From the NCBI RefSeq assembly GCF_000429465.1, contig NZ_AUBX01000010.1, forward strand, positions 248,001-312,000: 64,000 nt of DNA, written 5' to 3'. Below, piece after piece: positions 1-64,000 of the stretch (its first letter is position 1; the number at the start of each line of letters is the position of its first letter). Source of the stretch: Algoriphagus vanfongensis DSM 17529 (GTDB lineage: Bacteria > Bacteroidota > Bacteroidia > Cytophagales > Cyclobacteriaceae). Below the pieces are notes generated by a model that saw nothing but the letters and a program-made list of their open reading frames with translations, did no database searches and was not told where the DNA came from. The position numbers and the translations under genes are program-made.

Positions 1-553
1 GATAAGATACTTCCAATTCATCAGAGCCTTTTGGCACGATCAACGAAAAGCTACCATCTACATCTGTCACCGTCCCTTTGGTGGTTCCTTTGATTATGAT
101 AGTAGCTCCTATCACTGCTTCATTTTGCTTAGCATCGATGACCTTCCCTTTGATTTCTCGGTCAGCTCTTTCGTCGATGACTGGCTGCACACTAGGCATA
201 GCGACTCCTCTTACGTAGATATTCTGCTCTACTCTTCTGAATTCAAAATCGATCTGCTCTGTAATCGCCTTCAGAACCTTGCGAAGATTGTCGTTCATGC
301 TCAAGGTGATCGTCTCATTAGCCTTTACCACTTCCTGATTGTAGGCAAATTCAAAATCAGTCTGAGCTTCCAGCATCTTCAGCACCTCCTCGATAGAGGC
401 CTCCTTTACCTGAAGTCTCACTTTATAGTGAGATAGGTTTTGACTGTTGGACGGGTTGGCAAATAGTACTTGCATAAAAAGCACCTGTACCAAGAAAACC
501 CGAAAAGTGTGTTTCGAAATGGACACAATTCGTCTAAGTAAGTTTTTTTTCAT
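1..553 (-). CDS. SusC/RagA-type TonB-dependent outer-membrane receptor, N-terminal part (runs off the window)
   Basis: Translating the minus strand from the ATG at 553 gives 184 open residues to the window edge. Residues 1-38 form a basic, hydrophobic export signal. Residues about 45-115 match an STN domain, the periplasmic signalling plug that contacts a FecR-type anti-sigma factor. Residues about 134-184 (GKVIDAKQNEAVIGATI, then GTVTDVDGSFS) are the carboxypeptidase-regulatory-like domain that precedes the TonB plug in SusC/RagA receptors. The plug and barrel lie outside the window. Directly upstream on the same strand are a FecR-like gene and an ECF sigma gene, so this is probably a nutrient receptor under cell-surface signalling control. 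The substrate cannot be read from this fragment. Confidence 0.92.
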   Translation of the reverse strand, partial: MKKNLLRRIVSISKHTFRVFLVQVLFMQVLFANPSNSQNLSHYKVRLQVKEASIEEVLKMLEAQTDFEFAYNQEVVKANETITLSMNDNLRKVLKAITEQIDFEFRRVEQNIYVRGVAMPSVQPVIDERADREIKGKVIDAKQNEAVIGATIIIKGTTKGTVTDVDGSFSLIVPKGSDELEVSY

Positions 554-582
554 AATTTTCTTCGATTTATTCTAATACATCT

Positions 583-627
583 GGGACTTGTCCCGGGTCT
601 AGGTCGGCTTGTTGGCGCAAGCCGACC
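583..627. other. Two hairpins in the fecR-susC intergenic leader
   Basis: A perfect 10-bp inverted repeat (602-611 with 618-627, arms GGTCGGCTTG and CAAGCCGACC) and a 5-bp one (GGGAC-TT-GTCCC at 583-594) lie between fecR and the receptor gene. The T-run sits on the plus-strand side (628-637), so this is not a standard terminator for the minus-strand genes. It may be an mRNA stabilising or processing structure that sets receptor level apart from fecR. Confidence 0.55.
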
Positions 628-677
628 TTCTTTTTTTAAAAGGATAGAAAGGGTCTGTTTACATAAGTTGAGTTTTA

Positions 678-1664
678 TTATCGACAGGATTTAAAATCAA
701 TTACTATGGAACCATCCTCCTGCATTTCATAACTGAAATCAGCCAATAGCTGAAGGTTGGAAAGAATAAACTGCAAGCCATTATTCTCAAAAGAAGCTCG
801 AATCAGACAACCCTGATTTTTATAATTTCTCAGGTCAATCTCAGCGTGGTAATACTGCTCCAGCCGGTCAACTACCTTGTCAAAAGGAAGCATTTCAAAA
901 TTCAATGAGCCAGAAGTCCATGCGATTATAGAAGTAGCGTCAACTTGATTTTTGAACAATTGTCCCTGTCCAATCATCAAAGTGGCCGACTCATTGGGAC
1001 TGAGATAGAGTTCCCCATTTGTATCAGATTGAAGTGCCACCTGAACTTTCCCCGTATTTACCGTGATGACCTCCTCTTGCCCCGAATAAGCATTTACATT
1101 AAATGAAGTTCCCAAAACCCTCGTCTCAAGATTCTCTGTCACTACGATGAATGGCATAGAATCCAAATGGACCACTTCAAAAAAACCTTCTCCTTCTAGC
1201 TGTACTCTCCTTTCATCTCCCTCAAATTTTTCAGGGAATCTCAATTTCGAATTCACATTAAGATAGGCGACAGAGCCATCCGGAAGTACCACTTTGGCAC
1301 GTTGGTTATTTTGTGTAGATTTTTCAATGAGCGCTAGTTGAGCCGGCTTTTCCATTACATAATTGAGAGCAATCATTGCCCCCATGGCAAAAAACAAGAA
1401 GACAGCGGCGATTTGTCTCCAATAGTTAAATGAGAAAGAACGCCCTTTACGCGCCTCCAGCTTTATACTTTGATCTATTTTACCCTTAATCTGGGCTTTC
1501 AAATGCTCCTCCTTTGTAGCCGACCAGGAATACTCTGAGCCTTTTTGCTCTATGCTTCTCCAAATCCTAGCTATCTGCTGATTCTCTGAGGGACTTGTTC
1601 TTCCCTCTGCCTGCTTTTGGAGTAGTGTTTCAAAAGTCTCCTTATCTAGTTTCGATCTGTTCAT
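678..1664 (-). CDS. FecR-family anti-sigma factor
   Basis: 328 residues from the ATG at 1664, which follows an in-frame GTG. The N-terminal ~80 residues form the cytoplasmic sigma-binding part. A single membrane segment follows (IAAVFLFFAMGAMIALNYVM). The periplasmic FecR domain carries the typical patterns RAKVVLPDGSVAYLNVNS and VLGTSFNVNAY, and the C-terminal ~65 residues resemble the DUF4974 domain of Bacteroidota FecR proteins. In this family the protein holds an ECF sigma factor until a TonB receptor with an STN domain signals substrate binding. It lies between its likely sigma partner (79 bases upstream) and its likely receptor partner (124 bases downstream), all on the same strand. The family call is secure; the inducing ligand is unknown. 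Confidence 0.95.
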   Translation of the reverse strand: MNRSKLDKETFETLLQKQAEGRTSPSENQQIARIWRSIEQKGSEYSWSATKEEHLKAQIKGKIDQSIKLEARKGRSFSFNYWRQIAAVFLFFAMGAMIALNYVMEKPAQLALIEKSTQNNQRAKVVLPDGSVAYLNVNSKLRFPEKFEGDERRVQLEGEGFFEVVHLDSMPFIVVTENLETRVLGTSFNVNAYSGQEEVITVNTGKVQVALQSDTNGELYLSPNESATLMIGQGQLFKNQVDATSIIAWTSGSLNFEMLPFDKVVDRLEQYYHAEIDLRNYKNQGCLIRASFENNGLQFILSNLQLLADFSYEMQEDGSIVIDFKSCR

Positions 1665-1745
1665 CACAGGACAGTATCTAGATCTATCTCAACTACTCAT
1701 TCAAAAAATCAGACTTAACCGAAGCTTAAAAATTACTAGGGATTA

Positions 1746-2306
1746 TTAACCTAATACTAACATTAGCAAAAAATAAAAGCCCAAATCAGCCCTCAAAGCC
1801 CGCATTGCTTTTTGAATTTGATTTTCAACTGTTCTAGGAGAAAGGTCCAAACTAAGGGCTATCTCCTTAGTTGAAAAACCTTCTTTCTTATGAAGCTTAA
1901 ATACTTCCTTACACCTAGGTGGAAGTTTTTCTATACTTTCTTCCACTCTTTGCAAAAGATCTTCCCGTGAAAAATCCAGAGCTTCCTCCTCATAAGGAAT
2001 TTCATCAATACCCAAGTCTTCCAGATCAACCTTCCACTTTTGATTTCGGATGATCCTAGCCACCTGATATTTCACAGCTCTAAAAAGATATCCGGATATA
2101 TGCTGAATTTCTTTCGTTGGAGCGTTTTCCCACAGCTGAATAAATACATCCTGAACTACATCTTCTGCCTGCTCTTGATCTTGAAGTAACTTAAAAGCGT
2201 ATTGAAAGAGCCTTTTCCAATACCTATCAAACAAAAGATCAAAAGACTGATGATCAGCACCTCTGACTTTGAGATAGAGTATATCATCGGAGAATTTCTG
2301 AATCAT
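1746..2306 (-). CDS. ECF sigma-70 family RNA polymerase sigma factor
   Basis: 186 residues from the ATG at 2306; an in-frame TTG ten codons upstream is possible but less likely. Region 2 (YAFKLLQDQEQAEDVVQDVF) recognises the -10 element and contacts core polymerase. Region 4 near the C terminus (STKEIALSLDLSPRTVENQI) is the helix-turn-helix that binds the -35 element. There is no region 1.1 or 3, as expected for the ECF group. It is the first gene of a sigma / FecR / SusC cassette and probably drives the receptor gene once released by the FecR-like protein. The protein ends in a hydrophobic tail (FYFLLMLVLG), often seen in Bacteroidota members. Confidence 0.94.
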   Translation of the reverse strand: MIQKFSDDILYLKVRGADHQSFDLLFDRYWKRLFQYAFKLLQDQEQAEDVVQDVFIQLWENAPTKEIQHISGYLFRAVKYQVARIIRNQKWKVDLEDLGIDEIPYEEEALDFSREDLLQRVEESIEKLPPRCKEVFKLHKKEGFSTKEIALSLDLSPRTVENQIQKAMRALRADLGFYFLLMLVLG

Positions 2307-2414
2307 AGTGGATTGGGGTTGCCCAAAATAAGGCAATTCTTATGAGTCAGGGATGAATTCTAGATTAAGGAAAAATGAAGTTGGATCCAGGTAGGATTGT
2401 AGCCCTAGCCGAAA

Positions 2415-2444
2415 AACAAAAAAGCCCCGAATTACTTCAGGACT
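2415..2444 (-). terminator. Terminator of the tRNA-Asp/GIY-YIG transcription unit
   Basis: Read on the minus strand: AGTCCTGAA, loop GTAA, TTCGGGGCT, then a T-run interrupted once. The 9-bp stem has two G-U pairs. It sits just past the last tRNA-like copy and in front of nothing else on that strand before the sigma gene. Confidence 0.75.
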
Positions 2445-2449
2445 TAAAG

Positions 2450-2534
2450 CGGAACGGACGGGACTCGCCCCGATTGCTATCGCGGGCCGCGACCTTCCCG
2501 ATGAATCGGGACAAGCATTCTAACCAACTGAACC
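2450..2534 (-). pseudogene. tRNA-Asp-like chimera, copy A (two palindromes inserted)
   Basis: The 3' part (CGAGTCCCGTCCGTTCCGC on the minus strand) is identical to the acceptor/T-loop end of the neighbouring tRNA-Asp genes, and the 5' part keeps GTTCAGTTGGTTAGAATG. The anticodon arm is replaced by TCCCGAT-TC-ATCGGGA. A second, related palindrome (CCCGCGATAGCAATCGGGG) interrupts the T arm. The acceptor 5' strand is lost. It cannot fold as a tRNA. Its 5' end overlaps the last codons of the GIY-YIG gene. Confidence 0.75.
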
Positions 2535-2771
2535 CTCAATAAGGTTGGTGATATAAACCTTACTTTTTTGTCTTTTGATTTCATTTTCACGGCTGATAGC
2601 CTTTGCTTTAGTTTCATACTCCTCGACATAAACCAATTTCCAAGGTTTCTTTTTGGAAGTATATCCAGTGTTTGAGGAATTATGCTTTAACAGGCGGCTC
2701 TGAGGATCATGAGAATATCCTATGTAATAGGAACCATCAAGCAAACTTTGAAGAATATAAACGTAGTACAT
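2520..2771 (-). CDS. GIY-YIG nuclease domain protein (UPF0213/YhbQ-like)
   Basis: 83 residues from the ATG at 2771. The GIY half-motif is YYVYILQS at the very N terminus and the YIG half is YYIGYSHDPQSRLLKHN. The conserved glutamate follows in RENEIKRQKS. The family is a single-domain endonuclease fold; cellular roles of the small stand-alone members are poorly known. It lies inside a tRNA array, on the same strand, between an intact tRNA-Asp (upstream) and a tRNA-like chimera (downstream). Its last five codons and TAG stop are made from the chimera's 5' arm (GAG GGT TCA GTT GGT TAG), so the end of the gene is tRNA-derived. The longer in-frame start upstream would begin in the spacer and is less likely. 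Confidence 0.88.
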   Translation of the reverse strand: MYYVYILQSLLDGSYYIGYSHDPQSRLLKHNSSNTGYTSKKKPWKLVYVEEYETKAKAISRENEIKRQKSKVYITNLIEGSVG

Positions 2772-2818
2772 AGGAAAAATCAAAAAAAAAGCCACCTAGA
2801 AAAACTAAGTGGCTAAAG

Positions 2819-2892
2819 CGGAACGGACGGGACTCGAACCCGCGACCTCCTGCGTGACAGGCAGGCATTCTAACCAGCTGAACTACCGCTCC
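2819..2892 (-). tRNA. tRNA-Asp (GTC), copy 1
   Basis: Complete 74-base cloverleaf on the minus strand: acceptor GGAGCGG pairs with CCGTTCC (one G-U), D arm GTTC/GAAT, anticodon arm CCTGC-CTGTCAC-GCAGG with anticodon GTC, T loop TTCGAGT, discriminator G. CCA is not encoded. Confidence 0.97.
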
Positions 2893-2917
2893 TAATGGAG
2901 TAAACAAAACATTCTTC

Positions 2918-2993
2918 GGAACAAACAGGACTCGAACTAACAACTTTCCCGATAAATCGGGACAAGCATTCTAACCAGCTGAACTACTGTTCC
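2918..2993 (-). pseudogene. tRNA-Asp-like chimera, copy B
   Basis: Keeps the D arm (GTTCAGCTGGTTAGAATG), T loop (TTCGAGT) and a fully paired but altered acceptor stem (GGAACAG with TTGTTCC). The anticodon arm is replaced by the 16-base palindrome TCCCGAT-TT-ATCGGGA preceded by CTTG, leaving no 7-base anticodon loop. Two central T-stem pairs are broken. It is not a decodable tRNA, yet the paired acceptor changes look compensatory. Confidence 0.75.
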
Positions 2994-3035
2994 AAAATTA
3001 TAATATGTCACTAATTGATGAACTTTTTCATCAAA
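2992..3035. repeat. 44-base spacer repeat, first copy
   Basis: Matches 3217-3260 at 43 of 44 positions; the offset of 225 bases equals about one tRNA-plus-chimera unit, so the array grew by tandem duplication. It contains a 7-bp hairpin (TGATGAA-CTTT-TTCATCA) between tRNA-like elements. Confidence 0.9.
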
Positions 3036-3041
3036 ATTATG

Positions 3042-3115
3042 CGGAACGGACGGGACTCGAACCCGCGACCTCCTGCGTGACAGGCAGGCATTCTAACCAG
3101 CTGAACTACCGCTCC
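3042..3115 (-). tRNA. tRNA-Asp (GTC), copy 2
   Basis: Identical over 74 bases to the copy at 2819-2892: same acceptor, anticodon GTC in CTGTCAC, and TTCGAGT T loop. CCA is not encoded. Confidence 0.97.
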
Positions 3116-3142
3116 TAATGGTATATTTCAATATTATTCTTT

Positions 3143-3218
3143 GAATCGAACAGGACTCGAACTAGCAACCTTCCCGATATATCGGGACAAGCATTCAAAC
3201 CAGCTGAACTACCGCTCC
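3143..3218 (-). pseudogene. tRNA-Asp-like chimera, copy C
   Basis: The 5' acceptor strand and D arm match tRNA-Asp (GGAGCGGTAGTTCAGCTGG), but the 3' acceptor strand has decayed (CGATTC). The anticodon arm is replaced by TCCCGAT-AT-ATCGGGA. The T loop TTCGAGT is kept, and the T stem has the same two mismatches as copy B. Confidence 0.75.
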
Positions 3219-3260
3219 AAAATTTTAATATGTCACTAATTGATGAACTTTTTCATCAAA
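3217..3260. repeat. 44-base spacer repeat, second copy
   Basis: Second copy of the spacer at 2992-3035, with a single substitution, lying between chimeras C and D. Confidence 0.9.
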
Positions 3261-3266
3261 CTTTTC

Positions 3267-3342
3267 GAAACAAATGCGACTCTAACCAGCGACCTTCCCG
3301 ATGTATCGGGACAAGCATTCTAACCAGCTGAACTACCGCTCC
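3267..3342 (-). pseudogene. tRNA-Asp-like chimera, copy D
   Basis: First element downstream of the array promoter. The 5' half equals tRNA-Asp and the anticodon arm is TCCCGAT-AC-ATCGGGA. The acceptor 3' strand (TTGTTTC) can pair with GGAGCGG only through several G-U pairs, and the T stem is broken with T loop TTAGAGT. Confidence 0.75.
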
Positions 3343-3381
3343 TTTTTTGAAGATCTCTTGTGACCTCCGTTTTAAGTGATG

Positions 3382-3412
3382 CAAAGGTATGCTTTTGATC
3401 TTTGAATGCAAA
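3382..3412 (-). promoter_or_regulatory. Promoter of the tRNA-Asp/GIY-YIG array
   Basis: Minus strand TTTG (3412-3409), 19 bases, TACCTTTG (3389-3382). This is an exact Bacteroidota sigma-A pattern, about 40 bases before the first tRNA-like element. Confidence 0.75.
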
Positions 3413-3522
3413 AAGCTGAGAGAAAAAATCTTCGACACTTTTCTATTCACTTCTTTTTCAGGGAAATAATTTTCGCACTTCTATCACTCCCAATCCCTTC
3501 TAACGAAACATTCCCCCTCTTT

Positions 3523-4539
3523 TCAGGAAAGACTCTTTTGCCAATTCCAGCTATCCCGCATAGAATCCTCCAGCGAATGACTAGGCTGCCAATGAAGCAC
3601 CTCATTGATCTTTTTAGTATCCGCAAAGATCTTCTCAATGTCTCCAGGGCGTCTCTTCCCTACCTGATAGTTAAGCTCTAATTCATTTACTTTTTCGAAA
3701 GTTTTGATTACTCCTAGCACGGTATCTCCCTTGCCTGTCCCCACATTGAACACATCATAGAAGTCCAAATCCTGCTTTGAAAGATACTCCAAGGCTTTCA
3801 TATGTGCATCTGCCAAATCCATCACGTGAATAAAATCACGCACACATGATCCGTCTGCTGTATCGTAATCATCCCCAAACACCGTTAATTTTTCCCGAAT
3901 ACCAGCGGCAGTTTGAGTAATATAAGGCACGAGATTGTTAGGAGTACCATTGGGCAACTCGCCGATTTTGGCACTTGCATGCGCCCCTACTGGATTGAAG
4001 TAGCGGAGGGCAATTGCTCGCATTCCCGGTTTGCTTTTAATGAAATCTACCAAGATGTCCTCACAGATTTTTTTGGAATTGCCATAAGGACTTTCAGCCT
4101 CCTGTCTTGGTGTCTCTTCGGTCACTGGCAATATCTCAGGCTGACCATAGACTGTGCAAGATGAGGAAAACACAATATCTTTGATCCCCTTCTCCTGCAT
4201 GAAATCCAACAATACCAGTAAAGAACCAATATTGTTTCGATAATACTTTAGAGGAAACTGAGTGCTTTCACCAACAGCCTTGTACGCCGCAAAATGAATC
4301 ACTCCACTGATTTCATGATCTTGAGCTATCTGCTCATAGATAGCTCTATCATTGCAGTCGCCTTTGTAAAACACCGGCTTTTCACCGATAATCTCCTCCA
4401 ACCGGTCTAATACCTGTTCACTGGAGTTAGAAAGGTCATCCAAAATAATGGGCTGCAAACCAGCCTCTGCCAACACTACTGCGGTATGGGAACCGATATA
4501 CCCAGCCCCTCCCGTAATCAATATTTTCTTCATGCTCAT
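3523..4539 (-). CDS. galE: UDP-glucose 4-epimerase
   Basis: 338 residues, normal family length. The N-terminal Rossmann motif GGAGYIGSH binds NAD. The catalytic Ser (FSSSCTVYG) and Tyr-x3-Lys (YGNSK) of the short-chain dehydrogenase type are present, as is the RYFNPVGAHASAKIGE substrate region typical of GalE. It interconverts UDP-glucose and UDP-galactose in the cytoplasm for galactose use and surface polysaccharides. The start may be the ATG at 4539 or the one at 4533 (MKKILITGG); neither changes the domain. It stands alone, with the tRNA array downstream and a divergent ABC-F gene upstream. No clear terminator was seen downstream. Confidence 0.97.
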   Translation of the reverse strand: MSMKKILITGGAGYIGSHTAVVLAEAGLQPIILDDLSNSSEQVLDRLEEIIGEKPVFYKGDCNDRAIYEQIAQDHEISGVIHFAAYKAVGESTQFPLKYYRNNIGSLLVLLDFMQEKGIKDIVFSSSCTVYGQPEILPVTEETPRQEAESPYGNSKKICEDILVDFIKSKPGMRAIALRYFNPVGAHASAKIGELPNGTPNNLVPYITQTAAGIREKLTVFGDDYDTADGSCVRDFIHVMDLADAHMKALEYLSKQDLDFYDVFNVGTGKGDTVLGVIKTFEKVNELELNYQVGKRRPGDIEKIFADTKKINEVLHWQPSHSLEDSMRDSWNWQKSLS

Positions 4540-4558
4540 GGTAAAAATTCTGAGCTAG

Positions 4559-4566
4559 CAAAACTA
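4559..4566 (-). promoter_or_regulatory. Possible -7 element of galE
   Basis: Minus strand TAGTTTTG fits TAnnTTTG and lies about 20 bases before the galE start. No TTTG was found at the expected -33 distance. Confidence 0.35.
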
Positions 4567-6484
<1,918 letters not shown>

Positions 6485-6553
6485 GGTCCATTCAACTTGG
6501 CATTGCGTGAAAACAGCTACAACTTGCCTGTGATAGACCTCAATAAAACTGCG

Positions 6554-6580
6554 AAGCGGGATCTAATCCCGCTTTTTCTT
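6554..6580 (+). terminator. Terminator after the ABC-F gene
   Basis: Stem AAGCGGGAT, loop CTA, ATCCCGCTT, then TTCTTT. Confidence 0.85.
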
Positions 6581-6597
6581 TCTCCAATCACATTCTT

Positions 6598-7779
6598 ATG
6601 AACTATCCTAAAATCATACTGAAAAAAGGAAAAGAAATCTCACTTTTCCGCAAACATCACTGGGTTTTCTCAGGAGCAATAGCACAGATGGATGCTGATC
6701 TGGAAGCTGGCCAACTTGTATCGGTATTCTCCCAAAAAGGCGATTTTCTAGGAACAGGTCATTTTGCACATGGCTCTATCATGGTCAGAATTATCACATT
6801 TGACCAAGAGGAGATAGATCAAAGTTTTTGGAATAAAAGAATCCAAAATGCCTTCGAAGTGAGAAAGGCCTTGAATTTGACCGACAACACTGAGACCAAC
6901 GTCTACCGGTTGATACATGGAGAAGGCGATTTACTTCCGGGATTGATTGTAGACTTCTACAATGGCACAGCTGTAATCCAAGCCCATCATGTAGGCATGC
7001 ATGCCCACATTCAGGAAATCGCCACTGCAATTCAATCGGTGTATGGTGAAAACCTATCGGGAGTCTTTGACAAAAGTTCAGAAACTCTTCCAAAAAATCT
7101 GGGAATTGCGTCCAATGAGTGGATCCTAGGTTCGCCTCAGACAGACTTAGTTCGGGAATATGGTGCCACATACAAAATCGACTGGGAAAAAGGCCAAAAA
7201 ACCGGTTTTTTCATCGATCAGAGAGAAAACCGAAAATTACTGGCATCCTTCTCCAAAGGCAAGAAAGTGCTGAATACTTTCTGCTACTCAGGAGGCTTTT
7301 CAGTCTTGGCACTTTTGGAAGGAGCCAAAGAAGTACATTCAGTGGATATTTCACCTAAAGCCATTGATTTGACTGAGGAAAACATATCGCTTAACTCTGA
7401 AATCACAGGAAAGCATGAATCCAAAGTTGCTGATGTGGTCAAATACATCCGTGAAATCGGAGATGACTATGACGTGATTGTGCTGGACCCTCCAGCATTT
7501 GCAAAAAACCTGAAAGCGAGACACAATGCCGTTCAAGCTTATAAAAGACTGAATGTAGAGGCATTGAAAAAAATCAAGCCGGGTGGCGTACTTTTCACTT
7601 TTTCGTGCAGTCAAGTGGTAGACAAAGCATTGTTCAGAAATACCATCACTGCCGCTGCTCTAGAATCAGGACGAAGGGTCAAAATCCTTCATCAACTCAG
7701 CCAGCCAGCAGATCATCCAGTCAATATCTATCATCCTGAAACTGAATATCTGAAAGGTCTCGTACTTTTCGTCGACTAA
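6598..7779 (+). CDS. rlmI: 23S rRNA m5C1962 methyltransferase (RlmI family)
   Basis: 393 residues, usual length. The N-terminal PUA domain (about 1-75; KGKEISLFRKHHWVFSGAI) binds RNA. The C-terminal Rossmann methyltransferase has the SAM motif VLNTFCYSGGFSVLAL, the conserved FFIDQRENRKLL helix, the catalytic-loop motif DPPAFAK, and a second cysteine in TFSCSQVV. The family uses SAM to methylate C5 of a cytosine in 23S rRNA. It lies just after the terminator of the ribosome-associated ABC-F gene. The YccW/RlmI assignment is good; the exact target in this phylum is inferred from E. coli. Confidence 0.9.
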   Translation: MNYPKIILKKGKEISLFRKHHWVFSGAIAQMDADLEAGQLVSVFSQKGDFLGTGHFAHGSIMVRIITFDQEEIDQSFWNKRIQNAFEVRKALNLTDNTETNVYRLIHGEGDLLPGLIVDFYNGTAVIQAHHVGMHAHIQEIATAIQSVYGENLSGVFDKSSETLPKNLGIASNEWILGSPQTDLVREYGATYKIDWEKGQKTGFFIDQRENRKLLASFSKGKKVLNTFCYSGGFSVLALLEGAKEVHSVDISPKAIDLTEENISLNSEITGKHESKVADVVKYIREIGDDYDVIVLDPPAFAKNLKARHNAVQAYKRLNVEALKKIKPGGVLFTFSCSQVVDKALFRNTITAAALESGRRVKILHQLSQPADHPVNIYHPETEYLKGLVLFVD

Positions 7780-7847
7780 AAATCACTTAAATTCCCAAGG
7801 TGAATCGGCTCTTTTGCCTTATTTTCACCGCATCAATCCATTCAAAC

Positions 7848-8282
7848 ATGTATACAGGAATCCAACATCTGCACTCCGGTCTTGCCTATTTGGCATTGAT
7901 CGCACTTATCATCGTCATAGTGGTCATGCTGATCGGCTCGCTGACCGGTAAAGAATTTACCGAAAAAGACCGTAAAATCGCTTTGATTGCCTTTGTGCTT
8001 TCACACATCCAATTGTTGGTAGGTTTGGTTCTATATTTCCTGAGCCCGATCGGTCTGAGCTTGCTTCAGGCAGGCGGCGCAATGTCTGACCCTGTCGCTC
8101 GACTCACTGCTTTGGAGCATCCACTGATGAATATTATTGCCATTGCATTGATCACTGTTGGCTACAGCAGAGCTAAAAAATTAAGTACTTCCAAAGCCAA
8201 ATTCAGATCCATCTACATGATGTATGCGATCGGATTGGTGTTGATCTTGAGTAGAATCCCTTGGGGAAACTGGTTAGGCTAA
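7848..8282 (+). CDS. Four-helix membrane protein, conserved in Bacteroidota (possible b-type haem protein)
   Basis: 144 residues from the ATG at 7848; an in-frame GTG 48 bases upstream is less likely. Four hydrophobic segments are visible: LALIALIIVIVVMLIGSL, AFVLSHIQLLVGLVLYFL, HPLMNIIAIALITVGY and YMMYAIGLVLILSRI. Histidines lie at or near membrane positions (QHLHSGL, LSHIQLL, LEHPLMN), a pattern suggestive of bis-His haem binding; related Bacteroidota proteins have been labelled cytochrome B-like. Haem binding here is inference only. It is a single gene flanked by a shared convergent terminator. Confidence 0.75.
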   Translation: MYTGIQHLHSGLAYLALIALIIVIVVMLIGSLTGKEFTEKDRKIALIAFVLSHIQLLVGLVLYFLSPIGLSLLQAGGAMSDPVARLTALEHPLMNIIAIALITVGYSRAKKLSTSKAKFRSIYMMYAIGLVLILSRIPWGNWLG

Positions 8283-8306
8283 GAGTCCTACAACCACACG
8301 ATATCA

Positions 8307-8346
8307 AAAAATCCGGAGCTGCTCATCAACTCCGGATTTTCCTTTT
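8307..8346. terminator. Bidirectional terminator between the membrane-protein gene and the HIT gene
   Basis: Perfect 11-bp stem AAAATCCGGAG / CTCCGGATTTT with A-tract before and T-rich tract after; serves convergent genes. Confidence 0.85.
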
Positions 8347-8384
8347 TAGCTTCTTGAATCCCGATTCTTTCTTCTTTTCGCTAT

Positions 8385-8777
8385 TCAAAATCCGCTTTGG
8401 ATAGTTTCTGCTATTTCGGCCAATTCCTCATTGCTAAGCTTCAGCTTGGGACGAGTAAAGTTGATATCATCCATCGTGCGCAACGGAACCAAATGGACAT
8501 GCACATGAGGCACTTCCAAACCGATCACAGCTACTCCCACTCTGGTGCACTTGATCGTTTGATCGATGGCCCGAGCCACTTTTTGAGAAAAAAGAGTCAA
8601 GCCTGAGAGCACTTCTGGCTCCAGGTCAAAGATGTAGTCTACCTCTTGCTTGGGAACCACAAGGACATGCCCTTTGACCAAAGGCATAATGTCCAAAAAT
8701 GCGATGTAGTTTTCGTCCTCAGCCACGATGTGACCGGGAATTTCCCGATTGATAATTTTCGTAAAGATGCTTGCCAT
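8385..8777 (-). CDS. HIT family nucleotide hydrolase/transferase
   Basis: 130 residues. The histidine triad is HVHVHLVP near the C terminus, and the N-terminal FTKIINREIPGHIVAEDENY is typical of HinT/HIT proteins. The catalytic central His attacks the alpha-phosphate of AMP-linked substrates such as adenosine phosphoramidates. It lies directly downstream of greA on the same strand but behind a greA terminator, so readthrough or a separate promoter is needed. Confidence 0.95.
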   Translation of the reverse strand: MASIFTKIINREIPGHIVAEDENYIAFLDIMPLVKGHVLVVPKQEVDYIFDLEPEVLSGLTLFSQKVARAIDQTIKCTRVGVAVIGLEVPHVHVHLVPLRTMDDINFTRPKLKLSNEELAEIAETIQSGF

Positions 8778-8790
8778 AATGCCCGAAAAT

Positions 8791-8817
8791 AAAAAAATCC
8801 CGGCGAAAACCGGGATT
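8791..8817 (-). terminator. greA terminator
   Basis: Minus strand AATCCCGG, loop TTTTCG, CCGGGATT followed by a run of T. Confidence 0.88.
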
Positions 8818-8839
8818 CCAATGAATTAAATAATCAGGA

Positions 8840-9313
8840 TCAGTAAGTGATTTCCAGTACTTCAAATTGAAGCTTACCTGCTGGAGCATTGATCTCAGCT
8901 ATCTCCCCTACTGTCTTCCCTACCAGTCCTTTTCCAAATGGTGAAGCCAAAGAAATCTTACCTGCTTTAAGGTCAGCTTCTTCTTCGGACACCAAAGTAT
9001 ACGCGACTGTCATTCCGTTTTTCACATTTTTGATTTTGACCGTGCTGAGGATCCCCACTTTGGACTGATCCAACTGAGAATTATCCAATACACGAGCATT
9101 TCCTACCACAGCTTCCAATTTGGCAATCTTCAACTCCAAAAGCCCCTGAGCATCTTTGGCAGCATCGTATTCGGCATTTTCAGACAAGTCTCCCTTGTCT
9201 CTAGCCTCTGCGATCTGCTTGGCGATATCCGCTCTCCCCTTGGTCTTCATCTCGTGAAGTTCCTCCTTCAGCTTCTTCAAGCCCTCTTCGGTATAGTATT
9301 GTACTTTTGACAT
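8840..9313 (-). CDS. greA: Transcription elongation factor GreA
   Basis: 157 residues, normal length. The N-terminal coiled coil (about 1-75) contains the tip motif with acidic residues in DLSENAEYDAAK, which is inserted into the polymerase secondary channel and stimulates cleavage of backtracked RNA. The C-terminal FKBP-like domain includes SLASPFGKGLVGKTVGE. Its leader is unusual: a strong promoter at 9401-9432 and a 16-bp terminator-like hairpin at 9340-9381 both lie upstream of the ATG, so greA expression may be controlled by early termination. A second terminator follows the gene. Confidence 0.98.
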   Translation of the reverse strand: MSKVQYYTEEGLKKLKEELHEMKTKGRADIAKQIAEARDKGDLSENAEYDAAKDAQGLLELKIAKLEAVVGNARVLDNSQLDQSKVGILSTVKIKNVKNGMTVAYTLVSEEEADLKAGKISLASPFGKGLVGKTVGEIAEINAPAGKLQFEVLEITY

Positions 9314-9339
9314 AATGGTTATTTGTTAGTAGGCACAAA

Positions 9340-9381
9340 AAACAAAGTAACGGTCACATGTGTGAGACCGTTACTTTGTTT
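9340..9381 (-). terminator. Terminator-like hairpin in the greA leader (candidate attenuator)
   Basis: Minus strand AAACAAAGTAACGGTC, 10-base loop, GACCGTTACTTTGTTT then TTT; a perfect 16-bp stem. The loop itself contains the palindrome CACATGTG. It starts about 13 bases after the predicted transcription start and ends 27 bases before the greA ATG. Confidence 0.8.
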
Positions 9382-9400
9382 CTTGCTTGTATTTGTTAGG

Positions 9401-9432
9401 CAAAAATAGAAATATTCGGATCATAAAGCAAA
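9401..9432 (-). promoter_or_regulatory. greA promoter
   Basis: Minus strand TTTG (9432-9429), exactly 20 bases, TATTTTTG (9408-9401): a full Bacteroidota consensus. Confidence 0.82.
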
Positions 9433-9456
9433 AAAGCGGGGAAAATATAGCCCCCC
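9431..9456 (-). terminator. Terminator of the rsmA-mgtE-dehydrogenase operon
   Basis: Minus strand GGGG, loop with CTATATTTT, CCCC, GC, then six T. The T-run overlaps the -33 element of the greA promoter. Confidence 0.6.
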
Positions 9457-9474
9457 TTCAATGCATTGATACTC

Positions 9475-10404
9475 TTAGAGAAAGGCTTTTTTGATGCTTT
9501 TGACTAATACCTGATTGATCTTTTCATATGATTCAAATGTCCACCCTGCAACATGTGGACTAAACAATACATTGTCCCGATCAGCTAACTTTTCGAAAGC
9601 TGCTTTTTGCGCCGCATCAAACTTCTGAAACTTTTCGTTTTCGAGCACATCCAGCACCGCACCTCGCAAGATTCCTTCGTCCAAAGCTCTGTTCAATGTA
9701 TCAAAGTTGATCACTTCTCCCCGAGCTGTATTGATCAACCAAAATGGCTTCGCAAAGCTTTTCAATTCCTCATAGGTGAAAAAATTGCGAGTTTCCGGAG
9801 TCAATGGCACATGGATACTGAGTACGTCAGCTTCTGCCTTTACCTTTTCCCAAATCACCTCCTTGACTGAATCATCCTCAAAGTCCCTCTTATACTTGTC
9901 ATACGCCATTACTTCCACTCCAAAGCCCTTGAGTCTCTTGGCAAAGGATTTTCCCATGTTGCCATATCCCATGATCCCCACGGTTTTGCCTTTCAGCTCA
10001 TGCCCTCGATTGCCCTCTCGATCCCAGATACCTTTCCGTACCTCTGAATCAGCTTTGACAATCTGATTGAATAGAGCCAGTAGGCCACCTATCGCATGCT
10101 CGGCTACGGCATCTCTATTTCCTTTGGCAGCATGAAAAAGTTTGACCCCCTTTTGCTCCAGATATTCGAGATCGATCTGATCCAAGCCGGCACCTGCCCG
10201 CGCGATAAACTTCAATTGGGTAGCCTTCTCGAGCAGCTCCCGATTCATAGGGGTTTTGGATCGGATTACAAGCCCCTCATAGTTTTGGACTTTTTGCAAA
10301 ATCTCCTCTCGGGTGATTTTAGGCTCATAATCTACCTGATGTCCTTCTTTGGCCAGGAGATCGACGATGCTCAAATGCATCTCATCAATGATCAGAATTT
10401 TCAT
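9475..10404 (-). CDS. D-2-hydroxyacid dehydrogenase (phosphoglycerate dehydrogenase-like)
   Basis: 309 residues. The NAD-binding motif is GIMGYGNMGKSFAKRL. The catalytic Arg is in NTARGEV, the Glu in VLENEKF and the His in SPHVAGWT, so the triad is complete. There is no ACT or ASB regulatory domain, so it resembles short SerA-like or general 2-hydroxyacid dehydrogenases. The substrate (3-phosphoglycerate, glycerate or another 2-hydroxyacid) cannot be fixed from sequence alone. It starts 6 bases after mgtE and is the last gene of the rsmA-mgtE operon. A hairpin with T-run follows. Confidence 0.9.
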   Translation of the reverse strand: MKILIIDEMHLSIVDLLAKEGHQVDYEPKITREEILQKVQNYEGLVIRSKTPMNRELLEKATQLKFIARAGAGLDQIDLEYLEQKGVKLFHAAKGNRDAVAEHAIGGLLALFNQIVKADSEVRKGIWDREGNRGHELKGKTVGIMGYGNMGKSFAKRLKGFGVEVMAYDKYKRDFEDDSVKEVIWEKVKAEADVLSIHVPLTPETRNFFTYEELKSFAKPFWLINTARGEVINFDTLNRALDEGILRGAVLDVLENEKFQKFDAAQKAAFEKLADRDNVLFSPHVAGWTFESYEKINQVLVKSIKKAFL

Positions 10405-10410
10405 GATTAC

Positions 10411-11778
10411 TTATAAGTTCAACAACAGCATCGCTACTCCAAAATAGACAGCGAGCCCCAAAAGGTCATTGGTAGTAGTGATAAAAGGTCCTGAAGCGAT
10501 GGCGGGATTGATCCCGAATCGATTTAAAACCAATGGTGTGACCGTCCCCATAAAAGAAGCCAACAACACTACGCAGAAAAGAGCCACACCGATCGTGACA
10601 CCGAATATAGGCTCGAAACCATACAGGAATACTACCACCAAAAAAACAAAAGCTCCCAACACCAAGCCATTGATCAAGGCTATCATCAAACCTTTGAAAA
10701 AACGCTGCAACGGCGTATCATCAAACACGGACTTGGTAGCCAGAGACTGTACTATCAGCGAACTGGCCTGAATCCCTACATTTCCTCCGGTCGCAGCTAC
10801 TAAGGGAATAAAAGACGCCAAAGCCAAATATTTGTTCAAACCACCTTCAAAGAACCCGATGATCTTAGCTCCCATCAATCCACCCATCACCCCGATCAGA
10901 AGCCAGGGCAACCGGGCTTTGGTAATCATAAAAATAGAGTCAGACTCCTCAATATCTCCCGAAATACCAGCCATAGCTTGGATATCCTCATCAGCCTCTT
11001 CCTGCACTACGTCCAAGATATCATCGACAGTGATCCTTCCCACCAATTTGTTCTTGGCATTGATCACAGGGACAGACTCTAGGTCATACTTCCGCATGAT
11101 CCCGGCCACCTCTTCCTGATCCATATAGGTAGGTACAGAGATCACTTCCTCCTCATAGATATCCTCTATTTTGGTATTTTCATTGGCAAGGATGATTCTT
11201 TTCAAAGACACTCTTCCCAGCAGCTGCTGTCGATTATTGACTACGTAGATTGAAAATATCTTTTCCACATTCTCTGCCTGTCGCCTGATCTCATTGATAG
11301 TCTGTACGACATTCCAGTTTTTATTGGCACGGATAAATTCCTTGGCCATGATCCCCCCTGCGGTGTCTTCATCATAGCGAAGCAATTCGAGGATCTGCTC
11401 TGATTTCAGCTTGTCCTGAAAATAGGAGATCACTTCCTCTCTCTCCCGCTCCCCGAGCAACTTGAGCATATCCGCCCCATCATCGGAGTCCATCAGCTCG
11501 ATATAGCTCGCTATTTCAGGTTCAGAAAATTCCTTGAGAACTCTAAAAAGTGTGTTGTCATCAAGCTCGATAAGAATATCGGCAGCCGTCTGAGAAGGCA
11601 AAGCTCTCAGAACATAGATGGACTCCTCCATCGAAAGCTCATCCAATACAGCCGCAATATCGGCTACATTGATCCCTTCCATGGTCTCCTGGATAAAATC
11701 CAGGTTTTGAGACTCGATCGCCTGCTGGAGGCTTTCTAGGTACTCTTTCGAAAGTTCAAATTGCTTAATGATTTCCAC
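10411..11778 (-). CDS. mgtE: Magnesium transporter MgtE
   Basis: 455 residues. The domain order is the family standard: N-terminal superhelical domain (about 1-130, ALPSQTAADILIELDD), paired CBS domains (about 135-260, including SVPVINAKNKLVGRITVDDI), then five C-terminal membrane helices. The pore motif PLVAATGGNVGIQAS and the end GPFITTTNDLLGLAVYF are conserved. The cytoplasmic domains close the channel when Mg is high. The start overlaps the end of rsmA by 14 bases, so the two are translationally coupled. Confidence 0.97.
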   Translation of the reverse strand: MEIIKQFELSKEYLESLQQAIESQNLDFIQETMEGINVADIAAVLDELSMEESIYVLRALPSQTAADILIELDDNTLFRVLKEFSEPEIASYIELMDSDDGADMLKLLGEREREEVISYFQDKLKSEQILELLRYDEDTAGGIMAKEFIRANKNWNVVQTINEIRRQAENVEKIFSIYVVNNRQQLLGRVSLKRIILANENTKIEDIYEEEVISVPTYMDQEEVAGIMRKYDLESVPVINAKNKLVGRITVDDILDVVQEEADEDIQAMAGISGDIEESDSIFMITKARLPWLLIGVMGGLMGAKIIGFFEGGLNKYLALASFIPLVAATGGNVGIQASSLIVQSLATKSVFDDTPLQRFFKGLMIALINGLVLGAFVFLVVVFLYGFEPIFGVTIGVALFCVVLLASFMGTVTPLVLNRFGINPAIASGPFITTTNDLLGLAVYFGVAMLLLNL

Positions 11779-12550
11779 GAGAAGCGTCGATTTCTTGGGT
11801 TAAAAACACAAAATCTGCTACATCCAACTGCTCTGCTCTTTTGTCCAGCATCGGGTGTGCTTTCAGATCATCCGGGAGCTGAAACGACTTGAGTGAGTTG
11901 CGCAGAGTTTTCCTGCGGTTTCCAAAACCAGCCTTGACCACCTGAAAAAACAAGCGCTCATTGCAGTCTAGTTTTTGAGTTTCATTTCTGGTCAGTCGGA
12001 TTACCCCTGAGTTCACTTTAGGGGGAGGATTGAAAACTCCGGGAGGCACGGTAAATAGGTACTCAATATCATAATAGGCCTGCAGGAGGACAGAAAGTAT
12101 CCCATAGTCTTTGTTTCCTTTGGGTGAGGCGATCCGCTGCGCCACTTCTTTTTGCAGCATGCAGACTACCTCGGTCACTTTATCTCTTTCTTCCAAAACA
12201 CGGAAAAATATCTGGGAGGAAATATTGTAAGGAAAATTCCCTGCAATGGCATACTTCTCGGGCAAGACGGCCGAAAAGTTCTCCTTCAAATAGTCTCCTT
12301 CAATGATTTTGGACTGAAGCTGGGGATATTTTTGGTGCAGATAAGCAATCGACTCAGTATCAATATCTATGAGATACAAGTCCTGTGGATTATTCAGCAG
12401 GAAATCAGTCAATACGCCCATTCCTGGACCTATCTCCAAGACACAGTTTACCTCTCCATGACCTTTGACTGCCAGAGCTATTCGCTCAGCAATGCTCAAA
12501 TCAGTCAAAAAATGTTGGCCCAGATGTTTTTTGGGTCTGACGTTTTGCAT
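11765..12550 (-). CDS. rsmA: 16S rRNA dimethyladenosine transferase
   Basis: 261 residues, normal length. It contains PKKHLGQHFL at the N terminus, the SAM motif VLEIGPGMGVLTDFL, and the catalytic NFPYNISSQIFF (family NLPY/NFPY). The C-terminal helical domain contains the conserved GNRRKTLRNSL. It dimethylates A1518 and A1519 (E. coli numbering) of 16S rRNA during 30S maturation. It is the first gene of an operon with mgtE and a dehydrogenase, and is divergent from pdxA, an association that recurs for rsmA and pdxA in many bacteria. Confidence 0.97.
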   Translation of the reverse strand: MQNVRPKKHLGQHFLTDLSIAERIALAVKGHGEVNCVLEIGPGMGVLTDFLLNNPQDLYLIDIDTESIAYLHQKYPQLQSKIIEGDYLKENFSAVLPEKYAIAGNFPYNISSQIFFRVLEERDKVTEVVCMLQKEVAQRIASPKGNKDYGILSVLLQAYYDIEYLFTVPPGVFNPPPKVNSGVIRLTRNETQKLDCNERLFFQVVKAGFGNRRKTLRNSLKSFQLPDDLKAHPMLDKRAEQLDVADFVFLTQEIDASRGNH

Positions 12551-12604
12551 CGGATAGCTCAGATTATTTTTTATAACTTGCGCCTAAAATTAAGACAATA
12601 TTCC

Positions 12605-12638
12605 TAAAGGCCTAAGTCCCTAAGCAGGGCCTTTTTTT
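12605..12638 (+). terminator. Terminator-like hairpin in the pdxA leader
   Basis: AAAGGCC, 15-base loop with inner CCC/GGG, GGCCTTT then more T (seven T in all). The only upstream neighbour is the divergent rsmA gene, so there is no plus-strand gene to terminate. It may attenuate pdxA. No consensus promoter was found between rsmA and the hairpin. Confidence 0.6.
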
Positions 12639-12653
12639 AAACCTTCGTTTTTT

Positions 12654-13676
12654 ATGAGTGTAAGAAATCAAAAACCAATCATCGGGATCAGTATAGGAGA
12701 TGTCAATGGGATCGGTGTGGAAGTGACATTGAAAGCCCTGATGGACAATCGAACTCATAAAAACTTCACTCCGCTGATCTATGGACATGGCAAAGCCCTG
12801 AGCTATTATAGAAAGGCATTGGGGTTGGAAGATTTTAATTTTGTTCAGATCAGATCTCTGGACGAAATCCAATACAAACGCGTCAATGTCATCAATGCGC
12901 AGGAAGAATGCCCTGAAATCATACCTGGTGTAGAAACGCAGGAAGCAGGAAAACTCGCTTTGGAATCTCTCAAAATGGCAGTAGCTGATCTCAAGGATGA
13001 AAAAATCCAAGCACTAGTCACTGCCCCTCTCAATAAAAGTAACATCAACTCGGACGATTTTCACTTTGTAGGTCATACCGAGTTTTTGACAGGAGCAGTG
13101 GGTGCCAAAAACAGCCTCATGTTTATGGTTGCTGAGCAGCTACGCGTCGGCTTGGTCACAGGACACATTCCATTGGCCAAAGTCGCAAAAGCAGTTACTA
13201 CCCAGAAAATCAAAGAAAAAGCAAACCTGATGCTCCAAAGCCTTGAAAAGGATTTTGGTATAGCCAAACCCCGAGTCGCTATTTTGGGACTCAATCCACA
13301 CGCAGGAGAAGAGGGACTCTTGGGAGAGGAAGAAGCACAGGTGATCCGTCCGGCTATCAATGAACTCAAGGAGCAGGGCAAGCTCGTCTTTGGCCCCTAC
13401 CCTTCAGATGGATTCTTCGGCATGATGCACCAGAGCAAGTTTGACGGCATCTTGGCGATGTACCATGATCAAGGACTGATACCTTTCAAGTCCCTGGCCT
13501 TTGACAATGGCGTGAATTTCACCGCTGGATTGCCTGTCATCCGCACATCACCAGACCATGGCACCGCTTATAATATCGCAGGAAAAGGCCTTGCGGATGA
13601 AGGTTCGATGCGTGCTGCCATCTTTTTGGCTGCCGATATCGTACAACATAAAGAATCACTACTGGAGGAAATTTGA
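12654..13676 (+). CDS. pdxA: 4-hydroxythreonine-4-phosphate dehydrogenase
   Basis: 340 residues. Family motifs: GISIGDVNGIGVE at the N terminus, metal-ligand histidines in VGHTEFL, YHDQGLIPFK and SPDHGTAYNIAG, plus LGLNPHAGEEGLLGEEE. It oxidises and decarboxylates 4-phosphohydroxy-threonine in the DXP-dependent route to pyridoxal phosphate. It is divergent from rsmA, with a terminator-like hairpin 15 bases before its ATG. The gene ends 94 bases before the next start, which has its own promoter. Confidence 0.97.
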   Translation: MSVRNQKPIIGISIGDVNGIGVEVTLKALMDNRTHKNFTPLIYGHGKALSYYRKALGLEDFNFVQIRSLDEIQYKRVNVINAQEECPEIIPGVETQEAGKLALESLKMAVADLKDEKIQALVTAPLNKSNINSDDFHFVGHTEFLTGAVGAKNSLMFMVAEQLRVGLVTGHIPLAKVAKAVTTQKIKEKANLMLQSLEKDFGIAKPRVAILGLNPHAGEEGLLGEEEAQVIRPAINELKEQGKLVFGPYPSDGFFGMMHQSKFDGILAMYHDQGLIPFKSLAFDNGVNFTAGLPVIRTSPDHGTAYNIAGKGLADEGSMRAAIFLAADIVQHKESLLEEI

Positions 13677-13737
13677 TTTTTGTAGAGAAAACCAAATAAT
13701 ATTTCCCTTAGTATTTCACAAAAAATAAAATTATGTC

Positions 13738-13745
13738 TATTTTTG
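13738..13745 (+). promoter_or_regulatory. -7 element of the DUF177-rpmF unit
   Basis: TATTTTTG, 25 bases before the GTG start. A near match TTTC lies at the -33 distance. A strong Shine-Dalgarno AGGAGG (13761-13766) follows, uncommon in this phylum. Confidence 0.6.
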
Positions 13746-13770
13746 CGGTCTTAAATCAGAAGGAGGAATC

Positions 13771-14334
13771 GTGAAACTCTTGAGAAGCTTTGATATTGAG
13801 ATAATTAAGTTCAAAGAAGGAATTCACGAAATTGAATTTCTGATAGATGATCAGTTCTTTGGACTATTCGAGGACAATGACCTGGTCGAAAAAGGCAACT
13901 TGACCACAAGGGTCACGATGCACAAAGGAGCCAATCTTATTGAGATGGAATTTGATATTTCTGGCACTGTCCGGCTCACCTGTGACAGAAGTCTGAAAGA
14001 ATTTGACCATCCACTGGAGATCCATGAGGAGATCCTCTTCAAATATGGCTCTGAGGAAACAGAAATCGACGAAAACATCTACATGATCACCCGGGACACC
14101 CCTAAGATCAATGTAGCTCAGTTGATTTATGAATTTATCCTATTGGGGCTTCCTGCCAAAAAAATCCATCCAGATCACAAAAATGAATTGGATGATGATG
14201 AGGATGAGGCACAAGGGCTTTATGTCTACATCGATGGTGAGGCAGGTCAGGAAGAAGATATCCAAGAGGAGGAAAATGAAGAAAACAAACCGGTAGATCC
14301 CAGATGGGAAATGCTGAAAAATTTAAAAAAATAA
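13771..14334 (+). CDS. DUF177 / YceD family protein
   Basis: 187 residues from a GTG start at 13771, chosen because AGGAGG lies four bases upstream. The acidic tail (about 140-187, rich in D and E, e.g. DDDEDEAQG) is typical. The DUF177 core carries LTCDRSL and a later RDTPKINVAQLIYEFILLGLP. In bacteria and plants the family is linked to 23S rRNA accumulation and nearly always sits just before rpmF, as here (25 bases upstream). The Cys pairs of some homologues are reduced to one Cys. The molecular role is not settled in the literature. Confidence 0.92.
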   Translation: MKLLRSFDIEIIKFKEGIHEIEFLIDDQFFGLFEDNDLVEKGNLTTRVTMHKGANLIEMEFDISGTVRLTCDRSLKEFDHPLEIHEEILFKYGSEETEIDENIYMITRDTPKINVAQLIYEFILLGLPAKKIHPDHKNELDDDEDEAQGLYVYIDGEAGQEEDIQEEENEENKPVDPRWEMLKNLKK

Positions 14335-14359
14335 AGAGAAATCATAAACCACACATAAA

Positions 14360-14551
14360 ATGGCACATCCTAAACGCAAAATTTCGAAAACCAGAAGAGA
14401 TAAAAGAAGAACTCATTACAAGTTGGAGGCTCCTGGTTTGGCTAAATGTCCTACTACTGGCGAAATGCACCTTCCGCACAGAGCTTTCTGGTTGGACGGT
14501 AAATTGTACTACAAAGGACAGGTAATTATCGAAAAAGAAGTTTTGGCTTAA
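14360..14551 (+). CDS. rpmF: 50S ribosomal protein L32
   Basis: 63 residues starting [17 protein letters not shown], the conserved L32 start. The zinc-ribbon region reads [15 protein letters not shown]: only one of the four usual Cys ligands remains, so this is a zinc-independent form, apparently normal for this lineage. It is cotranscribed with the DUF177 gene and followed by a strong terminator that separates it from fabH. Confidence 0.97.
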
Positions 14552-14571
14552 TCCAAATCTTTCCATTATAC

Positions 14572-14605
14572 AAAAATCCATTCCACTATCGGAATGGATT
14601 TTTTG
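14572..14605 (+). terminator. Terminator after rpmF
   Basis: Stem AAAATCCATTCC, loop ACTATC, GGAATGGATTTT followed by T. Confidence 0.9.
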
Positions 14606-14664
14606 TTTCCATGCATTTCAATCCCCAAAGCATCAAGCACTTACCCAATGACAGGGTGATTAAT

Positions 14665-14696
14665 TTTGGTGGTAAGAAGCAATTGTAATATTTTTG
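14665..14696 (+). promoter_or_regulatory. fabH promoter
   Basis: TTTG (14665-14668), exactly 20 bases, TATTTTTG (14689-14696): full Bacteroidota consensus. The ~70-base leader contains two small hairpins (CTTAG/CTAAG near 14703-14725; CAAAGAC/GTCTTTG at 14732-14755). Confidence 0.8.
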
Positions 14697-14771
14697 ACAT
14701 TCCTTAGTAAAACCTTACAACCTAAGATAGACAAAGACAGATCTCCTCGTCTTTGAAATAAAAAAAATCTA

Positions 14772-15770
14772 ATGGACAAAATCAGAGCCATGATCACCGG
14801 GATTCAGGGGTATGTCCCCGAGTACCGATTGACCAACAAAGAACTTGAAACGCTGGTAGAAACCAACGACGAATGGATCACTTCACGTACCGGCATCAAG
14901 GAAAGAAGAATTCTCAAAGGAGAAAATCAAGGAACCTCCGTTTTGGGAGCTGAAGCAGTCAAAGGGCTGCTCGAAAAAACCAACACAGACCCTCTGGATG
15001 TAGATCTGATCATCTGCGCCACAGTCACTCCCGACATGCCATTCCCGGCTACAGCCAATATCATCGCTGACAAAGTCGGAGCCAAAAACAGCTATAGTTT
15101 TGATATCTCGGCAGCTTGCTCGGGATTTTTATATGCCTTGCAGATGGGATCCCAGTTTATACAGACTGGATCACACAAAAAAGTCATTGTCATCGGAGCC
15201 GACAAGATGTCCTCCATCATCGATTACAAAGACAGAACTACCTGCATACTCTTTGGGGATGGCGCTGGAGCAGTCATGCTGGAGCCTACCACTGAAGAAC
15301 TTGGAGTGATGGATGCCATCCTCAAATCTGATGGATCTGGAGCTCCTTACCTTCACATGAAAGCCGGAGGTAGCCGCAAACCAGCCACTCATCAAACTGT
15401 AGAAGCCAGAGAACACTTTGCCTACCAAGAAGGATCTACTGTGTTTAAGTTTGCAGTGACCAACATGGCAGATGTCAGTGCAGAAGTGATGGAGCGAAAC
15501 AATCTTTCCGGCGATGATGTCGCTTGGCTGGTTCCTCATCAGGCTAACAAGCGGATCATTGATGCCACTGCCAATAGAATGGGCGTGGGTCCTGAGAAGG
15601 TCATGATGAATATAGAAAACTATGGCAATACCACTGCAGGCACAATCCCTCTTTGCCTCTGGGACTATGAGTCTCAGTTGAAAAAAGGAGACAACCTGAT
15701 TCTGGCAGCCTTTGGAGGTGGTTTCACCTGGGGATCTGTCTACCTCAAGTGGGGCTATGACCCAAAATAA
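14772..15770 (+). CDS. fabH: 3-oxoacyl-ACP synthase III (KAS III)
   Basis: 332 residues. The catalytic triad is complete: Cys in [13 protein letters not shown], His in VPHQANKR, Asn in [10 protein letters not shown]. It condenses acetyl-CoA (or branched acyl-CoA starters) with malonyl-ACP to begin fatty acid synthesis. The ending [15 protein letters not shown] is characteristic. It begins the fabH-efp-accB-accC run; accB and accC supply malonyl-CoA for the same reaction, so the grouping is functional. It has its own strong promoter behind the rpmF terminator. Confidence 0.98.
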
Positions 15771-15794
15771 TTAGTCAATAAACTATCAAAACAT

Positions 15795-16358
15795 ATGGCA
15801 AGTACTGCAGATTTTAAAAATGGCCTTTGCCTGGAAATGAACAACGACATCTGGTCGATTGTCGATTTCCAGCACGTAAAGCCAGGAAAAGGAGCTGCTT
15901 TTGTGCGGACAAAACTGAAAAGTTTGACATCTGGCAAGACATTGGACAAGACATTCAATGCCGGAGAAAAAGTAACTACTGCAAGAGTAGAGAAAAGACC
16001 TCATCAGTTTCTATACAAAGATGACATGGGATACCATTTCATGGACACCAATACCTTCGAGCAGATCATGATCGAAGAGAAACTGATCGAACGATACAAT
16101 TTGCTCAAAGACGGGCAACTCGTAGATATCATGGTGCATGACGAGACAGAAACTCCCCTTGCGGTGGAGCTTCCACCTTTTGTCGAACTGATGATCACCT
16201 ACACGGAGCCTGGTATCAAAGGTGATACGGCTACCAATGCGCTAAAACCAGCTACTGTCGAAACTGGTGCTACGGTCATGGTTCCACTTTTTGTGGATCA
16301 GGATATCATGATCAAAGTAGATACACGTGACGGATCCTATTCCGAGCGAGTGAAGTAA
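15795..16358 (+). CDS. efp: Elongation factor P
   Basis: 187 residues, three beta-barrel domains as usual. The modification loop reads [10 protein letters not shown] with Lys at the tip, so a lysine-type EF-P. The C-terminal domain has [17 protein letters not shown], the typical domain-III start. It relieves ribosome stalling at polyproline. It is 24 bases after fabH and upstream of accB, whose proline/alanine-rich linker may itself contain sequences needing EF-P (inference). Confidence 0.98.
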
Positions 16359-16361
16359 GTG

Positions 16362-16397
16362 AAGGCTGCGCCCCTGATGGGTAGTGCGGCTTTATTG
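16362..16397 (+). terminator. Possible weak terminator between efp and accB
   Basis: Imperfect stem AAGGCTGCGC / GTGCGGCTTT with G-U pairs and a bulge, followed by TTATTG. Partial termination is possible. Confidence 0.4.
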
Positions 16398-16443
16398 TTT
16401 CAAACCCAACCTTGGCACAAAAGCCAATCAAAACTAGAATCTT

Positions 16444-16920
16444 ATGAAAGCAAAAGAAATCCAGGAATTGATCGATTATATCTCAAATTCCGGTCTGGCT
16501 GAAGTAAAAATCAAAACAGAGGAATTTGAACTTTCCATCAAAAAATATTCAGAGGCACCTCAGGTGAAAATGATAGAAGCGGCTCCTGCCCCAGTGGCAG
16601 CTCCAGCTCCTAGTCCTGCGCCAGCTCCGGCACCGGCTGTAGAAGCAGCTCCGGCTCCAGCAGCGAGCAATGCCAATCTGGTAGAGATCAAGTCCCCAAT
16701 GATCGGTACATTCTATATGACTCCCAACCCAGATGCACCTGCATTTGTAAGCGAAGGAGACAGCATCAAAGCTGGTCAGACTGTATGTATCATCGAGGCG
16801 ATGAAGCTTTTCAACGAAATCGAATCTGAAATTTCAGGAAAAATTGTAAAAATCTTGGTTGCCAATGCCACTCCTGTAGAATACGATCAACCATTGTTCT
16901 TGGTAGATCCAGCAGGTTAA
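16444..16920 (+). CDS. accB: Acetyl-CoA carboxylase biotin carboxyl carrier protein
   Basis: 158 residues. The N-terminal helical part is followed by a Pro/Ala-rich linker (about residues 43-76, APAPSPAPAPAPAVEA), then the biotinyl domain with EAMKLFNEI, whose Lys is biotinylated. The thumb (TPNPDAPAFVSEGD) is typical of AccB. It carries CO2 between AccC and the carboxyltransferase. accC follows after 24 bases. accA and accD are not in this window. Confidence 0.98.
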   Translation: MKAKEIQELIDYISNSGLAEVKIKTEEFELSIKKYSEAPQVKMIEAAPAPVAAPAPSPAPAPAPAVEAAPAPAASNANLVEIKSPMIGTFYMTPNPDAPAFVSEGDSIKAGQTVCIIEAMKLFNEIESEISGKIVKILVANATPVEYDQPLFLVDPAG

Positions 16921-16944
16921 TTTTTCACCCAAAATCATATTGCT

Positions 16945-18294
16945 GTGTTTAACAAAATACTGATAGCAAACCGAGGAGAAATCGCCCTGAGAGTGATCCG
17001 TACCTGCAAGGAGATGGGGATCAAGACAGTGGCCGTTTACTCTACTGCTGACAAAGATTCTCTCCACGTCCGCTTTGCGGATGAGGCTGTATGCATCGGT
17101 CCAGCACCGAGCCGAGAATCCTACCTCAACATCCCACGCATCATCGCTGCTGCAGAAATCACCAATGCCGATGCGATTCATCCAGGCTATGGATTCCTTT
17201 CAGAAAATGCTGAGTTTTCCAGAATCTGTGATGAATACGGAATCAAATTCATCGGTGCATCTCCGGATATGATTGGCAAAATGGGCGACAAGGCAACTGC
17301 CAAAGCTACCATGAAAGCTGCCGGAGTACCGACTATTCCAGGTTCTGAAGGTCTGCTTGACTCTGTAGAGCAAGGTCTCAAGCTCGCCAATGAAATGGGC
17401 TACCCCGTCATCCTCAAAGCTACCGCAGGTGGCGGTGGACGAGGGATGAGAATCGTCAAAGAAGACAAAGACTTCAAAAAAGCATGGGATGATGCCAAAA
17501 TGGAATCCGGTGCCGCTTTTGGAAACGACGGACTTTATCTTGAGAAATTTGTCGAGGAACCAAGACACATCGAAATCCAAGTAGTAGGAGATAGCAATGG
17601 CAAAGCCTGCCACCTTTCTGAAAGAGACTGCTCCATTCAGAGAAGACACCAGAAATTGGTAGAGGAGACTCCATCTCCTTTTATCACCGAAGAGCTTCGT
17701 GAAGCCATGGGCAAAGCTGCCATCAAAGGCGCTGAAGCTATCGGATACGAAGGAGCTGGTACCATTGAATTTTTGGTGGATAAGGATCGCAACTTCTATT
17801 TCATGGAAATGAATACGCGAATTCAAGTAGAGCATCCTATCACCGAAGAAGTCACTGATTTTGACCTCATCAAAGAGCAGATCAAAGTCGCGGCAGGTGA
17901 AAAAATATCCGGCAAAAACTACATCCCTAAGCTGTTTGCGATGGAATGCAGAATCAACGCCGAAGATCCAGCACATGGATTCCGACCTAGTCCAGGGAGA
18001 ATAAACAACCTTCACATCCCTGGAGGACGAGGAGTCAGAGTCGACTCACACGTCTATGCAGGTTACGTCATTCCGCCAAACTATGACTCCATGATTGCCA
18101 AACTGATCGTCAGTGGACAATCAAGAGAGGAAGTCATCGTTAGAATGAAAAGAGCACTGGAGGAATTTGTCATCGACGGAATCAAAACTACGATTCCTTT
18201 CCACATTGCCTTATTGGAAAACGAACAGTTCAAAGAAGGAGATTTCACAACGAAGTTTTTGGAAACGTTTGACTTCTCAGTGATCAAAGGATAA
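16945..18294 (+). CDS. accC: Acetyl-CoA carboxylase, biotin carboxylase subunit
   Basis: 449 residues from a GTG at 16945 ([19 protein letters not shown]). It has the ATP-grasp glycine loop [12 protein letters not shown], the metal and bicarbonate site [13 protein letters not shown], and the biotin carboxylase C-terminal domain. It carboxylates the biotin on AccB using ATP and bicarbonate. It is the last gene of the fabH-efp-accB-accC block, ended by a strong terminator. Confidence 0.98.
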
Positions 18295-18313
18295 TCAGAT
18301 CACCATCTGTCAC

Positions 18314-18349
18314 AAAAGCTGCTTCATCACATGAAGCAGCTTTTTTTTT
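18314..18349 (+). terminator. Terminator after accC
   Basis: Perfect 14-bp stem AAAAGCTGCTTCAT / ATGAAGCAGCTTTT, loop CAC, then more T. Confidence 0.95.
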
Positions 18350-18473
18350 AACTACCGGCCCTATCTCGCTCTAGTCGATTCCCTAGTTGACGAAATGCAT
18401 AAGAGGCAATCCGAGTACTACTATCCAATTCTGATAGACCTCGAGTTTCCATTATAATTTTAGAAGCTCAATA

Positions 18474-18938
18474 TTAGTTACCATCAGGACCGACATGATT
18501 TATTAGAGTTGAGAGAACAATGATAATTGTTCCCAAAGCTACCCCTCCTCCTACTCCAGCAATCATAGCAACGGTAGCAGCAGGACTTTTTCGCTTTACA
18601 TTGATGAAATCAATTTCAGCTAAGGGGATTTGAACTTTCTTGGGCTCAGCTAATTTTTTCCCTCTGTCTTTCCACATCTCACCCAAAACTAAATCTGAAT
18701 CTACCCCACAATATTTCATCAATCGAATGCTTTGGTCTTTACCCACAATTTTGATTTCATCTCCAATCAGCAAATTTTGAAGGCCCGGCATTTTATCTGC
18801 CAGCTCAGGAGATTCTATTGAATAGTTTGGCTTTAAATTATTGGGATTGCGGTATGCTTTGCAAGAAAAAAGTAGAGTTGCCGATAATGACAGCAGCAAA
18901 ATGGTTTGATTTTGAACCTTTGATTTGAAGATGTTCAT
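18474..18938 (-). CDS. Small lipoprotein of unknown function
   Basis: 154 residues. The signal peptide ends with a lipobox-like LLFSC (Cys about residue 26). The middle (about 55-115: IGDEIKIVGKDQSIRLMKYCGVDS, then KKVQIPLAEIDFINVKRKS) looks like a small beta-rich domain. A Gly/Ala-rich hydrophobic segment (VAMIAGVGGGVALGTIIIVL) near the C terminus could be a membrane helix. It stands alone, divergent from the cytochrome operon. I do not recognise the family; a cell-envelope location is the only supported statement. Confidence 0.75.
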   Translation of the reverse strand: MNIFKSKVQNQTILLLSLSATLLFSCKAYRNPNNLKPNYSIESPELADKMPGLQNLLIGDEIKIVGKDQSIRLMKYCGVDSDLVLGEMWKDRGKKLAEPKKVQIPLAEIDFINVKRKSPAATVAMIAGVGGGVALGTIIIVLSTLINHVGPDGN

Positions 18939-19075
18939 TTCCCATTCAAATTAATATTAGTACAAATGCTCTAAATTCAACTCCAAACCTTTGGATCAAG
19001 GTCATTTTTTTTCTAAAATAGCCAGAACTTTAATAAAATTCTTCTTTAACTTAAGGATTCGAAATATTTACCCAA

Positions 19076-21391
19076 ATGACCCTGTCCAAACGAAACATCT
19101 GGCTATTGCTATGCAGTATTCCTTTTTTTCTATCCTGTCAAGAAACCAAGGAATCGGAGCAATCCATCGCTGAAATAGATCAGGTCAGTTACAATTTTCA
19201 TATTCGCCCCATCCTTTCTGACAAGTGTTTTGCATGTCACGGTCCTGATGCCAATAAGCGTGAGGCAGATTTGCGTCTGGATGTGGAGTCAGCGGCCTTT
19301 GCTGCACTGAAGGAAAACCCAAACAAATTTGCCATTGTAGCAGGCAAACCGATGGAATCAGAAGTATTCCATCGAATCATCTCCGAAGATCCGGGAGAAT
19401 TGATGCCTCCCCTAGAGTCTAACCTCAAACTGAGTGAGTCGGAAATCGGTCTCATCAAAAAGTGGATTGAGCAAGGAGCCCAATACGAGCCACATTGGGC
19501 TTTTGTCAAACCTGAGAAAAGAGCAATACCCTCACAAGTAGATTGGGCGAGCAATGAAATAGATGCCTTTGCTTTTCAGAAAATGAAAGCGGTAGGCCTA
19601 GAACCAAATCCTGAAGCCAAACCCTATGAGCTGATCAAGCGAGCAAGTCTGGACCTAACTGGCCTGCCTCCCAGCCCGGAAATGCTGGAGAGATTTGGAG
19701 ATTTTTCAGGAGATCATAGTTATGAGGAGCTGCTGGATGGACTACTGGATCAAAAAGCCTTCGGTGAAAAACTGGCCGTCCTATGGATGGACCTTTCACG
19801 CTATGCGGATAGCTATGGCTATCAGGACGACAATATTCGAAGCCAATGGCCCTATCGGGATTGGGTAATTCATGCTTTCAACAACAACCTTCCTTACGAT
19901 CAATTTCTGACTTGGCAGATCGCCGGAGACTTACTTCCAGATGCCACCAAGGAGCAGATTCTGGCCACTGCTTTCAATAGAAATCATAAATACACAGAAG
20001 AAGGCGGAGTCATTGATGAAGAATATAGGATCGAATATGTGTTGGACAAAACCAACACCTTTTCTAAAGGTGTGCTGGGAATCACCATGGAATGTGCGCA
20101 ATGCCATGATCACAAATACGATCCATTTTCTCAGAAAGAGTATTTTGAGTTTTTCGCTTTTTTCAACAATACTCCTGAAAAAGGCTACGAAGGTGATGTA
20201 AGTATTTCCAAACCAGCCAAAACCCCTGTGCTCTGGGTAGAGCGAGATGATCTTGACGGGATCTTGGATTTTATCAACTACTCCGACAGTACCAGGCTGA
20301 GTATCTCTGTCATGGGCGAACTGGACGAAGATGAAGCCCGCTCCACATACATTCTGGATAGAGGTGTCTATGACGCACCCTCTACGGAGGTATTTCCTTC
20401 CACACCAGAGTCCATCTTGGAATTCCCAGAATCCCTTCCCCAAAACAGACTAGGTCTGGCCCAGTGGACGACTTCCAAGGACAATCCGCTCACAGCCAGA
20501 GTTTTTGTCAATTTGATTTGGCAGGAAATTTTCGGAACAGGTATCGTCAAATCTGCTGGTGATTTTGGAATGCAGGGAGATCTCCCCTCCCATCCGGAGT
20601 TACTGGATTGGCTAGCAGTGGATTTTATGGAAAATGGCTGGGACATCAAGAGGCTCTATAAGCAAATCATGAGTTCCTCCACTTATCGGCAATCAGCCCA
20701 TATTACCTCCGATCATCTTGAGACAGATCCAGCCAATGTCTATTTGGCTCGAGCTCCCCGACTGAGGCTTCCCGCGGAGAATGTACAAGATCTCGTACTT
20801 GCCAGCAGTGGCCTGTTGGTGCAGAAGGTAGGAGGCCCCAGTGTCAAAGGCTATCAACCAGAGGGCATTTGGGAAGCAGCGAGTTCCGGTAGAGGGGTGC
20901 TGGCCACCTATGTCCAAGACGAAGGTGAAAGTCTCTACAGAAGAGGATTGTACAATTTCATCAAGCTGACAGTACCACCGCCTAAAGCCATCATTTTTGA
21001 CTCCAGCAACCGGGATCGATGCGAAATCACCCGAGGCAGGACCAACACTCCCTTGCAAGCACTGGTCATGATGAATGACCCCATGGTATTGGAAGCATCT
21101 CGCGTATTGGCGACATCACTATGGGACAAGCATGCCGACAGTCCTGACGCTATCAATGAAGCTTTTGTGAGGATTCTCTGCAGACCTATGAAGTCTGAAG
21201 AAAAAGACCTATTGGAAGAGTATTTCGAAGATCAGCTGGAGCGATTTGAATCACATCAAGATCAGGTAAAACCTACTCTGGAAGTGGGTGATTATCCTCT
21301 AGAAAACGAAGATATCAATCCCAAAACTGCCGCTTTGATGCAGGTCATCGTGAGTCTGTATAATTTGGAAGAAACTATAACCAAGATTTGA
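19076..21391 (+). CDS. Planctomycete-type cytochrome / DUF1549 / DUF1553 (PSCyt1-PSCyt2-PSD1) lipoprotein
   Basis: 771 residues. The signal peptide has a lipobox (FFLSCQ). PSCyt1 has a CxxCH haem motif, CFACHGPDANKREADLRLD, near residue 55. The DUF1549 domain begins with WASNEIDAFAFQKMKAVGLEP and contains a second CxxCH in MECAQCHDHKYDPF. The DUF1553 domain includes ARVFVNLIWQEIFGTGIV and RCEITRGRTNTPLQALVMMNDP. Such proteins abound in Planctomycetes and some Bacteroidota and are linked by context to polysaccharide use, but biochemistry is scarce. The stop overlaps a possible TTG of the next gene, so the three cytochrome-operon genes are coupled. Confidence 0.92.
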   Translation: MTLSKRNIWLLLCSIPFFLSCQETKESEQSIAEIDQVSYNFHIRPILSDKCFACHGPDANKREADLRLDVESAAFAALKENPNKFAIVAGKPMESEVFHRIISEDPGELMPPLESNLKLSESEIGLIKKWIEQGAQYEPHWAFVKPEKRAIPSQVDWASNEIDAFAFQKMKAVGLEPNPEAKPYELIKRASLDLTGLPPSPEMLERFGDFSGDHSYEELLDGLLDQKAFGEKLAVLWMDLSRYADSYGYQDDNIRSQWPYRDWVIHAFNNNLPYDQFLTWQIAGDLLPDATKEQILATAFNRNHKYTEEGGVIDEEYRIEYVLDKTNTFSKGVLGITMECAQCHDHKYDPFSQKEYFEFFAFFNNTPEKGYEGDVSISKPAKTPVLWVERDDLDGILDFINYSDSTRLSISVMGELDEDEARSTYILDRGVYDAPSTEVFPSTPESILEFPESLPQNRLGLAQWTTSKDNPLTARVFVNLIWQEIFGTGIVKSAGDFGMQGDLPSHPELLDWLAVDFMENGWDIKRLYKQIMSSSTYRQSAHITSDHLETDPANVYLARAPRLRLPAENVQDLVLASSGLLVQKVGGPSVKGYQPEGIWEAASSGRGVLATYVQDEGESLYRRGLYNFIKLTVPPPKAIIFDSSNRDRCEITRGRTNTPLQALVMMNDPMVLEASRVLATSLWDKHADSPDAINEAFVRILCRPMKSEEKDLLEEYFEDQLERFESHQDQVKPTLEVGDYPLENEDINPKTAALMQVIVSLYNLEETITKI

Positions 21392-21393
21392 GT

Positions 21394-22848
21394 ATGGAAA
21401 AGGAAATACTAGAACAGGGACTAAATCTGAATCGAAGAAAATTTCTTTCCCGCTTGAGTTTAGGTGTGGGAAGTGCGGCTTTGGGTTCGCTCTTGATCCC
21501 GGATTTGTTTTCGGGAAAAAGTGGCGCTGAAGAAGCGATGATGGCGGCATTGCCTCATTTTGCTCCCAAGGCTAAACGGGTTATTTATCTTTTCCAAAAT
21601 GGGGCTCCATCCCAATTGGAATCCTTTGATTACAAACCCCTTTTGCAAAAAAGCTACGGCCAGGATTTGCCAGAATCTATCCGACAAGGTCAGCGTCTCA
21701 CGGGGATGACTGCTGGACAGGACCGCTTTCCTTTGGTAGGATCCTATTATGACTTTCAGCAATACGGTGAAAGTCGAGCGTGGATCTCATCTCTTTTCCC
21801 CCATACGGCAAGTATCGTAGATGACATCTGCATCGTCAAATCCATGCATACCGAGGCTATCAACCATGATCCTGCATTGACATTTTTCCAAACAGGAGCT
21901 CAGGTAGGCAATCGTCCCAGCATGGGGAGTTGGCTGAGCTACGGTCTAGGAAGCGAAAACAGCAATTTACCTGCTTTCTGCGTACTCTTGAGCAGAGGCA
22001 AAGGAAACGGGCAGGGTGTCTACTCCAAACTCTGGAGCAATGGCTTCCTTGATGCGACACATCAGGGTGTTCAGTTTTCTAATTCTGATGACCCGGTGCT
22101 TTATCTCAAAGATCCGGAATCGATGAGCCGCAGTGAGCGTAGGAAAATGCTTGATCAGATCGCTGCCATGAATGACTTGAGTTATCGGGAATTCAACGAC
22201 CCTGCAATCTCAGCCAAAGTTCAGCAATATGAAATGGCCTTCCGCATGCAGACCGCTGTCCCCGAGATGACCGACGTCTCCAAAGAGCCCGACTCTATCG
22301 TGAAATTATACGGACCTGACTGTCTCGTCCCTGGCACCTATGCAGCCAATTGCCTTTTGGCTAGAAAACTGTCAGAAAGCGGTGTAAGATTTGTCCAGCT
22401 CTATCATCAAGGCTGGGATCAGCATGGTAATTTGCCCAATGAAATGGCCCTTCAGGCAAAAGATGTCGATCAGGCTTCAGCTGCCTTGATCACAGATCTC
22501 AAACAACGTGGACTCCTAGATGAAACTCTCGTGATCTGGGGAGGAGAATTTGGCAGAACCAATTACTGCCAAGGCAATATCCAAGTGGATAATTATGGAA
22601 GGGATCACCATCCCAGAGCATTTTCTATCTGGATGGCCGGCGGCGGTGTCAAATCCGGTATGGTCTATGGCGAAACAGATGAATTTGGATACAACATCGT
22701 CAAAGATCCTGTCCATGTACACGACTTTCAGGCCACAGTCATGAATCTCATGGGAATAGACCATGAAAAGCTCACATACAAACATCTTGGAAGAAGATAC
22801 CGACTGACCGACGTATCCGGACATGTCATTAAAGATTTGATTGCTTAG
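21394..22848 (+). CDS. DUF1501 (sulfatase-fold) protein with a Tat-type signal
   Basis: 484 residues from the ATG at 21394; a TTG six bases upstream overlaps the previous stop. The N terminus has a twin-arginine-like signal, LNRRKFLSRLSLG, followed by a hydrophobic stretch, so export as a folded protein is likely. The body has the DUF1501 pattern: VIYLFQNGAPSQLESFDYKP, VRFVQLYHQGWDQH, VIWGGEFGRTNY and GRDHHPRAFSIWMAGGGVK, with metal-ligand His and Asp of the alkaline phosphatase/sulfatase fold. It always accompanies PSCyt/PSD1 proteins, as here. The function is unknown. Confidence 0.92.
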   Translation: MEKEILEQGLNLNRRKFLSRLSLGVGSAALGSLLIPDLFSGKSGAEEAMMAALPHFAPKAKRVIYLFQNGAPSQLESFDYKPLLQKSYGQDLPESIRQGQRLTGMTAGQDRFPLVGSYYDFQQYGESRAWISSLFPHTASIVDDICIVKSMHTEAINHDPALTFFQTGAQVGNRPSMGSWLSYGLGSENSNLPAFCVLLSRGKGNGQGVYSKLWSNGFLDATHQGVQFSNSDDPVLYLKDPESMSRSERRKMLDQIAAMNDLSYREFNDPAISAKVQQYEMAFRMQTAVPEMTDVSKEPDSIVKLYGPDCLVPGTYAANCLLARKLSESGVRFVQLYHQGWDQHGNLPNEMALQAKDVDQASAALITDLKQRGLLDETLVIWGGEFGRTNYCQGNIQVDNYGRDHHPRAFSIWMAGGGVKSGMVYGETDEFGYNIVKDPVHVHDFQATVMNLMGIDHEKLTYKHLGRRYRLTDVSGHVIKDLIA

Positions 22849-22850
22849 AT

Positions 22851-24977
22851 ATGCCCAATACGAGTTTCTTTCGCAATCTCCTTGAGAATTGCATCTTTGT
22901 CTTGGCGGGATTCAGTCTGATTTTGACCTTGGCTCCTGCTGACTTTCAGTTTCCTGAAATGCTCCAAGTGGCAGGAAGGGCCCATCCGCTTATCCTTCAT
23001 TTCCCGATTGTCCTTCTACTGCTGGGAATAGTCTTTTTCTTTTTGCCCAGCTTCCGCAAAAATCAAGAAATCAGAGAAATCGGAGAGTTTACGTTTTTGA
23101 TCGGTACCAATCTGGCAGGCCTTACGGTCATTGCTGGTCTGCTACTCGCACGGGAGGAATACGATGGAGAAGCTCTATTGCTGCATCAGTGGGCCGGATT
23201 GGGAGTTTTTGTCCTTGCTATACTGCTCTATTTTCTTCGAAGCAAGCAAGCTTCCATTCGTACCAGTCTGAGCCTACTAGTGACAGTAGGAATTGTTTTG
23301 ACCGGGCATTGGGGAGCCAACCTGACTCATGGAGAAGATTTCTTATTGGCTCCTCTGAAGTCAGAGACGCAGGAACTCCCTACTCTGGCAGAGGCTGAAG
23401 TATTCCGGGATATGGTTCAACCGATTTTGGAATCAAAATGCATCTCTTGCCATAAAGAAGGGAAAATCAAAGGGGAACTTCGTCTGGACAGTCAAGAGGC
23501 TATCCAAAAAGGAGGGAAAACAGGCCCACTTTTTTTGGCGGGCAACCCTGAAAAATCAATCCTGATCGAGCGACTTCACTTGCCAGAGGATGATAAGAAA
23601 CACATGCCTCCCAAAAACAAAAGCCAGCTTACCGACGATGAACTGATGATTATTCAAGCTTGGGTAGCTCAGGGAGGACATTTTGACCAGAAAGTAGAAG
23701 ACTCAGCCCCGGAAAGTGAACTGTTTCAGTTTGCTTCACTTCGATTTGACAAAAACAAAAGCTACGATTTTGAGTCTGCAGATCCGGAAACGATCAAAGA
23801 ACTCAACAATTTCTACAGGACGGTCCATCCGCTCTATCCCGGTTCTCCTGCTTTACTGGTTTCCTATTTTGGGATTGCGGCTTTTGATCCGGAGTCTCTC
23901 CAAGATCTCAAAGAAGTCAAGGAACAAGTGGTAGAAATCAACATGAATAAAATGCCCTTGCAAGACGTCGATTTGCTATTTCTGAAAGATTTCCCTCACT
24001 TGGAAAAATTAAGTTTGAATTTCACCGATTTGGGAAAAGATCAGATTCAGGCCATTTCTGAGATTCCCAACTTACTAGATTTGGCCCTTTCAGGAAACGA
24101 ACTGGAGCAAGAAGATCTTCAACTTGTAGCTGGAATGAAAGGATTGCGCAACCTGTATCTCTGGCAAAAGAATCTGGACCAAACACAAAAAAATGATTTG
24201 ACTCAAGCATTAACTGGCACCTCCATTGATTTTGGTTTTGACGGGAGTGGCATCAGCTATCAGCTCAACGCTCCTTCCATCAAGCAGGATAAAATCTTCT
24301 TTTCTGACAGTCTCAAAATAGAAATCAAGCATCCTATCCACACCACTGAGCTGCGTTATACACTGGATGGATCAGAGCCTGATAGTCTAACCTCTCCGAT
24401 CTATGACTCACCTATCTGGATGCACACTTCTGGCAAACTACATGTAAGAGCTTTTGCTCAAGACTGGATCGGGTCACCAAGCAGCACTACCGTCTATATG
24501 AAGTCTGGTCTGAGTCCGCAGGATTATGAACTCTTGAGTCCGCCCAATGAGAGATACAAGGCTCAGGGAGCTCGGACACTTTTTGATCAAGTGAAGGGAA
24601 AAAACAACCATACATCAGGAGAATGGTTAGGCTATCAAGACAAAGACCTAACAGTGGAGTTTAGTGGAGCAGAGCTACAGCACATCCAGTCTATCGGCTT
24701 AAGTATGCTCTACCATGAAGGCGCATATATCTTCCCTCCCACCAGGGTCCAGATCCTTGCCAAAAGTCAAGGAAACTGGAATCTCTTGGTAGACGATCAA
24801 CCTCAGACCTCAACGAGTATTCAGGAGATCCGCTCCGAATTGCTCCTCTACCCGGTCGAAAACAAGTCCTATGATCGGCTAAAAATTATCGTGACTCCAA
24901 TTAAATCGCTTCCTTCTTGGCATCCGGGTGCCGGAGCCAAAGGATGGGTTTTTATGGATGAGGTTTTGTTGAATTGA
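22851..24977 (+). CDS. Multi-domain membrane c-type cytochrome with leucine-rich repeats and C-terminal carbohydrate-type domains
   Basis: 708 residues. Four to five N-terminal membrane helices with a DUF2231-like start (AHPLILHFPIVLLLLGIVFF). A Planctomycete-type cytochrome domain follows with CISCHKEGKIKGELRLDS. Residues about 360-450 are degenerate leucine-rich repeats (LEKLSLNFTDLG, LLDLALSGNELEQ). Then a chitobiase/hexosaminidase C-terminal-like domain (LRYTLDGSEPDSLTSPIYDS) and a terminal galactose-binding-like domain found behind GH20 enzymes (GEWLGYQDKDLTVEF, GWVFMDEVLL). This suggests a membrane-anchored redox protein with a glycan-binding tail. It completes the three-gene operon, two bases after the DUF1501 gene. 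Confidence 0.85.
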   Translation: MPNTSFFRNLLENCIFVLAGFSLILTLAPADFQFPEMLQVAGRAHPLILHFPIVLLLLGIVFFFLPSFRKNQEIREIGEFTFLIGTNLAGLTVIAGLLLAREEYDGEALLLHQWAGLGVFVLAILLYFLRSKQASIRTSLSLLVTVGIVLTGHWGANLTHGEDFLLAPLKSETQELPTLAEAEVFRDMVQPILESKCISCHKEGKIKGELRLDSQEAIQKGGKTGPLFLAGNPEKSILIERLHLPEDDKKHMPPKNKSQLTDDELMIIQAWVAQGGHFDQKVEDSAPESELFQFASLRFDKNKSYDFESADPETIKELNNFYRTVHPLYPGSPALLVSYFGIAAFDPESLQDLKEVKEQVVEINMNKMPLQDVDLLFLKDFPHLEKLSLNFTDLGKDQIQAISEIPNLLDLALSGNELEQEDLQLVAGMKGLRNLYLWQKNLDQTQKNDLTQALTGTSIDFGFDGSGISYQLNAPSIKQDKIFFSDSLKIEIKHPIHTTELRYTLDGSEPDSLTSPIYDSPIWMHTSGKLHVRAFAQDWIGSPSSTTVYMKSGLSPQDYELLSPPNERYKAQGARTLFDQVKGKNNHTSGEWLGYQDKDLTVEFSGAELQHIQSIGLSMLYHEGAYIFPPTRVQILAKSQGNWNLLVDDQPQTSTSIQEIRSELLLYPVENKSYDRLKIIVTPIKSLPSWHPGAGAKGWVFMDEVLLN

Positions 24978-24991
24978 TGTCTTTCTTATTC

Positions 24992-26230
24992 TTACTTCGA
25001 GACAGAAATAGCAATGAAATAATAGCAATTTCTGTCTTCCTCAACTCCAAAATAATCCTGATCTTTCAAACCAAGCAAAGTACCTTCAGGACTCAAAAAA
25101 CTGGAATAAATCACACCTTTGGGAAGTTGGATATCGTTTTGAATTAAGTTAAACTCATCATCCAAAAGAGCCAAGAAATAAGGATTGGAACGTTGCATCG
25201 CCATTCTTCCATGCATGCTATTCAAATCGAAGTCTTTGATCTCATCTTCTTTCAGGCCTTTCTTATAGAGCACAAAGTATCCATCACTTGTCGGGATAAT
25301 CGATTGGATATTTCCAGAAACTGATTTGGCCCGCAACTCATCATACTCGTCAATTTGGTCAAATGGAACCCCGACTGCAGGCACGGCATCCACCACATTA
25401 AGATCAACTACTTGACTGAAAACAATTTCATTATCAACTTCCTGATAAAGGAAAAATTTCATTTCTCCTCTGAAATATAGCATCCAATTCTTTCCTTCTT
25501 TGGTGACTGTAGGAAACATCCAATTATAGAACTTTCCATCTTGGTAAATAGACTCTTTAGGAAATTCCATGGTCAACCTACTCTTCATTGTCATGGTGTC
25601 CAGCACCTCTAAGATGGGTTGCTGATAGATTTTTTGAAAACCGGTTTCATAAAACTCGTCCCAATCTATATCCTCTTGAGAAAGCTCTTTCTCTGGTCTT
25701 ACAAATGCTATTTCATTTTTAAATGGAAAATAAGGATCTCCTGCTATACCGTTGAGGTAAAAACCATAAACCGGGAAATCGATTTTCTTGACAATTTCAC
25801 CATCTCCATTTAGATGAACAATCTTACCCGGATTTTCTAGAATACGGACCTCTCCATTTTCAAAATCAAGCGAGGTAATGGACCCAATTCGATTAGGACC
25901 GTCAGATGGAATATCGAACTGAGATACTATCTCCCCCTTTTTTGATATCAAAAGCAGATCTCTTTGTCCAGTTCCCCATGACATATAAGTTTCTGATTGA
26001 AAATCATAGTCTAATAGCCACAGATTTCCCAAGTGGTCAATCAGCAAAGAATCCATAATCCTGGCTTCGTAGGAAGATAAATTCACTGAGTCACGGTCTC
26101 CATTTGGATTACAAGCAATGGATCCTGACAGTACAAAAGCTACAAAGCAAAAGCGTAAGATGATCTTACTTCCCAATATTGAATACAAAAGCTCTGTATT
26201 TGAGTAGTGCGACAAAAATAGCTCCTCCAA
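24992..26230 (-). CDS. DUF4221-like beta-propeller lipoprotein
   Basis: 412 residues from the ATG at 26230, which overlaps the channel gene upstream by 65 bases; a TTG start near codon 14 or 18 would shorten the protein and place the signal (ILRFCFVAFVLSGSIAC) at the N terminus. After Cys ~40 come repeated beta-strand units of a six-bladed-propeller type (LIDHLGNLWLLDYD, NGEVRILENPGKIVHLNGDG, TVTKEGKNWMLYF). This resembles the DUF4221 family of Bacteroidota. Likely an envelope lipoprotein; ligand unknown. It ends 14 bases from the convergent cytochrome operon. Confidence 0.75.
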   Translation of the reverse strand: MEELFLSHYSNTELLYSILGSKIILRFCFVAFVLSGSIACNPNGDRDSVNLSSYEARIMDSLLIDHLGNLWLLDYDFQSETYMSWGTGQRDLLLISKKGEIVSQFDIPSDGPNRIGSITSLDFENGEVRILENPGKIVHLNGDGEIVKKIDFPVYGFYLNGIAGDPYFPFKNEIAFVRPEKELSQEDIDWDEFYETGFQKIYQQPILEVLDTMTMKSRLTMEFPKESIYQDGKFYNWMFPTVTKEGKNWMLYFRGEMKFFLYQEVDNEIVFSQVVDLNVVDAVPAVGVPFDQIDEYDELRAKSVSGNIQSIIPTSDGYFVLYKKGLKEDEIKDFDLNSMHGRMAMQRSNPYFLALLDDEFNLIQNDIQLPKGVIYSSFLSPEGTLLGLKDQDYFGVEEDRNCYYFIAISVSK

Positions 26231-27050
26231 GCGCGTTGCCTATCAACGCTGTAGACTGAAAAGTCAGGTAATCCCCTATTCCAATCTGATCTGAAGTGAT
26301 CGTTCCTGCAAAGACTTCAATATTGCCGATAATGCTGTGATGAAGACTTGTAAAAGACAAAACCGATGTGATCAGAAAAATAACTACAATCTGACTGATT
26401 GTATCTCGAAAAGAAGCCAGCAACCAAGATAGCAAGCCCATCAGCCAGCCCGCGAGAAGTGCACTGACCAGTATTACCGGAACTTTGGCATCTATGACAT
26501 GCAGGGCGATCGTCTCGATGACTCTCAGATCAAAAATCCCCAATCTTGGCCCCAGCCAAATCAGCAAAAGTCCAATAAAATATCCACCCAGTAGATTACC
26601 ACTCACCACCAAGCCCCATAAGCGAAGCATACTGGAGAGACTTCTTTTCTTATTCAATACCGGAAGCGTCAACAAAGCCGTCTGTTCGGTGAATAGAATG
26701 CTCTGCCCCAAAACTACCAGAATAAATCCCAATGGATATACCAGTGAAATCATCTTAAAAATCGAATCTTCCTCGACCTTTCCCTCCAAAAAGAAAAACA
26801 AGCTACAAAGTAGAAGATAGCTAAAACCGATCTCCATTCCTGCAGTCAATGAGCTCAGCAGTATCGAACTAGAGCTTTTATCATACGTTTCCAGTGCATC
26901 GGTAATCTGATCACGCAGGATTTCTCCATGAGTTTTGGTTCCGTCTTTTTTCTCATTTTTGGAACTCTGGATTTCCCGATCAATTTCTCTTTGACGCTGC
27001 TTTTCCAGCTGCTCCGGGGAGATTTCCTTTTTCTTCCACATCATAGTCAA
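26166..27050 (-). CDS. Formate/nitrite transporter (FNT/FocA) family channel
   Basis: 294 residues. A charged cytosolic N terminus (about 1-60, rich in K, E and Q) precedes six membrane segments; FNT channels are pentamers. Recognisable FNT parts include GMEIGFSYLLLCSLFF, FTEQTALLTLPVL and the central LSWLLASFRDTISQI. The end GNALGGAIFVALLKY matches the last helix region. The family moves formate, nitrite, lactate or hydrosulfide; this member, with a long N terminus, belongs to the less studied YfdC-like branch (inference). It is the fourth gene in a same-strand run from the phosphodiesterase. Confidence 0.88.
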   Translation of the reverse strand: MTMMWKKKEISPEQLEKQRQREIDREIQSSKNEKKDGTKTHGEILRDQITDALETYDKSSSSILLSSLTAGMEIGFSYLLLCSLFFFLEGKVEEDSIFKMISLVYPLGFILVVLGQSILFTEQTALLTLPVLNKKRSLSSMLRLWGLVVSGNLLGGYFIGLLLIWLGPRLGIFDLRVIETIALHVIDAKVPVILVSALLAGWLMGLLSWLLASFRDTISQIVVIFLITSVLSFTSLHHSIIGNIEVFAGTITSDQIGIGDYLTFQSTALIGNALGGAIFVALLKYRAFVFNIGK

Positions 27051-27102
27051 TGCTTTTATTGCCCGATTTTAAGGATATTCTGGATAAGCTCAAAGACTTT
27101 CA

Positions 27103-28119
27103 CTAAAAGCTTCGACAGTCCGCCAAAACTCCCTTTTCAAAGGCTTTATCATTTCCGATCAGTGCAAAAAATTCCTTCAAAAATCGCTCTATTTCCTTGA
27201 GCTCGCCTGAAGACAGCCAAGTACCGTATTCAGTAGCAATCTCATAAAATCGACTTTCCTTATCCAAAAACTCCTGCCGGACATGCTGCATCAGAGGCTC
27301 CGGTCGGCAATATCCCCGGTACAATCGCTGCTTTACATTCTCGATCCCCAGTTTGGGATTGACTTGAGCATAGGGAGGATTGACCATCCCCGTCATATCA
27401 AAATCATAGGCAAGCGGTACGACAGTTTGCTCATCGAGCTGCAGTACTTTCTGGTTATGTTTGAATAGGCCTGAATAATCTGTATTACCGATCATATACT
27501 GAAACATATCATGCCGCACCGCCGCAGAGTCTTCCAGCAAGGCACTGATTATTTTACGGTCATCGGCAATATCGCCTTCAAATCTATCTGCTACGTCATC
27601 ATCATCTTCGATCAAAAAACCAAGTAGCTCCACCTCTCCTTTCTTATCATCTTCATTTTCAAAAAATATTCTGACCATCCGAGTGGAAAAAGTATAGGCC
27701 GTGACCTCCTCCATCATCTTGTAGCACATCAGCTCTTTGGCCACATAGCTATCAGCCTGATTTGATTTGGCACAGGGCATGACGAGTTTGATGCTTTTAT
27801 TTTGCTCAAAGACTGTCCCTGCTCTTCGTTTTTTCTTAAACTTCAGTCGCAATGGCGGATAGTAGCAATTGGTCAGACGAAAATTGCCCCGAGTTCTCAT
27901 TTCTACTTCAATCTCCTCCCATTCGCCCAGTTCGTTTTTAAATGAAATCACCTCATCCACATAAGTCGAATCATTGCTATCCTTTCGAATATCTTTGACT
28001 GAAAACTTCATTTTCAAATCCAAAATCTCTTCAGATTCAAACAAAGGAGTCTGCGGAAAGGCCGACACGCTTGCCAGAAAGAGGAAAAGTGACAGAAGAA
28101 TGAAGTAGCGATTTTTCAT
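27103..28119 (-). CDS. Secreted CotH-like protein, conserved in Bacteroidota
   Basis: 338 residues from the ATG at 28119. A signal peptide (YFILLSLFLFLASVSAFPQ) is followed by a segment with EMRTRGNFRLTNCYYPPLRL, like the RGN part of CotH proteins. Later GNTDYSGLFKHNQ and VVPLAYDFDMTGMVN look like the catalytic-loop Asp/Asn and metal-binding DFD of the atypical kinase fold seen in CotH and HipA-like proteins. If real, it would be an exported kinase-like protein, as described for CotH in spores and for effector homologues. Activity is inferred from motifs only. It lies between the haemoglobin and channel genes on the same strand. Confidence 0.7.
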   Translation of the reverse strand: MKNRYFILLSLFLFLASVSAFPQTPLFESEEILDLKMKFSVKDIRKDSNDSTYVDEVISFKNELGEWEEIEVEMRTRGNFRLTNCYYPPLRLKFKKKRRAGTVFEQNKSIKLVMPCAKSNQADSYVAKELMCYKMMEEVTAYTFSTRMVRIFFENEDDKKGEVELLGFLIEDDDDVADRFEGDIADDRKIISALLEDSAAVRHDMFQYMIGNTDYSGLFKHNQKVLQLDEQTVVPLAYDFDMTGMVNPPYAQVNPKLGIENVKQRLYRGYCRPEPLMQHVRQEFLDKESRFYEIATEYGTWLSSGELKEIERFLKEFFALIGNDKAFEKGVLADCRSF

Positions 28120-28201
28120 GGGCTCCAAAAAGAATTGACTTGGCTATCTTGATTTCGTCCATTCAATCTACAAAAAATACTGAATACTGGGAAGCTACCG
28201 A

Positions 28202-28597
28202 TCAATGAGGCCTGGCCTCCCAAATCCTCATAAATAGCATGTGGGCCATGCGCCGGGCATGCTCTTTGGCATATTCGGCATGCTCTCCTTCAAAATAGCG
28301 ATTGACTGTATCAAACCACAACTCCAGCCAATTCCCAAAATGTGCTTGATCGATCCTGTGCTCTACCTGTGCATCTACTTCCCGATGTACCTTCGTTGGA
28401 TTAAACTTGCCTCTTCCTGGGCCAGTTTGGAGCAATATCATCTCCCAAAAATCACTCAGATGCTCCAGATGCGTGTCCCAGTCTTCTACTATTTGGTTGA
28501 ATATAGGCCCCAACGAATCGTGCTCACGGACTTTGTCATAAAACCTGCGAACCAAAAAATCAACTTCCTTTCTGCTTTTGATCTCTACTCTATCCAT
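28202..28597 (-). CDS. Group III truncated haemoglobin
   Basis: 131 residues. Pattern of the 2-on-2 group III globins: the B-helix region FLVRRFYDKVREHDSLGPIF, the E-helix region HLEHLSDFWEMILLQTG, the proximal-side KVHREVDAQVEHRIDQAHFG, then NWLELWFDTVNRYF. The known group III protein Ctb of Campylobacter binds oxygen and counters nitrosative stress; that role here is inference. It starts 8 bases after the phosphodiesterase gene and is followed by the CotH-like gene. No NO-responsive site was seen nearby. Confidence 0.93.
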   Translation of the reverse strand: MDRVEIKSRKEVDFLVRRFYDKVREHDSLGPIFNQIVEDWDTHLEHLSDFWEMILLQTGPGRGKFNPTKVHREVDAQVEHRIDQAHFGNWLELWFDTVNRYFEGEHAEYAKEHARRMAHMLFMRIWEARPH

Positions 28598-28606
28598 TTT
28601 TCACCA

Positions 28607-29848
28607 TCAATCTATCACTGCTTGTAGGACTTCTACTCTGCCATCGATATCAGAAGGAACGGGAAGGCCCAAAAGTTCACAGATCAAAGGATAGATATGA
28701 ATATTTTCAAAGGAGTCAATAGTGAATCCCTGCTTGATGCGCGGCCCCCATGCATAGAAAATACCGTGCATTTCCGGATAATCCGGACTATACCCGTGCT
28801 CCCCAAAGTTACCGGTTTTAGCCATTGCTCCTTTGTTTTGATAGCGGAAAAGCCCCCGGCTGTCTGTCAGATAATATCCCAAATCCGGAATAATCAACAA
28901 ATCTCCCATAAGGTCCTGGTGCAGACTCAGATCCTGGTAATATTCTCTATCCTCCACATTGATGACATGTATATGCTCTCCTCGCGACTCGATGAGCCGG
29001 ATCGTTTCTTCTTTGTCTACTCCATCTTTCAGATGCAGATGTACCAAAGCTCCTGAATTGACCACTCTGGCAGCTATTCCTTCTACCAAAGGCTCCAGAT
29101 TGAGCAGCTTTTCCTGAGCTACTTCAGCCATCCCATGATCCGACACCAATACAATGGAAATCGGCAAATCAAAGCTTTTGACACCTTCGAATAAGGCCCC
29201 CAGTTCTGCATCCAGTCGAGTCAGCGTTTTCTTGAGCTGTTCGTCATTATGTGGTCCATAGAGGTGTCCTGTATCATCCATATCAGAAAAATACATGGTA
29301 ATCATCTGAGGTCGCTCATCATCCGGTAGCTGTAGCCACTCAAAAACCTGTGCTATCCGAGTGAGATTAGGAACCGATCCATCGTAATCGAAATAATAAG
29401 AAGGGCTGACTCCCTGGATATCCGCTTCACTCCCAACAAAGAAATAGCTCGCAGATTTCTTGTCATGCTGCTCCGCCAAGACCCAAAGAGGCGTACCTCC
29501 GTACCACGATCCGTCCGTCACAATGGCACGGTTGGAAATGGAATATTGCTGGTCTTTGGTAGGGTTGTAGAAATTATTGTCCACCACACCATGGTGCTCA
29601 GGCTTCATCCCTGTAGCGATGGTATAATGATTTGGAAATGTCTTGCTGGGAAAAGAAGGGATCAAACTCTGAGCTGCAGTACCCTGCTGGATGAGTTTGG
29701 TGATATTCTCTGGCTGAAAACGCTCCACATAGTCATAGCGAAATCCATCCAAAGAAATCAAGATCACAATGGGCTGTTTTTCTTGTGCCACTGCTGAAAC
29801 TCCCAAGAGTATCCAAGCGACTGCAAACACGAGCGACTTTCTCATCAT
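28607..29848 (-). CDS. Exported alkaline-phosphatase-superfamily nucleotide pyrophosphatase/phosphodiesterase (ENPP-like)
   Basis: 413 residues from the ATG at 29848 (or 29845). The signal peptide SLVFAVAWILLGVSAVAQ fits only these starts; the open frame continues 69 bases further upstream without a plausible signal. Metal and nucleophile motifs: SLDGFRYDY, the Thr nucleophile in SKTFPNHYTIATGM, MYFSDMDDTGHLYGPH, VSDHGMAEV and NFGEHGYSP, covering both zinc sites. ENPP-type enzymes cleave nucleotide phosphodiester or pyrophosphate bonds. Probably periplasmic. It is the first gene of a minus-strand run with the haemoglobin. Confidence 0.93.
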   Translation of the reverse strand: MMRKSLVFAVAWILLGVSAVAQEKQPIVILISLDGFRYDYVERFQPENITKLIQQGTAAQSLIPSFPSKTFPNHYTIATGMKPEHHGVVDNNFYNPTKDQQYSISNRAIVTDGSWYGGTPLWVLAEQHDKKSASYFFVGSEADIQGVSPSYYFDYDGSVPNLTRIAQVFEWLQLPDDERPQMITMYFSDMDDTGHLYGPHNDEQLKKTLTRLDAELGALFEGVKSFDLPISIVLVSDHGMAEVAQEKLLNLEPLVEGIAARVVNSGALVHLHLKDGVDKEETIRLIESRGEHIHVINVEDREYYQDLSLHQDLMGDLLIIPDLGYYLTDSRGLFRYQNKGAMAKTGNFGEHGYSPDYPEMHGIFYAWGPRIKQGFTIDSFENIHIYPLICELLGLPVPSDIDGRVEVLQAVID

Positions 29849-29934
29849 TTTTTCTTTAAAATTACTCCTGCAACTCTCACATGACAAAACAGAATAGGCA
29901 AAAATCCAAAATTTCACAGTTTGGAAACGCAGAC

Positions 29935-32295
29935 TTATTGGTTCAGAAGGTTTTGGTAGTAGTTCATCCGATCAGTATTGCCGGTGGCCTTGTTGAGCAA
30001 ATAAAGATTGCCGATTACAGGACGACTCGATCCATAGTTCAGCGCATCTTCCAATACTTGAATAGCCTCCTTTTCCTTTCTCTGGAGAATCAGCGCCGTC
30101 CCCAGATTGACTCTGGCAGAAAAAGGATCCTCAGGATCGGACTGAATCGCCGCTCGGAAATACTGCTCAGCCTGTGGATATTTCTTTTCCTTCAGCAGAG
30201 CAATAATTCCCAAATTGGTCAATACGACATGATTATCCGGAATGATAGCATATGCTTTGGTGAAGCGCTGTTTGGCAGCTAGGGTGTCCCCGATCTCTAT
30301 CAGTGCCTTCCCAAATGCAGCATAATAATTAGGGAATCGACTTGCTCCATCCAATTGATTGTAGTCTTCCTCCACCTTCTCAAATTGGGCGATGGCATCC
30401 TGATATCTCTCTTGAGCAAAAGCCTCATTTCCTTTTCGCAATTCCACCGCAAACCGTGTTTCCTCGACGCTAAAAGTAGAATCCTGCACCTGAAGCGCTT
30501 CGGCCTTGTCGAGCATTCCCTCTTGGGTGTAGAGATAGGCCAAAAGCTTATCGATTTCCGGATCTTCTTTGTATGATTTTGACTTTTCAAAGGCTAAGAT
30601 CGCGGCGGCATTTTGATCCAATCGAAAATAAACTTGAGCCAAATTCTTATACGTGGCATAGTAGTCTGGCCGATCAGCCTCCAAGGCTTTGAGGTACATT
30701 TCTCTCGACTGCTCATAGTCTCCCTTGGCAAAGTGAATCATTCCCAATTTGAACCACGCATAGTGGATTCTCGGAGCTTTTTTGACGCTCGCTTCGAAAA
30801 GCTCCATTGCCTGCGTGGAATCTCCCATGGCCAGAAGTACCTCCGCGTAGGGACTCAAGTACTGAGAAACTCCGGCGTTGGGACCCAAGATTTCAAAACT
30901 GTTTTGGTAGTGGTTTAAAGCCTCTTGAAAATAGACTTTGGAAGAATCTTCGTCGGTCTTCTTCAAGGCATTGCCTCTTTGACGAAGTTCTTCAGCATAC
31001 ATCATGTGGGTTCGCCAGCTCTTTGGTGAAGTCTTGACTCCGGAAGCCGAAAGCGTCAAATTACTTTCCCAAACCTGAGAGCGACTATATGTTTTCCATG
31101 AGAAAGCCAGCAAAACCGGCAGCATCAATAGAAATAGAAATTGTGGTCTAGCCCAGCGTTCACTTAGTTCTTTCAATCCAAATCCTATCAAAATACAAAA
31201 CGCCAAAGAAGGGATAAACATAAAGCGCTCTCCGAGATTGGAACCGATGATCAAAGAAGTAGTCAAATTGGCAAAAATGGAAAAAGTCGCCAAGTAAAAT
31301 ATAATCCCGAAACTGAATAGACTCCTAGTTTTTAACCCTTTGACAGCACCATAGATCAAGCCAACAAATAGCAAGAGAGACAACCATACCCAAGGACTGG
31401 AAAAGGTCTGGATTGAGATCTGGTTGAATGAATAATCCCATGACAAAGGATGCGGAAAGAAAAGCAACTTGACGTACTGTAGATAGATATACAAGTTGGT
31501 AGCCAAAAACTCAGCCCCGTTGGCCAAGTATAGGATGCTATTAACCCCGCTGGTATAGGAGAGATCGACAGGATCCAAGACTACCGCCCTGATTCCCAAG
31601 TAAAGGATTACCGGGATCAAAAATGGCAGCATTGACTGGATGCTAGGTACTAATTTTTTATGATCAAAAAACCAGGAGATTGCCACCAAAACAGCTAGAA
31701 GCGGAATACTTTCTTCTTTGGAAATCAAAGAAAAGAAAAACAAAATCAAGATTGCAGCCCAACGCAATGGGGAAATCTGAGAGCCTGACCTGACCCAAAT
31801 CAATATCGATGAAAATGCAAAAACAGCCGAAAGCAAGGTGTCTCGACTTTTGACAGAGGCGACTACTTCGGTATGGATCGGGTGCAGTGCATACAAAGCC
31901 AGAATCACAATCAACACCCAATTCGGAATCTGCCTCTTGCGAAACAATTCTAAAAGCAGCAAGCCGATAACCAAGAGTAATACGAAATAGAGGACGACAT
32001 TTACCCCATGCCCTACTCCCGCTTTGAAATCACCCACAATTGCATGCTCGATAGCAAAAGTCAATAGTGACAGAGGACGATATATACTGGTATTGGACGG
32101 GCTGATCTCTATGAAATTCATTGAGCCATATTTGAATAGCTCAGTCCATTCATCCAGTCCTTTTTGGGTCACACGGTTGAAGTAGGTATAGATCCCATCA
32201 TCTGCCGAATAGCCAAAACCAAAAGTCTGGAAGTAGATAGCCGCTCCCAAAATCGCTATTCCCAAAATCAAAAGTTTGGGATTCTTTAGTTCCAT
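29935..32295 (-). CDS. GT-C-fold membrane glycosyltransferase with C-terminal TPR repeats (TMTC-like)
   Basis: 786 residues from the ATG at 32295 (TTG at 32316 is less likely). About eleven membrane helices in the first ~400 residues. The first loop carries the acidic pair YSADDGIYTYF and YRPLSLLTFAIEH, and later HPIHTEVVASVKSRDTLL, the pattern of protein O-mannosyltransferase-like and TMTC proteins. Residues ~430-786 are at least seven TPR units (HYAWFKLGMIHFAKGDYEQS, NYYAAFGKALIEIGD). The likely role is lipid-linked sugar transfer to exported proteins, in line with general O-glycosylation in Bacteroidota; the substrate is unknown. It follows the GNAT gene by 37 bases. Confidence 0.85.
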   Translation of the reverse strand: MELKNPKLLILGIAILGAAIYFQTFGFGYSADDGIYTYFNRVTQKGLDEWTELFKYGSMNFIEISPSNTSIYRPLSLLTFAIEHAIVGDFKAGVGHGVNVVLYFVLLLVIGLLLLELFRKRQIPNWVLIVILALYALHPIHTEVVASVKSRDTLLSAVFAFSSILIWVRSGSQISPLRWAAILILFFFSLISKEESIPLLAVLVAISWFFDHKKLVPSIQSMLPFLIPVILYLGIRAVVLDPVDLSYTSGVNSILYLANGAEFLATNLYIYLQYVKLLFFPHPLSWDYSFNQISIQTFSSPWVWLSLLLFVGLIYGAVKGLKTRSLFSFGIIFYLATFSIFANLTTSLIIGSNLGERFMFIPSLAFCILIGFGLKELSERWARPQFLFLLMLPVLLAFSWKTYSRSQVWESNLTLSASGVKTSPKSWRTHMMYAEELRQRGNALKKTDEDSSKVYFQEALNHYQNSFEILGPNAGVSQYLSPYAEVLLAMGDSTQAMELFEASVKKAPRIHYAWFKLGMIHFAKGDYEQSREMYLKALEADRPDYYATYKNLAQVYFRLDQNAAAILAFEKSKSYKEDPEIDKLLAYLYTQEGMLDKAEALQVQDSTFSVEETRFAVELRKGNEAFAQERYQDAIAQFEKVEEDYNQLDGASRFPNYYAAFGKALIEIGDTLAAKQRFTKAYAIIPDNHVVLTNLGIIALLKEKKYPQAEQYFRAAIQSDPEDPFSARVNLGTALILQRKEKEAIQVLEDALNYGSSRPVIGNLYLLNKATGNTDRMNYYQNLLNQ

Positions 32296-32332
32296 AGTCA
32301 CTTGATTCAAAGTCAAATTTGAATATAAGGAA

Positions 32333-32860
32333 TCAAGCCAAATCTATCCGCATCAAATAGTCTGTTTGGATTTCATCTCCAAAAGGAAAAGGATGGGAAC
32401 CGAAGATTTTCAGTCCATTTTTCTCATAGAATCGAATGGCACGGGCATTCTTTTCCCAGACACCCAGCCAGAGGTATGATTTTCCTTTTTGTTTGGCAAG
32501 AGCTATATTCATATCTAGCAATTTCTTTCCCACGCCCAGTCCCAGATAGTCCTCTAAGACGTATAGCCGAGCCACTTCCAGACTATCTGGATCATGAATA
32601 TCTGTCTGAGAAGGCACTTCATTTACTTTGGTATAGCCAATGATTTGGCCGGCTCTATCTACTACAAAAAACTGTGAGCCATCGTCTCTCCATTCCTTTT
32701 CAAACTGTTTTTCAGTAAAGGCCTCATCGAGATAGTAAGCTACATTCTCAGGTTTATTTCCTTCAGTAAACGCCTGCAAAAATGCCTTTCGGGCCATTTG
32801 GACCAATTGTCCTATCTCTTCCTGCCTGACTTCTCTGATATGTATTGATTCAATTGGCAC
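32333..32860 (-). CDS. GNAT family N-acetyltransferase
   Basis: 175 residues from a GTG start at 32860 that overlaps the end of the upstream gene by 11 bases. The acetyl-CoA site is the A motif YVLEDYLGLGVGKKLLDMNI, followed by the B motif KSYLWLGVWEKNARAIRFYEKNGL. The closest known layout is that of small-molecule or spermidine/diamine acetyltransferases, but the substrate is open. It is the last gene of the small operon beginning with maa. Confidence 0.92.
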   Translation of the reverse strand: MPIESIHIREVRQEEIGQLVQMARKAFLQAFTEGNKPENVAYYLDEAFTEKQFEKEWRDDGSQFFVVDRAGQIIGYTKVNEVPSQTDIHDPDSLEVARLYVLEDYLGLGVGKKLLDMNIALAKQKGKSYLWLGVWEKNARAIRFYEKNGLKIFGSHPFPFGDEIQTDYLMRIDLA

Positions 32861-33461
32861 GATTCAGTTTTTTAAGTGCTACTTGGATTTGACTCAGTGG
32901 ATATTCTCCCAAAATGCCTCTGAATTCCCCGCTCGGATGAATCACTACGAAACTCCCGCAGGGATAGGGATACCGAAAAAACTGATCTTGGAAGACATGA
33001 TCCGGATCCGGAATCCACGCCACTTTATCTCCATATTTTTCCAGTCCGTGAGGATTGCCATAGATATAGACGGGAGGAGCAGCATTTCCTTTTTGTGCCC
33101 ATCTGGACAAAGTCTTATGCTCTTTAGCAATGGACGAAGAGTTGTTCCCTTCTCCAGTCGAATTGCATTCATCCTTGCCAGGATAATAAATGACTATAAG
33201 TGATAGACCTTGTTCCAGAGCTTCAGAATTCCCAGTTTTTTCAAAAAACGGTGTAGGGTCTACCTTGCCAAAAGGCATTCTGTGAACGAGAGTTTTACCA
33301 TTATCTCCATCAGGAATTCCGAAATATGGACCTTCCAAGATTTGCTTTTCAAAATATTCCCTGCTGACTTCGCGGCCCATTTCATCCTGATAGCCGGTTT
33401 GTGCATGAGTGGAAAATGAAATCACGAAGAGCGGGATAAATAAAACAACTTGAAAATTCAT
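32850..33461 (-). CDS. Secreted protein of unknown function (possible thioredoxin-like fold)
   Basis: 203 residues from the ATG at 33461, which overlaps the upstream stop as ATGA. The signal peptide is VVLFIPLFVISFSTHAQ. Features seen: YYPGKDECNSTG, AAPPVYIYGNPHGLEKYG and FFRYPYPCGSFVVIHPSGEF. The last part, with Cys before a strand and 'hPsGef', recalls the C-terminal half of thioredoxin/SCO-like proteins, but no CxxC is present. I do not recognise a named family. Translational coupling to the DUF998 gene suggests joint expression. Confidence 0.7.
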   Translation of the reverse strand: MNFQVVLFIPLFVISFSTHAQTGYQDEMGREVSREYFEKQILEGPYFGIPDGDNGKTLVHRMPFGKVDPTPFFEKTGNSEALEQGLSLIVIYYPGKDECNSTGEGNNSSSIAKEHKTLSRWAQKGNAAPPVYIYGNPHGLEKYGDKVAWIPDPDHVFQDQFFRYPYPCGSFVVIHPSGEFRGILGEYPLSQIQVALKKLNRAN

Positions 33462-34072
33462 TGAATTGATTTTGCTGTTTGGCCAAGATCTGACCACAAC
33501 CCCAAAGATGTCAAAAAGGTCCAAAAAAACACCACGGAAAACACCAATCTATGGGTCACTGTCATGGAATAAAATCCAAAGACGAATCCAAAAATAGATA
33601 TCACTATTGCGCCTGCCGCAAGATTTGACAGGATTTTTGTTTGTGGACTAATCCCAGATATGGCACTTATTTTAGCCAAGCCAAACATCCAGCAGGCCAA
33701 GCCCAAACAAACTGCAAGTATGTGAAATTTGGAAACCAAAGCCTCCGGGTTATTCATGCTTATCGGAATCGAAATGAGTGAAAAGCCTAGCCCAAACCCT
33801 CCCAAAAGAAATCCCACCAGTCTGTTTTGGATAGTTGCCCCATAGCAATAACCAAACACCGCCAAAAGAATCCCGACCAGAAAAAACCCAAGAAGATTCC
33901 AGAGGAAAGCATTAGGCTCACCTGCCGCTCCCAATTTGCTCACATAGTCCTCAAGGAAATCAAAACTTGGATTTGCTTTACCAAACACCCAAAACAAGAT
34001 ACAAAAGGTAATAGGTGCTAAAACTCCAGTAATTTGAGCCAAATGAGAATATTTCAACTTTGATTGACTCAT
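33458..34072 (-). CDS. DUF998 family membrane protein
   Basis: 204 residues with six hydrophobic segments (ITGVLAPITFCILFWVFG, LWNLLGFFLVGILLAVFGYC, VGFLLGGFGLGFSLISIPI, FHILAVCLGLACWMFGLA, LAAGAIVISIFGFVFGFY, RLVFSVVFFWTFLTSLGLW). The YVSKLGAAGEPNAFLWN loop between helices 1 and 2 is the DUF998 hallmark (family pattern with a conserved S-x-LG). Function unknown. Overlaps the next gene by ATGA and follows the YdeI-like gene by 9 bases. Confidence 0.85.
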   Translation of the reverse strand: MSQSKLKYSHLAQITGVLAPITFCILFWVFGKANPSFDFLEDYVSKLGAAGEPNAFLWNLLGFFLVGILLAVFGYCYGATIQNRLVGFLLGGFGLGFSLISIPISMNNPEALVSKFHILAVCLGLACWMFGLAKISAISGISPQTKILSNLAAGAIVISIFGFVFGFYSMTVTHRLVFSVVFFWTFLTSLGLWSDLGQTAKSIQ

Positions 34073-34081
34073 TGTTCCTTC

Positions 34082-34696
34082 TCAATCATTTAGTCCTTTC
34101 CCTTGCAATATGGCCGGCTTCTTCTTCTCGACTCTTGATAGTCTAGTCTTGGATTGTTTAGCCTGCGAAAAGTATAGCAAGTAAGCTCTCTGCCTACCCG
34201 GCGTGAGGGATTCAAAAGCCTTTTTCAATAGTTCATCTTCCTCCAATGCATTCTTAAATTCTTCTACCATTTCGAATTCGGTAGTTTTTTTCAACTCCAC
34301 CTTGACACCGGCTTTTTCTACTTCTATCGCTTGAAAGAGATAAGATTGGATTTCTTCTTTTTTGCATTGAATCTCCTTCAGGTTTTCAAATCGTATCTGG
34401 CGAGCGGCTTGTACATTCTTTGTTTGCTGAATGAGCATCCCATGTACATCTTCGAGCAAGGCCCCTTTATGAAAAAGAATAGCACAATAATCCTTGAATC
34501 CATGAATCAGGGCAACATTACTCCCTTGAAAAGTGTAGCAAGGACAACCCCATTTCAGTTCTTCCTTGAGCCCGGTCTTGAGCACAATCTGACGTAGAGC
34601 GTGATATGCTTCCTGCCACTTCGATGGTTTGTCAAAGAAAAAATCAAGATTTGGGTTTGTATCCATAGAATTTAGAGAAAAGCTTTTCCTACTCAT
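34082..34696 (-). CDS. YdeI/OmdA-like protein with DUF1801 domain
   Basis: 204 residues from the ATG at 34696, which overlaps the maa stop as ATGAGTAG; the ATG at 34666 (MDTNPNLDFFF) is an equally good start and closer to the usual family start. The DUF1801 part (about 20-120) contains KEELKWGCPCYTF and AILFHKGALLED. The C-terminal OmdA part has ALEEDELLKKAFESLTPGRQ and YFSQAKQSKTRLSRVEK, which caps many YdeI proteins. Role uncertain; family members have been tied to stress or peptide resistance in Bacillus. Confidence 0.87.
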   Translation of the reverse strand: MSRKSFSLNSMDTNPNLDFFFDKPSKWQEAYHALRQIVLKTGLKEELKWGCPCYTFQGSNVALIHGFKDYCAILFHKGALLEDVHGMLIQQTKNVQAARQIRFENLKEIQCKKEEIQSYLFQAIEVEKAGVKVELKKTTEFEMVEEFKNALEEDELLKKAFESLTPGRQRAYLLYFSQAKQSKTRLSRVEKKKPAILQGKGLND

Positions 34697-35249
34697 TCAA
34701 TTGCCGGATTACTCTGCAGGGATTTCCGGCTGCAAACACATCTGATGGAATGTCTTTGGTCACCACGCTGCCAGCTCCGATGACACTACGATCTCCGATA
34801 GTCACTCCAGGACAAATCACGACATTACCTCCCACCCACACATCTTCCCCAATGGAAATCGGCCGAGCGGATTCCAATCCTTTGGCCCTCTCATTAGCAT
34901 CCATCGGATGAGTGGCAGTGTAAATCTGGACATGAGGACCAAACATACTGCGATCTCCGATCAAAACAGGCATCACATCGAGCACCACACAGTTGAAATT
35001 GAAAAATACCTGATGACCGATCTTTAGATTGTATCCATAGTCGCAAAAGAAAGGAGGCTGAATACACAAGTCTTCGCCGGCATTGGGAAGCCATTTGCGT
35101 AAGGCTTCCTCCCTTAGTTCCAATTGATCTTCTCCGGAATCATTGAACTCTTTCTGATGCAGTCTCGCTTGGAGGCGATCATACACCAACTCGGGATCCG
35201 ATGCATTGTAAAGATCTCCCGCTAGCATTTTCTCTTTCTCGGTTTTCAT
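34689..35249 (-). CDS. maa: Sugar O-acetyltransferase (maltose/galactoside acetyltransferase type)
   Basis: 186 residues. The N-terminal Mac domain (KEKMLAGDLYNASDPELV) is followed by left-handed beta-helix hexapeptide repeats (ISIGEDVWVGGNVVICPGVT and IGDRSVIGAGSVVTKDIPSD). The catalytic His lies in TATHPMDANER. The family acetylates the 6-OH of glucosides or galactosides with acetyl-CoA. The tail NPCRVIRQL is standard. It is the first gene of an operon running to the GNAT gene at 32333. Confidence 0.93.
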   Translation of the reverse strand: MKTEKEKMLAGDLYNASDPELVYDRLQARLHQKEFNDSGEDQLELREEALRKWLPNAGEDLCIQPPFFCDYGYNLKIGHQVFFNFNCVVLDVMPVLIGDRSMFGPHVQIYTATHPMDANERAKGLESARPISIGEDVWVGGNVVICPGVTIGDRSVIGAGSVVTKDIPSDVFAAGNPCRVIRQLNE

Positions 35250-35363
35250 GATTTTTTTGGGCTATTGCCAAAAATTACAAAAACCTTCCAGAGGGATCAA
35301 CTAAGCTCCTAGAAAAACTGTCCGGCTAACATCAACTCTATTGAGGTTTCCTGTCGTGTGAAC

Positions 35364-36506
35364 TTAAAGCAGATTAAAAATCCCTTTGGTCAAGATTTTT
35401 TGATCAGGTCCTATTTCCGAATGTGGCTTGACGTGCACCAGTCCATGCTGTACTTCTCCAGTATCTACTTCCACCTTTTTCAGGGCAAAGCCACCATTCT
35501 CTTCTGACACCAAAACAAGAATATAGTTTTTTCCATTCTCCTCACCCACGGCCGTTTCTGGAAGTGCAAAACCCTCGATGGGTTCGAGCTGAACTCTTGC
35601 CTCCAAGTACATCCCAGGTACCAAGGAACTTTCTGCTACTTTGTCCACCATATCTGCATGGACATTAAGCTGACGCTGTGCATCTATCGCCTGACCGATC
35701 ACGTGGATTTCAGCATCCATGACTTTGCCTGGTTGATCCGGAAAATTGATCTTGACGGCTTGTCCTACTTTCATTTTGGATGCATCTTTTTCGAAAACTA
35801 TCAATTCGATATGCAGGTGTTCTTTGTTGAGAAGCGACATTGCTTTGCCGGAAGCAGCCAAATAAGCTCCAGGGACTACAAAAACCTCCTGCACAAAGCC
35901 ATTGATGGGCGATACCACGGGCACTTTTGAGCGGATACTTTCTGGACTCAGCTGATCTACATTGATCTGTATCATTTTCAACTGCTGCCTCAATGCCGCA
36001 GCTTTGGCAAGTGTTGCCTGATAGTCTGAATTGGCTTTGAGATAATTTTTCTCCGCAGAGATTTGCTCCGCAAAAAGGGTCTTCTGACGCTCATATTCAG
36101 CTTTCAGATAGTCCAATTGACTGGCCGCTTCCAAGTAGTCCTGCTGAAGCTTGACAAATTCGGGACTTTCCAAATAAAACAAAACTTGCCCTTTTCTGAC
36201 TTCCTGCCCCTCTATTAAGCTGAGCCCTGACACATAGCCTCCATAAAACGGGGTAATCTCCTGCATGCCTTCTACTGGGATTTTCACAGCTCCCTGCAAT
36301 GCCAGCTCTTCAGAAAATTCTTGTCTTGCAAGGCTACCCCAGGTCATCTTCATCGTTTCAAATTGCTTCTGGGAAAGAAAAAGCGTACCTGGATCTGAAT
36401 TTTTCTCAGACACTTGAATGGATTCTTCCTGCCCGGATTGAGAACCGCAGGAGTAGAAGGTCAGCGATAATGCTATGACTGTAATAGTGAAAGATCGGGT
36501 ATGCAT
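35364..36506 (-). CDS. RND efflux periplasmic adaptor (CzcB/CusB-like)
   Basis: 380 residues. A lipoprotein signal (ALSLTFYSCGS, Cys ~20) anchors it to a membrane. The barrel-sandwich (lipoyl-like) halves are EGQEVRKGQVLFYLESPEFV and SPINGFVQEVFVVPGAYLA, separated by an alpha-hairpin coiled coil (about 115-180). The beta-barrel and membrane-proximal parts follow (VGQAVKINFPDQPGKVMDAE). It bridges the inner-membrane pump and outer-membrane channel. The ATG overlaps the pump stop as TGATG, so the two are coupled. There is no N-terminal His/Met-rich metal chaperone segment. Confidence 0.93.
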   Translation of the reverse strand: MHTRSFTITVIALSLTFYSCGSQSGQEESIQVSEKNSDPGTLFLSQKQFETMKMTWGSLARQEFSEELALQGAVKIPVEGMQEITPFYGGYVSGLSLIEGQEVRKGQVLFYLESPEFVKLQQDYLEAASQLDYLKAEYERQKTLFAEQISAEKNYLKANSDYQATLAKAAALRQQLKMIQINVDQLSPESIRSKVPVVSPINGFVQEVFVVPGAYLAASGKAMSLLNKEHLHIELIVFEKDASKMKVGQAVKINFPDQPGKVMDAEIHVIGQAIDAQRQLNVHADMVDKVAESSLVPGMYLEARVQLEPIEGFALPETAVGEENGKNYILVLVSEENGGFALKKVEVDTGEVQHGLVHVKPHSEIGPDQKILTKGIFNLL

Positions 36507-39500
36507 CAGAATGTCAAATAAGTTAGCTCTAGAATGGATCGCTGGTTGTCCAGCTTACTTTGTAGGTATTGGAGTCGGATCGTCCGTGCATTTTCTAGCA
36601 GTTGGACGAATTGCAGAAAATCTATTTCTCCATTTTTAAAGGATTGATTGGCTTGATTTTGAAGCTGCCGAGAAAGCGTCTCTCCTTCAGATTCGTAGTA
36701 GTCGATCACTCTCTTGTTTTGTGCCAGAGAAGTCAGCAACATTTCCCTTTCTGTATCCAGCTTCAGTGAGTAGGCAGCAGCTTCGAGAGCGATCTGCTCT
36801 TCTTTCAGTTGACCTGCTTTCACCTTTGCCTTTTGACTGCCAAAGAAAAGAGGAATCCCAAGTCCTGCCTGAAAGCCAGGGTAGGCTTTAGCTCCCGGCT
36901 CTGGATTGGTACCTCTAAAGACATCAATCGTGATATCGGGTAGCATGGATCGCTTTTCGGATTGAACTTCATAAGTCGCCTCTTCTATCCCCGCGGCATA
37001 CCACTGCAGTCCGGGATGAGATGCGACTGTCTCAGGAACTTGTAAATCTGGAAACGAATCGGGCAAGAGCAAGTCACCTTCAAGACGAAGAAGACTCTTT
37101 AGCTGAGCTTTTGCTGCGGCAAGCTTTTGAGCAGCCTCATTTCGCTGCAATGCCAACTCTTTTTGCTTGGAATCAGCCGTCAACTTTTCCAGAAGGTTGC
37201 TCTCGCCCAGTTCAAATTTCCGATTTGCTGCCCGGGAAAATTCCCCGTACAGACTGTCCAAAAAGATATAATTTCTTTCTGATTCCTTCCAATAAATCGC
37301 CTCTACGTAGTGAAGGCTCACGGCTTTTTCTACCGTCAATTGCTTCATGGCCAATTGAGCATAGGATTTTTCTGCTCTGGCCTGATACAATTTGTTTTTA
37401 GCTCCATAAAGGGAAGGAAAGTCAAAGCGCTGCTGGATACCCCATTTGCGATTGTAAAATCCGTTTTCAGCGATATCATTTTGATCTTCGGCATAGTAGA
37501 CATTGGTTTTGTCTAGCTCCCAACCTGACTTAGAATATGCCTCTGCGCTTTCACTAGCCAATTTTTCAGCCTGTAGATCTAGATTTTGACTGCGAGCCAG
37601 ACTCAAAGCAGAATCGAGACTTAGAGGAACAGGATTTTGAGCTGCTAGGTCTTGAATTCCTGCAACAGTCAAAAACAGCAGCAACAGTCCAAGTTTTGGT
37701 ATGGATTTGCCAAAAGATTTTTTGGAATTGAACATACTATATAAAACAGGAAGTACTACTAAAGTCAGGATGGTAGCTGAAAGCAAACCTCCTACTACTA
37801 CTGTAGCCAAAGGCCGCTGTACCTCAGCACCTGCCGATCCAGAAACTGCCATGGGTAAAAATCCTAATGCAGCAGCCGAGGCAGTCAACAGCACAGGTCT
37901 CAGGCGTTCTTTGGCACCGGTAATCACCAAATCCCGAAGCGAGTCAAATCGGTTTTCCATGGATTTGAAATGCTCGATCAGCACGATGCCATTCAATACG
38001 GCTATTCCAAACAAGGCGATAAATCCCACACCAGCAGAAATACTGAAGGGCATATCACGTACCCAAAGCAAAAACACTCCACCTATCGCTGACAGTGGGA
38101 TGGCAGAATAAATCATGATCGCATCCTTTGCTGAAGAAAATGCAAAATAAAGGAGGATGAAAATGAGAATCAGAGCTATCGGTACAGCGATGAGCAAGCG
38201 GGATCTCGCCTGCTGAAGATTTTCAAATTGTCCGCCATAGTCTACTCTATAGCCTTCAGGGATTGTGACTTTGGTCCGGATTATTTCCTGAATATCATCT
38301 ACTACTGACTGCAAATCTCGGTTTCGGACATTGACGCCGATCACGATTCTTCTCTGGGTGTCGTCCCGGGATATCTTGGCGGGTCCTTTGGTATAGGTGA
38401 TTTTGGCGAGTTCGGACAATGGAACAAACCCACCTTCAGGTAATTGGATTGATGCATTTTCCAGATGTGAGATATCTTTTCTGAAAAGCTCTTCAAACCT
38501 GAGCACCAAGTCAAATTGTTTCTCTCCTTCGAAGACTGTTCCTGCTGACATACCGGCAAAACCCATTGTCACCACTTCATTCAGATCGGAAATATTCAAT
38601 CCATACTTGGCTATTTTCACCCGATCATACTCGATTTTCATCTGGGGAAGACCATCTACTTTTTCCAAAATAATATCAGCAGCTCCATCTACACCCTGGA
38701 TCGCAGACTCGATCTCCTCTGCTGTAGCCAGTAGGACATCCAGATCTTCTCCAAATACTTTGATGGCAAGATCCGCCCTTACACCTGTAATCAACTCATT
38801 GAAGCGCATCTCTATCGGCTGAGTAAATTCATAATCCAATCCGGGAATAGCTTCTAGAGCTTCTTTAAACTTTTCTGCCAATTCATCTTTGGTCTCTACT
38901 GTAGTCCATTCGGAAGGCGGGTGCAGAGTGACTATGACATCGCTCTCCTCCATGGACATTGGGTCTGTCGGGATCTCGGCTGCTCCGATCCGCGTCACTA
39001 CCTGATCTACTTCCGGAAATTCCATCAGAATCCTCTCCATTTCGGAGACCACTTCCACAGTCTGAGTCAGCGTAGTGCCCGTCTTGAGCACAGGCTGAAT
39101 TACAAAATCTCCCTCATCCAGTGTCGGGACAAATTCGGATCCCATCGTACTGAATAACAATACAGCGCCTAGTAGCATGGCTCCTGCAAAAGCCAAAACA
39201 ACTTTTCCATGATCCAAAGCCAATCGGATCGTGGGATCATACACTTTGGTAAGGCTGCGGATGATGCGCACAGATATATTTTTGGGACCTTGCTCTGTGG
39301 ATTTCAAAAACAAAGCGGAGGCTACGGGCACATAAGTCAAGCCCAAAATCATCGCACCTATGAGAGCAAAACTAAAGACCTCAGCCATCGGACGAAACAT
39401 CTTCCCTTCCACTCCCGAAAGAGACAAAATGGGAATAAAAACAATGATGATAATGATCTGGCCAAAAATGGCCGAGTGCATCATTTTGGATGAACCTTCC

Positions 39501-40828
39501 AATGAAATCTCATCCTTTTTCGAGCTCTTTTCGGCAGGAGTCATTCCAGCCAAGAGACCTGAAGATTGGGTGAATTTGAAAGCGATATACTCGACGATGA
39601 TCACAGCTCCATCGATGATAATCCCAAAATCAATCGCTCCCATACTCATCAGATTGGCATCTACACCAAAGATATACATGAGAGAAAGCGCGAAAAGTAA
39701 ACTCAAAGGAATCACCGAAGCCACCACCAAGCCGGATCGGAAATTGCCCAACAAAAGCACTACTACAAATACGACGATCAGACAACCTAATATGAGGTTT
39801 TCGGCAATCGTAAAGGTCGTCCTACCGATCAGGTCTGAGCGATCCAAAAAGCCGTTGATATAGATTCCTTCTGGGAGTGAGGTTTCCATTTCAACAATCC
39901 GCTCTTTGACCAGATCGATGGTTCTTTTGGAGTCTGCCCCTTTGAGCATCATGATCTGTCCCAATACTTTTTCCCCTTCCCCATTGGCGGTGATGGCACC
40001 AAACCTATTGGCATGGCCAAATTGGACTGTGGCAATATCCCGAACATATATGGGAGCGCCATTTCTTTGCTCCACCACTATCGAACCTATATCCTCTAGG
40101 CTTTCGACTAATCCTTCTCCGCGGATAAAAAAGCTTTCGTTGGTCTTTTCCATATAGCTGCCACCTGCGATCGAGTTGTTTTGTTCCAAGGCTCCAAAAA
40201 TCTGATGCAAACTGACCCCCATCGCTCTCAATCGCTCCGGATTGATGGCGACCTCGTATTGCTTGAGATAGCCTCCCCAGGTATTGACTTCAATCACTCC
40301 CGGAATACCGGCCAATTGTCTGCGAACTACCCAATCCTGAATAGTTCGTAGATCTGTAATGCTATACTGATCCTCGTAGCCCGGCTTGACATCTATGACG
40401 TATTGGTAAATCTCTCCCAAACCCGTAGAAATCGGCCCCATAAATGGTTTGCCAAAACCTGCCGGAATACTTTCTTCGGCTATTTTCAGCCTTTCTGCAA
40501 TCAGCTGTCGAGGCAAGTACGTTCCCAAATCATCCTCAAAAACAATCGTGACTACAGACAGACCAAATTTGGAAACAGATCGGATTTCCTTTACCCCTGG
40601 TAGATTGGCCATCTCCAGCTCCACCGGATAGGTTAGGTACTTCTCGACATCCTCCGTGGCAAGATTGCGGGAGGTAGTGATGACCTGCACCTGATTGTTT
40701 GTCACATCAGGTACTGCTCCTATCGGGATATTGCTCAGGGCATAAATCCCAAAGCCTATCCAGATCAAAATAAAAACCCCAATAAGTAGCTTATTGGAAA
40801 TACTCCATCGAATAATTGAGTCTAGCAT
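36506..40828 (-). CDS. Heavy-metal RND pump fused to an outer-membrane factor (CzcA-CzcC fusion)
   Basis: 1440 residues from the ATG at 40828 (MLDSIIRWSISNKLLIG); a TTG at 40837 is less likely. Residues 1-~1045 are a complete HME-RND pump with twelve membrane helices. The proton-relay motif in helix 4 is DFGIIIDGAVIIVE, which points to divalent cations such as Zn, Co, Cd or Ni rather than Cu/Ag. Residues ~1045-1064 form a hydrophobic stretch ending in LAAQNP, like an internal signal peptide. Residues ~1065-1440 are a TolC/CzcC-like outer-membrane factor with two OEP repeats. The frame is unbroken across the junction. This fused form recurs in Bacteroidota. Either the chain is cut after export or the pump and channel stay tethered. 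Confidence 0.93.
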   Translation of the reverse strand: MLDSIIRWSISNKLLIGVFILIWIGFGIYALSNIPIGAVPDVTNNQVQVITTSRNLATEDVEKYLTYPVELEMANLPGVKEIRSVSKFGLSVVTIVFEDDLGTYLPRQLIAERLKIAEESIPAGFGKPFMGPISTGLGEIYQYVIDVKPGYEDQYSITDLRTIQDWVVRRQLAGIPGVIEVNTWGGYLKQYEVAINPERLRAMGVSLHQIFGALEQNNSIAGGSYMEKTNESFFIRGEGLVESLEDIGSIVVEQRNGAPIYVRDIATVQFGHANRFGAITANGEGEKVLGQIMMLKGADSKRTIDLVKERIVEMETSLPEGIYINGFLDRSDLIGRTTFTIAENLILGCLIVVFVVVLLLGNFRSGLVVASVIPLSLLFALSLMYIFGVDANLMSMGAIDFGIIIDGAVIIVEYIAFKFTQSSGLLAGMTPAEKSSKKDEISLEGSSKMMHSAIFGQIIIIIVFIPILSLSGVEGKMFRPMAEVFSFALIGAMILGLTYVPVASALFLKSTEQGPKNISVRIIRSLTKVYDPTIRLALDHGKVVLAFAGAMLLGAVLLFSTMGSEFVPTLDEGDFVIQPVLKTGTTLTQTVEVVSEMERILMEFPEVDQVVTRIGAAEIPTDPMSMEESDVIVTLHPPSEWTTVETKDELAEKFKEALEAIPGLDYEFTQPIEMRFNELITGVRADLAIKVFGEDLDVLLATAEEIESAIQGVDGAADIILEKVDGLPQMKIEYDRVKIAKYGLNISDLNEVVTMGFAGMSAGTVFEGEKQFDLVLRFEELFRKDISHLENASIQLPEGGFVPLSELAKITYTKGPAKISRDDTQRRIVIGVNVRNRDLQSVVDDIQEIIRTKVTIPEGYRVDYGGQFENLQQARSRLLIAVPIALILIFILLYFAFSSAKDAIMIYSAIPLSAIGGVFLLWVRDMPFSISAGVGFIALFGIAVLNGIVLIEHFKSMENRFDSLRDLVITGAKERLRPVLLTASAAALGFLPMAVSGSAGAEVQRPLATVVVGGLLSATILTLVVLPVLYSMFNSKKSFGKSIPKLGLLLLFLTVAGIQDLAAQNPVPLSLDSALSLARSQNLDLQAEKLASESAEAYSKSGWELDKTNVYYAEDQNDIAENGFYNRKWGIQQRFDFPSLYGAKNKLYQARAEKSYAQLAMKQLTVEKAVSLHYVEAIYWKESERNYIFLDSLYGEFSRAANRKFELGESNLLEKLTADSKQKELALQRNEAAQKLAAAKAQLKSLLRLEGDLLLPDSFPDLQVPETVASHPGLQWYAAGIEEATYEVQSEKRSMLPDITIDVFRGTNPEPGAKAYPGFQAGLGIPLFFGSQKAKVKAGQLKEEQIALEAAAYSLKLDTEREMLLTSLAQNKRVIDYYESEGETLSRQLQNQANQSFKNGEIDFLQFVQLLENARTIRLQYLQSKLDNQRSILELTYLTF

Positions 40829-40830
40829 CG

Positions 40831-40845
40831 GATACAAATTGTATC
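40831..40845. promoter_or_regulatory. Perfect inverted repeat just before the pump start
   Basis: GATACAA-A-TTGTATC, 7-bp arms, two bases upstream of the ATG at 40828. A -7-like TGATCTTTG (minus strand, 40855-40847) precedes it, so the repeat would cover the transcription start and ribosome-binding region. Possible operator or leader hairpin. Confidence 0.5.
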
Positions 40846-40864
40846 ACAAAGATCAATCAGGTCC

Positions 40865-40903
40865 CTTAGGATGCTCTTAGGAAAAACTTAAGATTTGCTT
40901 AAG
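40865..40903 (-). promoter_or_regulatory. Four 11-bp-spaced direct repeats (predicted response-regulator boxes) before the pump
   Basis: Plus-strand hexamers CTTAGG (40865), CTTAGG (40876), CTTAAG (40887) and CTTAAG (40898), exactly 11 bases apart, ending ~10 bases upstream of the -7-like element. The array overlaps the stop of the kinase gene. The spacing is that used by OmpR/PhoB-type regulators. The same CTTAA..TTTG unit is repeated before the regulator gene (42997-43013). Confidence 0.7.
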
Positions 40904-42287
40904 ATTGAAGTGCGGCTGGAAAAATGATGGCAAAGGTCGATCCCTGATTTTTTTGGCTGGTCACTTTGATTTGAAGGTCCATTTCAGTTGCCACTTTTTT
41001 CACAATAGCCAATCCCAGGCCTGTTCCTGGCCTTGCCTCCACGTTTTCCTCTTTTTCTCTAAAAAATGGATCAAAAATCCTCTCACGATTTTCCTCGGAG
41101 ATTCCTACACCCTGATCTACCACTTTCAATTCCATTCCCAACACTCCGGGGCATAGCTTCACCAATACTGGCGTGTTATTTTCAGAATATTTCAGGGCAT
41201 TATCTGTCAGATTATTAAGGATAAGCCGCAGCGCTTTTTCATTCGTTTGGATAAAAACTGGAGATTCAAATTCAGACTCCCAGATGATGCGCCTACCACT
41301 TTGCTCAGCTTTTTCATCGGCATATTCCTGACAGAAAGTATTCAACTCACACTCTTCCAAATCTGTCATTTTACCCAGCTCAGCTCTTGCCAGAGCCAAC
41401 AATTGATCTGTAATGGCTGTCATTTTATCGATCGATTGCAGTGCTGTCTGGATTTTTTGGACATACTCTTCCTGACTTCTCGGCTTACGGATCAGCACTT
41501 CCAAGGTGCCTCTAAGTACAGCCAAGGGCGTTCTCAACTCATGGGATGCATCCGAAGTAAATTGCTTTTCCCTCTTCAGGGCACTTTCCAAACGATCGAG
41601 TAGTTTATTGATCGCAATAGAAAGTTGGCCTATTTCATCGTTGGGCTTGATCAGCGGAATTCGCTCATTGAGATTGTTTTGAGTGATCTGATTGGCTTTC
41701 TTGATAATAGAACGGATGGGTTCTATACTTCTGTCGGCATGATATCTCATCACCAAAAAGACAGAAATCAAAATACCCGGATACAAGATCAGCAGTACAT
41801 TTCTTAAGTTCGTCAATAGTACACTGATATCTTCGTACGATTTTGCCACCAATAGATAGCCTTCTTTTTGAGAGCCATTCATCAAGGGAATCTGCATCTG
41901 CCTCATCTCACTGGAGCCGGACCGGTGTACCCAGGCTTCTCCACTTCCAGCTCTTTCAGGAAAAAAACTAAGATGATTTTCCCGCAAATTAGGAGAGCGA
42001 TCCATGCTTTCTCCCGTCAAGTCTACGATTTCAATAAAAATCGGATTGAGCTGAAGCTGGGTATGCTCCTGCTCCTGCCACTCATCCTTGTGGGAAAAAC
42101 GAATCTCTCCGTCCACAATGAAAATCTGACTTTTATGCTTGTCTGTCTCCAACTGCAACTCACGGTCGATGGAGGAAACCACCGTCACCTGAACTACGGC
42201 ATAGATAATCCCAAATACCACCAAAATAATCAAAGCCGTGACGGCCGTGAGACGAAGAGCGATCTGTTGTTTGTAACTATTTTTCAT
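40899..42287 (-). CDS. Sensor histidine kinase (CusS-like)
   Basis: 462 residues. Membrane helix 1 (LTAVTALIILVVFGIIYAVV), a ~130-residue periplasmic sensor, membrane helix 2 (LLILYPGILISVFLVM), then HAMP. The H box is FTSDASHELRTPLAVLRGTL, the N box RLILNNLTDNALKYS, and G boxes VVDQGVGIS and GTGLGLAIV. The sensor has no obvious Cys/His/Met cluster, so the metal cannot be named. It overlaps the response regulator by ATGA and precedes the pump by 70 bases, so it most likely senses the pump's substrate. Confidence 0.93.
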   Translation of the reverse strand: MKNSYKQQIALRLTAVTALIILVVFGIIYAVVQVTVVSSIDRELQLETDKHKSQIFIVDGEIRFSHKDEWQEQEHTQLQLNPIFIEIVDLTGESMDRSPNLRENHLSFFPERAGSGEAWVHRSGSSEMRQMQIPLMNGSQKEGYLLVAKSYEDISVLLTNLRNVLLILYPGILISVFLVMRYHADRSIEPIRSIIKKANQITQNNLNERIPLIKPNDEIGQLSIAINKLLDRLESALKREKQFTSDASHELRTPLAVLRGTLEVLIRKPRSQEEYVQKIQTALQSIDKMTAITDQLLALARAELGKMTDLEECELNTFCQEYADEKAEQSGRRIIWESEFESPVFIQTNEKALRLILNNLTDNALKYSENNTPVLVKLCPGVLGMELKVVDQGVGISEENRERIFDPFFREKEENVEARPGTGLGLAIVKKVATEMDLQIKVTSQKNQGSTFAIIFPAALQS

Positions 42288-42952
42288 AGTTCTCTTGCCA
42301 TATATCCCACTCCACGTACTGTTTGGATGTAATCTTCCTCCTTGTTGAGATGAAGTTTTTTTCGCAGAGAATTGATAAAAACATCGATCACGCCAGTATT
42401 GTATTCAAAATGAATATCCCACACACTTTCAATGATTTTGGTTCTGCTGCAAACTTTGTTTTTGTGGCGAATCAAATATTCTAGCAGAGCAAATTCCTTT
42501 TGGGTAAGGTTGATTTCCATCTCACCATGATACACCTGAAAGCTCGACGGCAGCAAACGGATCGGCCCCAAGGACAATTCTTCCTCCCCTATTTTTCTGG
42601 TTCTCAGCTGGACTTTGACCCGCTCCAACAGCTCTTCGAAATGGAAGGGCTTTTTGATGTAATCATTGGCTCCCGCCTGCAATCCAAAAATAGTCTCATC
42701 GACGGTATCTTTGGCTGTCAAAAAAATAGCAGGAGTAGTAGTGTTTTCCTTTCGAAACTGCCGCAACAACTCCACGCCACTCAAGCCCGGCAACATCCAA
42801 TCCAACAACAGTAGATCATACACGCCAGACAGAGCCAGCTCCAAGCCAGCTCTACCCTGCTCGGCTAGATCGACTACAAAGCCTTCTTCCTCCAATCCCT
42901 GCTTGAGAAAATTGGAAATCCCAGGTTCATCTTCTACTACGAGAATTCGCAT
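42284..42952 (-). CDS. OmpR/CusR-type response regulator
   Basis: 222 residues from the ATG at 42952 (MRILVVEDEPGIS); ten more codons upstream are open but begin without support. The receiver has the acidic pocket (VEDE), phospho-acceptor Asp in LLLLDWMLPGLSG and Lys in NDYIKKPF. The C-terminal winged helix contains NLTQKEFALLEYLI and YIQTVRGVGYMA. It is coupled to the kinase by ATGA. Two 11-bp-spaced repeats lie 45-61 bases upstream, and four before the pump, consistent with tandem binding and autoregulation. Confidence 0.95.
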   Translation of the reverse strand: MRILVVEDEPGISNFLKQGLEEEGFVVDLAEQGRAGLELALSGVYDLLLLDWMLPGLSGVELLRQFRKENTTTPAIFLTAKDTVDETIFGLQAGANDYIKKPFHFEELLERVKVQLRTRKIGEEELSLGPIRLLPSSFQVYHGEMEINLTQKEFALLEYLIRHKNKVCSRTKIIESVWDIHFEYNTGVIDVFINSLRKKLHLNKEEDYIQTVRGVGYMAREL

Positions 42953-42996
42953 CAAACAAAATTCAGATTTAGGAACATGCAATCCAGCAATTCCTC

Positions 42997-43013
42997 CTTA
43001 AATTTTGCTTAAA
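42997..43013 (-). promoter_or_regulatory. Two 11-bp-spaced repeats before the response regulator gene
   Basis: Plus strand CTTAAATTTTG-CTTAAA: hexamers at 42997 and 43008, matching CTTAAGATTTG-CTTAAG in front of the pump (40887-40903). Confidence 0.65.
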
Positions 43014-43043
43014 AATTCAGAAATCAACCAACCAGTCGAAAGT

Positions 43044-44291
43044 TTATGCTGCCTGAGCTACTTTTTGCTTGGCATTGCGGCGGTTTCTGGACGGTTTCTT
43101 TTTCTTCTTATTCAGCCAGATCAATGTACCAGTAATCGGAAGAGAGGTAGCTATTAAGCACCCTAAAAACCACAAAAACTTGGTAAATGGACCGAAAATC
43201 TCCCCTGTATGGAGACTTTTCACCGATCTGCCTACCTGCTGACGAAAACTCATATCGGTAAATAAGGTCGTCTTGTTCACTTCCAAACTAGCCTGATCCA
43301 AAGTCACCTGATCCGATCCAGATCTTGCAAAGAATCCAGTCTGATACTTGGTAGCTGAGATTTCATCATCTCCACTGGAAGGCAGTGAAATCCTCACATT
43401 TCCATCATAGTCCAAGGTTTCATTCACCTTCGCCAATGCTTGATCCAAAGAAAAATCTAGCACAGGTATGGACTCTTTCGCTTCCTGCTCTTCACTTGGG
43501 CCTCCACCTCGTTGACCTCTTCCCCCGCCATCGCGTGGTGGGCTATAGGTGTCCCAGGTTTTCTGCCATCCCTCTCTGTACCACTCAAACGACCAGAAAA
43601 GTCCTGTCGCAGCCATTACAAAAAGAATAAAGAGAGAATAAAAAGCGAGTGTATTGTGCAAGTCGTGGTTGACACGCTTCCAATTTGCATTCCATTTGAT
43701 CTTGAGCCCCTGTCTCCAGCTCTTAGCTTTTTGAGGCACCCAAACAACAATCCCTGTGATCACACCCAACAAAAACAAAGAAGTAGCGATCCCATTGATC
43801 AATCTGCCCAAATCACGATTGCCCATGCTTTCTAAAATAGGCTCCTCAATCTTGTCGATCAAAAGCCATCTATGGAGCGAAAACATATAGCCCATAAACT
43901 CGTCAGCTGCTGTCTTTTCAGAATTGTCTCCGATGATCTCAGCTGTATAGGGGTTGACATAGTAGGTGGTACCTCTTCCTTTTTCACCTTCCTTGAGATG
44001 TCCTATTTGCAAAGTTCTGTCTCCATCATCCATGACAAAGACAGAGGTGATTTGACCACCTAGCTGACCCTCCACTTTATTTTTCACCTCATCCAAAGGC
44101 AAAGCCTGACCAGCTTCTTCAATAAAAAACTTCTCAGAACTAGCCCATTCCCGGATTTCAGAATTATAGACGTAGATCGTTCCGCTCAAACAGACGGCGA
44201 TCACAACTAATCCTGAAATCAATCCGGCCCATAGGTGAACTTCCCTGAAGGCTGATCTTATTTTTTTCCAAAGTGATGAGTTCTGTGACAT
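43044..44291 (-). CDS. PepSY-TM family membrane protein (iron-regulated type)
   Basis: 415 residues. Four membrane segments: HLWAGLISGLVVIAVCLSGTIY, GIATSLFLLGVITGIVVWV, ALAFYSLFILFVMAATGLFW (approximately) and FLWFLGCLIATSLPITGTLIW. PepSY parts include EVKNKVEGQLGGQITSVFV and YVNPYTAEIIGD. The motif FSLHRWLL and the KSLHTGEIFG near the last helix carry His residues typical of the PiuB-like family that may bind haem or reduce ferri-siderophores. A Gly/Arg-rich loop (RDGGGRGQRGGGPSEE) is low complexity. The end is very basic. It lies upstream of the metal-response regulator on the same strand. Confidence 0.88.
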   Translation of the reverse strand: MSQNSSLWKKIRSAFREVHLWAGLISGLVVIAVCLSGTIYVYNSEIREWASSEKFFIEEAGQALPLDEVKNKVEGQLGGQITSVFVMDDGDRTLQIGHLKEGEKGRGTTYYVNPYTAEIIGDNSEKTAADEFMGYMFSLHRWLLIDKIEEPILESMGNRDLGRLINGIATSLFLLGVITGIVVWVPQKAKSWRQGLKIKWNANWKRVNHDLHNTLAFYSLFILFVMAATGLFWSFEWYREGWQKTWDTYSPPRDGGGRGQRGGGPSEEQEAKESIPVLDFSLDQALAKVNETLDYDGNVRISLPSSGDDEISATKYQTGFFARSGSDQVTLDQASLEVNKTTLFTDMSFRQQVGRSVKSLHTGEIFGPFTKFLWFLGCLIATSLPITGTLIWLNKKKKKPSRNRRNAKQKVAQAA

Positions 44292-44446
44292 TGATGAGTT
44301 TATTTGGATTTGGTCAAAATTAATAGAGATTCGATTAATTCAGACTAATTCTAAGAATAATTATTCCAGCGGTGGGCAAATTAAGTCCCCGATCAATTCA
44401 CAAAATTCGACTTAGAGAGTATATTGGAGTCTTTAAACTCCATAGT

Positions 44447-45208
44447 ATGCGTTCCAGAATCCTCCCCCTTCTTTTAGCTGTGATCCTTTTCAGTTGCTCC
44501 TCTCCAGAAAAACAAACCCCGGAGCTTGATCCTGATTTCGAAAAAGTACTGACTGCCCATGGAGATTGGGAAAAATGGATTGATGCTGAGAGCTTTTCCT
44601 TCACTCTGTTTCATGAGACCAATAAGACGCAAGAGAATCATTTTATCGACCTGAAAAGTCGAAAAAACAGAATCGATGCGGAATCATTTCAAATCGGCAA
44701 TGACGGAGAAAAACTGTGGGTCAGCCCTAATCGAGAAGCATATTCTGGCAGATCAGTTCGGTTCTACCACAATTTGTACTTCTATTTTTTCGGCATCCCC
44801 TACATCTTCACCGATCCGGGAGTGCAGGTAGAAAAAGTAGCCAACCGAACTCTCAATGGGATATCTTATGAAACCCTGCAGGCAAGTTTCGAAAGCGGTA
44901 CAGGCGATAGCCCGGATGACATCTACTATCTACTCATCCACCCTGAGACACAGAGATTAGAGTGGCTTCTGTACAAAGTCACCTATTTCAATCCTGAAAA
45001 TGATTCATTTAATGCCCTCAAGTATGAAGATTACAGAGATGCAGGAGGTTTGGTTTTCCCAAGGATTTTAACAGGATATACACTAGAAGGGGATTCTACC
45101 GGATCTATCCGCTATCAGGTAAGTTTTGGAGACGTACTGCTTCAGGAGGAGCCTTTGGATAAGGCATTTTTTGAAATGCCAGAAAATGGAGTGGTTGCCG
45201 AGGATTAA
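44447..45208 (+). CDS. DUF6503-like lipoprotein
   Basis: 253 residues from the ATG at 44447, chosen because the lipoprotein signal ILPLLLAVILFSCSS begins there; the open frame extends 75 bases further. Family-like features: AHGDWEKWIDAESFSFTL, IDLKSRKNRIDAESF, FYHNLYFYFFGIPYIFTDPG and SPDDIYYLLIHPETQRLEWL. It resembles the DUF6503 proteins of Bacteroidota, beta-rich envelope lipoproteins distantly like LolA (inference). Its stop codon shares TTAA with the convergent transglutaminase gene. Confidence 0.82.
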   Translation: MRSRILPLLLAVILFSCSSPEKQTPELDPDFEKVLTAHGDWEKWIDAESFSFTLFHETNKTQENHFIDLKSRKNRIDAESFQIGNDGEKLWVSPNREAYSGRSVRFYHNLYFYFFGIPYIFTDPGVQVEKVANRTLNGISYETLQASFESGTGDSPDDIYYLLIHPETQRLEWLLYKVTYFNPENDSFNALKYEDYRDAGGLVFPRILTGYTLEGDSTGSIRYQVSFGDVLLQEEPLDKAFFEMPENGVVAED

Positions 45209-46062
45209 GGGCGAATCAATTTAATTTTCACTTCTGCCTGTAGGCTAGACTGAGCGGTTCCGAAATAATCTCCCTGAACAGGCATTGTGAGATTAGGATC
45301 TGCATGCATACCCAACGGAATGTAGCGATGGTCGGTCAGCAAGCCCAAAGAAGGATCCAACCCTACCCAGCCGGCACCCGGCAAATACACTTCAAGCCAA
45401 GCATGCAATTCGTGGCCTTCTCCCATGTCTGGATTAAAAGCATAGCCAGACACAAAGCGGGCCGCCAAGCCCATACTTCTCAGCATCTCAAGCTGCATGT
45501 GGGCCAAATCCCTACAGGAGCCAGTCTTTTTCTCAAAAGTATCTCTAGCAGGCCAAATATTCTGTTCGTGACGAATCTGATGCTGCCAGTTTTGATAAAT
45601 CTGCTGAGTCAATTTGACTAGAAAATCCACCAGTCCTTCTGACTCACGGACGAGTGGTACTATAAACTCTTGAAAATCTATTTGAGGATCTTTTTCTAAA
45701 AATGGAATTAAAAAGCTATTCAAATCTTGGTAATTGAACAAAGGGAAGTCTGAGTTCCATGCCGAGTCTTCAAAGCTCTTATCCAAAATAAAACCAAATG
45801 GATTAAAGGAATTCAATCTAAAAATCCACTCTGTCTGGATTTTCAACTCCGCCGTCTCACCACTGAACCAGGCCTGCTGGTACCAGTTTCCTGCTAAGTC
45901 CTGACGGAAATTAGAGTCGGTCGGGTGGGGATAAATGGATACCTGCTGATGCTCTATCCTGAAATAAGGTCTCTGCTGAGGCACCAAAAACAAACGGTGC
46001 ACACCCAGTCCTACCGGACTCGTATAGCGATACTCACTCAGATGTCTGACCTGTATGAGCAT
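45205..46062 (-). CDS. Transglutaminase-like cysteine protease family protein
   Basis: 285 residues. An N-terminal beta domain (HLSEYRYTSPVGLGVHRLFL; the Bact_transglu_N type) is followed by a papain-like core with Cys in KKTGSCRDLAHMQLE, His in HELHAWLEVYLPG and Asp in VGLDPSLGLL. The triad is complete. It is the last of four tightly packed genes with ATP-grasp, alpha-E and Anbu; such transglutaminases are thought to cleave or transfer peptide/isopeptide bonds made by the ATP-grasp partner (published comparative genomics, not shown here). It starts 2 bases after the Anbu stop. Confidence 0.94.
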   Translation of the reverse strand: MLIQVRHLSEYRYTSPVGLGVHRLFLVPQQRPYFRIEHQQVSIYPHPTDSNFRQDLAGNWYQQAWFSGETAELKIQTEWIFRLNSFNPFGFILDKSFEDSAWNSDFPLFNYQDLNSFLIPFLEKDPQIDFQEFIVPLVRESEGLVDFLVKLTQQIYQNWQHQIRHEQNIWPARDTFEKKTGSCRDLAHMQLEMLRSMGLAARFVSGYAFNPDMGEGHELHAWLEVYLPGAGWVGLDPSLGLLTDHRYIPLGMHADPNLTMPVQGDYFGTAQSSLQAEVKIKLIRP

Positions 46063-46064
46063 GA

Positions 46065-46814
46065 TCAGATTTCCTTTTCTTCACTGAGAAGCGTCTCCAC
46101 GCCCAAGGCAGAGTTTAGTACCTCGGCAGGGAGCTTGGCGATGGCATTTTTGAGGCGATTGTTCCAAAAGGTAGAGATGTGTTCCAGCTCTTTCTGCTCA
46201 AATCGTTTTTCAAAAGTCTTATAAGCATCATTTTGAAGCACGACAGTATCTATGGGAAAGTCCACATCATTGGCGGAGATCCTCGTGGCATCAAATGCCA
46301 AAAATGCGCATCTCAGTGCATATTCCAGCGAATCTTCATAGCGAAGCGATCGCTTGAGCACCGGATTGCCAAAACCTGTATTCCCAATGATGACAAAAGG
46401 AGTCCCGCGGTTGATCTCTATCCAATTACCTTGTGGATAAAGCAAATAAAGCCTCGGCTCAGAATCCTGCTCCAGCTGGCCACCGATTATTGAGAAAAGA
46501 TTGAAGTGCAGTCCTGATTCCTCCAAATACGCCTTATCTTCCTTGGCTACGTTTTTGACTTGATTGCCAAACTCATTGACCGCATGAAACAATTTGGTGA
46601 ATGACTCATCTTGCTTCTCGATCACCTCAGAAAAATAGGTAATCGCTTTGTCCCGCACTGACCGAAGACCGCTGGTCATGATAAAAAAAGAATGCTTTTC
46701 CCGATTGACGGTAAAGACCTTTTTGGAAGAAGTGGTCTCATTGCCAGAGGTGATTCTCGTATCTGAAAGGCCCACCAAACCCTGTTTGGTTTTGATGCCT
46801 AGGCAAAATGTCAT
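46065..46814 (-). CDS. Anbu-type proteasome-like hydrolase
   Basis: 249 residues beginning MTFCLGIKTKQGLV. Thr2 would be the N-terminal nucleophile after Met removal, Asp18 in LSDTR and Lys31/32 in SSKKVF match the Thr1-Asp17-Lys33 set of proteasome beta subunits. There is no propeptide, as in Anbu (ancestral beta subunit). Anbu proteins form an open helical ring and have shown little peptidase activity in vitro. The start overlaps the alpha-E stop by one base (TAATG). The C terminus (EVLNSALGVETLLSEEKEI) is longer than classical HslV. Confidence 0.92.
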   Translation of the reverse strand: MTFCLGIKTKQGLVGLSDTRITSGNETTSSKKVFTVNREKHSFFIMTSGLRSVRDKAITYFSEVIEKQDESFTKLFHAVNEFGNQVKNVAKEDKAYLEESGLHFNLFSIIGGQLEQDSEPRLYLLYPQGNWIEINRGTPFVIIGNTGFGNPVLKRSLRYEDSLEYALRCAFLAFDATRISANDVDFPIDTVVLQNDAYKTFEKRFEQKELEHISTFWNNRLKNAIAKLPAEVLNSALGVETLLSEEKEI

Positions 46815-47791
46815 TATTGATCCTGAGTTTGTGAGGAGAAATTGTCCCGAAGTCGAAAGTAAGTACTGTCGATCAAATCTGACAGATTATTCAGTTTTAT
46901 TTGCAGATTGTCCAGATACTCATGGAGACCAAAACCTATGATATCCATCACATCTGCAAACTCCAATCGGGACCGGAGCTCTCCCATCGCTTTTTCAGCT
47001 GGATTTTTAAATCCTCCGTCCAAATTGCCAGAGATATGATGCAAGCAGGACTCAGCCTCTTTGAGACAGAAATAAATAGACCTTGGAAAGTAACGATTGA
47101 GCACCAAAAACTCCACCACATTGGAAGGGTCTATGGTGCCATAGACTCTTCTATACGTATTGAAGCCTGTCACAGACTTCAGCAAAGCCATCCAGTGAAG
47201 AAAGTCCAAGGGAGTGCCCACGTCCATACCCGACGGGAGTAGGATATGATACTTGACATCGAGAATACGGGAAGTCTTGTCGGCCCGCTCCAAAAACTGC
47301 CCCAACTGTCGAAAATACCAGCCTTCTACCCGTGCTACGCTATTATCCGCGATCCCATAGATGAGCAAAATCTGATTTTTGATCCGTTCGAAAAAATACC
47401 TTGGATCTGATTTTTTCCAGATTTTCTTATCCTTACCCTCGAGCATCATGTAGTAGAGTTCATTGGCTTTTTCCCAAGTCTCTTTACTTAGATTCTCTCG
47501 GATAATTCGGGCATTTTCCCGAGCTCTCATCACAGAGGAAAGCATGGAATTAGGGTTTTGAGGATCAAAAGCCAAAAAATACAATACTTCATTTTTCCCA
47601 AATTCCTGGTAGTGTGCCGTGAAGAGTTCCCAATCGCCCGTGGCAGCTACGAGAGGTTGCCACTGTTCTTTAAGATCCACCGGCAAATCTTGCATGAGGT
47701 TGAAATTGACATCGATAAACCGGGCATAATTTTCAGCACGCTCTAGATATCTCCCCAGCCAATAAATATGGTTTGCTACTCTACTTAACAT
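46814..47791 (-). CDS. Alpha-E domain protein (DUF403, COG2307)
   Basis: 325 residues, all helical. It begins MLSRVANHIYWLGRYLERAENYARFIDVN, the hallmark of the alpha-E family (conserved RxAxxxYWxGRxxERAE). The middle has FFERIKNQILLIYG and FLERADKTSRILDVKYHILL, a second ERA-type repeat. The family is always linked to the COG2308 ATP-grasp enzyme, sometimes fused to it, but its activity is unknown. It starts 9 bases after the ATP-grasp gene. Confidence 0.94.
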   Translation of the reverse strand: MLSRVANHIYWLGRYLERAENYARFIDVNFNLMQDLPVDLKEQWQPLVAATGDWELFTAHYQEFGKNEVLYFLAFDPQNPNSMLSSVMRARENARIIRENLSKETWEKANELYYMMLEGKDKKIWKKSDPRYFFERIKNQILLIYGIADNSVARVEGWYFRQLGQFLERADKTSRILDVKYHILLPSGMDVGTPLDFLHWMALLKSVTGFNTYRRVYGTIDPSNVVEFLVLNRYFPRSIYFCLKEAESCLHHISGNLDGGFKNPAEKAMGELRSRLEFADVMDIIGFGLHEYLDNLQIKLNNLSDLIDSTYFRLRDNFSSQTQDQ

Positions 47792-47800
47792 TTCATTTGA

Positions 47801-49228
47801 TTAATTGTACAACACCCATGTATCCTTACTTCCTCCTCCCTGAGAGCTATTCACCACCAAGGAGCCTTTCTTCAAAGCCACCCGAGTGAGTGCTCCCGGA
47901 ATCACTTCTATTTCATTCCCATACAGGATATAAGGTCTCAAATCCACATGCCGTGCCTGTACACCCTCTTCGGTCAGAGAAGGCACCGTGGAAAGCGACA
48001 ATGTCGGCTGCGCTATGTAATTGGTAGGATTGGCCTTGATCAGTTCTTTGAACTTTGCATGCTCTTCCGAGCTTGCTTTGGGACCGATCAGCATCCCATA
48101 TCCACCTGCGGCATTTGTCTCCTTGACGACCAACTCGTGAATATGATCCAAGACATACTTGCGGTCTTTTTCTTCTCTACAGAGATAGGTAGGGACATTG
48201 TTGAGAATCGGATCCTCTCCTAGATAGTATTTGATAATCTTTGGCACATAGGCATAGACGGCTTTGTCGTCCGCCACTCCAGTGCCAGGTGCATTGGCCA
48301 AAGCCACATTGCCAGCTTTATAAGCTTCAAAAATACCCGGAACTCCAAGCATAGAATCAGGCCTAAAAGTCCTCGGGTCTAAAAACACATCATCAATCCT
48401 GCGGTACAAAACATCTATCTGCTCCAGCCCTTTCGTAGTCTGCATGTAGACTTTTTTGTCCTCCACGATCAGATCTACACCATTCACCAGTTCCACTCCC
48501 ATCTGCAATGCAAGATAGGAATGCTCGTAATAGGCCGAATTGTAGATTCCCGGTGTCAATACTCCTACGACCGGTTTGGCCTTATTGGAAAGATGCTGGA
48601 GCATTCTAAGAAGCTTAGCAGGATAATCCGACACTGGACGAATACCTTTCTGGTTGAAAATATCCGGATAAGCCCTTTTGATAATTTCCCGACTCTCCAG
48701 CATGTAGGATACACCCGAAGGACAGCGTAGATTATCCTCGAGGATATAGTATTCACCGTCTTTGTTTTTGACCAAATCAGTACCTGTGATATGGCACCAG
48801 ATGCCCTTAGGAGGTGTCAGCCCTACGCAGGGTTTGAGATAGTCCTTGCTTCCCAAAATCAATTCCTCTGGGACAATCCCGTCTTTTAAAATCTTCCGAT
48901 CATTATAGATATCCTGAAGAAACAGGTTAAGTGCGTAGGTTCGCTGCTTCAAGCCAGATTCGAGATGAAGCCATTCCTCATTGGGAATGATCCGGGGAAT
49001 GATATCTAGATGCAAGATCTTCTCCAAACCTTGATTGTCATGATAGACATTGAAGGTCATCCCCATTGCCTTCTGGGTTTGATTGGCTGAAAACTGCAGA
49101 TGATTCATTTTTTTCAGCGCAATTTTTTTCAGCCCCTGCGAAAATTCTTCGTAATGCTGACGAATGACTCCTGTCTCGGTAAACATTTCATCATAATGGT
49201 CGGAGGCATTGTACCCTTCTATTTTCAT
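47801..49228 (-). CDS. Circularly permuted ATP-grasp peptide-ligase-like protein (COG2308)
   Basis: 475 residues. Conserved segments: QRTYALNLFLQDIYNDRKIL, GIWCHITGTDLVKNKDGEYY, ILEDNLRCPSGVSYMLE (metal-site Glu/Asn), NAPGTGVADDKAVYAYVPKI, VVKETNAAGGYGMLIGP (ATP lysine and glycine loop) and SSQGGGSKDTWVL at the C terminus. The permuted ATP-grasp fold is predicted to form amide bonds, perhaps making or tagging peptides. It is the first gene of the ATP-grasp / alpha-E / Anbu / transglutaminase operon; the 132 bases upstream show no consensus promoter. Confidence 0.95.
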   Translation of the reverse strand: MKIEGYNASDHYDEMFTETGVIRQHYEEFSQGLKKIALKKMNHLQFSANQTQKAMGMTFNVYHDNQGLEKILHLDIIPRIIPNEEWLHLESGLKQRTYALNLFLQDIYNDRKILKDGIVPEELILGSKDYLKPCVGLTPPKGIWCHITGTDLVKNKDGEYYILEDNLRCPSGVSYMLESREIIKRAYPDIFNQKGIRPVSDYPAKLLRMLQHLSNKAKPVVGVLTPGIYNSAYYEHSYLALQMGVELVNGVDLIVEDKKVYMQTTKGLEQIDVLYRRIDDVFLDPRTFRPDSMLGVPGIFEAYKAGNVALANAPGTGVADDKAVYAYVPKIIKYYLGEDPILNNVPTYLCREEKDRKYVLDHIHELVVKETNAAGGYGMLIGPKASSEEHAKFKELIKANPTNYIAQPTLSLSTVPSLTEEGVQARHVDLRPYILYGNEIEVIPGALTRVALKKGSLVVNSSQGGGSKDTWVLYN

Positions 49229-49432
49229 AAAAGTCTGATATAAGTCGATTTATAATATAAAATCAATCTTACACTAATTCAAAAATTATCGATGTTATTT
49301 AAAAATAAGTCAATAAAATATCTTTTTATGGAGAATATTATCATCAATCATCGGGATTAATTGATAAGTCCCAAATCATTAACCTATACTGTTGACTGGT
49401 TTTCTTGTCATTTTTTCATGTATTTTCGAGGC

Positions 49433-50338
49433 ATGTTGAAGACCACACATCCTGCTCCAGAAAGTCGCCTTTTAAAAAAAGACAGTCTCTACAGACAGCT
49501 CAAAGATGCCTTGTTTATAGCAATAGGAGTAGTCATGGCCAGCATCGGACTTAAAGGTTTTTTGCTTCCCAATGGCTTCTTTGATGGAGGTGCGATGGGT
49601 ATGTCACTACTATTGGAGATGCTGACTCCGGTCAACTTGTCTCTCTTGATTATCATGGTGAATATTCCGTTCATACTTCTGGGTGCCAAGCAGGTTTCCG
49701 TTCCTTTCGCAATCAAAAGTACCTTGGCCATTTTTGGCCTTGCTCTACTCGTACACTATATCGAAGTACCTGCCATCACGGCTGACAAACTATTGATTGC
49801 AGTTTTTGGAGGTTTTTTTCTGGGTTCGGGAATTGGTTTTGCGATCCGGGGAGGTGCTGTGATCGATGGTACAGAAGTCTTGGCCATCTCAGTCAGCCGC
49901 AAATCCAGTTTGACAGTGGGTGATTTTATCACTGTTTTCAACGTTTGCCTTTTTATCGTCGCAGCAATTTTTGTAGATATCGAAACAGCCATGTATTCCA
50001 TGCTGACCTATTTCTCCGCTTCCAAAACCGTCGATTTCATCATCAATGGAGTGGAAGAATACTTGGGCGTGATGATCATGTCTCCGCACAATGAAGATAT
50101 CAAGCAGATGATTTCTTTCGACTTGGGACGAGGGGTCACGGTTTTGAAATCAGATGGTGGCTATGGAGCCAAAGCTCAAGAGCTTCCAGACCGGAAAGTG
50201 CTATTTTGTGTCATTACACGATTGGAAGTGACACGCCTACTCAGTGAGGTCAATAAAATCGATCCATCGGCTTTTGTAATCCAATACCCGATCAAAGACA
50301 CGAAAGGTGGAATGATCAAGAAAAGACCACTTCATTAG
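49433..50338 (+). CDS. YitT family membrane protein (DUF161 and DUF2179)
   Basis: 301 residues from the ATG at 49433; ATGs at 49418 or 49361 are alternative starts. Five to six membrane segments (ALFIAIGVVMASIGLKGFLL, LSLLIIMVNIPFILLGA, LIAVFGGFFLGSGIGFAI). The YitT pattern PNGFFDGGAMGMSLLLE is clear. A C-terminal cytosolic DUF2179 domain (about 215-300) includes LGRGVTVLKSDGGYG and VLFCVITRLEVTRLLSEV. Transport role suspected in the family but undefined. Divergent from the Anbu operon. Confidence 0.9.
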   Translation: MLKTTHPAPESRLLKKDSLYRQLKDALFIAIGVVMASIGLKGFLLPNGFFDGGAMGMSLLLEMLTPVNLSLLIIMVNIPFILLGAKQVSVPFAIKSTLAIFGLALLVHYIEVPAITADKLLIAVFGGFFLGSGIGFAIRGGAVIDGTEVLAISVSRKSSLTVGDFITVFNVCLFIVAAIFVDIETAMYSMLTYFSASKTVDFIINGVEEYLGVMIMSPHNEDIKQMISFDLGRGVTVLKSDGGYGAKAQELPDRKVLFCVITRLEVTRLLSEVNKIDPSAFVIQYPIKDTKGGMIKKRPLH

Positions 50339-50339
50339 A

Positions 50340-50477
50340 GCCAAGATGTTAGACTCTAGAAGCAAGACATTAGGTATTGAAAGTAGAAGCAGTTTTGAAC
50401 TAATGATCGTAAATGCAAAAAGCCAAGAGAATAAACTCTTGGCCCTTGATTCTTGGTTCTTAATTCTTGATTCTTAA
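50340..50477. repeat. Degenerate AAGAATC-type intergenic repeat
   Basis: Minus strand reads CTTAAGAATCAAGAATTAAG followed by AACCAAGAATCAAG, then the metG terminator. The plus-strand start (CCAAGATGTTAGACTCTAG) is of the same simple purine-rich type. It looks like decayed short tandem repeats between convergent genes. Confidence 0.5.
50417..50443 (-). terminator. metG terminator
   Basis: Minus strand GCCAAGAG, loop TTTATT, CTCTTGGC then TTTTT. Confidence 0.85.
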
Positions 50478-52531
50478 GAAATCGTTGATCCACTCGCTGT
50501 TCCTTCGTGAGGAGTCAGGAGCTTCAGCTTTCCATCTTTGTCTTCTGCCATCAGAATCATTCCTTCAGAATCGATTCCCATCATTTTTCTTGGTGCCAGG
50601 TTGATCAACATGGTCACTTGCTTTCCTACCAAAAATTCAGGTTCGAAATGCTCCGCTACGCCGCTGAGCACCGTTCTTTCACCGAGCCCAGTATCTACTT
50701 TCAACTTGATCAATTTCTTGGATTTGGGCATTTTCTCCGCTTCCAGTATGGTCACCACCCGCATATCCAATTTGGTGAAATCATCATAGGTAATGATCTC
50801 TTTCATGGCAGGCATCGGTGCATTTGCAGCTTCGTTCATCTTTTTGGCGTCTAATAATTTTTGTACTTGTGCTTCTACTACTTGGTCCTCGATCTTTTCG
50901 AAAAGCAATCCCATCTGCCCGATTGTAGTACCTTCTACCAGCAAATTAGGATTTCCAGCTTGATTCCAGGTAGGGTTTTCTAGCCCGAAGAGATCTACCA
51001 ATTTCTGAGCGGTGAATGGCAAGAATGGCTCTGAAACAATCGCCAAACTGGCGGCGATATTCAGCGCAATATTCATAATGGTCGCCGTTCGCTCCTCATC
51101 GGTCTTGATGGTTTTCCATGGCTCTGTATCAGCCAGGTATTTATTCCCCAATCGAGCCAAATCCATCATGATTCCCAAGGCTTCACGGAATCTATAGCGC
51201 TCCACGGATGCGGCGATTTTGGAAGGGAATTCTGCCAAAGCATCCAAAACCTCCTGATCATATCCGGTCAATTCGCCTTTCGCAGGGATCACTCCCTGAT
51301 AATATTTCTGAGTCAAGACTACTGCTCTATTGACGAAATTGCCATAAATCGCCACCAGCTCCGAGTTGTTTCTTCCTTGAAAATCCTTCCAACTGAAGTC
51401 ATTGTCTTTGGTTTCTGGCGCATTGGCGGTCAACACATAGCGAAGTACATCTTGCTTGCCTGGGAATTCCTCCAAATATTCATGCAACCAAACCGCCCAG
51501 TTTCTAGAAGTGGAAATTTTATCCCCTTCCAGATTCAGGAATTCATTCGCAGGCACATTGTCTGGCAATACGTAGTCTCCATGTGTCTTGAGAATAGCCG
51601 GGAAAATAATGCAGTGGAAGACGATATTGTCTTTGCCAATGAAGTGCACCAACTTGGTCTCTTCATCTTTCCAATAAGGCTTCCAATCTTTCCCATTTTG
51701 CTCCGCCCACTCTTTGGTAGAAGAAATATATCCTATCGGCGCATCAAACCAAACGTAGAGAACTTTGCCATCCGCGTCCTGCAGAGGAACTTTGATCCCC
51801 CAGTCCAAGTCACGGGTCATGGATCTAGCCTGCAAGCCGTCTCCAGCTTCGAGCCAAGATCTACACTGTCCCAAAACGTTGTTTTTCCAGTCCTCGGCAT
51901 GCTCTTCGAGAATCCACTTTTTCAGGAAATCCTGATATCTCGCCAAATCCAAAAACCAGTGTTTGGTCTCCTTCAAAACGGGCGTTCCTCCACTCAATTT
52001 GGACTTTGGATTGATCAAGTCGGTCGGGCTCAGCGAAGAACCGCACTTTTCGCACTGATCTCCATAGGCATTTTCAAAGCCACATTTGGGACAAGTTCCC
52101 TCGATATAGCGATCAGCCAAAAACTGACCTGCTTCCTCGTCAAAATACTGCTCGGTACTTTGCTCCAGAAACTCCCCTTTTTCATACAAATCCTTGAAAA
52201 AGCCCTGAGCTGTCTCATGATGAATGGGAGCCGAAGTTCTGGAATAATGGTCAAAACTAATTCCGAATTGCTCGAAACTGTTTTTCATCATGGCATGATA
52301 AAAATCCACCACTTCCTGTGGGGTTTTGCCTTCTTTCTTGGCTTTGATAGTGATGGCGACTCCGTGCTCATCAGAGCCACAGACATACAGCACATCTTTG
52401 CCCTGAGATCTCAAAAATCTCGCATAAATATCTGATGGCACATAGCATCCGGCCAAGTGGCCGATATGAAGTGGACCATTGGCATAGGGCAATGCCGAAG
52501 TAATCGTATATCGCTTGAAATTCTTACTCAT
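50474..52531 (-). CDS. metG: Methionyl-tRNA synthetase
   Basis: 685 residues, full length. The class I HIGH motif is PLHIGHLAG and the KMSKS motif is KISTS (KISTSRNW). The zinc knuckle carries four Cys ([17 protein letters not shown]). The anticodon-binding helical domain follows, then an appended C-terminal tRNA-binding OB fold (about 575-685; [20 protein letters not shown]) that also dimerises the enzyme. It charges initiator and elongator tRNA-Met. A -7 element TATCTTTG lies 37 bases before the ATG, and a clear terminator follows. Confidence 0.98.
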
Positions 52532-52567
52532 GTATGGAGAGGTATTTTCTTATTCTTATTCAGCTCG

Positions 52568-52575
52568 CAAAGATA
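52568..52575 (-). promoter_or_regulatory. -7 element of metG
   Basis: Minus strand TATCTTTG, about 37 bases before the start; no clear -33. Confidence 0.5.
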
Positions 52576-52585
52576 GGGAAAACCC

Positions 52586-53230
52586 TCAAAGCGGATCAGG
52601 TGCATTGGTAAATTCCTCCCTCGCTTCCTCCGTGAGGATGCCATTGTAGATGATCGTGATCGCCTGATCGTAGATATCCGCAGGCGGGATTTTCATTCCT
52701 TTTTGGATTGATTCTGGAAATTGATTCAAAAATTTGGGATCCAGCAAGGATTGGACAGCTGAGGCATATAAAGTCACCACTAGGCTTACATTCAGGTTCT
52801 TTTTGACCAGCCCCTGCGCTATCCCCTGCTCGATCAGTTTCTGAAAACGTAGGAAAGCAGATTCATTGATATAATCTCTCAGATCCTCCCAAACCTCCGG
52901 TGCATGCTCTCGAAGGTCTTCAAAAAGGCTGGGATTGATCGGTGCCAAATGCTGGGCAATGACGGAAAGGGAAGATTTTAGCTTGAGGGGGAAAGGGATG
53001 TAGCGATTGTCCAAAATCGCCTCCACCTTGGCTGTCATTCGGGTTTTCAGTTTTTCAAAAGATGCCTGAAGCAGTTCCAATTTACCCGGAAAATACTTAT
53101 AAAGCGTCTTTTTGCTCATGGTCAGTTCCTGAGCGATGTCATCCATCGTGGTGTGTCTATAGCCTTTGTCGAGAAAAAGCTGATAGGCTTTGTCCAAAAT
53201 TTTACTTTCTATGCTGCTTTTCTTGCTCAT
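52586..53230 (-). CDS. TetR/AcrR family transcriptional regulator
   Basis: 214 residues from the ATG at 53230 (MSKKSSIESK). The upstream in-frame TTG at 53254 falls inside the predicted -7 promoter element, so it is rejected. The N-terminal helix-turn-helix is HTTMDDIAQELTMSKKTLYKYF, typical of TetR. The ligand-binding C-terminal domain (about 60-214) has no recognisable specificity; a LREHAPEVWEDLRDYI segment occurs in efflux-linked members. The flanking genes (metG, ligA) are housekeeping, so its target is probably elsewhere or itself. Confidence 0.93.
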   Translation of the reverse strand: MSKKSSIESKILDKAYQLFLDKGYRHTTMDDIAQELTMSKKTLYKYFPGKLELLQASFEKLKTRMTAKVEAILDNRYIPFPLKLKSSLSVIAQHLAPINPSLFEDLREHAPEVWEDLRDYINESAFLRFQKLIEQGIAQGLVKKNLNVSLVVTLYASAVQSLLDPKFLNQFPESIQKGMKIPPADIYDQAITIIYNGILTEEAREEFTNAPDPL

Positions 53231-53251
53231 GCCAGAGGGGATGCTTTGGGG

Positions 53252-53259
53252 CAAAGATA
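53252..53259 (-). promoter_or_regulatory. -7 element of the tetR-type gene
   Basis: Minus strand TATCTTTG, 21 bases before the chosen ATG at 53230. Confidence 0.5.
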
Positions 53260-53390
53260 ATCAGATTCATTAGTGAAACTTAGGAAGGGCAAATGCCAAT
53301 ACTAAAATCTAAATTGTGACAGCTATTGACTCGCACCATCTATTTTTTCATCATTTCAATTTTTCATCTTTCAAATCCCACTAAATTTAA

Positions 53391-55865
<2,475 letters not shown>

Positions 55866-55900
55866 AATAAGGACGCATTATGATTTAATGCGTCCTTATT
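55866..55900. terminator. 15-bp hairpin between convergent ligA and the DUF4230 gene
   Basis: Perfect stem AATAAGGACGCATTA / TAATGCGTCCTTATT, loop TGATT, starting at the ligA stop and containing the DUF4230 stop codon. The T-tract is weak, so it may act as a shared terminator or as a 3'-end stabiliser. Confidence 0.7.
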
Positions 55901-56502
55901 CCTTTCAATTGCTCCTCCCCTTCTACCACCATTTCCTCATACATCAGAGTCCATCCCATGGTACTGGTCAGCTGATAGATCGAAGCTAGCTCGCTCATCA
56001 GCCGATCTCGGGCATCCTTTTTCAAATCTGATCGATCGATTTTCTGTCTCAATTTATCCGTGACGGTAGTTTTGATTTTGTTATAATCTTTGGCACCAAA
56101 TTGATTGAGATAATCCTGTGTCACATCGTAATACTCAATTTCCGGGTAGATATTGACGACTGGATCAGGGATTTTTGTAATTCGGACGGTTTTGGATTCC
56201 AAGTCTACTTCTGTTTCCAGTTTCCTGAGGTCGTACTCCACGGTAGCTTTGGCATTGACCACGACCAGTGCTTTCTTGTCGGATTTGATGATATCGAGAA
56301 AGAAATTCTGGGAATTTTTGAAAGTAAACACCTGAGAATAATGTCCCTCCGTGACAATCAACTTGCCGACTTGTAGGATTTGCTCTTGGATCAAAGAAGA
56401 TTCTTCTCGGATCTGATCCTTATCCTCTTTCTTATCCATCCAATACCACAATCCCCCCAATATCAGGGCGGCGACAATAAATCCATTGATAAATCGGTTC
56501 AT
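55885..56502 (-). CDS. DUF4230 family membrane-anchored protein
   Basis: 205 residues. One N-terminal membrane helix (GFIVAALILGGLWYWM), then a periplasmic DUF4230 domain: ILQVGKLIVTEGHYSQVFTF, KKALVVVNAKATVEYDLRKL and KIPDPVVNIYPEIEYYDVTQ. The family is widespread in Bacteroidota and Firmicutes; its function is not known. It stands alone, convergent with ligA, and shares a hairpin with it. Its last codons and stop form one arm of the hairpin. Confidence 0.88.
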   Translation of the reverse strand: MNRFINGFIVAALILGGLWYWMDKKEDKDQIREESSLIQEQILQVGKLIVTEGHYSQVFTFKNSQNFFLDIIKSDKKALVVVNAKATVEYDLRKLETEVDLESKTVRITKIPDPVVNIYPEIEYYDVTQDYLNQFGAKDYNKIKTTVTDKLRQKIDRSDLKKDARDRLMSELASIYQLTSTMGWTLMYEEMVVEGEEQLKGIRTH

Positions 56503-56570
56503 GAGGGGAGTATTGAGTGATTTAGTTTGAATGCTATAACGTCCTGCAAGAATTGAAGTTTAACCAGAAA

Positions 56571-57569
56571 CTACATTTCAGAAAATGCCGCTGCGGTCAA
56601 TTCTAACGAATGCAATCTAGCCTGATGATCAAAAATATTGGTTGTGATCATGATTTCATTCACTCCAGTATAGTTGATCAGCTCTTCCAAGCCTTCTTTT
56701 ACAGATTCTTTAGTGCCTACAAAAGTCACAGCCATCATATTTTGAAGCGCTGCAGCTTCAGGTTCGCTGATATGCTGGAGAAAATTCTCGACTGGTGGAC
56801 GAAGAGGAAAAGACCTACCATGAATCACCCCCAATGCCATCTGGAAAAAGGAAGTAGCCAAAAGATCTGCTTCTTCTTGCGTATCGGCTGCGATGACGTT
56901 GACACAAGAGATCACATAAGGTTCCTTCAGGTACTCTGAAGGCTTGAAGTGATCTTTGTAATATTGGACTGCCTGTACAAACTGAGCTGGTGCGAAATGG
57001 GAAGCAAACGCATAAGGCAAACCTCTCTCAGCAGCCAAAATCGCACTGCTCATACTCGAGCCCAAAATATAGATCGGCACATCCAGTCCTTCGGCGGGAA
57101 AAGCTCTGACGGAAGACCGAGAATTATCCAAAGAAAAATAACGCTGCAAATCTTCCAGATCATTAGGGAAATCCTGTACAGTTTCTATCCTTCCCCTTCT
57201 CAGAGCCGATGCGGTTTTTTGATCAGTACCCGGAGCTCTACCCAGCCCCAAATCAATCCTACCTGGAAATAAGGTCTCCAAGGTTCCGATTTCTTCTGCC
57301 ACCATCAGAGCAGAATGGTTAGGCATCATGATCCCTCCGGACCCGACCCGGATCTTTTCTGTACCTCCAGCGATGTATCCCATCAGGACAGTCGGCGACG
57401 AACTCCCCACAAAAGGCATGTTGTGATGCTCTGCGAGCCAGATTCTGGTAAAACCTAATTTTTCCGAATTTCTAGCTACATCCAAGCTACGCTCATAAGC
57501 ATCTTTGGCATCAAATCCATCCTTGATAATCGCCAGATCGAGAATGGAATATGGGATTTGTTTTGACAT
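56571..57569 (-). CDS. Luciferase-like (LLM class) flavin-dependent oxidoreductase
   Basis: 332 residues, TIM-barrel type. It contains RIWLAEHHNMPFVGSSSPTV, RVGSGGIMMPNHSALMVAEE and PGRIDLGLGRAPGTDQ, the flavin-site segments of bacterial LLM proteins of the MsnO8 group, and ends in YTGVNEIMITTNIFDHQARL. It is likely to use FMNH2 to oxidise an unknown organic substrate. Single gene, divergent from dapA, with 180 bases between them. Confidence 0.92.
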   Translation of the reverse strand: MSKQIPYSILDLAIIKDGFDAKDAYERSLDVARNSEKLGFTRIWLAEHHNMPFVGSSSPTVLMGYIAGGTEKIRVGSGGIMMPNHSALMVAEEIGTLETLFPGRIDLGLGRAPGTDQKTASALRRGRIETVQDFPNDLEDLQRYFSLDNSRSSVRAFPAEGLDVPIYILGSSMSSAILAAERGLPYAFASHFAPAQFVQAVQYYKDHFKPSEYLKEPYVISCVNVIAADTQEEADLLATSFFQMALGVIHGRSFPLRPPVENFLQHISEPEAAALQNMMAVTFVGTKESVKEGLEELINYTGVNEIMITTNIFDHQARLHSLELTAAAFSEM

Positions 57570-57717
57570 GATTGGTTTAGTTTTCTAGACCTGCAAACCA
57601 CGGGATTTTGGAATTCGTTCGCTGTTTAAATCATTTAAACCATGATTTTTGATTATTTATCTTAGGTCAATTTCTCTAAAAAAGCCTGAGACTTCTGCCA
57701 AAACTCCTAGAGAACTC

Positions 57718-57725
57718 TATCTTTG
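57718..57725 (+). promoter_or_regulatory. -7 element of dapA
   Basis: TATCTTTG, 24 bases before the dapA ATG; no -33 TTTG at the right distance. Confidence 0.55.
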
Positions 57726-57749
57726 CAAGCTCCAAACCCTCATTAAACC

Positions 57750-58613
57750 ATGAACCAACTTTACGGTACTGGTGTGGCACTGGTCACACCTTTCAATGAC
57801 GATTACACGATTGATTTCCCCGGGCTAAAGAAGCTGATCGACCATACGATCGATGGCGGAGTAGATTACCTAGTGGTATTGGGAACCACTGGTGAAGTGG
57901 CTACACTTACTTCCAAGGAGAAAAAGGAAGTATTGGCGGCTTGTCTGGAATTCAATGCAGATCGAGTACCTGTGGTTTATGGAATAGGAGGCAATAATAC
58001 TCAGGCAGTTTTGGATGAAATCGCAAACACAGATTTCAAAGGGATTTCTGCCATTTTATCTGTTAGTCCCTATTACAATAAGCCTAGCCAAGCTGGCATC
58101 ATCGCACATTATAAAGCGATCGCAGACACCTGTCCTGTTCCGGTGATCTTGTACAATGTACCTGGGAGAACCATGTCTAATCTGGCTGCTGATACCACGC
58201 TCGCACTCTCCAAGCATCCCAACATCATCGGCACGAAAGAAGCCAGTGGAAATCTAGAGCAATGCATGCAAATAGCAGCCGGAAAGCCAGATGATTTTCT
58301 CTTGATCTCGGGAGATGACCTCATGACCAAAGCGATGTATGCCATCGGAGGAGTCGGGGTTATTTCAGTTTTGGCCAATGCCATCCCTAGCACATTCAAA
58401 GCTCTTTGCCACGGAGATGAAAAAGAGAGTAGAAAAGCAGCATTTTCACTATTGGGTGTGAATGAACTCATGTACAAAGAGGGCAATCCTGTTGGCGTCA
58501 AAAATTTCCTTTGCCACCTCGACATCTGTGATGATCAGGTCAGACTACCCATGCTGAGAGCGAGTCTGGAGCTCAACCAACTGATCAAAACAGCTGCTCA
58601 AAAATTCATGTAA
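57750..58613 (+). CDS. dapA: 4-hydroxy-tetrahydrodipicolinate synthase
   Basis: 287 residues. The Schiff-base Lys lies in NIIGTKEASGN, the catalytic Tyr in SVSPYYNKPSQAGI, and Thr-Thr in VLGTTGEVATL. It condenses pyruvate with aspartate semialdehyde, the first step to diaminopimelate and lysine for peptidoglycan. The stop is immediately followed by the xseA ATG with no spacing, so the genes are cotranscribed though unrelated in pathway. Confidence 0.98.
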   Translation: MNQLYGTGVALVTPFNDDYTIDFPGLKKLIDHTIDGGVDYLVVLGTTGEVATLTSKEKKEVLAACLEFNADRVPVVYGIGGNNTQAVLDEIANTDFKGISAILSVSPYYNKPSQAGIIAHYKAIADTCPVPVILYNVPGRTMSNLAADTTLALSKHPNIIGTKEASGNLEQCMQIAAGKPDDFLLISGDDLMTKAMYAIGGVGVISVLANAIPSTFKALCHGDEKESRKAAFSLLGVNELMYKEGNPVGVKNFLCHLDICDDQVRLPMLRASLELNQLIKTAAQKFM

Positions 58614-59927
58614 ATGACTTCACATGCGCTATCCATAGCAGAGCTGGGAGATCTCATTCAGTCCACTCTGGAAAATGAGCTCTCACCTACCTATTGGGTC
58701 ATCGGTGAGATCGCAGATTTCCGACAAGCTCCACAAGGACATGCGTATTTCGAACTGGCAGAAAAGCAAGGCAGTCAAGTTCGTGCAAAAATCCGATGCA
58801 ATTGCTGGCACTTTACCTACCGAGCCATTGCCTCCCGATTTGAGAACCTCACGGGATCCAGTATCAAAAATGGAATGAAAGTGTTGGCGCAGGTACAGGT
58901 CACATTTCATCCGGTCTATGGTCTAAGCCTTAATGTCAAAGACATAGATGCTTCTTTTTCACTAGGTGAACGCGCTAGGATCAGGCAAGAAAACATAGAT
59001 CGCTTGACCAGAGAAGGCCTACTTCGGCTCAATGCTTCCCGAACCTTTCCTCCTGTCATTCAAAAAATTGCCATAATCAGTAGTGCAACTGCCGCTGGCT
59101 ATGGTGATTTCATCAATCATATAGATCATAACGCATTCGGATATAAAGTTTATCATAAGCTTTTCCCCTCTTTGATGCAGGGAAATGGAGCCGTAGCTAG
59201 TTTGATACAAGCATTAGACTTGGTAGAAAACACCAAAGATGAGTTGGGACTGGAAGCGATCGTCATCATTCGAGGTGGTGGCGCGCAGTTGGACCTTGAC
59301 TGTTTTGATTCCTATGAGCTTGCTGCCAAAATCGCCCAATCCAGCCTTCCTGTGTTCACAGGTATCGGTCATGAAAGAGACGAAACAATAGCTGATTTGG
59401 TAGCCCATAGCCGACTCAAAACGCCAACAGCGGTAGCTGATTTTCTGATTTCAGGTTTTCGAATTTTTGAGGAAAACTTAGGAAACCTGCTTTCCCGACT
59501 GGACCGTCAGACCAGACAGCAACTCAAATTGGCGGCAGCTTCCTTGGATCAAAGCAAACATCAAATCCGTGGATTGGTACAAAACCGAATCAATCTAGAA
59601 CAGGAAAGAATCCGGTCCCGCAAACACCAACTTATCTCCTCTTCGCTCGCAGGCCTGCAGCACAAGAAGGTCAGTCTGGACAAGCTGAGTCATGAAGTAG
59701 AAAAAGGGGCTAACCGATTCATTTCCGATCAACAGAAAAACTTAGATCAAGTCGAAAAATCCATCCGACAACTTGATCCCATTTCATTGCTCAGCAAAGG
59801 CTATTCAAGATCTGAAATAGAGGGAGTTCCGGTGGATATAGCCAAGGTAAAAGTCGGCCAGATCATGGTCACACACACTCGCTCCAAACAGATCAAAAGT
59901 ATTATCGAAGACATTCAAGAAAAATAA
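58614..59927 (+). CDS. xseA: Exodeoxyribonuclease VII large subunit
   Basis: 437 residues. An N-terminal OB fold (about 1-105; SPTYWVIGEIADF) binds single-stranded DNA. The catalytic core has KIAIISSATAAGYGDFINHI, IIRGGGAQLDLDCFDSYELA and FTGIGHERDETIADLVAHSRLKTPTAVA-type motifs. A coiled coil (about 280-390) for XseB binding precedes the end LSKGYSRSEIEG. With the small subunit it degrades single-stranded DNA from both ends. xseB follows after 4 bases. Confidence 0.97.
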   Translation: MTSHALSIAELGDLIQSTLENELSPTYWVIGEIADFRQAPQGHAYFELAEKQGSQVRAKIRCNCWHFTYRAIASRFENLTGSSIKNGMKVLAQVQVTFHPVYGLSLNVKDIDASFSLGERARIRQENIDRLTREGLLRLNASRTFPPVIQKIAIISSATAAGYGDFINHIDHNAFGYKVYHKLFPSLMQGNGAVASLIQALDLVENTKDELGLEAIVIIRGGGAQLDLDCFDSYELAAKIAQSSLPVFTGIGHERDETIADLVAHSRLKTPTAVADFLISGFRIFEENLGNLLSRLDRQTRQQLKLAAASLDQSKHQIRGLVQNRINLEQERIRSRKHQLISSSLAGLQHKKVSLDKLSHEVEKGANRFISDQQKNLDQVEKSIRQLDPISLLSKGYSRSEIEGVPVDIAKVKVGQIMVTHTRSKQIKSIIEDIQEK

Positions 59928-59931
59928 ATCC

Positions 59932-60111
59932 ATGAACTATCAAGAAGCGACGGATCGGCTCGAACTCATTCTGAGCCAACTGGAAGAAGGAAAAAAAAGT
60001 GTAGACGAACTCTCCGATTTGGTGAAAGAAGCTTCGGAATTAGTGAAGTTTTGCAAAACTAAATTAAAAAACACGGAGGAAGAGATTCAAAAAGCTTTTG
60101 ACGAGGCCTAG
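59932..60111 (+). CDS. xseB: Exodeoxyribonuclease VII small subunit
   Basis: 59 residues, read directly from the sequence: it starts MNYQEATDRLELILSQLEEG and ends with CKTKLKNTEEEIQKAFDEA. The family hallmark (YxEAxxRLExIxxxLExG, then SVDELSDLVKEASEL) is present and the whole protein is a helical hairpin that binds XseA. It begins 4 bases after xseA and is followed by a terminator-type hairpin. Confidence 0.95.
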   Translation: MNYQEATDRLELILSQLEEGKKSVDELSDLVKEASELVKFCKTKLKNTEEEIQKAFDEA

Positions 60112-60126
60112 GCAAATTCCAATACA

Positions 60127-60154
60127 ATAAAAAACTCAACTCTGAGTTTTTATT
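60127..60154 (+). terminator. Terminator after xseB
   Basis: Perfect 12-bp stem AATAAAAACTCA / TGAGTTTTTATT, loop ACTC. Confidence 0.8.
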
Positions 60155-60234
60155 AAGAATCCAGAGACTTATTGGCATATTTGTTGCCATTTTTGCAAAA
60201 TGATGGGGAAGCACTTGCTTCAAAATGTGATGAA

Positions 60235-60939
60235 ATGAAAAAAACGATCCAACTCTTAGTTTTCCTACCATTTTTGGTCAGCAGCCTAGAAAGCTCAGCT
60301 CAGAATTTTTACAAGGAAAGAATCTCCCGTGACAATATCCTCACTATTGGAGCAGGCCCCTCCTTCGCATATTTGGACAATGGAGGTCAGTACAGGGATT
60401 TTAATTTTGAAATAGAACCATCCATCTCTGTAGCTTTGACAAAAAAAATCACGCAATTGCTAGACGTAAGAGCGACTCTTGGCTATCAGGGAATCAGTAG
60501 CGGTGGCAACCCCAGCGACAATGTGACAAACTTCTGGTACCAAAACTTCTCTTCCTTTACCGCAAAAGGTCCTGCTTACTACTTTGACGTCATGCCTAGT
60601 ATTAATCTGGTTCCATTTAGAAATCACATGCATCGTAGCAAAGTGAATTTTTATGGAGGTGCCGGCCTAGGGGTGATGGTAGCAAAGACCAAGCAAACGA
60701 AATCTTTTTCTCCTGAAGAAGAGCCCACCACTCACGAAATCACTACAGGTTACGTACCAGTACGAGCTGGATTGAGTGTGAGAATCGGACCTTATTCAGA
60801 TATCGCCGGAGAAGGCACGATTCTTTTTACATTTACTGACAATCTGGACGGGAATGTAGGTTTCAATAAGTATGGAGACCATCTCGCACAAGCTCAGATC
60901 GTCTATAGACGCTACTTTTTGCAAAAGCCGAGAGACTAA
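60235..60939 (+). CDS. Outer-membrane beta-barrel-like protein of unknown function
   Basis: 234 residues from the ATG at 60235. The signal peptide TIQLLVFLPFLVSSLESSAQ sits at that start; the frame stays open 63 bases upstream to a TTG. The mature part consists of alternating beta strands (ILTIGAGPSFAYLDNGG, RATLGYQGISSGG, KVNFYGGAGLGVMVAKTKQ, PVRAGLSVRIGPYSDIAGEG), as in small outer-membrane barrels of Bacteroidota. The end VYRRYFLQKPRD lacks a clear C-terminal aromatic. Function unknown. Confidence 0.78.
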   Translation: MKKTIQLLVFLPFLVSSLESSAQNFYKERISRDNILTIGAGPSFAYLDNGGQYRDFNFEIEPSISVALTKKITQLLDVRATLGYQGISSGGNPSDNVTNFWYQNFSSFTAKGPAYYFDVMPSINLVPFRNHMHRSKVNFYGGAGLGVMVAKTKQTKSFSPEEEPTTHEITTGYVPVRAGLSVRIGPYSDIAGEGTILFTFTDNLDGNVGFNKYGDHLAQAQIVYRRYFLQKPRD

Positions 60940-61009
60940 AAAAATTCACGACTTGATAAAGGGCTTTCGATTTCTCTCAAAAATTGAATCTCAAGCTTTA
61001 TAAAAAAAT

Positions 61010-61042
61010 GGTTCACGAACTATCTACTCTAGTCTGTGAACC
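61010..61042 (-). terminator. Terminator after the UpxY-like gene
   Basis: Minus strand GGTTCAC / GTGAACC with an inner ACTA/TAGT pairing, followed by ATTTTTTTAT. Confidence 0.7.
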
Positions 61043-61054
61043 AAAATCCATTTC

Positions 61055-61570
61055 TTAAATTTCTACTTGATTCGGCAATACCTCCAAAAACTTACGAGGT
61101 ACGGAAATCAGCATATTTTGATAAATCCCTGGGATGCGAATCATGAAATAGTCTTTATTTCCCTTCTCTACACATTCGCCAATCATATTCTGAAGTGGAC
61201 CTCCCATTACCTTCACTTTCTCCCCAGGCTCTATCTCACTGCCGTCAGTCTCTACGGCCACTCCAGTGTCCACCACTCTTTTGATCGTATCCAAATCTTC
61301 GTCCCTTACAGTGGCATGATTGCCTGAAAAATGGACAAACTTAACCGATCCAGGCACTTGGAGACATTCCCACAGTTTATTGCGCTCAGTCTTTACAAAA
61401 ACGTACCCGTTGAATAAAGGACGCTCTACTTTTTTCTTTCTGTCTGACCATTGCCTCAGCTCAGTGACCAAAGGCAAATACACTTCCCACCCCTCTTCTC
61501 TCAATCGTGTGGCTACTTTCTTTTCTGATCGTGATGCTGTATACATCACATACCATTTTAATTCACTCAT
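61055..61570 (-). CDS. UpxY/RfaH-like NusG-family transcription antiterminator
   Basis: 171 residues. The NusG N-terminal domain is KWYVMYTASRSEKKVATRL, then EVYLPLVTELRQWSDRKKKV and RPLFNGYVFVKTE. The C-terminal KOW domain contains GEKVKVMGGPLQNMIGECVE. In Bacteroides such proteins are encoded first in polysaccharide operons and let polymerase read through them. Here the gene is followed 12 bases later by a terminator, with no polysaccharide genes downstream, so it is an orphan paralogue that must act elsewhere or generally. Confidence 0.93.
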   Translation of the reverse strand: MSELKWYVMYTASRSEKKVATRLREEGWEVYLPLVTELRQWSDRKKKVERPLFNGYVFVKTERNKLWECLQVPGSVKFVHFSGNHATVRDEDLDTIKRVVDTGVAVETDGSEIEPGEKVKVMGGPLQNMIGECVEKGNKDYFMIRIPGIYQNMLISVPRKFLEVLPNQVEI

Positions 61571-61636
61571 CTTCTATCCTCCGATTTGGACTTCGAAATT
61601 ACAAAATCCTAATTGATCTCAGGAGAATTTTTGACT

Positions 61637-63382
61637 TTAAATCCTAGCCTGATAAGTATACAATTGATAATAACGTCCTTCCAGTGCGATCAAATCCTCG
61701 TGTTTGCCACGCTCCACGATTTCGCCTTGCTCGATCACTAATATCTGATCCGCCTGACGGATCGTACTCAGCCTGTGGGCAATGACAAAAGTAGTTCTAC
61801 CTTTCATCAGTTCTTTCAAACTAGCCTGAATCAAAGTTTCCGATTCGGTATCCAAATTGGAAGTGGCTTCATCCAAAATCAATATTTTAGGATCTGCCAA
61901 AATCGCACGAGCTATGGCAATTCGCTGCCGCTGGCCTCCGGACAGTTTCACTCCCCGCTCACCGATCAAGGTATCCAACCCTTGCTCAAATCTATCTGTG
62001 AATTCCTGAACATGGGCGGCATAGACCGCTTGCATCAATTGCTCCTCTGTAGCCTGAGGCCGGGGAAAGAGAATATTGTCACGAATCGTACCCTCAAATA
62101 GAAAATCGTCCTGAAGTACCACTCCCAGTTGAGAGCGAAAATCCTGAAGTCTCACCTTACCAAGATCTTGTCCGTCTAGTCGGATCTCTCCAGAATCTGG
62201 ATTTAAAAAAGTAGCTGCAAGCCCTGCTATGGTAGTTTTCCCAGATCCCGACGTACCTACCAATGCAGTCACCGAACCGGCAGGAGCATCAAAACTTACA
62301 TTTTTCACAACCTTTTTGCCCTCCTCGTAAGCAAATGAAACTTGGTCAAATACGATTTCTCCTTTGAATTTAGATAGAGCTACAGTCCGCTGCGTATCAT
62401 CAGCTTCCAGAGGAGTATTCATGATCTCCTCCGTCCTATCAAGACCAGCAAACGCTTCAGTTAATTGGCTGCCTATATTGGACATCTGTACGATCGGAGC
62501 GATCATAAAACCCAAATACAAGGTAAAAGCCAAGAAATCTCCGAAAGTCATCCTTCCTTCCATGATCATCCAACCTCCTATCCCCATGATCCCTGCAGAA
62601 GCCAATCCCAAAAGTAAAGTTCCGGCAGAAGTCACAAAGGAAGTTGCTGTCAGACTTGCTTTGACATTTTGAAATAGCTCATCTACTCCTTGCTGAAAAG
62701 TCTTAATCTCCTGATTTTCCGCATTAAATCCTTTGATCACACGGATACCGCCCAAAGTTTCTGTCAGGCGCCCAGTTACCTGAGCATTTATCTTGCCCCT
62801 TTCTCTGAAAATCGGTCGGATTCGCCCAAACGCTTTTAAAGAAACCAAGCCAAATACAATCACTGGAACCAGTACATAGAGCGTCATCAAGGGACTGATA
62901 CTGATCAATAAAACCAACGAAATAATGGCCGTCAATATCCCGCCTATCATCTGCGCAAAACCTGTCCCCACCAGATTTCTCACCCCTTCCACATCAGTCA
63001 TGATCCGGGAAACCAATTCTCCGGTTTTGGTATTGTCAAAAAAACGGATTGGCAACTGAATAATATGCGATTGCACCCGAGAACGAAGTTTTGCGATCAG
63101 ATTTTGGGCCTCTACAGATAAGATCTGAGTCAAAGCGTAAGAAGTGACAGACTGCACAACAATCGCAGCTACTACAGCCAAAATCAACCATTTCAAAAGC
63201 TCCAAATCATTGGAAGGTATCACATCATCTACCAAATACTTGCTGGCTCCAGGCAATACCAAACTTGCCAATCTACTGATGATGATCAACACCAGACCCA
63301 AAAAAAGATGTCTTCGGCGAGGCCAAATAATGGTCTTGAAGACCTGCCCCATCGTGACCTTTCGCTCTGCTTTTTTAGCCAT
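61637..63382 (-). CDS. ABC exporter (fused permease and ATPase, MsbA/BmrA type)
   Basis: 581 residues from the ATG at 63382 (MAKKAERKVTMGQV); a TTG seven codons upstream is less likely. Six membrane helices (LFLGLVLIIISRLASLVLPG, LLKWLILAVVAAIVVQSV, IIGG-like GGILTAIISLVLLISISPLM) then the ATPase with Walker A GTSGSGKTT, Q loop VVLQDDFLF, signature LSGGQRQRIAIARA, Walker B ILILDEATSNLD and H-loop VIAHRLST. A homodimer for lipid, peptide or drug export; substrate unknown. It sits 66 bases upstream of the UpxY-like gene on the same strand. Confidence 0.94.
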   Translation of the reverse strand: MAKKAERKVTMGQVFKTIIWPRRRHLFLGLVLIIISRLASLVLPGASKYLVDDVIPSNDLELLKWLILAVVAAIVVQSVTSYALTQILSVEAQNLIAKLRSRVQSHIIQLPIRFFDNTKTGELVSRIMTDVEGVRNLVGTGFAQMIGGILTAIISLVLLISISPLMTLYVLVPVIVFGLVSLKAFGRIRPIFRERGKINAQVTGRLTETLGGIRVIKGFNAENQEIKTFQQGVDELFQNVKASLTATSFVTSAGTLLLGLASAGIMGIGGWMIMEGRMTFGDFLAFTLYLGFMIAPIVQMSNIGSQLTEAFAGLDRTEEIMNTPLEADDTQRTVALSKFKGEIVFDQVSFAYEEGKKVVKNVSFDAPAGSVTALVGTSGSGKTTIAGLAATFLNPDSGEIRLDGQDLGKVRLQDFRSQLGVVLQDDFLFEGTIRDNILFPRPQATEEQLMQAVYAAHVQEFTDRFEQGLDTLIGERGVKLSGGQRQRIAIARAILADPKILILDEATSNLDTESETLIQASLKELMKGRTTFVIAHRLSTIRQADQILVIEQGEIVERGKHEDLIALEGRYYQLYTYQARI

Positions 63383-63560
63383 AAAGTTTAGATTTAGACT
63401 CAAAAACCCGGATTGAATCCAGACGGTTCAATTGGGAATGTACATTTTTTTGAGAAAATCGAGTTTGCAGAATTCTTGGATCAGTGATTTTCCCTCATAT
63501 TCCTTGGCAAGGACTTAAATGATAAGAAGGTTCTTGATTTCAATTCTCTTCCTTGAAAGA

Positions 63561-64000
63561 CTAAGCCTTTTGATAGAGCTTTCCCCTGATCCAAAAGGCC
63601 ACCCGAACCAATAGAATCAAAGCAGGAACCTCAACAAGAGGTCCGATGACTCCCGCAAAAGCCTGTCCTGAGCTCAGGCCAAACACCGCGATAGCCACTG
63701 CTATAGCTAACTCAAAATTATTTCCAGCGGCGGTGAAGGCCACAGAGGCTGCTTTTTCATAATCTGAACCCAAAACCTTGGTCACAATAAACCCGATGAC
63801 AAACATCAAAACGAAATAGATGAGAAGCGGTATTGCTATCCGAATCACATCCATCGGTATAGTCACGATCAACTGGCCTTTCAGCGAAAACATCACGACA
63901 ATTGTAAACAAAAGCGCCAATAAAGTAATCGGAGATATCCTCGGAATAAACTGATTCTTATACCAGTCCTCTCCTTTTATTTTGACCAAAATAAGTCTAG
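63561..64000 (-). CDS. ACR3-family arsenite efflux permease, C-terminal part (runs off the window)
   Basis: The open frame continues to the right edge of the window; the visible ~146 residues are the last part of an arsenite (or antimonite) permease. Characteristic segments: [41 protein letters not shown] and [18 protein letters not shown], including the conserved NNFELA and GPLVEVP of ACR3 membrane helices. It would expel As(III) using the proton gradient. The start and any arsR/arsC neighbours lie beyond the window. Apparent truncation is only the window edge. Confidence 0.92.

What the first reader, a model, noticed from the sequence alone, without database searches (positions are those of the whole stretch)
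2415..3412. tRNA-Asp array alternating with tRNA-like chimeras carrying a palindrome in place of the anticodon arm
Two identical tRNA-Asp (GTC) genes are interleaved with four tRNA-Asp-like elements (A-D). In all four the anticodon arm is replaced by TCCCGATnnATCGGGA, where the 7-bp arms are invariant and only the central two bases vary (TC, TT, AT, AC). D arms are well kept, and the copy B acceptor stem shows paired (compensatory-looking) changes. One consensus promoter (3382-3412) and one terminator (2415-2444) bracket the array, so the chimeras should be transcribed with the real tRNAs. Possibilities: a mobile palindrome that targets tRNA-Asp, decoy or processing RNAs, or tRNA decay after duplication.
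Basis: partly seen in the sequence, partly recalled or inferred. Interest (0 to 1): 0.75.

Follow-up and report, generated by a model that had tools for sequence, protein, structure and literature searches.

The report
tRNA-invading nuclease element and scars
The odd tRNA copies look like the footprints of a tiny selfish gene, coding for a DNA-cutting enzyme, that sits next to tRNA genes in several groups of bacteria and whose attached tRNA copy has one arm swapped for a hairpin.

Summary
The array is real: two tRNA-Asp(GTC) genes and four tRNA-Asp-like copies whose anticodon arm is a TCCCGATnnATCGGGA palindrome. The same layout, intact tRNA - terminator - [GIY-YIG ORF - 5'-truncated tRNA copy - terminator], recurs. 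Of 59 GIY-YIG loci examined, 42 have a tRNA upstream; 32 of those also have a 3' copy of it downstream, and in 22 of the 32 a palindrome sits inside the copy. It replaces a definite segment, e.g. the whole 17-nt anticodon arm or 8 nt of the T arm. Exact anticodon-arm swaps occur in four phyla. One orthologous site is seen empty and occupied, and nuclease groups largely follow tRNA isotype. I read this as a SegB-like homing element at tRNA genes; copies A-C are probably recombination scars. Mobility, cleavage site and the palindrome's role are inferred. A palindrome mobile by itself is less likely: in the SAM riboswitch the same 16-mer arises by drift.

The parts
2818..2892 (-). intact tRNA-Asp(GTC), the copy next to the nuclease ORF
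   Evidence: ARAGORN, Rfam RF00005 68 bits
3041..3115 (-). intact tRNA-Asp(GTC), identical to the other
2790..2814 (-). terminator between the second tRNA-Asp and the ORF
2520..2771 (-). GIY-YIG nuclease ORF from ATG at 2771 (83 aa; the ORF listing starts it at GTG 2795, inside the terminator hairpin); its stop TAG is the GGTTAG of copy D's D-arm
   Evidence: Pfam PF01541 E 9.9e-18; Y13, Y24, R34, H38, N39, E70 invariant and G26 nearly so in 16 aligned proteins (numbering from the GTG start)
2449..2533 (-). copy D: 5'-truncated tRNA-Asp (starts in the D-arm), anticodon-arm palindrome, second hairpin in the T loop
   Evidence: sequence; 13 nt of the anticodon arm replaced by TCCCGATTCATCGGGA (row L005)
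2496..2511 (.). palindrome of copy D
2468..2486 (-). imperfect hairpin CCCGCGATAGCAATCGGGG in place of GTT of the T loop of copy D
   Evidence: by eye
2917..2993 (-). full-length chimera between the two tRNAs (proposed solo scar)
   Evidence: Rfam tRNA 27.5 bits, below the 29-bit gathering score
2947..2962 (.). palindrome of that chimera
3142..3218 (-). full-length chimera just upstream of the first tRNA
   Evidence: sequence
3172..3187 (.). palindrome of that chimera
3266..3342 (-). outermost full-length chimera, T arm decayed
   Evidence: sequence
3296..3311 (.). palindrome of that chimera
2422..2445 (-). terminator after copy D
3382..3412 (-). promoter-like TTTG-N19-TACCTTTG
   Evidence: by eye; Bacteroidota consensus recalled, not from a call; not listed by the sigma-70 scan

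Best explanation
The chimeras belong to a small selfish element that parasitises tRNA genes. The unit is [GIY-YIG nuclease ORF - tRNA copy lacking its 5' part, with a segment swapped for a hairpin usually built on TCCCG...CGGGA - terminator], set just downstream of an intact tRNA of the same kind. Proposed mechanism: the nuclease cuts an intact tRNA gene. The break is repaired from a unit-bearing locus: the 5' side pairs with the donor's intact tRNA, the 3' side with its truncated copy and terminator. The recipient thus gains the unit downstream while its tRNA stays whole. Repeated cutting and unequal repair make tandem arrays. The swapped arm makes the element's own copy unreadable as a tRNA and perhaps uncuttable. 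Recombination in the D-arm between the intact tRNA and the truncated copy deletes the ORF and leaves a full-length 'solo' chimera: copies A-C. Shown: anatomy, recurrence, segment replacement, one empty/occupied site, tandem units, nuclease groups that largely follow tRNA isotype. Inferred: that the nuclease cuts tRNA genes, that repair copies the unit, why the arm is a palindrome, and how A-C arose.
For: Of 59 GIY-YIG loci (30 Algoriphagus with the window's, 29 phylum-wide), 42 have an ARAGORN tRNA within 700 bp upstream on the same strand; 32 of 42 carry a 3' copy of it downstream scoring above all 100 shuffles; 22 of 32 have a palindrome (arms of 6 or more) with tRNA sequence on both sides. 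One search, run on 26 of these loci, printed 24 rows from 21 loci; one (L258) is an artefact. Of the other 23 rows, 19 contain TCCCG and 20 abut tRNA sequence with no extra base. Replaced: the whole 17-nt anticodon arm in three Ala and one Val copy (and one Asp, L254, with 2 extra bases); the same 8 nt of the T arm (CGAGTTCG/CGGGTTCG) in six Asp copies of five other families, by six different palindromes (a seventh such Asp copy, L272, is swapped elsewhere); the same 13 nt in three Algoriphagus Asp copies. Occupied L160 and empty L181, L201, L205, L179 share the downstream gene (accA-like by eye), offsets 256-384 bp, with the terminator duplicated in L160. L197 has two and L156 three tandem units. 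Isotype labels need 18 changes on the nuclease tree; shuffled mean 36.5, 0 of 200 as low. Exact 17-nt swaps also in Nitrospirota Asp, Cloacimonadota Pro and Acidobacteriota Ile copies. Of 56 stretches found by the tRNA-type pattern, 23 have a GIY-YIG ORF beside the palindrome and 40 a tRNA within 1.5 kb (my count). T6 SegB, a GIY-YIG enzyme, cuts inside tRNA genes, with motif RAWTSGAAC (complement: a T-loop sequence) at 23 of 83 sites, and amplifies tRNA segments (PMC13096335, sections 9, 10, 12).
Against: 17 of 59 loci have no upstream tRNA (13 of them form one separate clade); 10 of 42 have no significant 3' copy; 10 of 32 show no such palindrome. The 59 are best-scoring loci, one per genome, not a random sample. 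A 4.4-kb stretch with at least six tandem GIY-YIG ORFs (L325) holds no tRNA. The intact upstream tRNA keeps the supposed target, so protection by the swapped arm alone is incomplete. Gly, Ser, Asn and Met copies are swapped in other places, one array in the D arm (L327). The seven Leu-linked loci show no TCCCG..CGGGA palindrome in the downstream stretch printed. Asp-linked nucleases are not one clade (7 changes) and the tree has only 78 columns, with many open forks. The window protein matches no NCBIfam (E 0.01) or PHROG (E 0.001) family. No cleavage or expression data.
Confidence: 0.67

Rival explanations
1. A mobile palindrome: TCCCGAT..ATCGGGA is itself a mini-element that inserts into or replaces hairpins of any kind, and tRNA copies are merely tolerant targets.
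For: The exact 16-mer occurs in 34 of 60 Algoriphagus and 65 of 296 Bacteroidota genomes, reversed-pattern control zero in every genome listed. It sits in an RNase P RNA and a SAM riboswitch, in group II intron-like sequence, and inside other palindromes. Flanks of 25 de-duplicated cases with a low tRNA score (one of them, L028, a tRNA-like copy after all) pair better than mismatched flanks (2 of 1000 as low) or random places (0 of 200 as low).
Against: In the SAM riboswitch P4 the 16-mer is reached by stepwise drift from TTCCGG..CCGGAA among relatives. Only 2 of 20 Y1-transposase loci hold a TCCCG..CGGGA palindrome. Many tRNA cases are tied to the GIY-YIG ORF.
Confidence: 0.15
2. Neutral debris: tRNA duplication and decay, with hairpins kept perfect by template switching, no element needed.
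For: T arms and acceptors of several copies are broken (by eye); 28 of 55 loci have neither ORF nor palindrome; template-switch correction of imperfect palindromes is known (recalled).
Against: Decay does not explain the same kind of swap next to a nuclease with conserved active-site residues in several phyla, definite swap boundaries, or nuclease groups that follow tRNA isotype.
Confidence: 0.08
3. Toxin-decoy system: the GIY-YIG protein cleaves the tRNA itself and the swapped-arm RNAs are decoys or immune forms.
For: The swapped arm would remove an RNA cleavage site; full-length chimeras A-C might be transcribed with the tRNAs (promoter by eye).
Against: Copies linked to ORFs lack the 5' acceptor strand, a number of others the T arm (by eye); known GIY-YIG enzymes act on DNA (recalled).
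Confidence: 0.06

Closest known systems
SegB, free-standing GIY-YIG homing endonuclease of T-even phages (PMC13096335: abstract and sections 9, 10, 12 read)
   Same: GIY-YIG nuclease gene beside tRNA genes; the paper shows cutting inside tRNA genes, a motif whose complement is a T-loop sequence, and tandem amplification of a tRNA-segB segment, probably through similarity between the tRNA-Tyr 5' region and the segB 3' region.
   Different: Here on bacterial chromosomes of several phyla; the window ORF is only 83 aa, essentially the GIY-YIG domain; the unit carries its own truncated tRNA copy with a segment swapped for a hairpin. No cutting shown here; not compared with SegB's own sequence.
Rickettsia palindromic elements and REP elements (PMC3733652 seen in a search listing only; rest recalled)
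   Same: Short palindromes dispersed in genomes.
   Different: Here the palindrome replaces a segment of a tRNA copy and goes with a GIY-YIG ORF; no clear link to Y1 transposases (2 of 20 loci).
Integrative elements that use tRNA 3' ends as attachment sites (recalled)
   Same: Intact tRNA kept on one side, truncated tRNA copy on the other.
   Different: The unit repeats every 345-378 bp in tandem arrays and its one ORF seen is the GIY-YIG; the truncated copy has an internal swap and a duplicated terminator.

Membership tests
GIY-YIG nuclease superfamily (PF01541) | profile match over the gathering score | tested here: met
   64.7 bits against cut-off 22.6
GIY-YIG nuclease superfamily (PF01541) | catalytic Y, Y/G, R, H, E residues (list recalled) | tested here: met
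   Y13, Y24, R34, H38, E70 invariant, G26 nearly invariant in 16 aligned proteins
SegB-type free-standing homing endonuclease | free-standing nuclease gene beside a tRNA gene | tested here: met
   42 of 59 loci, the window included
SegB-type free-standing homing endonuclease | presence/absence at an orthologous site | tested here: met
   L160 against L181, L201, L205, L179; one site shown, not the window's own
SegB-type free-standing homing endonuclease | sequence membership beyond the GIY-YIG domain | tested here: inconclusive
   window protein: no PHROG or NCBIfam match; two of five proteins scanned (L152, L139) match homing-endonuclease families weakly; 17 of 50,697 phage records match the window protein at E 0.001
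SegB-type free-standing homing endonuclease | cuts the tRNA gene and is copied by repair | not testable with these tools
   needs biochemistry and crosses
functional tRNA (RF00005) | gathering score reached, anticodon found | tested here: not met
   for the four copies: only the two intact genes pass; best copy 27.5 bits against 29; ARAGORN finds two tRNAs
REP elements moved by Y1 transposases (RAYT) | palindromes flank the transposase gene | tested here: not met
   2 of 20 Y1_Tnp loci read (1.7-3.3 kb each) hold a TCCCG..CGGGA palindrome

The most novel reading that the evidence does not exclude
A cross-phylum class of units of about 350-380 bp spreads by cutting essential, hard-to-change tRNA genes. 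Each nuclease lineage is specialised on one tRNA isotype, and each unit is locked against self-cutting and mis-decoding by exchanging exactly the targeted arm of its own tRNA copy for a TCCCG...CGGGA hairpin.
Probability: 0.43. Interest if true: 0.85.

Novelty: new variant of a known kind. Interest (0 to 1): 0.72.

Why it matters
If true, a homing strategy known from T-even phages (SegB) has a minimal chromosomal counterpart in several bacterial phyla that exploits tRNA genes, targets a host cannot easily mutate away. It would explain puzzling tandem small GIY-YIG ORFs and 'broken' tRNA copies in many genomes. It would also give a natural collection of nucleases, each with a readable target hypothesis (the swapped arm), and so make cutting specificity directly testable.

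Tried and rejected
Mobile palindrome alone: weakened by the SAM riboswitch drift series (a first script, printed nothing). RAYT/Y1 transposase as mover: 2 of 20 loci read hold a palindrome. Palindrome as a fixed-spacing dimer site: total length runs from 15 to 30 nt, so a hairpin is likelier. Full tRNA-like function of the chimeras: a number of copies lack T arm or acceptor (by eye). Compensatory acceptor change as proof of function: one two-sided pair amid transition-type decay. Palindrome as a copy of the terminator hairpin: some Algoriphagus terminators share TCCCGA/TCGGGA, others do not. Literature: eight searches listed nothing that I recognised as chromosomal GIY-YIG/tRNA units; papers other than PMC13096335 were seen as listings only, and most subscription journals and preprints are not held.

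Limits of counts: the 89 distinct palindrome contexts come from loci I fetched (best hit per genome, most of the hits listed, whose list was cut, plus tRNA-Asp loci fetched for another reason), so 39 of 89 with a tRNA-like score of 23 or more (5 of 178 control positions) is biased upward and includes one nested palindrome (L016). One search's pattern was taken from the tRNA context, so its 56 stretches are selected for it; about seven look by eye like chance or other hairpins. One search tested 24 of 30 loci (6 gave no frame by my filter: L330, L333, L337, L339, L355, L357); its 16 genomes were reached through palindrome hits, and its three exact swaps are probably the loci again (L066, L069, L044). 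Of its 19 short ORFs, 11 have a tRNA upstream, 10 of these a 3' copy (some barely over the shuffles) and 5 a palindrome, one of them doubtful (L350). The tree labels used tRNAs within 400 bp.

Full report
Observation. On the minus strand, 3342 down to 2449 holds three full-length tRNA-Asp-like chimeras, two intact tRNA-Asp(GTC) genes, a GIY-YIG ORF and a truncated fourth chimera. The palindromes are at the stated places, and these four are the only exact matches in the 4.7-Mb genome. ARAGORN calls none of the copies a tRNA, and the one copy that the Rfam tRNA model lists stays below its gathering score. The region has two terminators, 2790-2814 and 2422-2445. The promoter at 3382-3412 is by eye, TTTG-N19-TACCTTTG.

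The missed part. The ORF at 2520-2771 is a GIY-YIG nuclease (PF01541, 9.9e-18) with the known catalytic positions (recalled) conserved. Its ATG lies 46 bp after the end of the second tRNA-Asp, behind that tRNA's terminator. It ends inside copy D: its TAG is the GGTTAG of the D-arm. Copy D lacks the 5' acceptor strand and is followed by its own terminator.

The layout recurs. Best-scoring GIY-YIG loci, one per genome, were read from 60 Algoriphagus genomes (30 loci with the window's) and from 198 Bacteroidota genomes (123 have a relative of the window protein; 29 loci other than the window's). Of these 59, 42 have a tRNA within 700 bp upstream on the same strand. Of the 42, 32 have downstream a copy of that tRNA's 3' part scoring above all 100 shuffles. 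Of the 32, 22 show a palindrome with tRNA sequence on both sides. Thirteen of the 17 loci without upstream tRNA form one separate clade of the nuclease tree. As a small control, 0 of 5 long GIY-YIG proteins in 16 other genomes have an upstream tRNA, against 11 of 19 short ones.

The swap. One search, run on 26 loci, printed 24 rows from 21 loci, one an artefact (L258). In 20 of the other 23 the palindrome abuts tRNA sequence with no extra base. Whole 17-nt anticodon arms are replaced in Ala copies (L152, L252, L274), a Val copy (L265) and, with 2 extra bases, an Asp copy (L254). In six Asp copies from five other families the same 8 nt of the T arm (CGAGTTCG or CGGGTTCG) are replaced, each by a different palindrome: sequence varies, dyad symmetry is kept. 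A seventh such Asp copy (L272) is swapped elsewhere. Three Algoriphagus Asp copies lack the same 13 nt of the anticodon arm. Of the 23 rows, 19 contain TCCCG. Total length varies from 15 to 30 nt, which fits a hairpin better than a fixed-spacing protein site. Gly, Ser, Asn and Met copies are swapped in other places.

Empty and filled sites. Upstream of an accA-like gene (named by eye from its start), L181, L201, L205 and L179 read tRNA - terminator - gene, while L160 reads tRNA - terminator - ORF - truncated tRNA with palindrome - terminator - gene; offsets are 256 to 384 bp. L197 carries two and L156 three successive units. Of 55 Algoriphagus loci with a tRNA-Asp, 8 carry a nuclease ORF, 26 a TCCCG..CGGGA palindrome nearby (some of these are terminator hairpins), and 28 neither. 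The element is accessory.

Target specificity. On a tree of 59 domains the tRNA isotype labels need 18 changes; shuffled labels need 36.5 on average and none of 200 was as low. One clade (100/98) of ten rows, eight Asn-linked and two without a tRNA within 400 bp, spans four bacterial families; a ninth Asn-linked row (L259) lies elsewhere. Asp-, Ala- and Leu-linked nucleases of the one genus Algoriphagus fall in different places; Asp-linked rows as a whole need 7 changes. The tree has only 78 columns and 17 of 56 inner branches are open.

Breadth. A pattern taken from the tRNA context matched 56 stretches of named genomes; 23 have a GIY-YIG ORF beside the palindrome and 40 a tRNA within 1.5 kb (counted by me). 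About seven look like chance or other hairpins (by eye). Exact 17-nt anticodon-arm swaps were found in Nitrospirota Asp (L332), Cloacimonadota Pro (L346) and Acidobacteriota Ile (L352) copies, genomes that the pattern had led to.

Results that temper the claim. The 16-mer alone is not diagnostic: it occurs in other hairpins, including an RNase P RNA and the SAM riboswitch. The SAM series of relatives shows gradual drift to it. Flanks of 25 de-duplicated low-tRNA-score cases pair with each other more than mismatched flanks do (2 of 1000), so there it tends to sit at the tip of larger hairpins, for whatever reason. A 4.4-kb stretch with at least six tandem GIY-YIG ORFs has no tRNA (L325). Seven Leu-linked loci show no TCCCG..CGGGA palindrome downstream. 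Why the swapped arm is so often a TCCCG...CGGGA hairpin is unexplained.

Mechanism and comparison. T6 SegB cuts inside tRNA genes, with the motif RAWTSGAAC (its complement is a T-loop sequence) at 23 of 83 sites, and drives tandem amplification of a tRNA-nuclease segment through recombination (PMC13096335; abstract and sections 9, 10 and 12 read). The chromosomal units look like a minimal version with a built-in, disabled tRNA copy as the second homology arm. That the swapped arm marks the nuclease's own target is a prediction: the T arm for one Asp lineage, the anticodon arm for another. Full-length chimeras A-C would be what remains when intact tRNA and truncated copy recombine in the D-arm and the ORF is lost. 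None of these steps has been shown experimentally.

Odds.

Noticed in passing
L296-L324 against L019, L235, L240, L320: SAM riboswitch P4 in Algoriphagus drifts stepwise from TTCCGG..CCGGAA to TCCCGATnnATCGGGA, a natural case of convergence on the same 16-mer.
   Followed up: yes
L327 (unnamed Bacteroidota genome): Tandem array of 11 copies, about 67-bp period, of a tRNA-Asn 5' piece whose D arm is replaced by a TCCCGAT..ATCGGGA palindrome, beside an intact tRNA-Asn.
   Followed up: partly
L325 (unnamed Bacteroidota genome): At least six tandem GIY-YIG ORFs every 364 bp or so without any tRNA in 4.4 kb (eight matches listed).
   Followed up: partly
L096-L125: RNase P RNA of Algoriphagus (29 of 30 loci aligned; L113 dropped for want of the motif) carries varied palindromes, among them TCCCGATAGCTATCGGGA, in its variable hairpins.
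   Followed up: partly
L334, L341, L354, L356 (Gracilibacteria and Patescibacteria genomes): GIY-YIG matches with several in-frame TGA codons, as expected where TGA is read as an amino acid.
   Followed up: no
L234 727-790: A TCCCGATTTATCGGGA palindrome sits in what looks by eye like a TPP riboswitch stem; not scanned with Rfam.
   Followed up: no
L015, L017, L032, L036, L039, L214, L243: The same palindrome in group II intron-like sequences (by eye; L017 and L039 match Rfam intron families nearby, the match over the palindrome itself being below the gathering score).
   Followed up: partly
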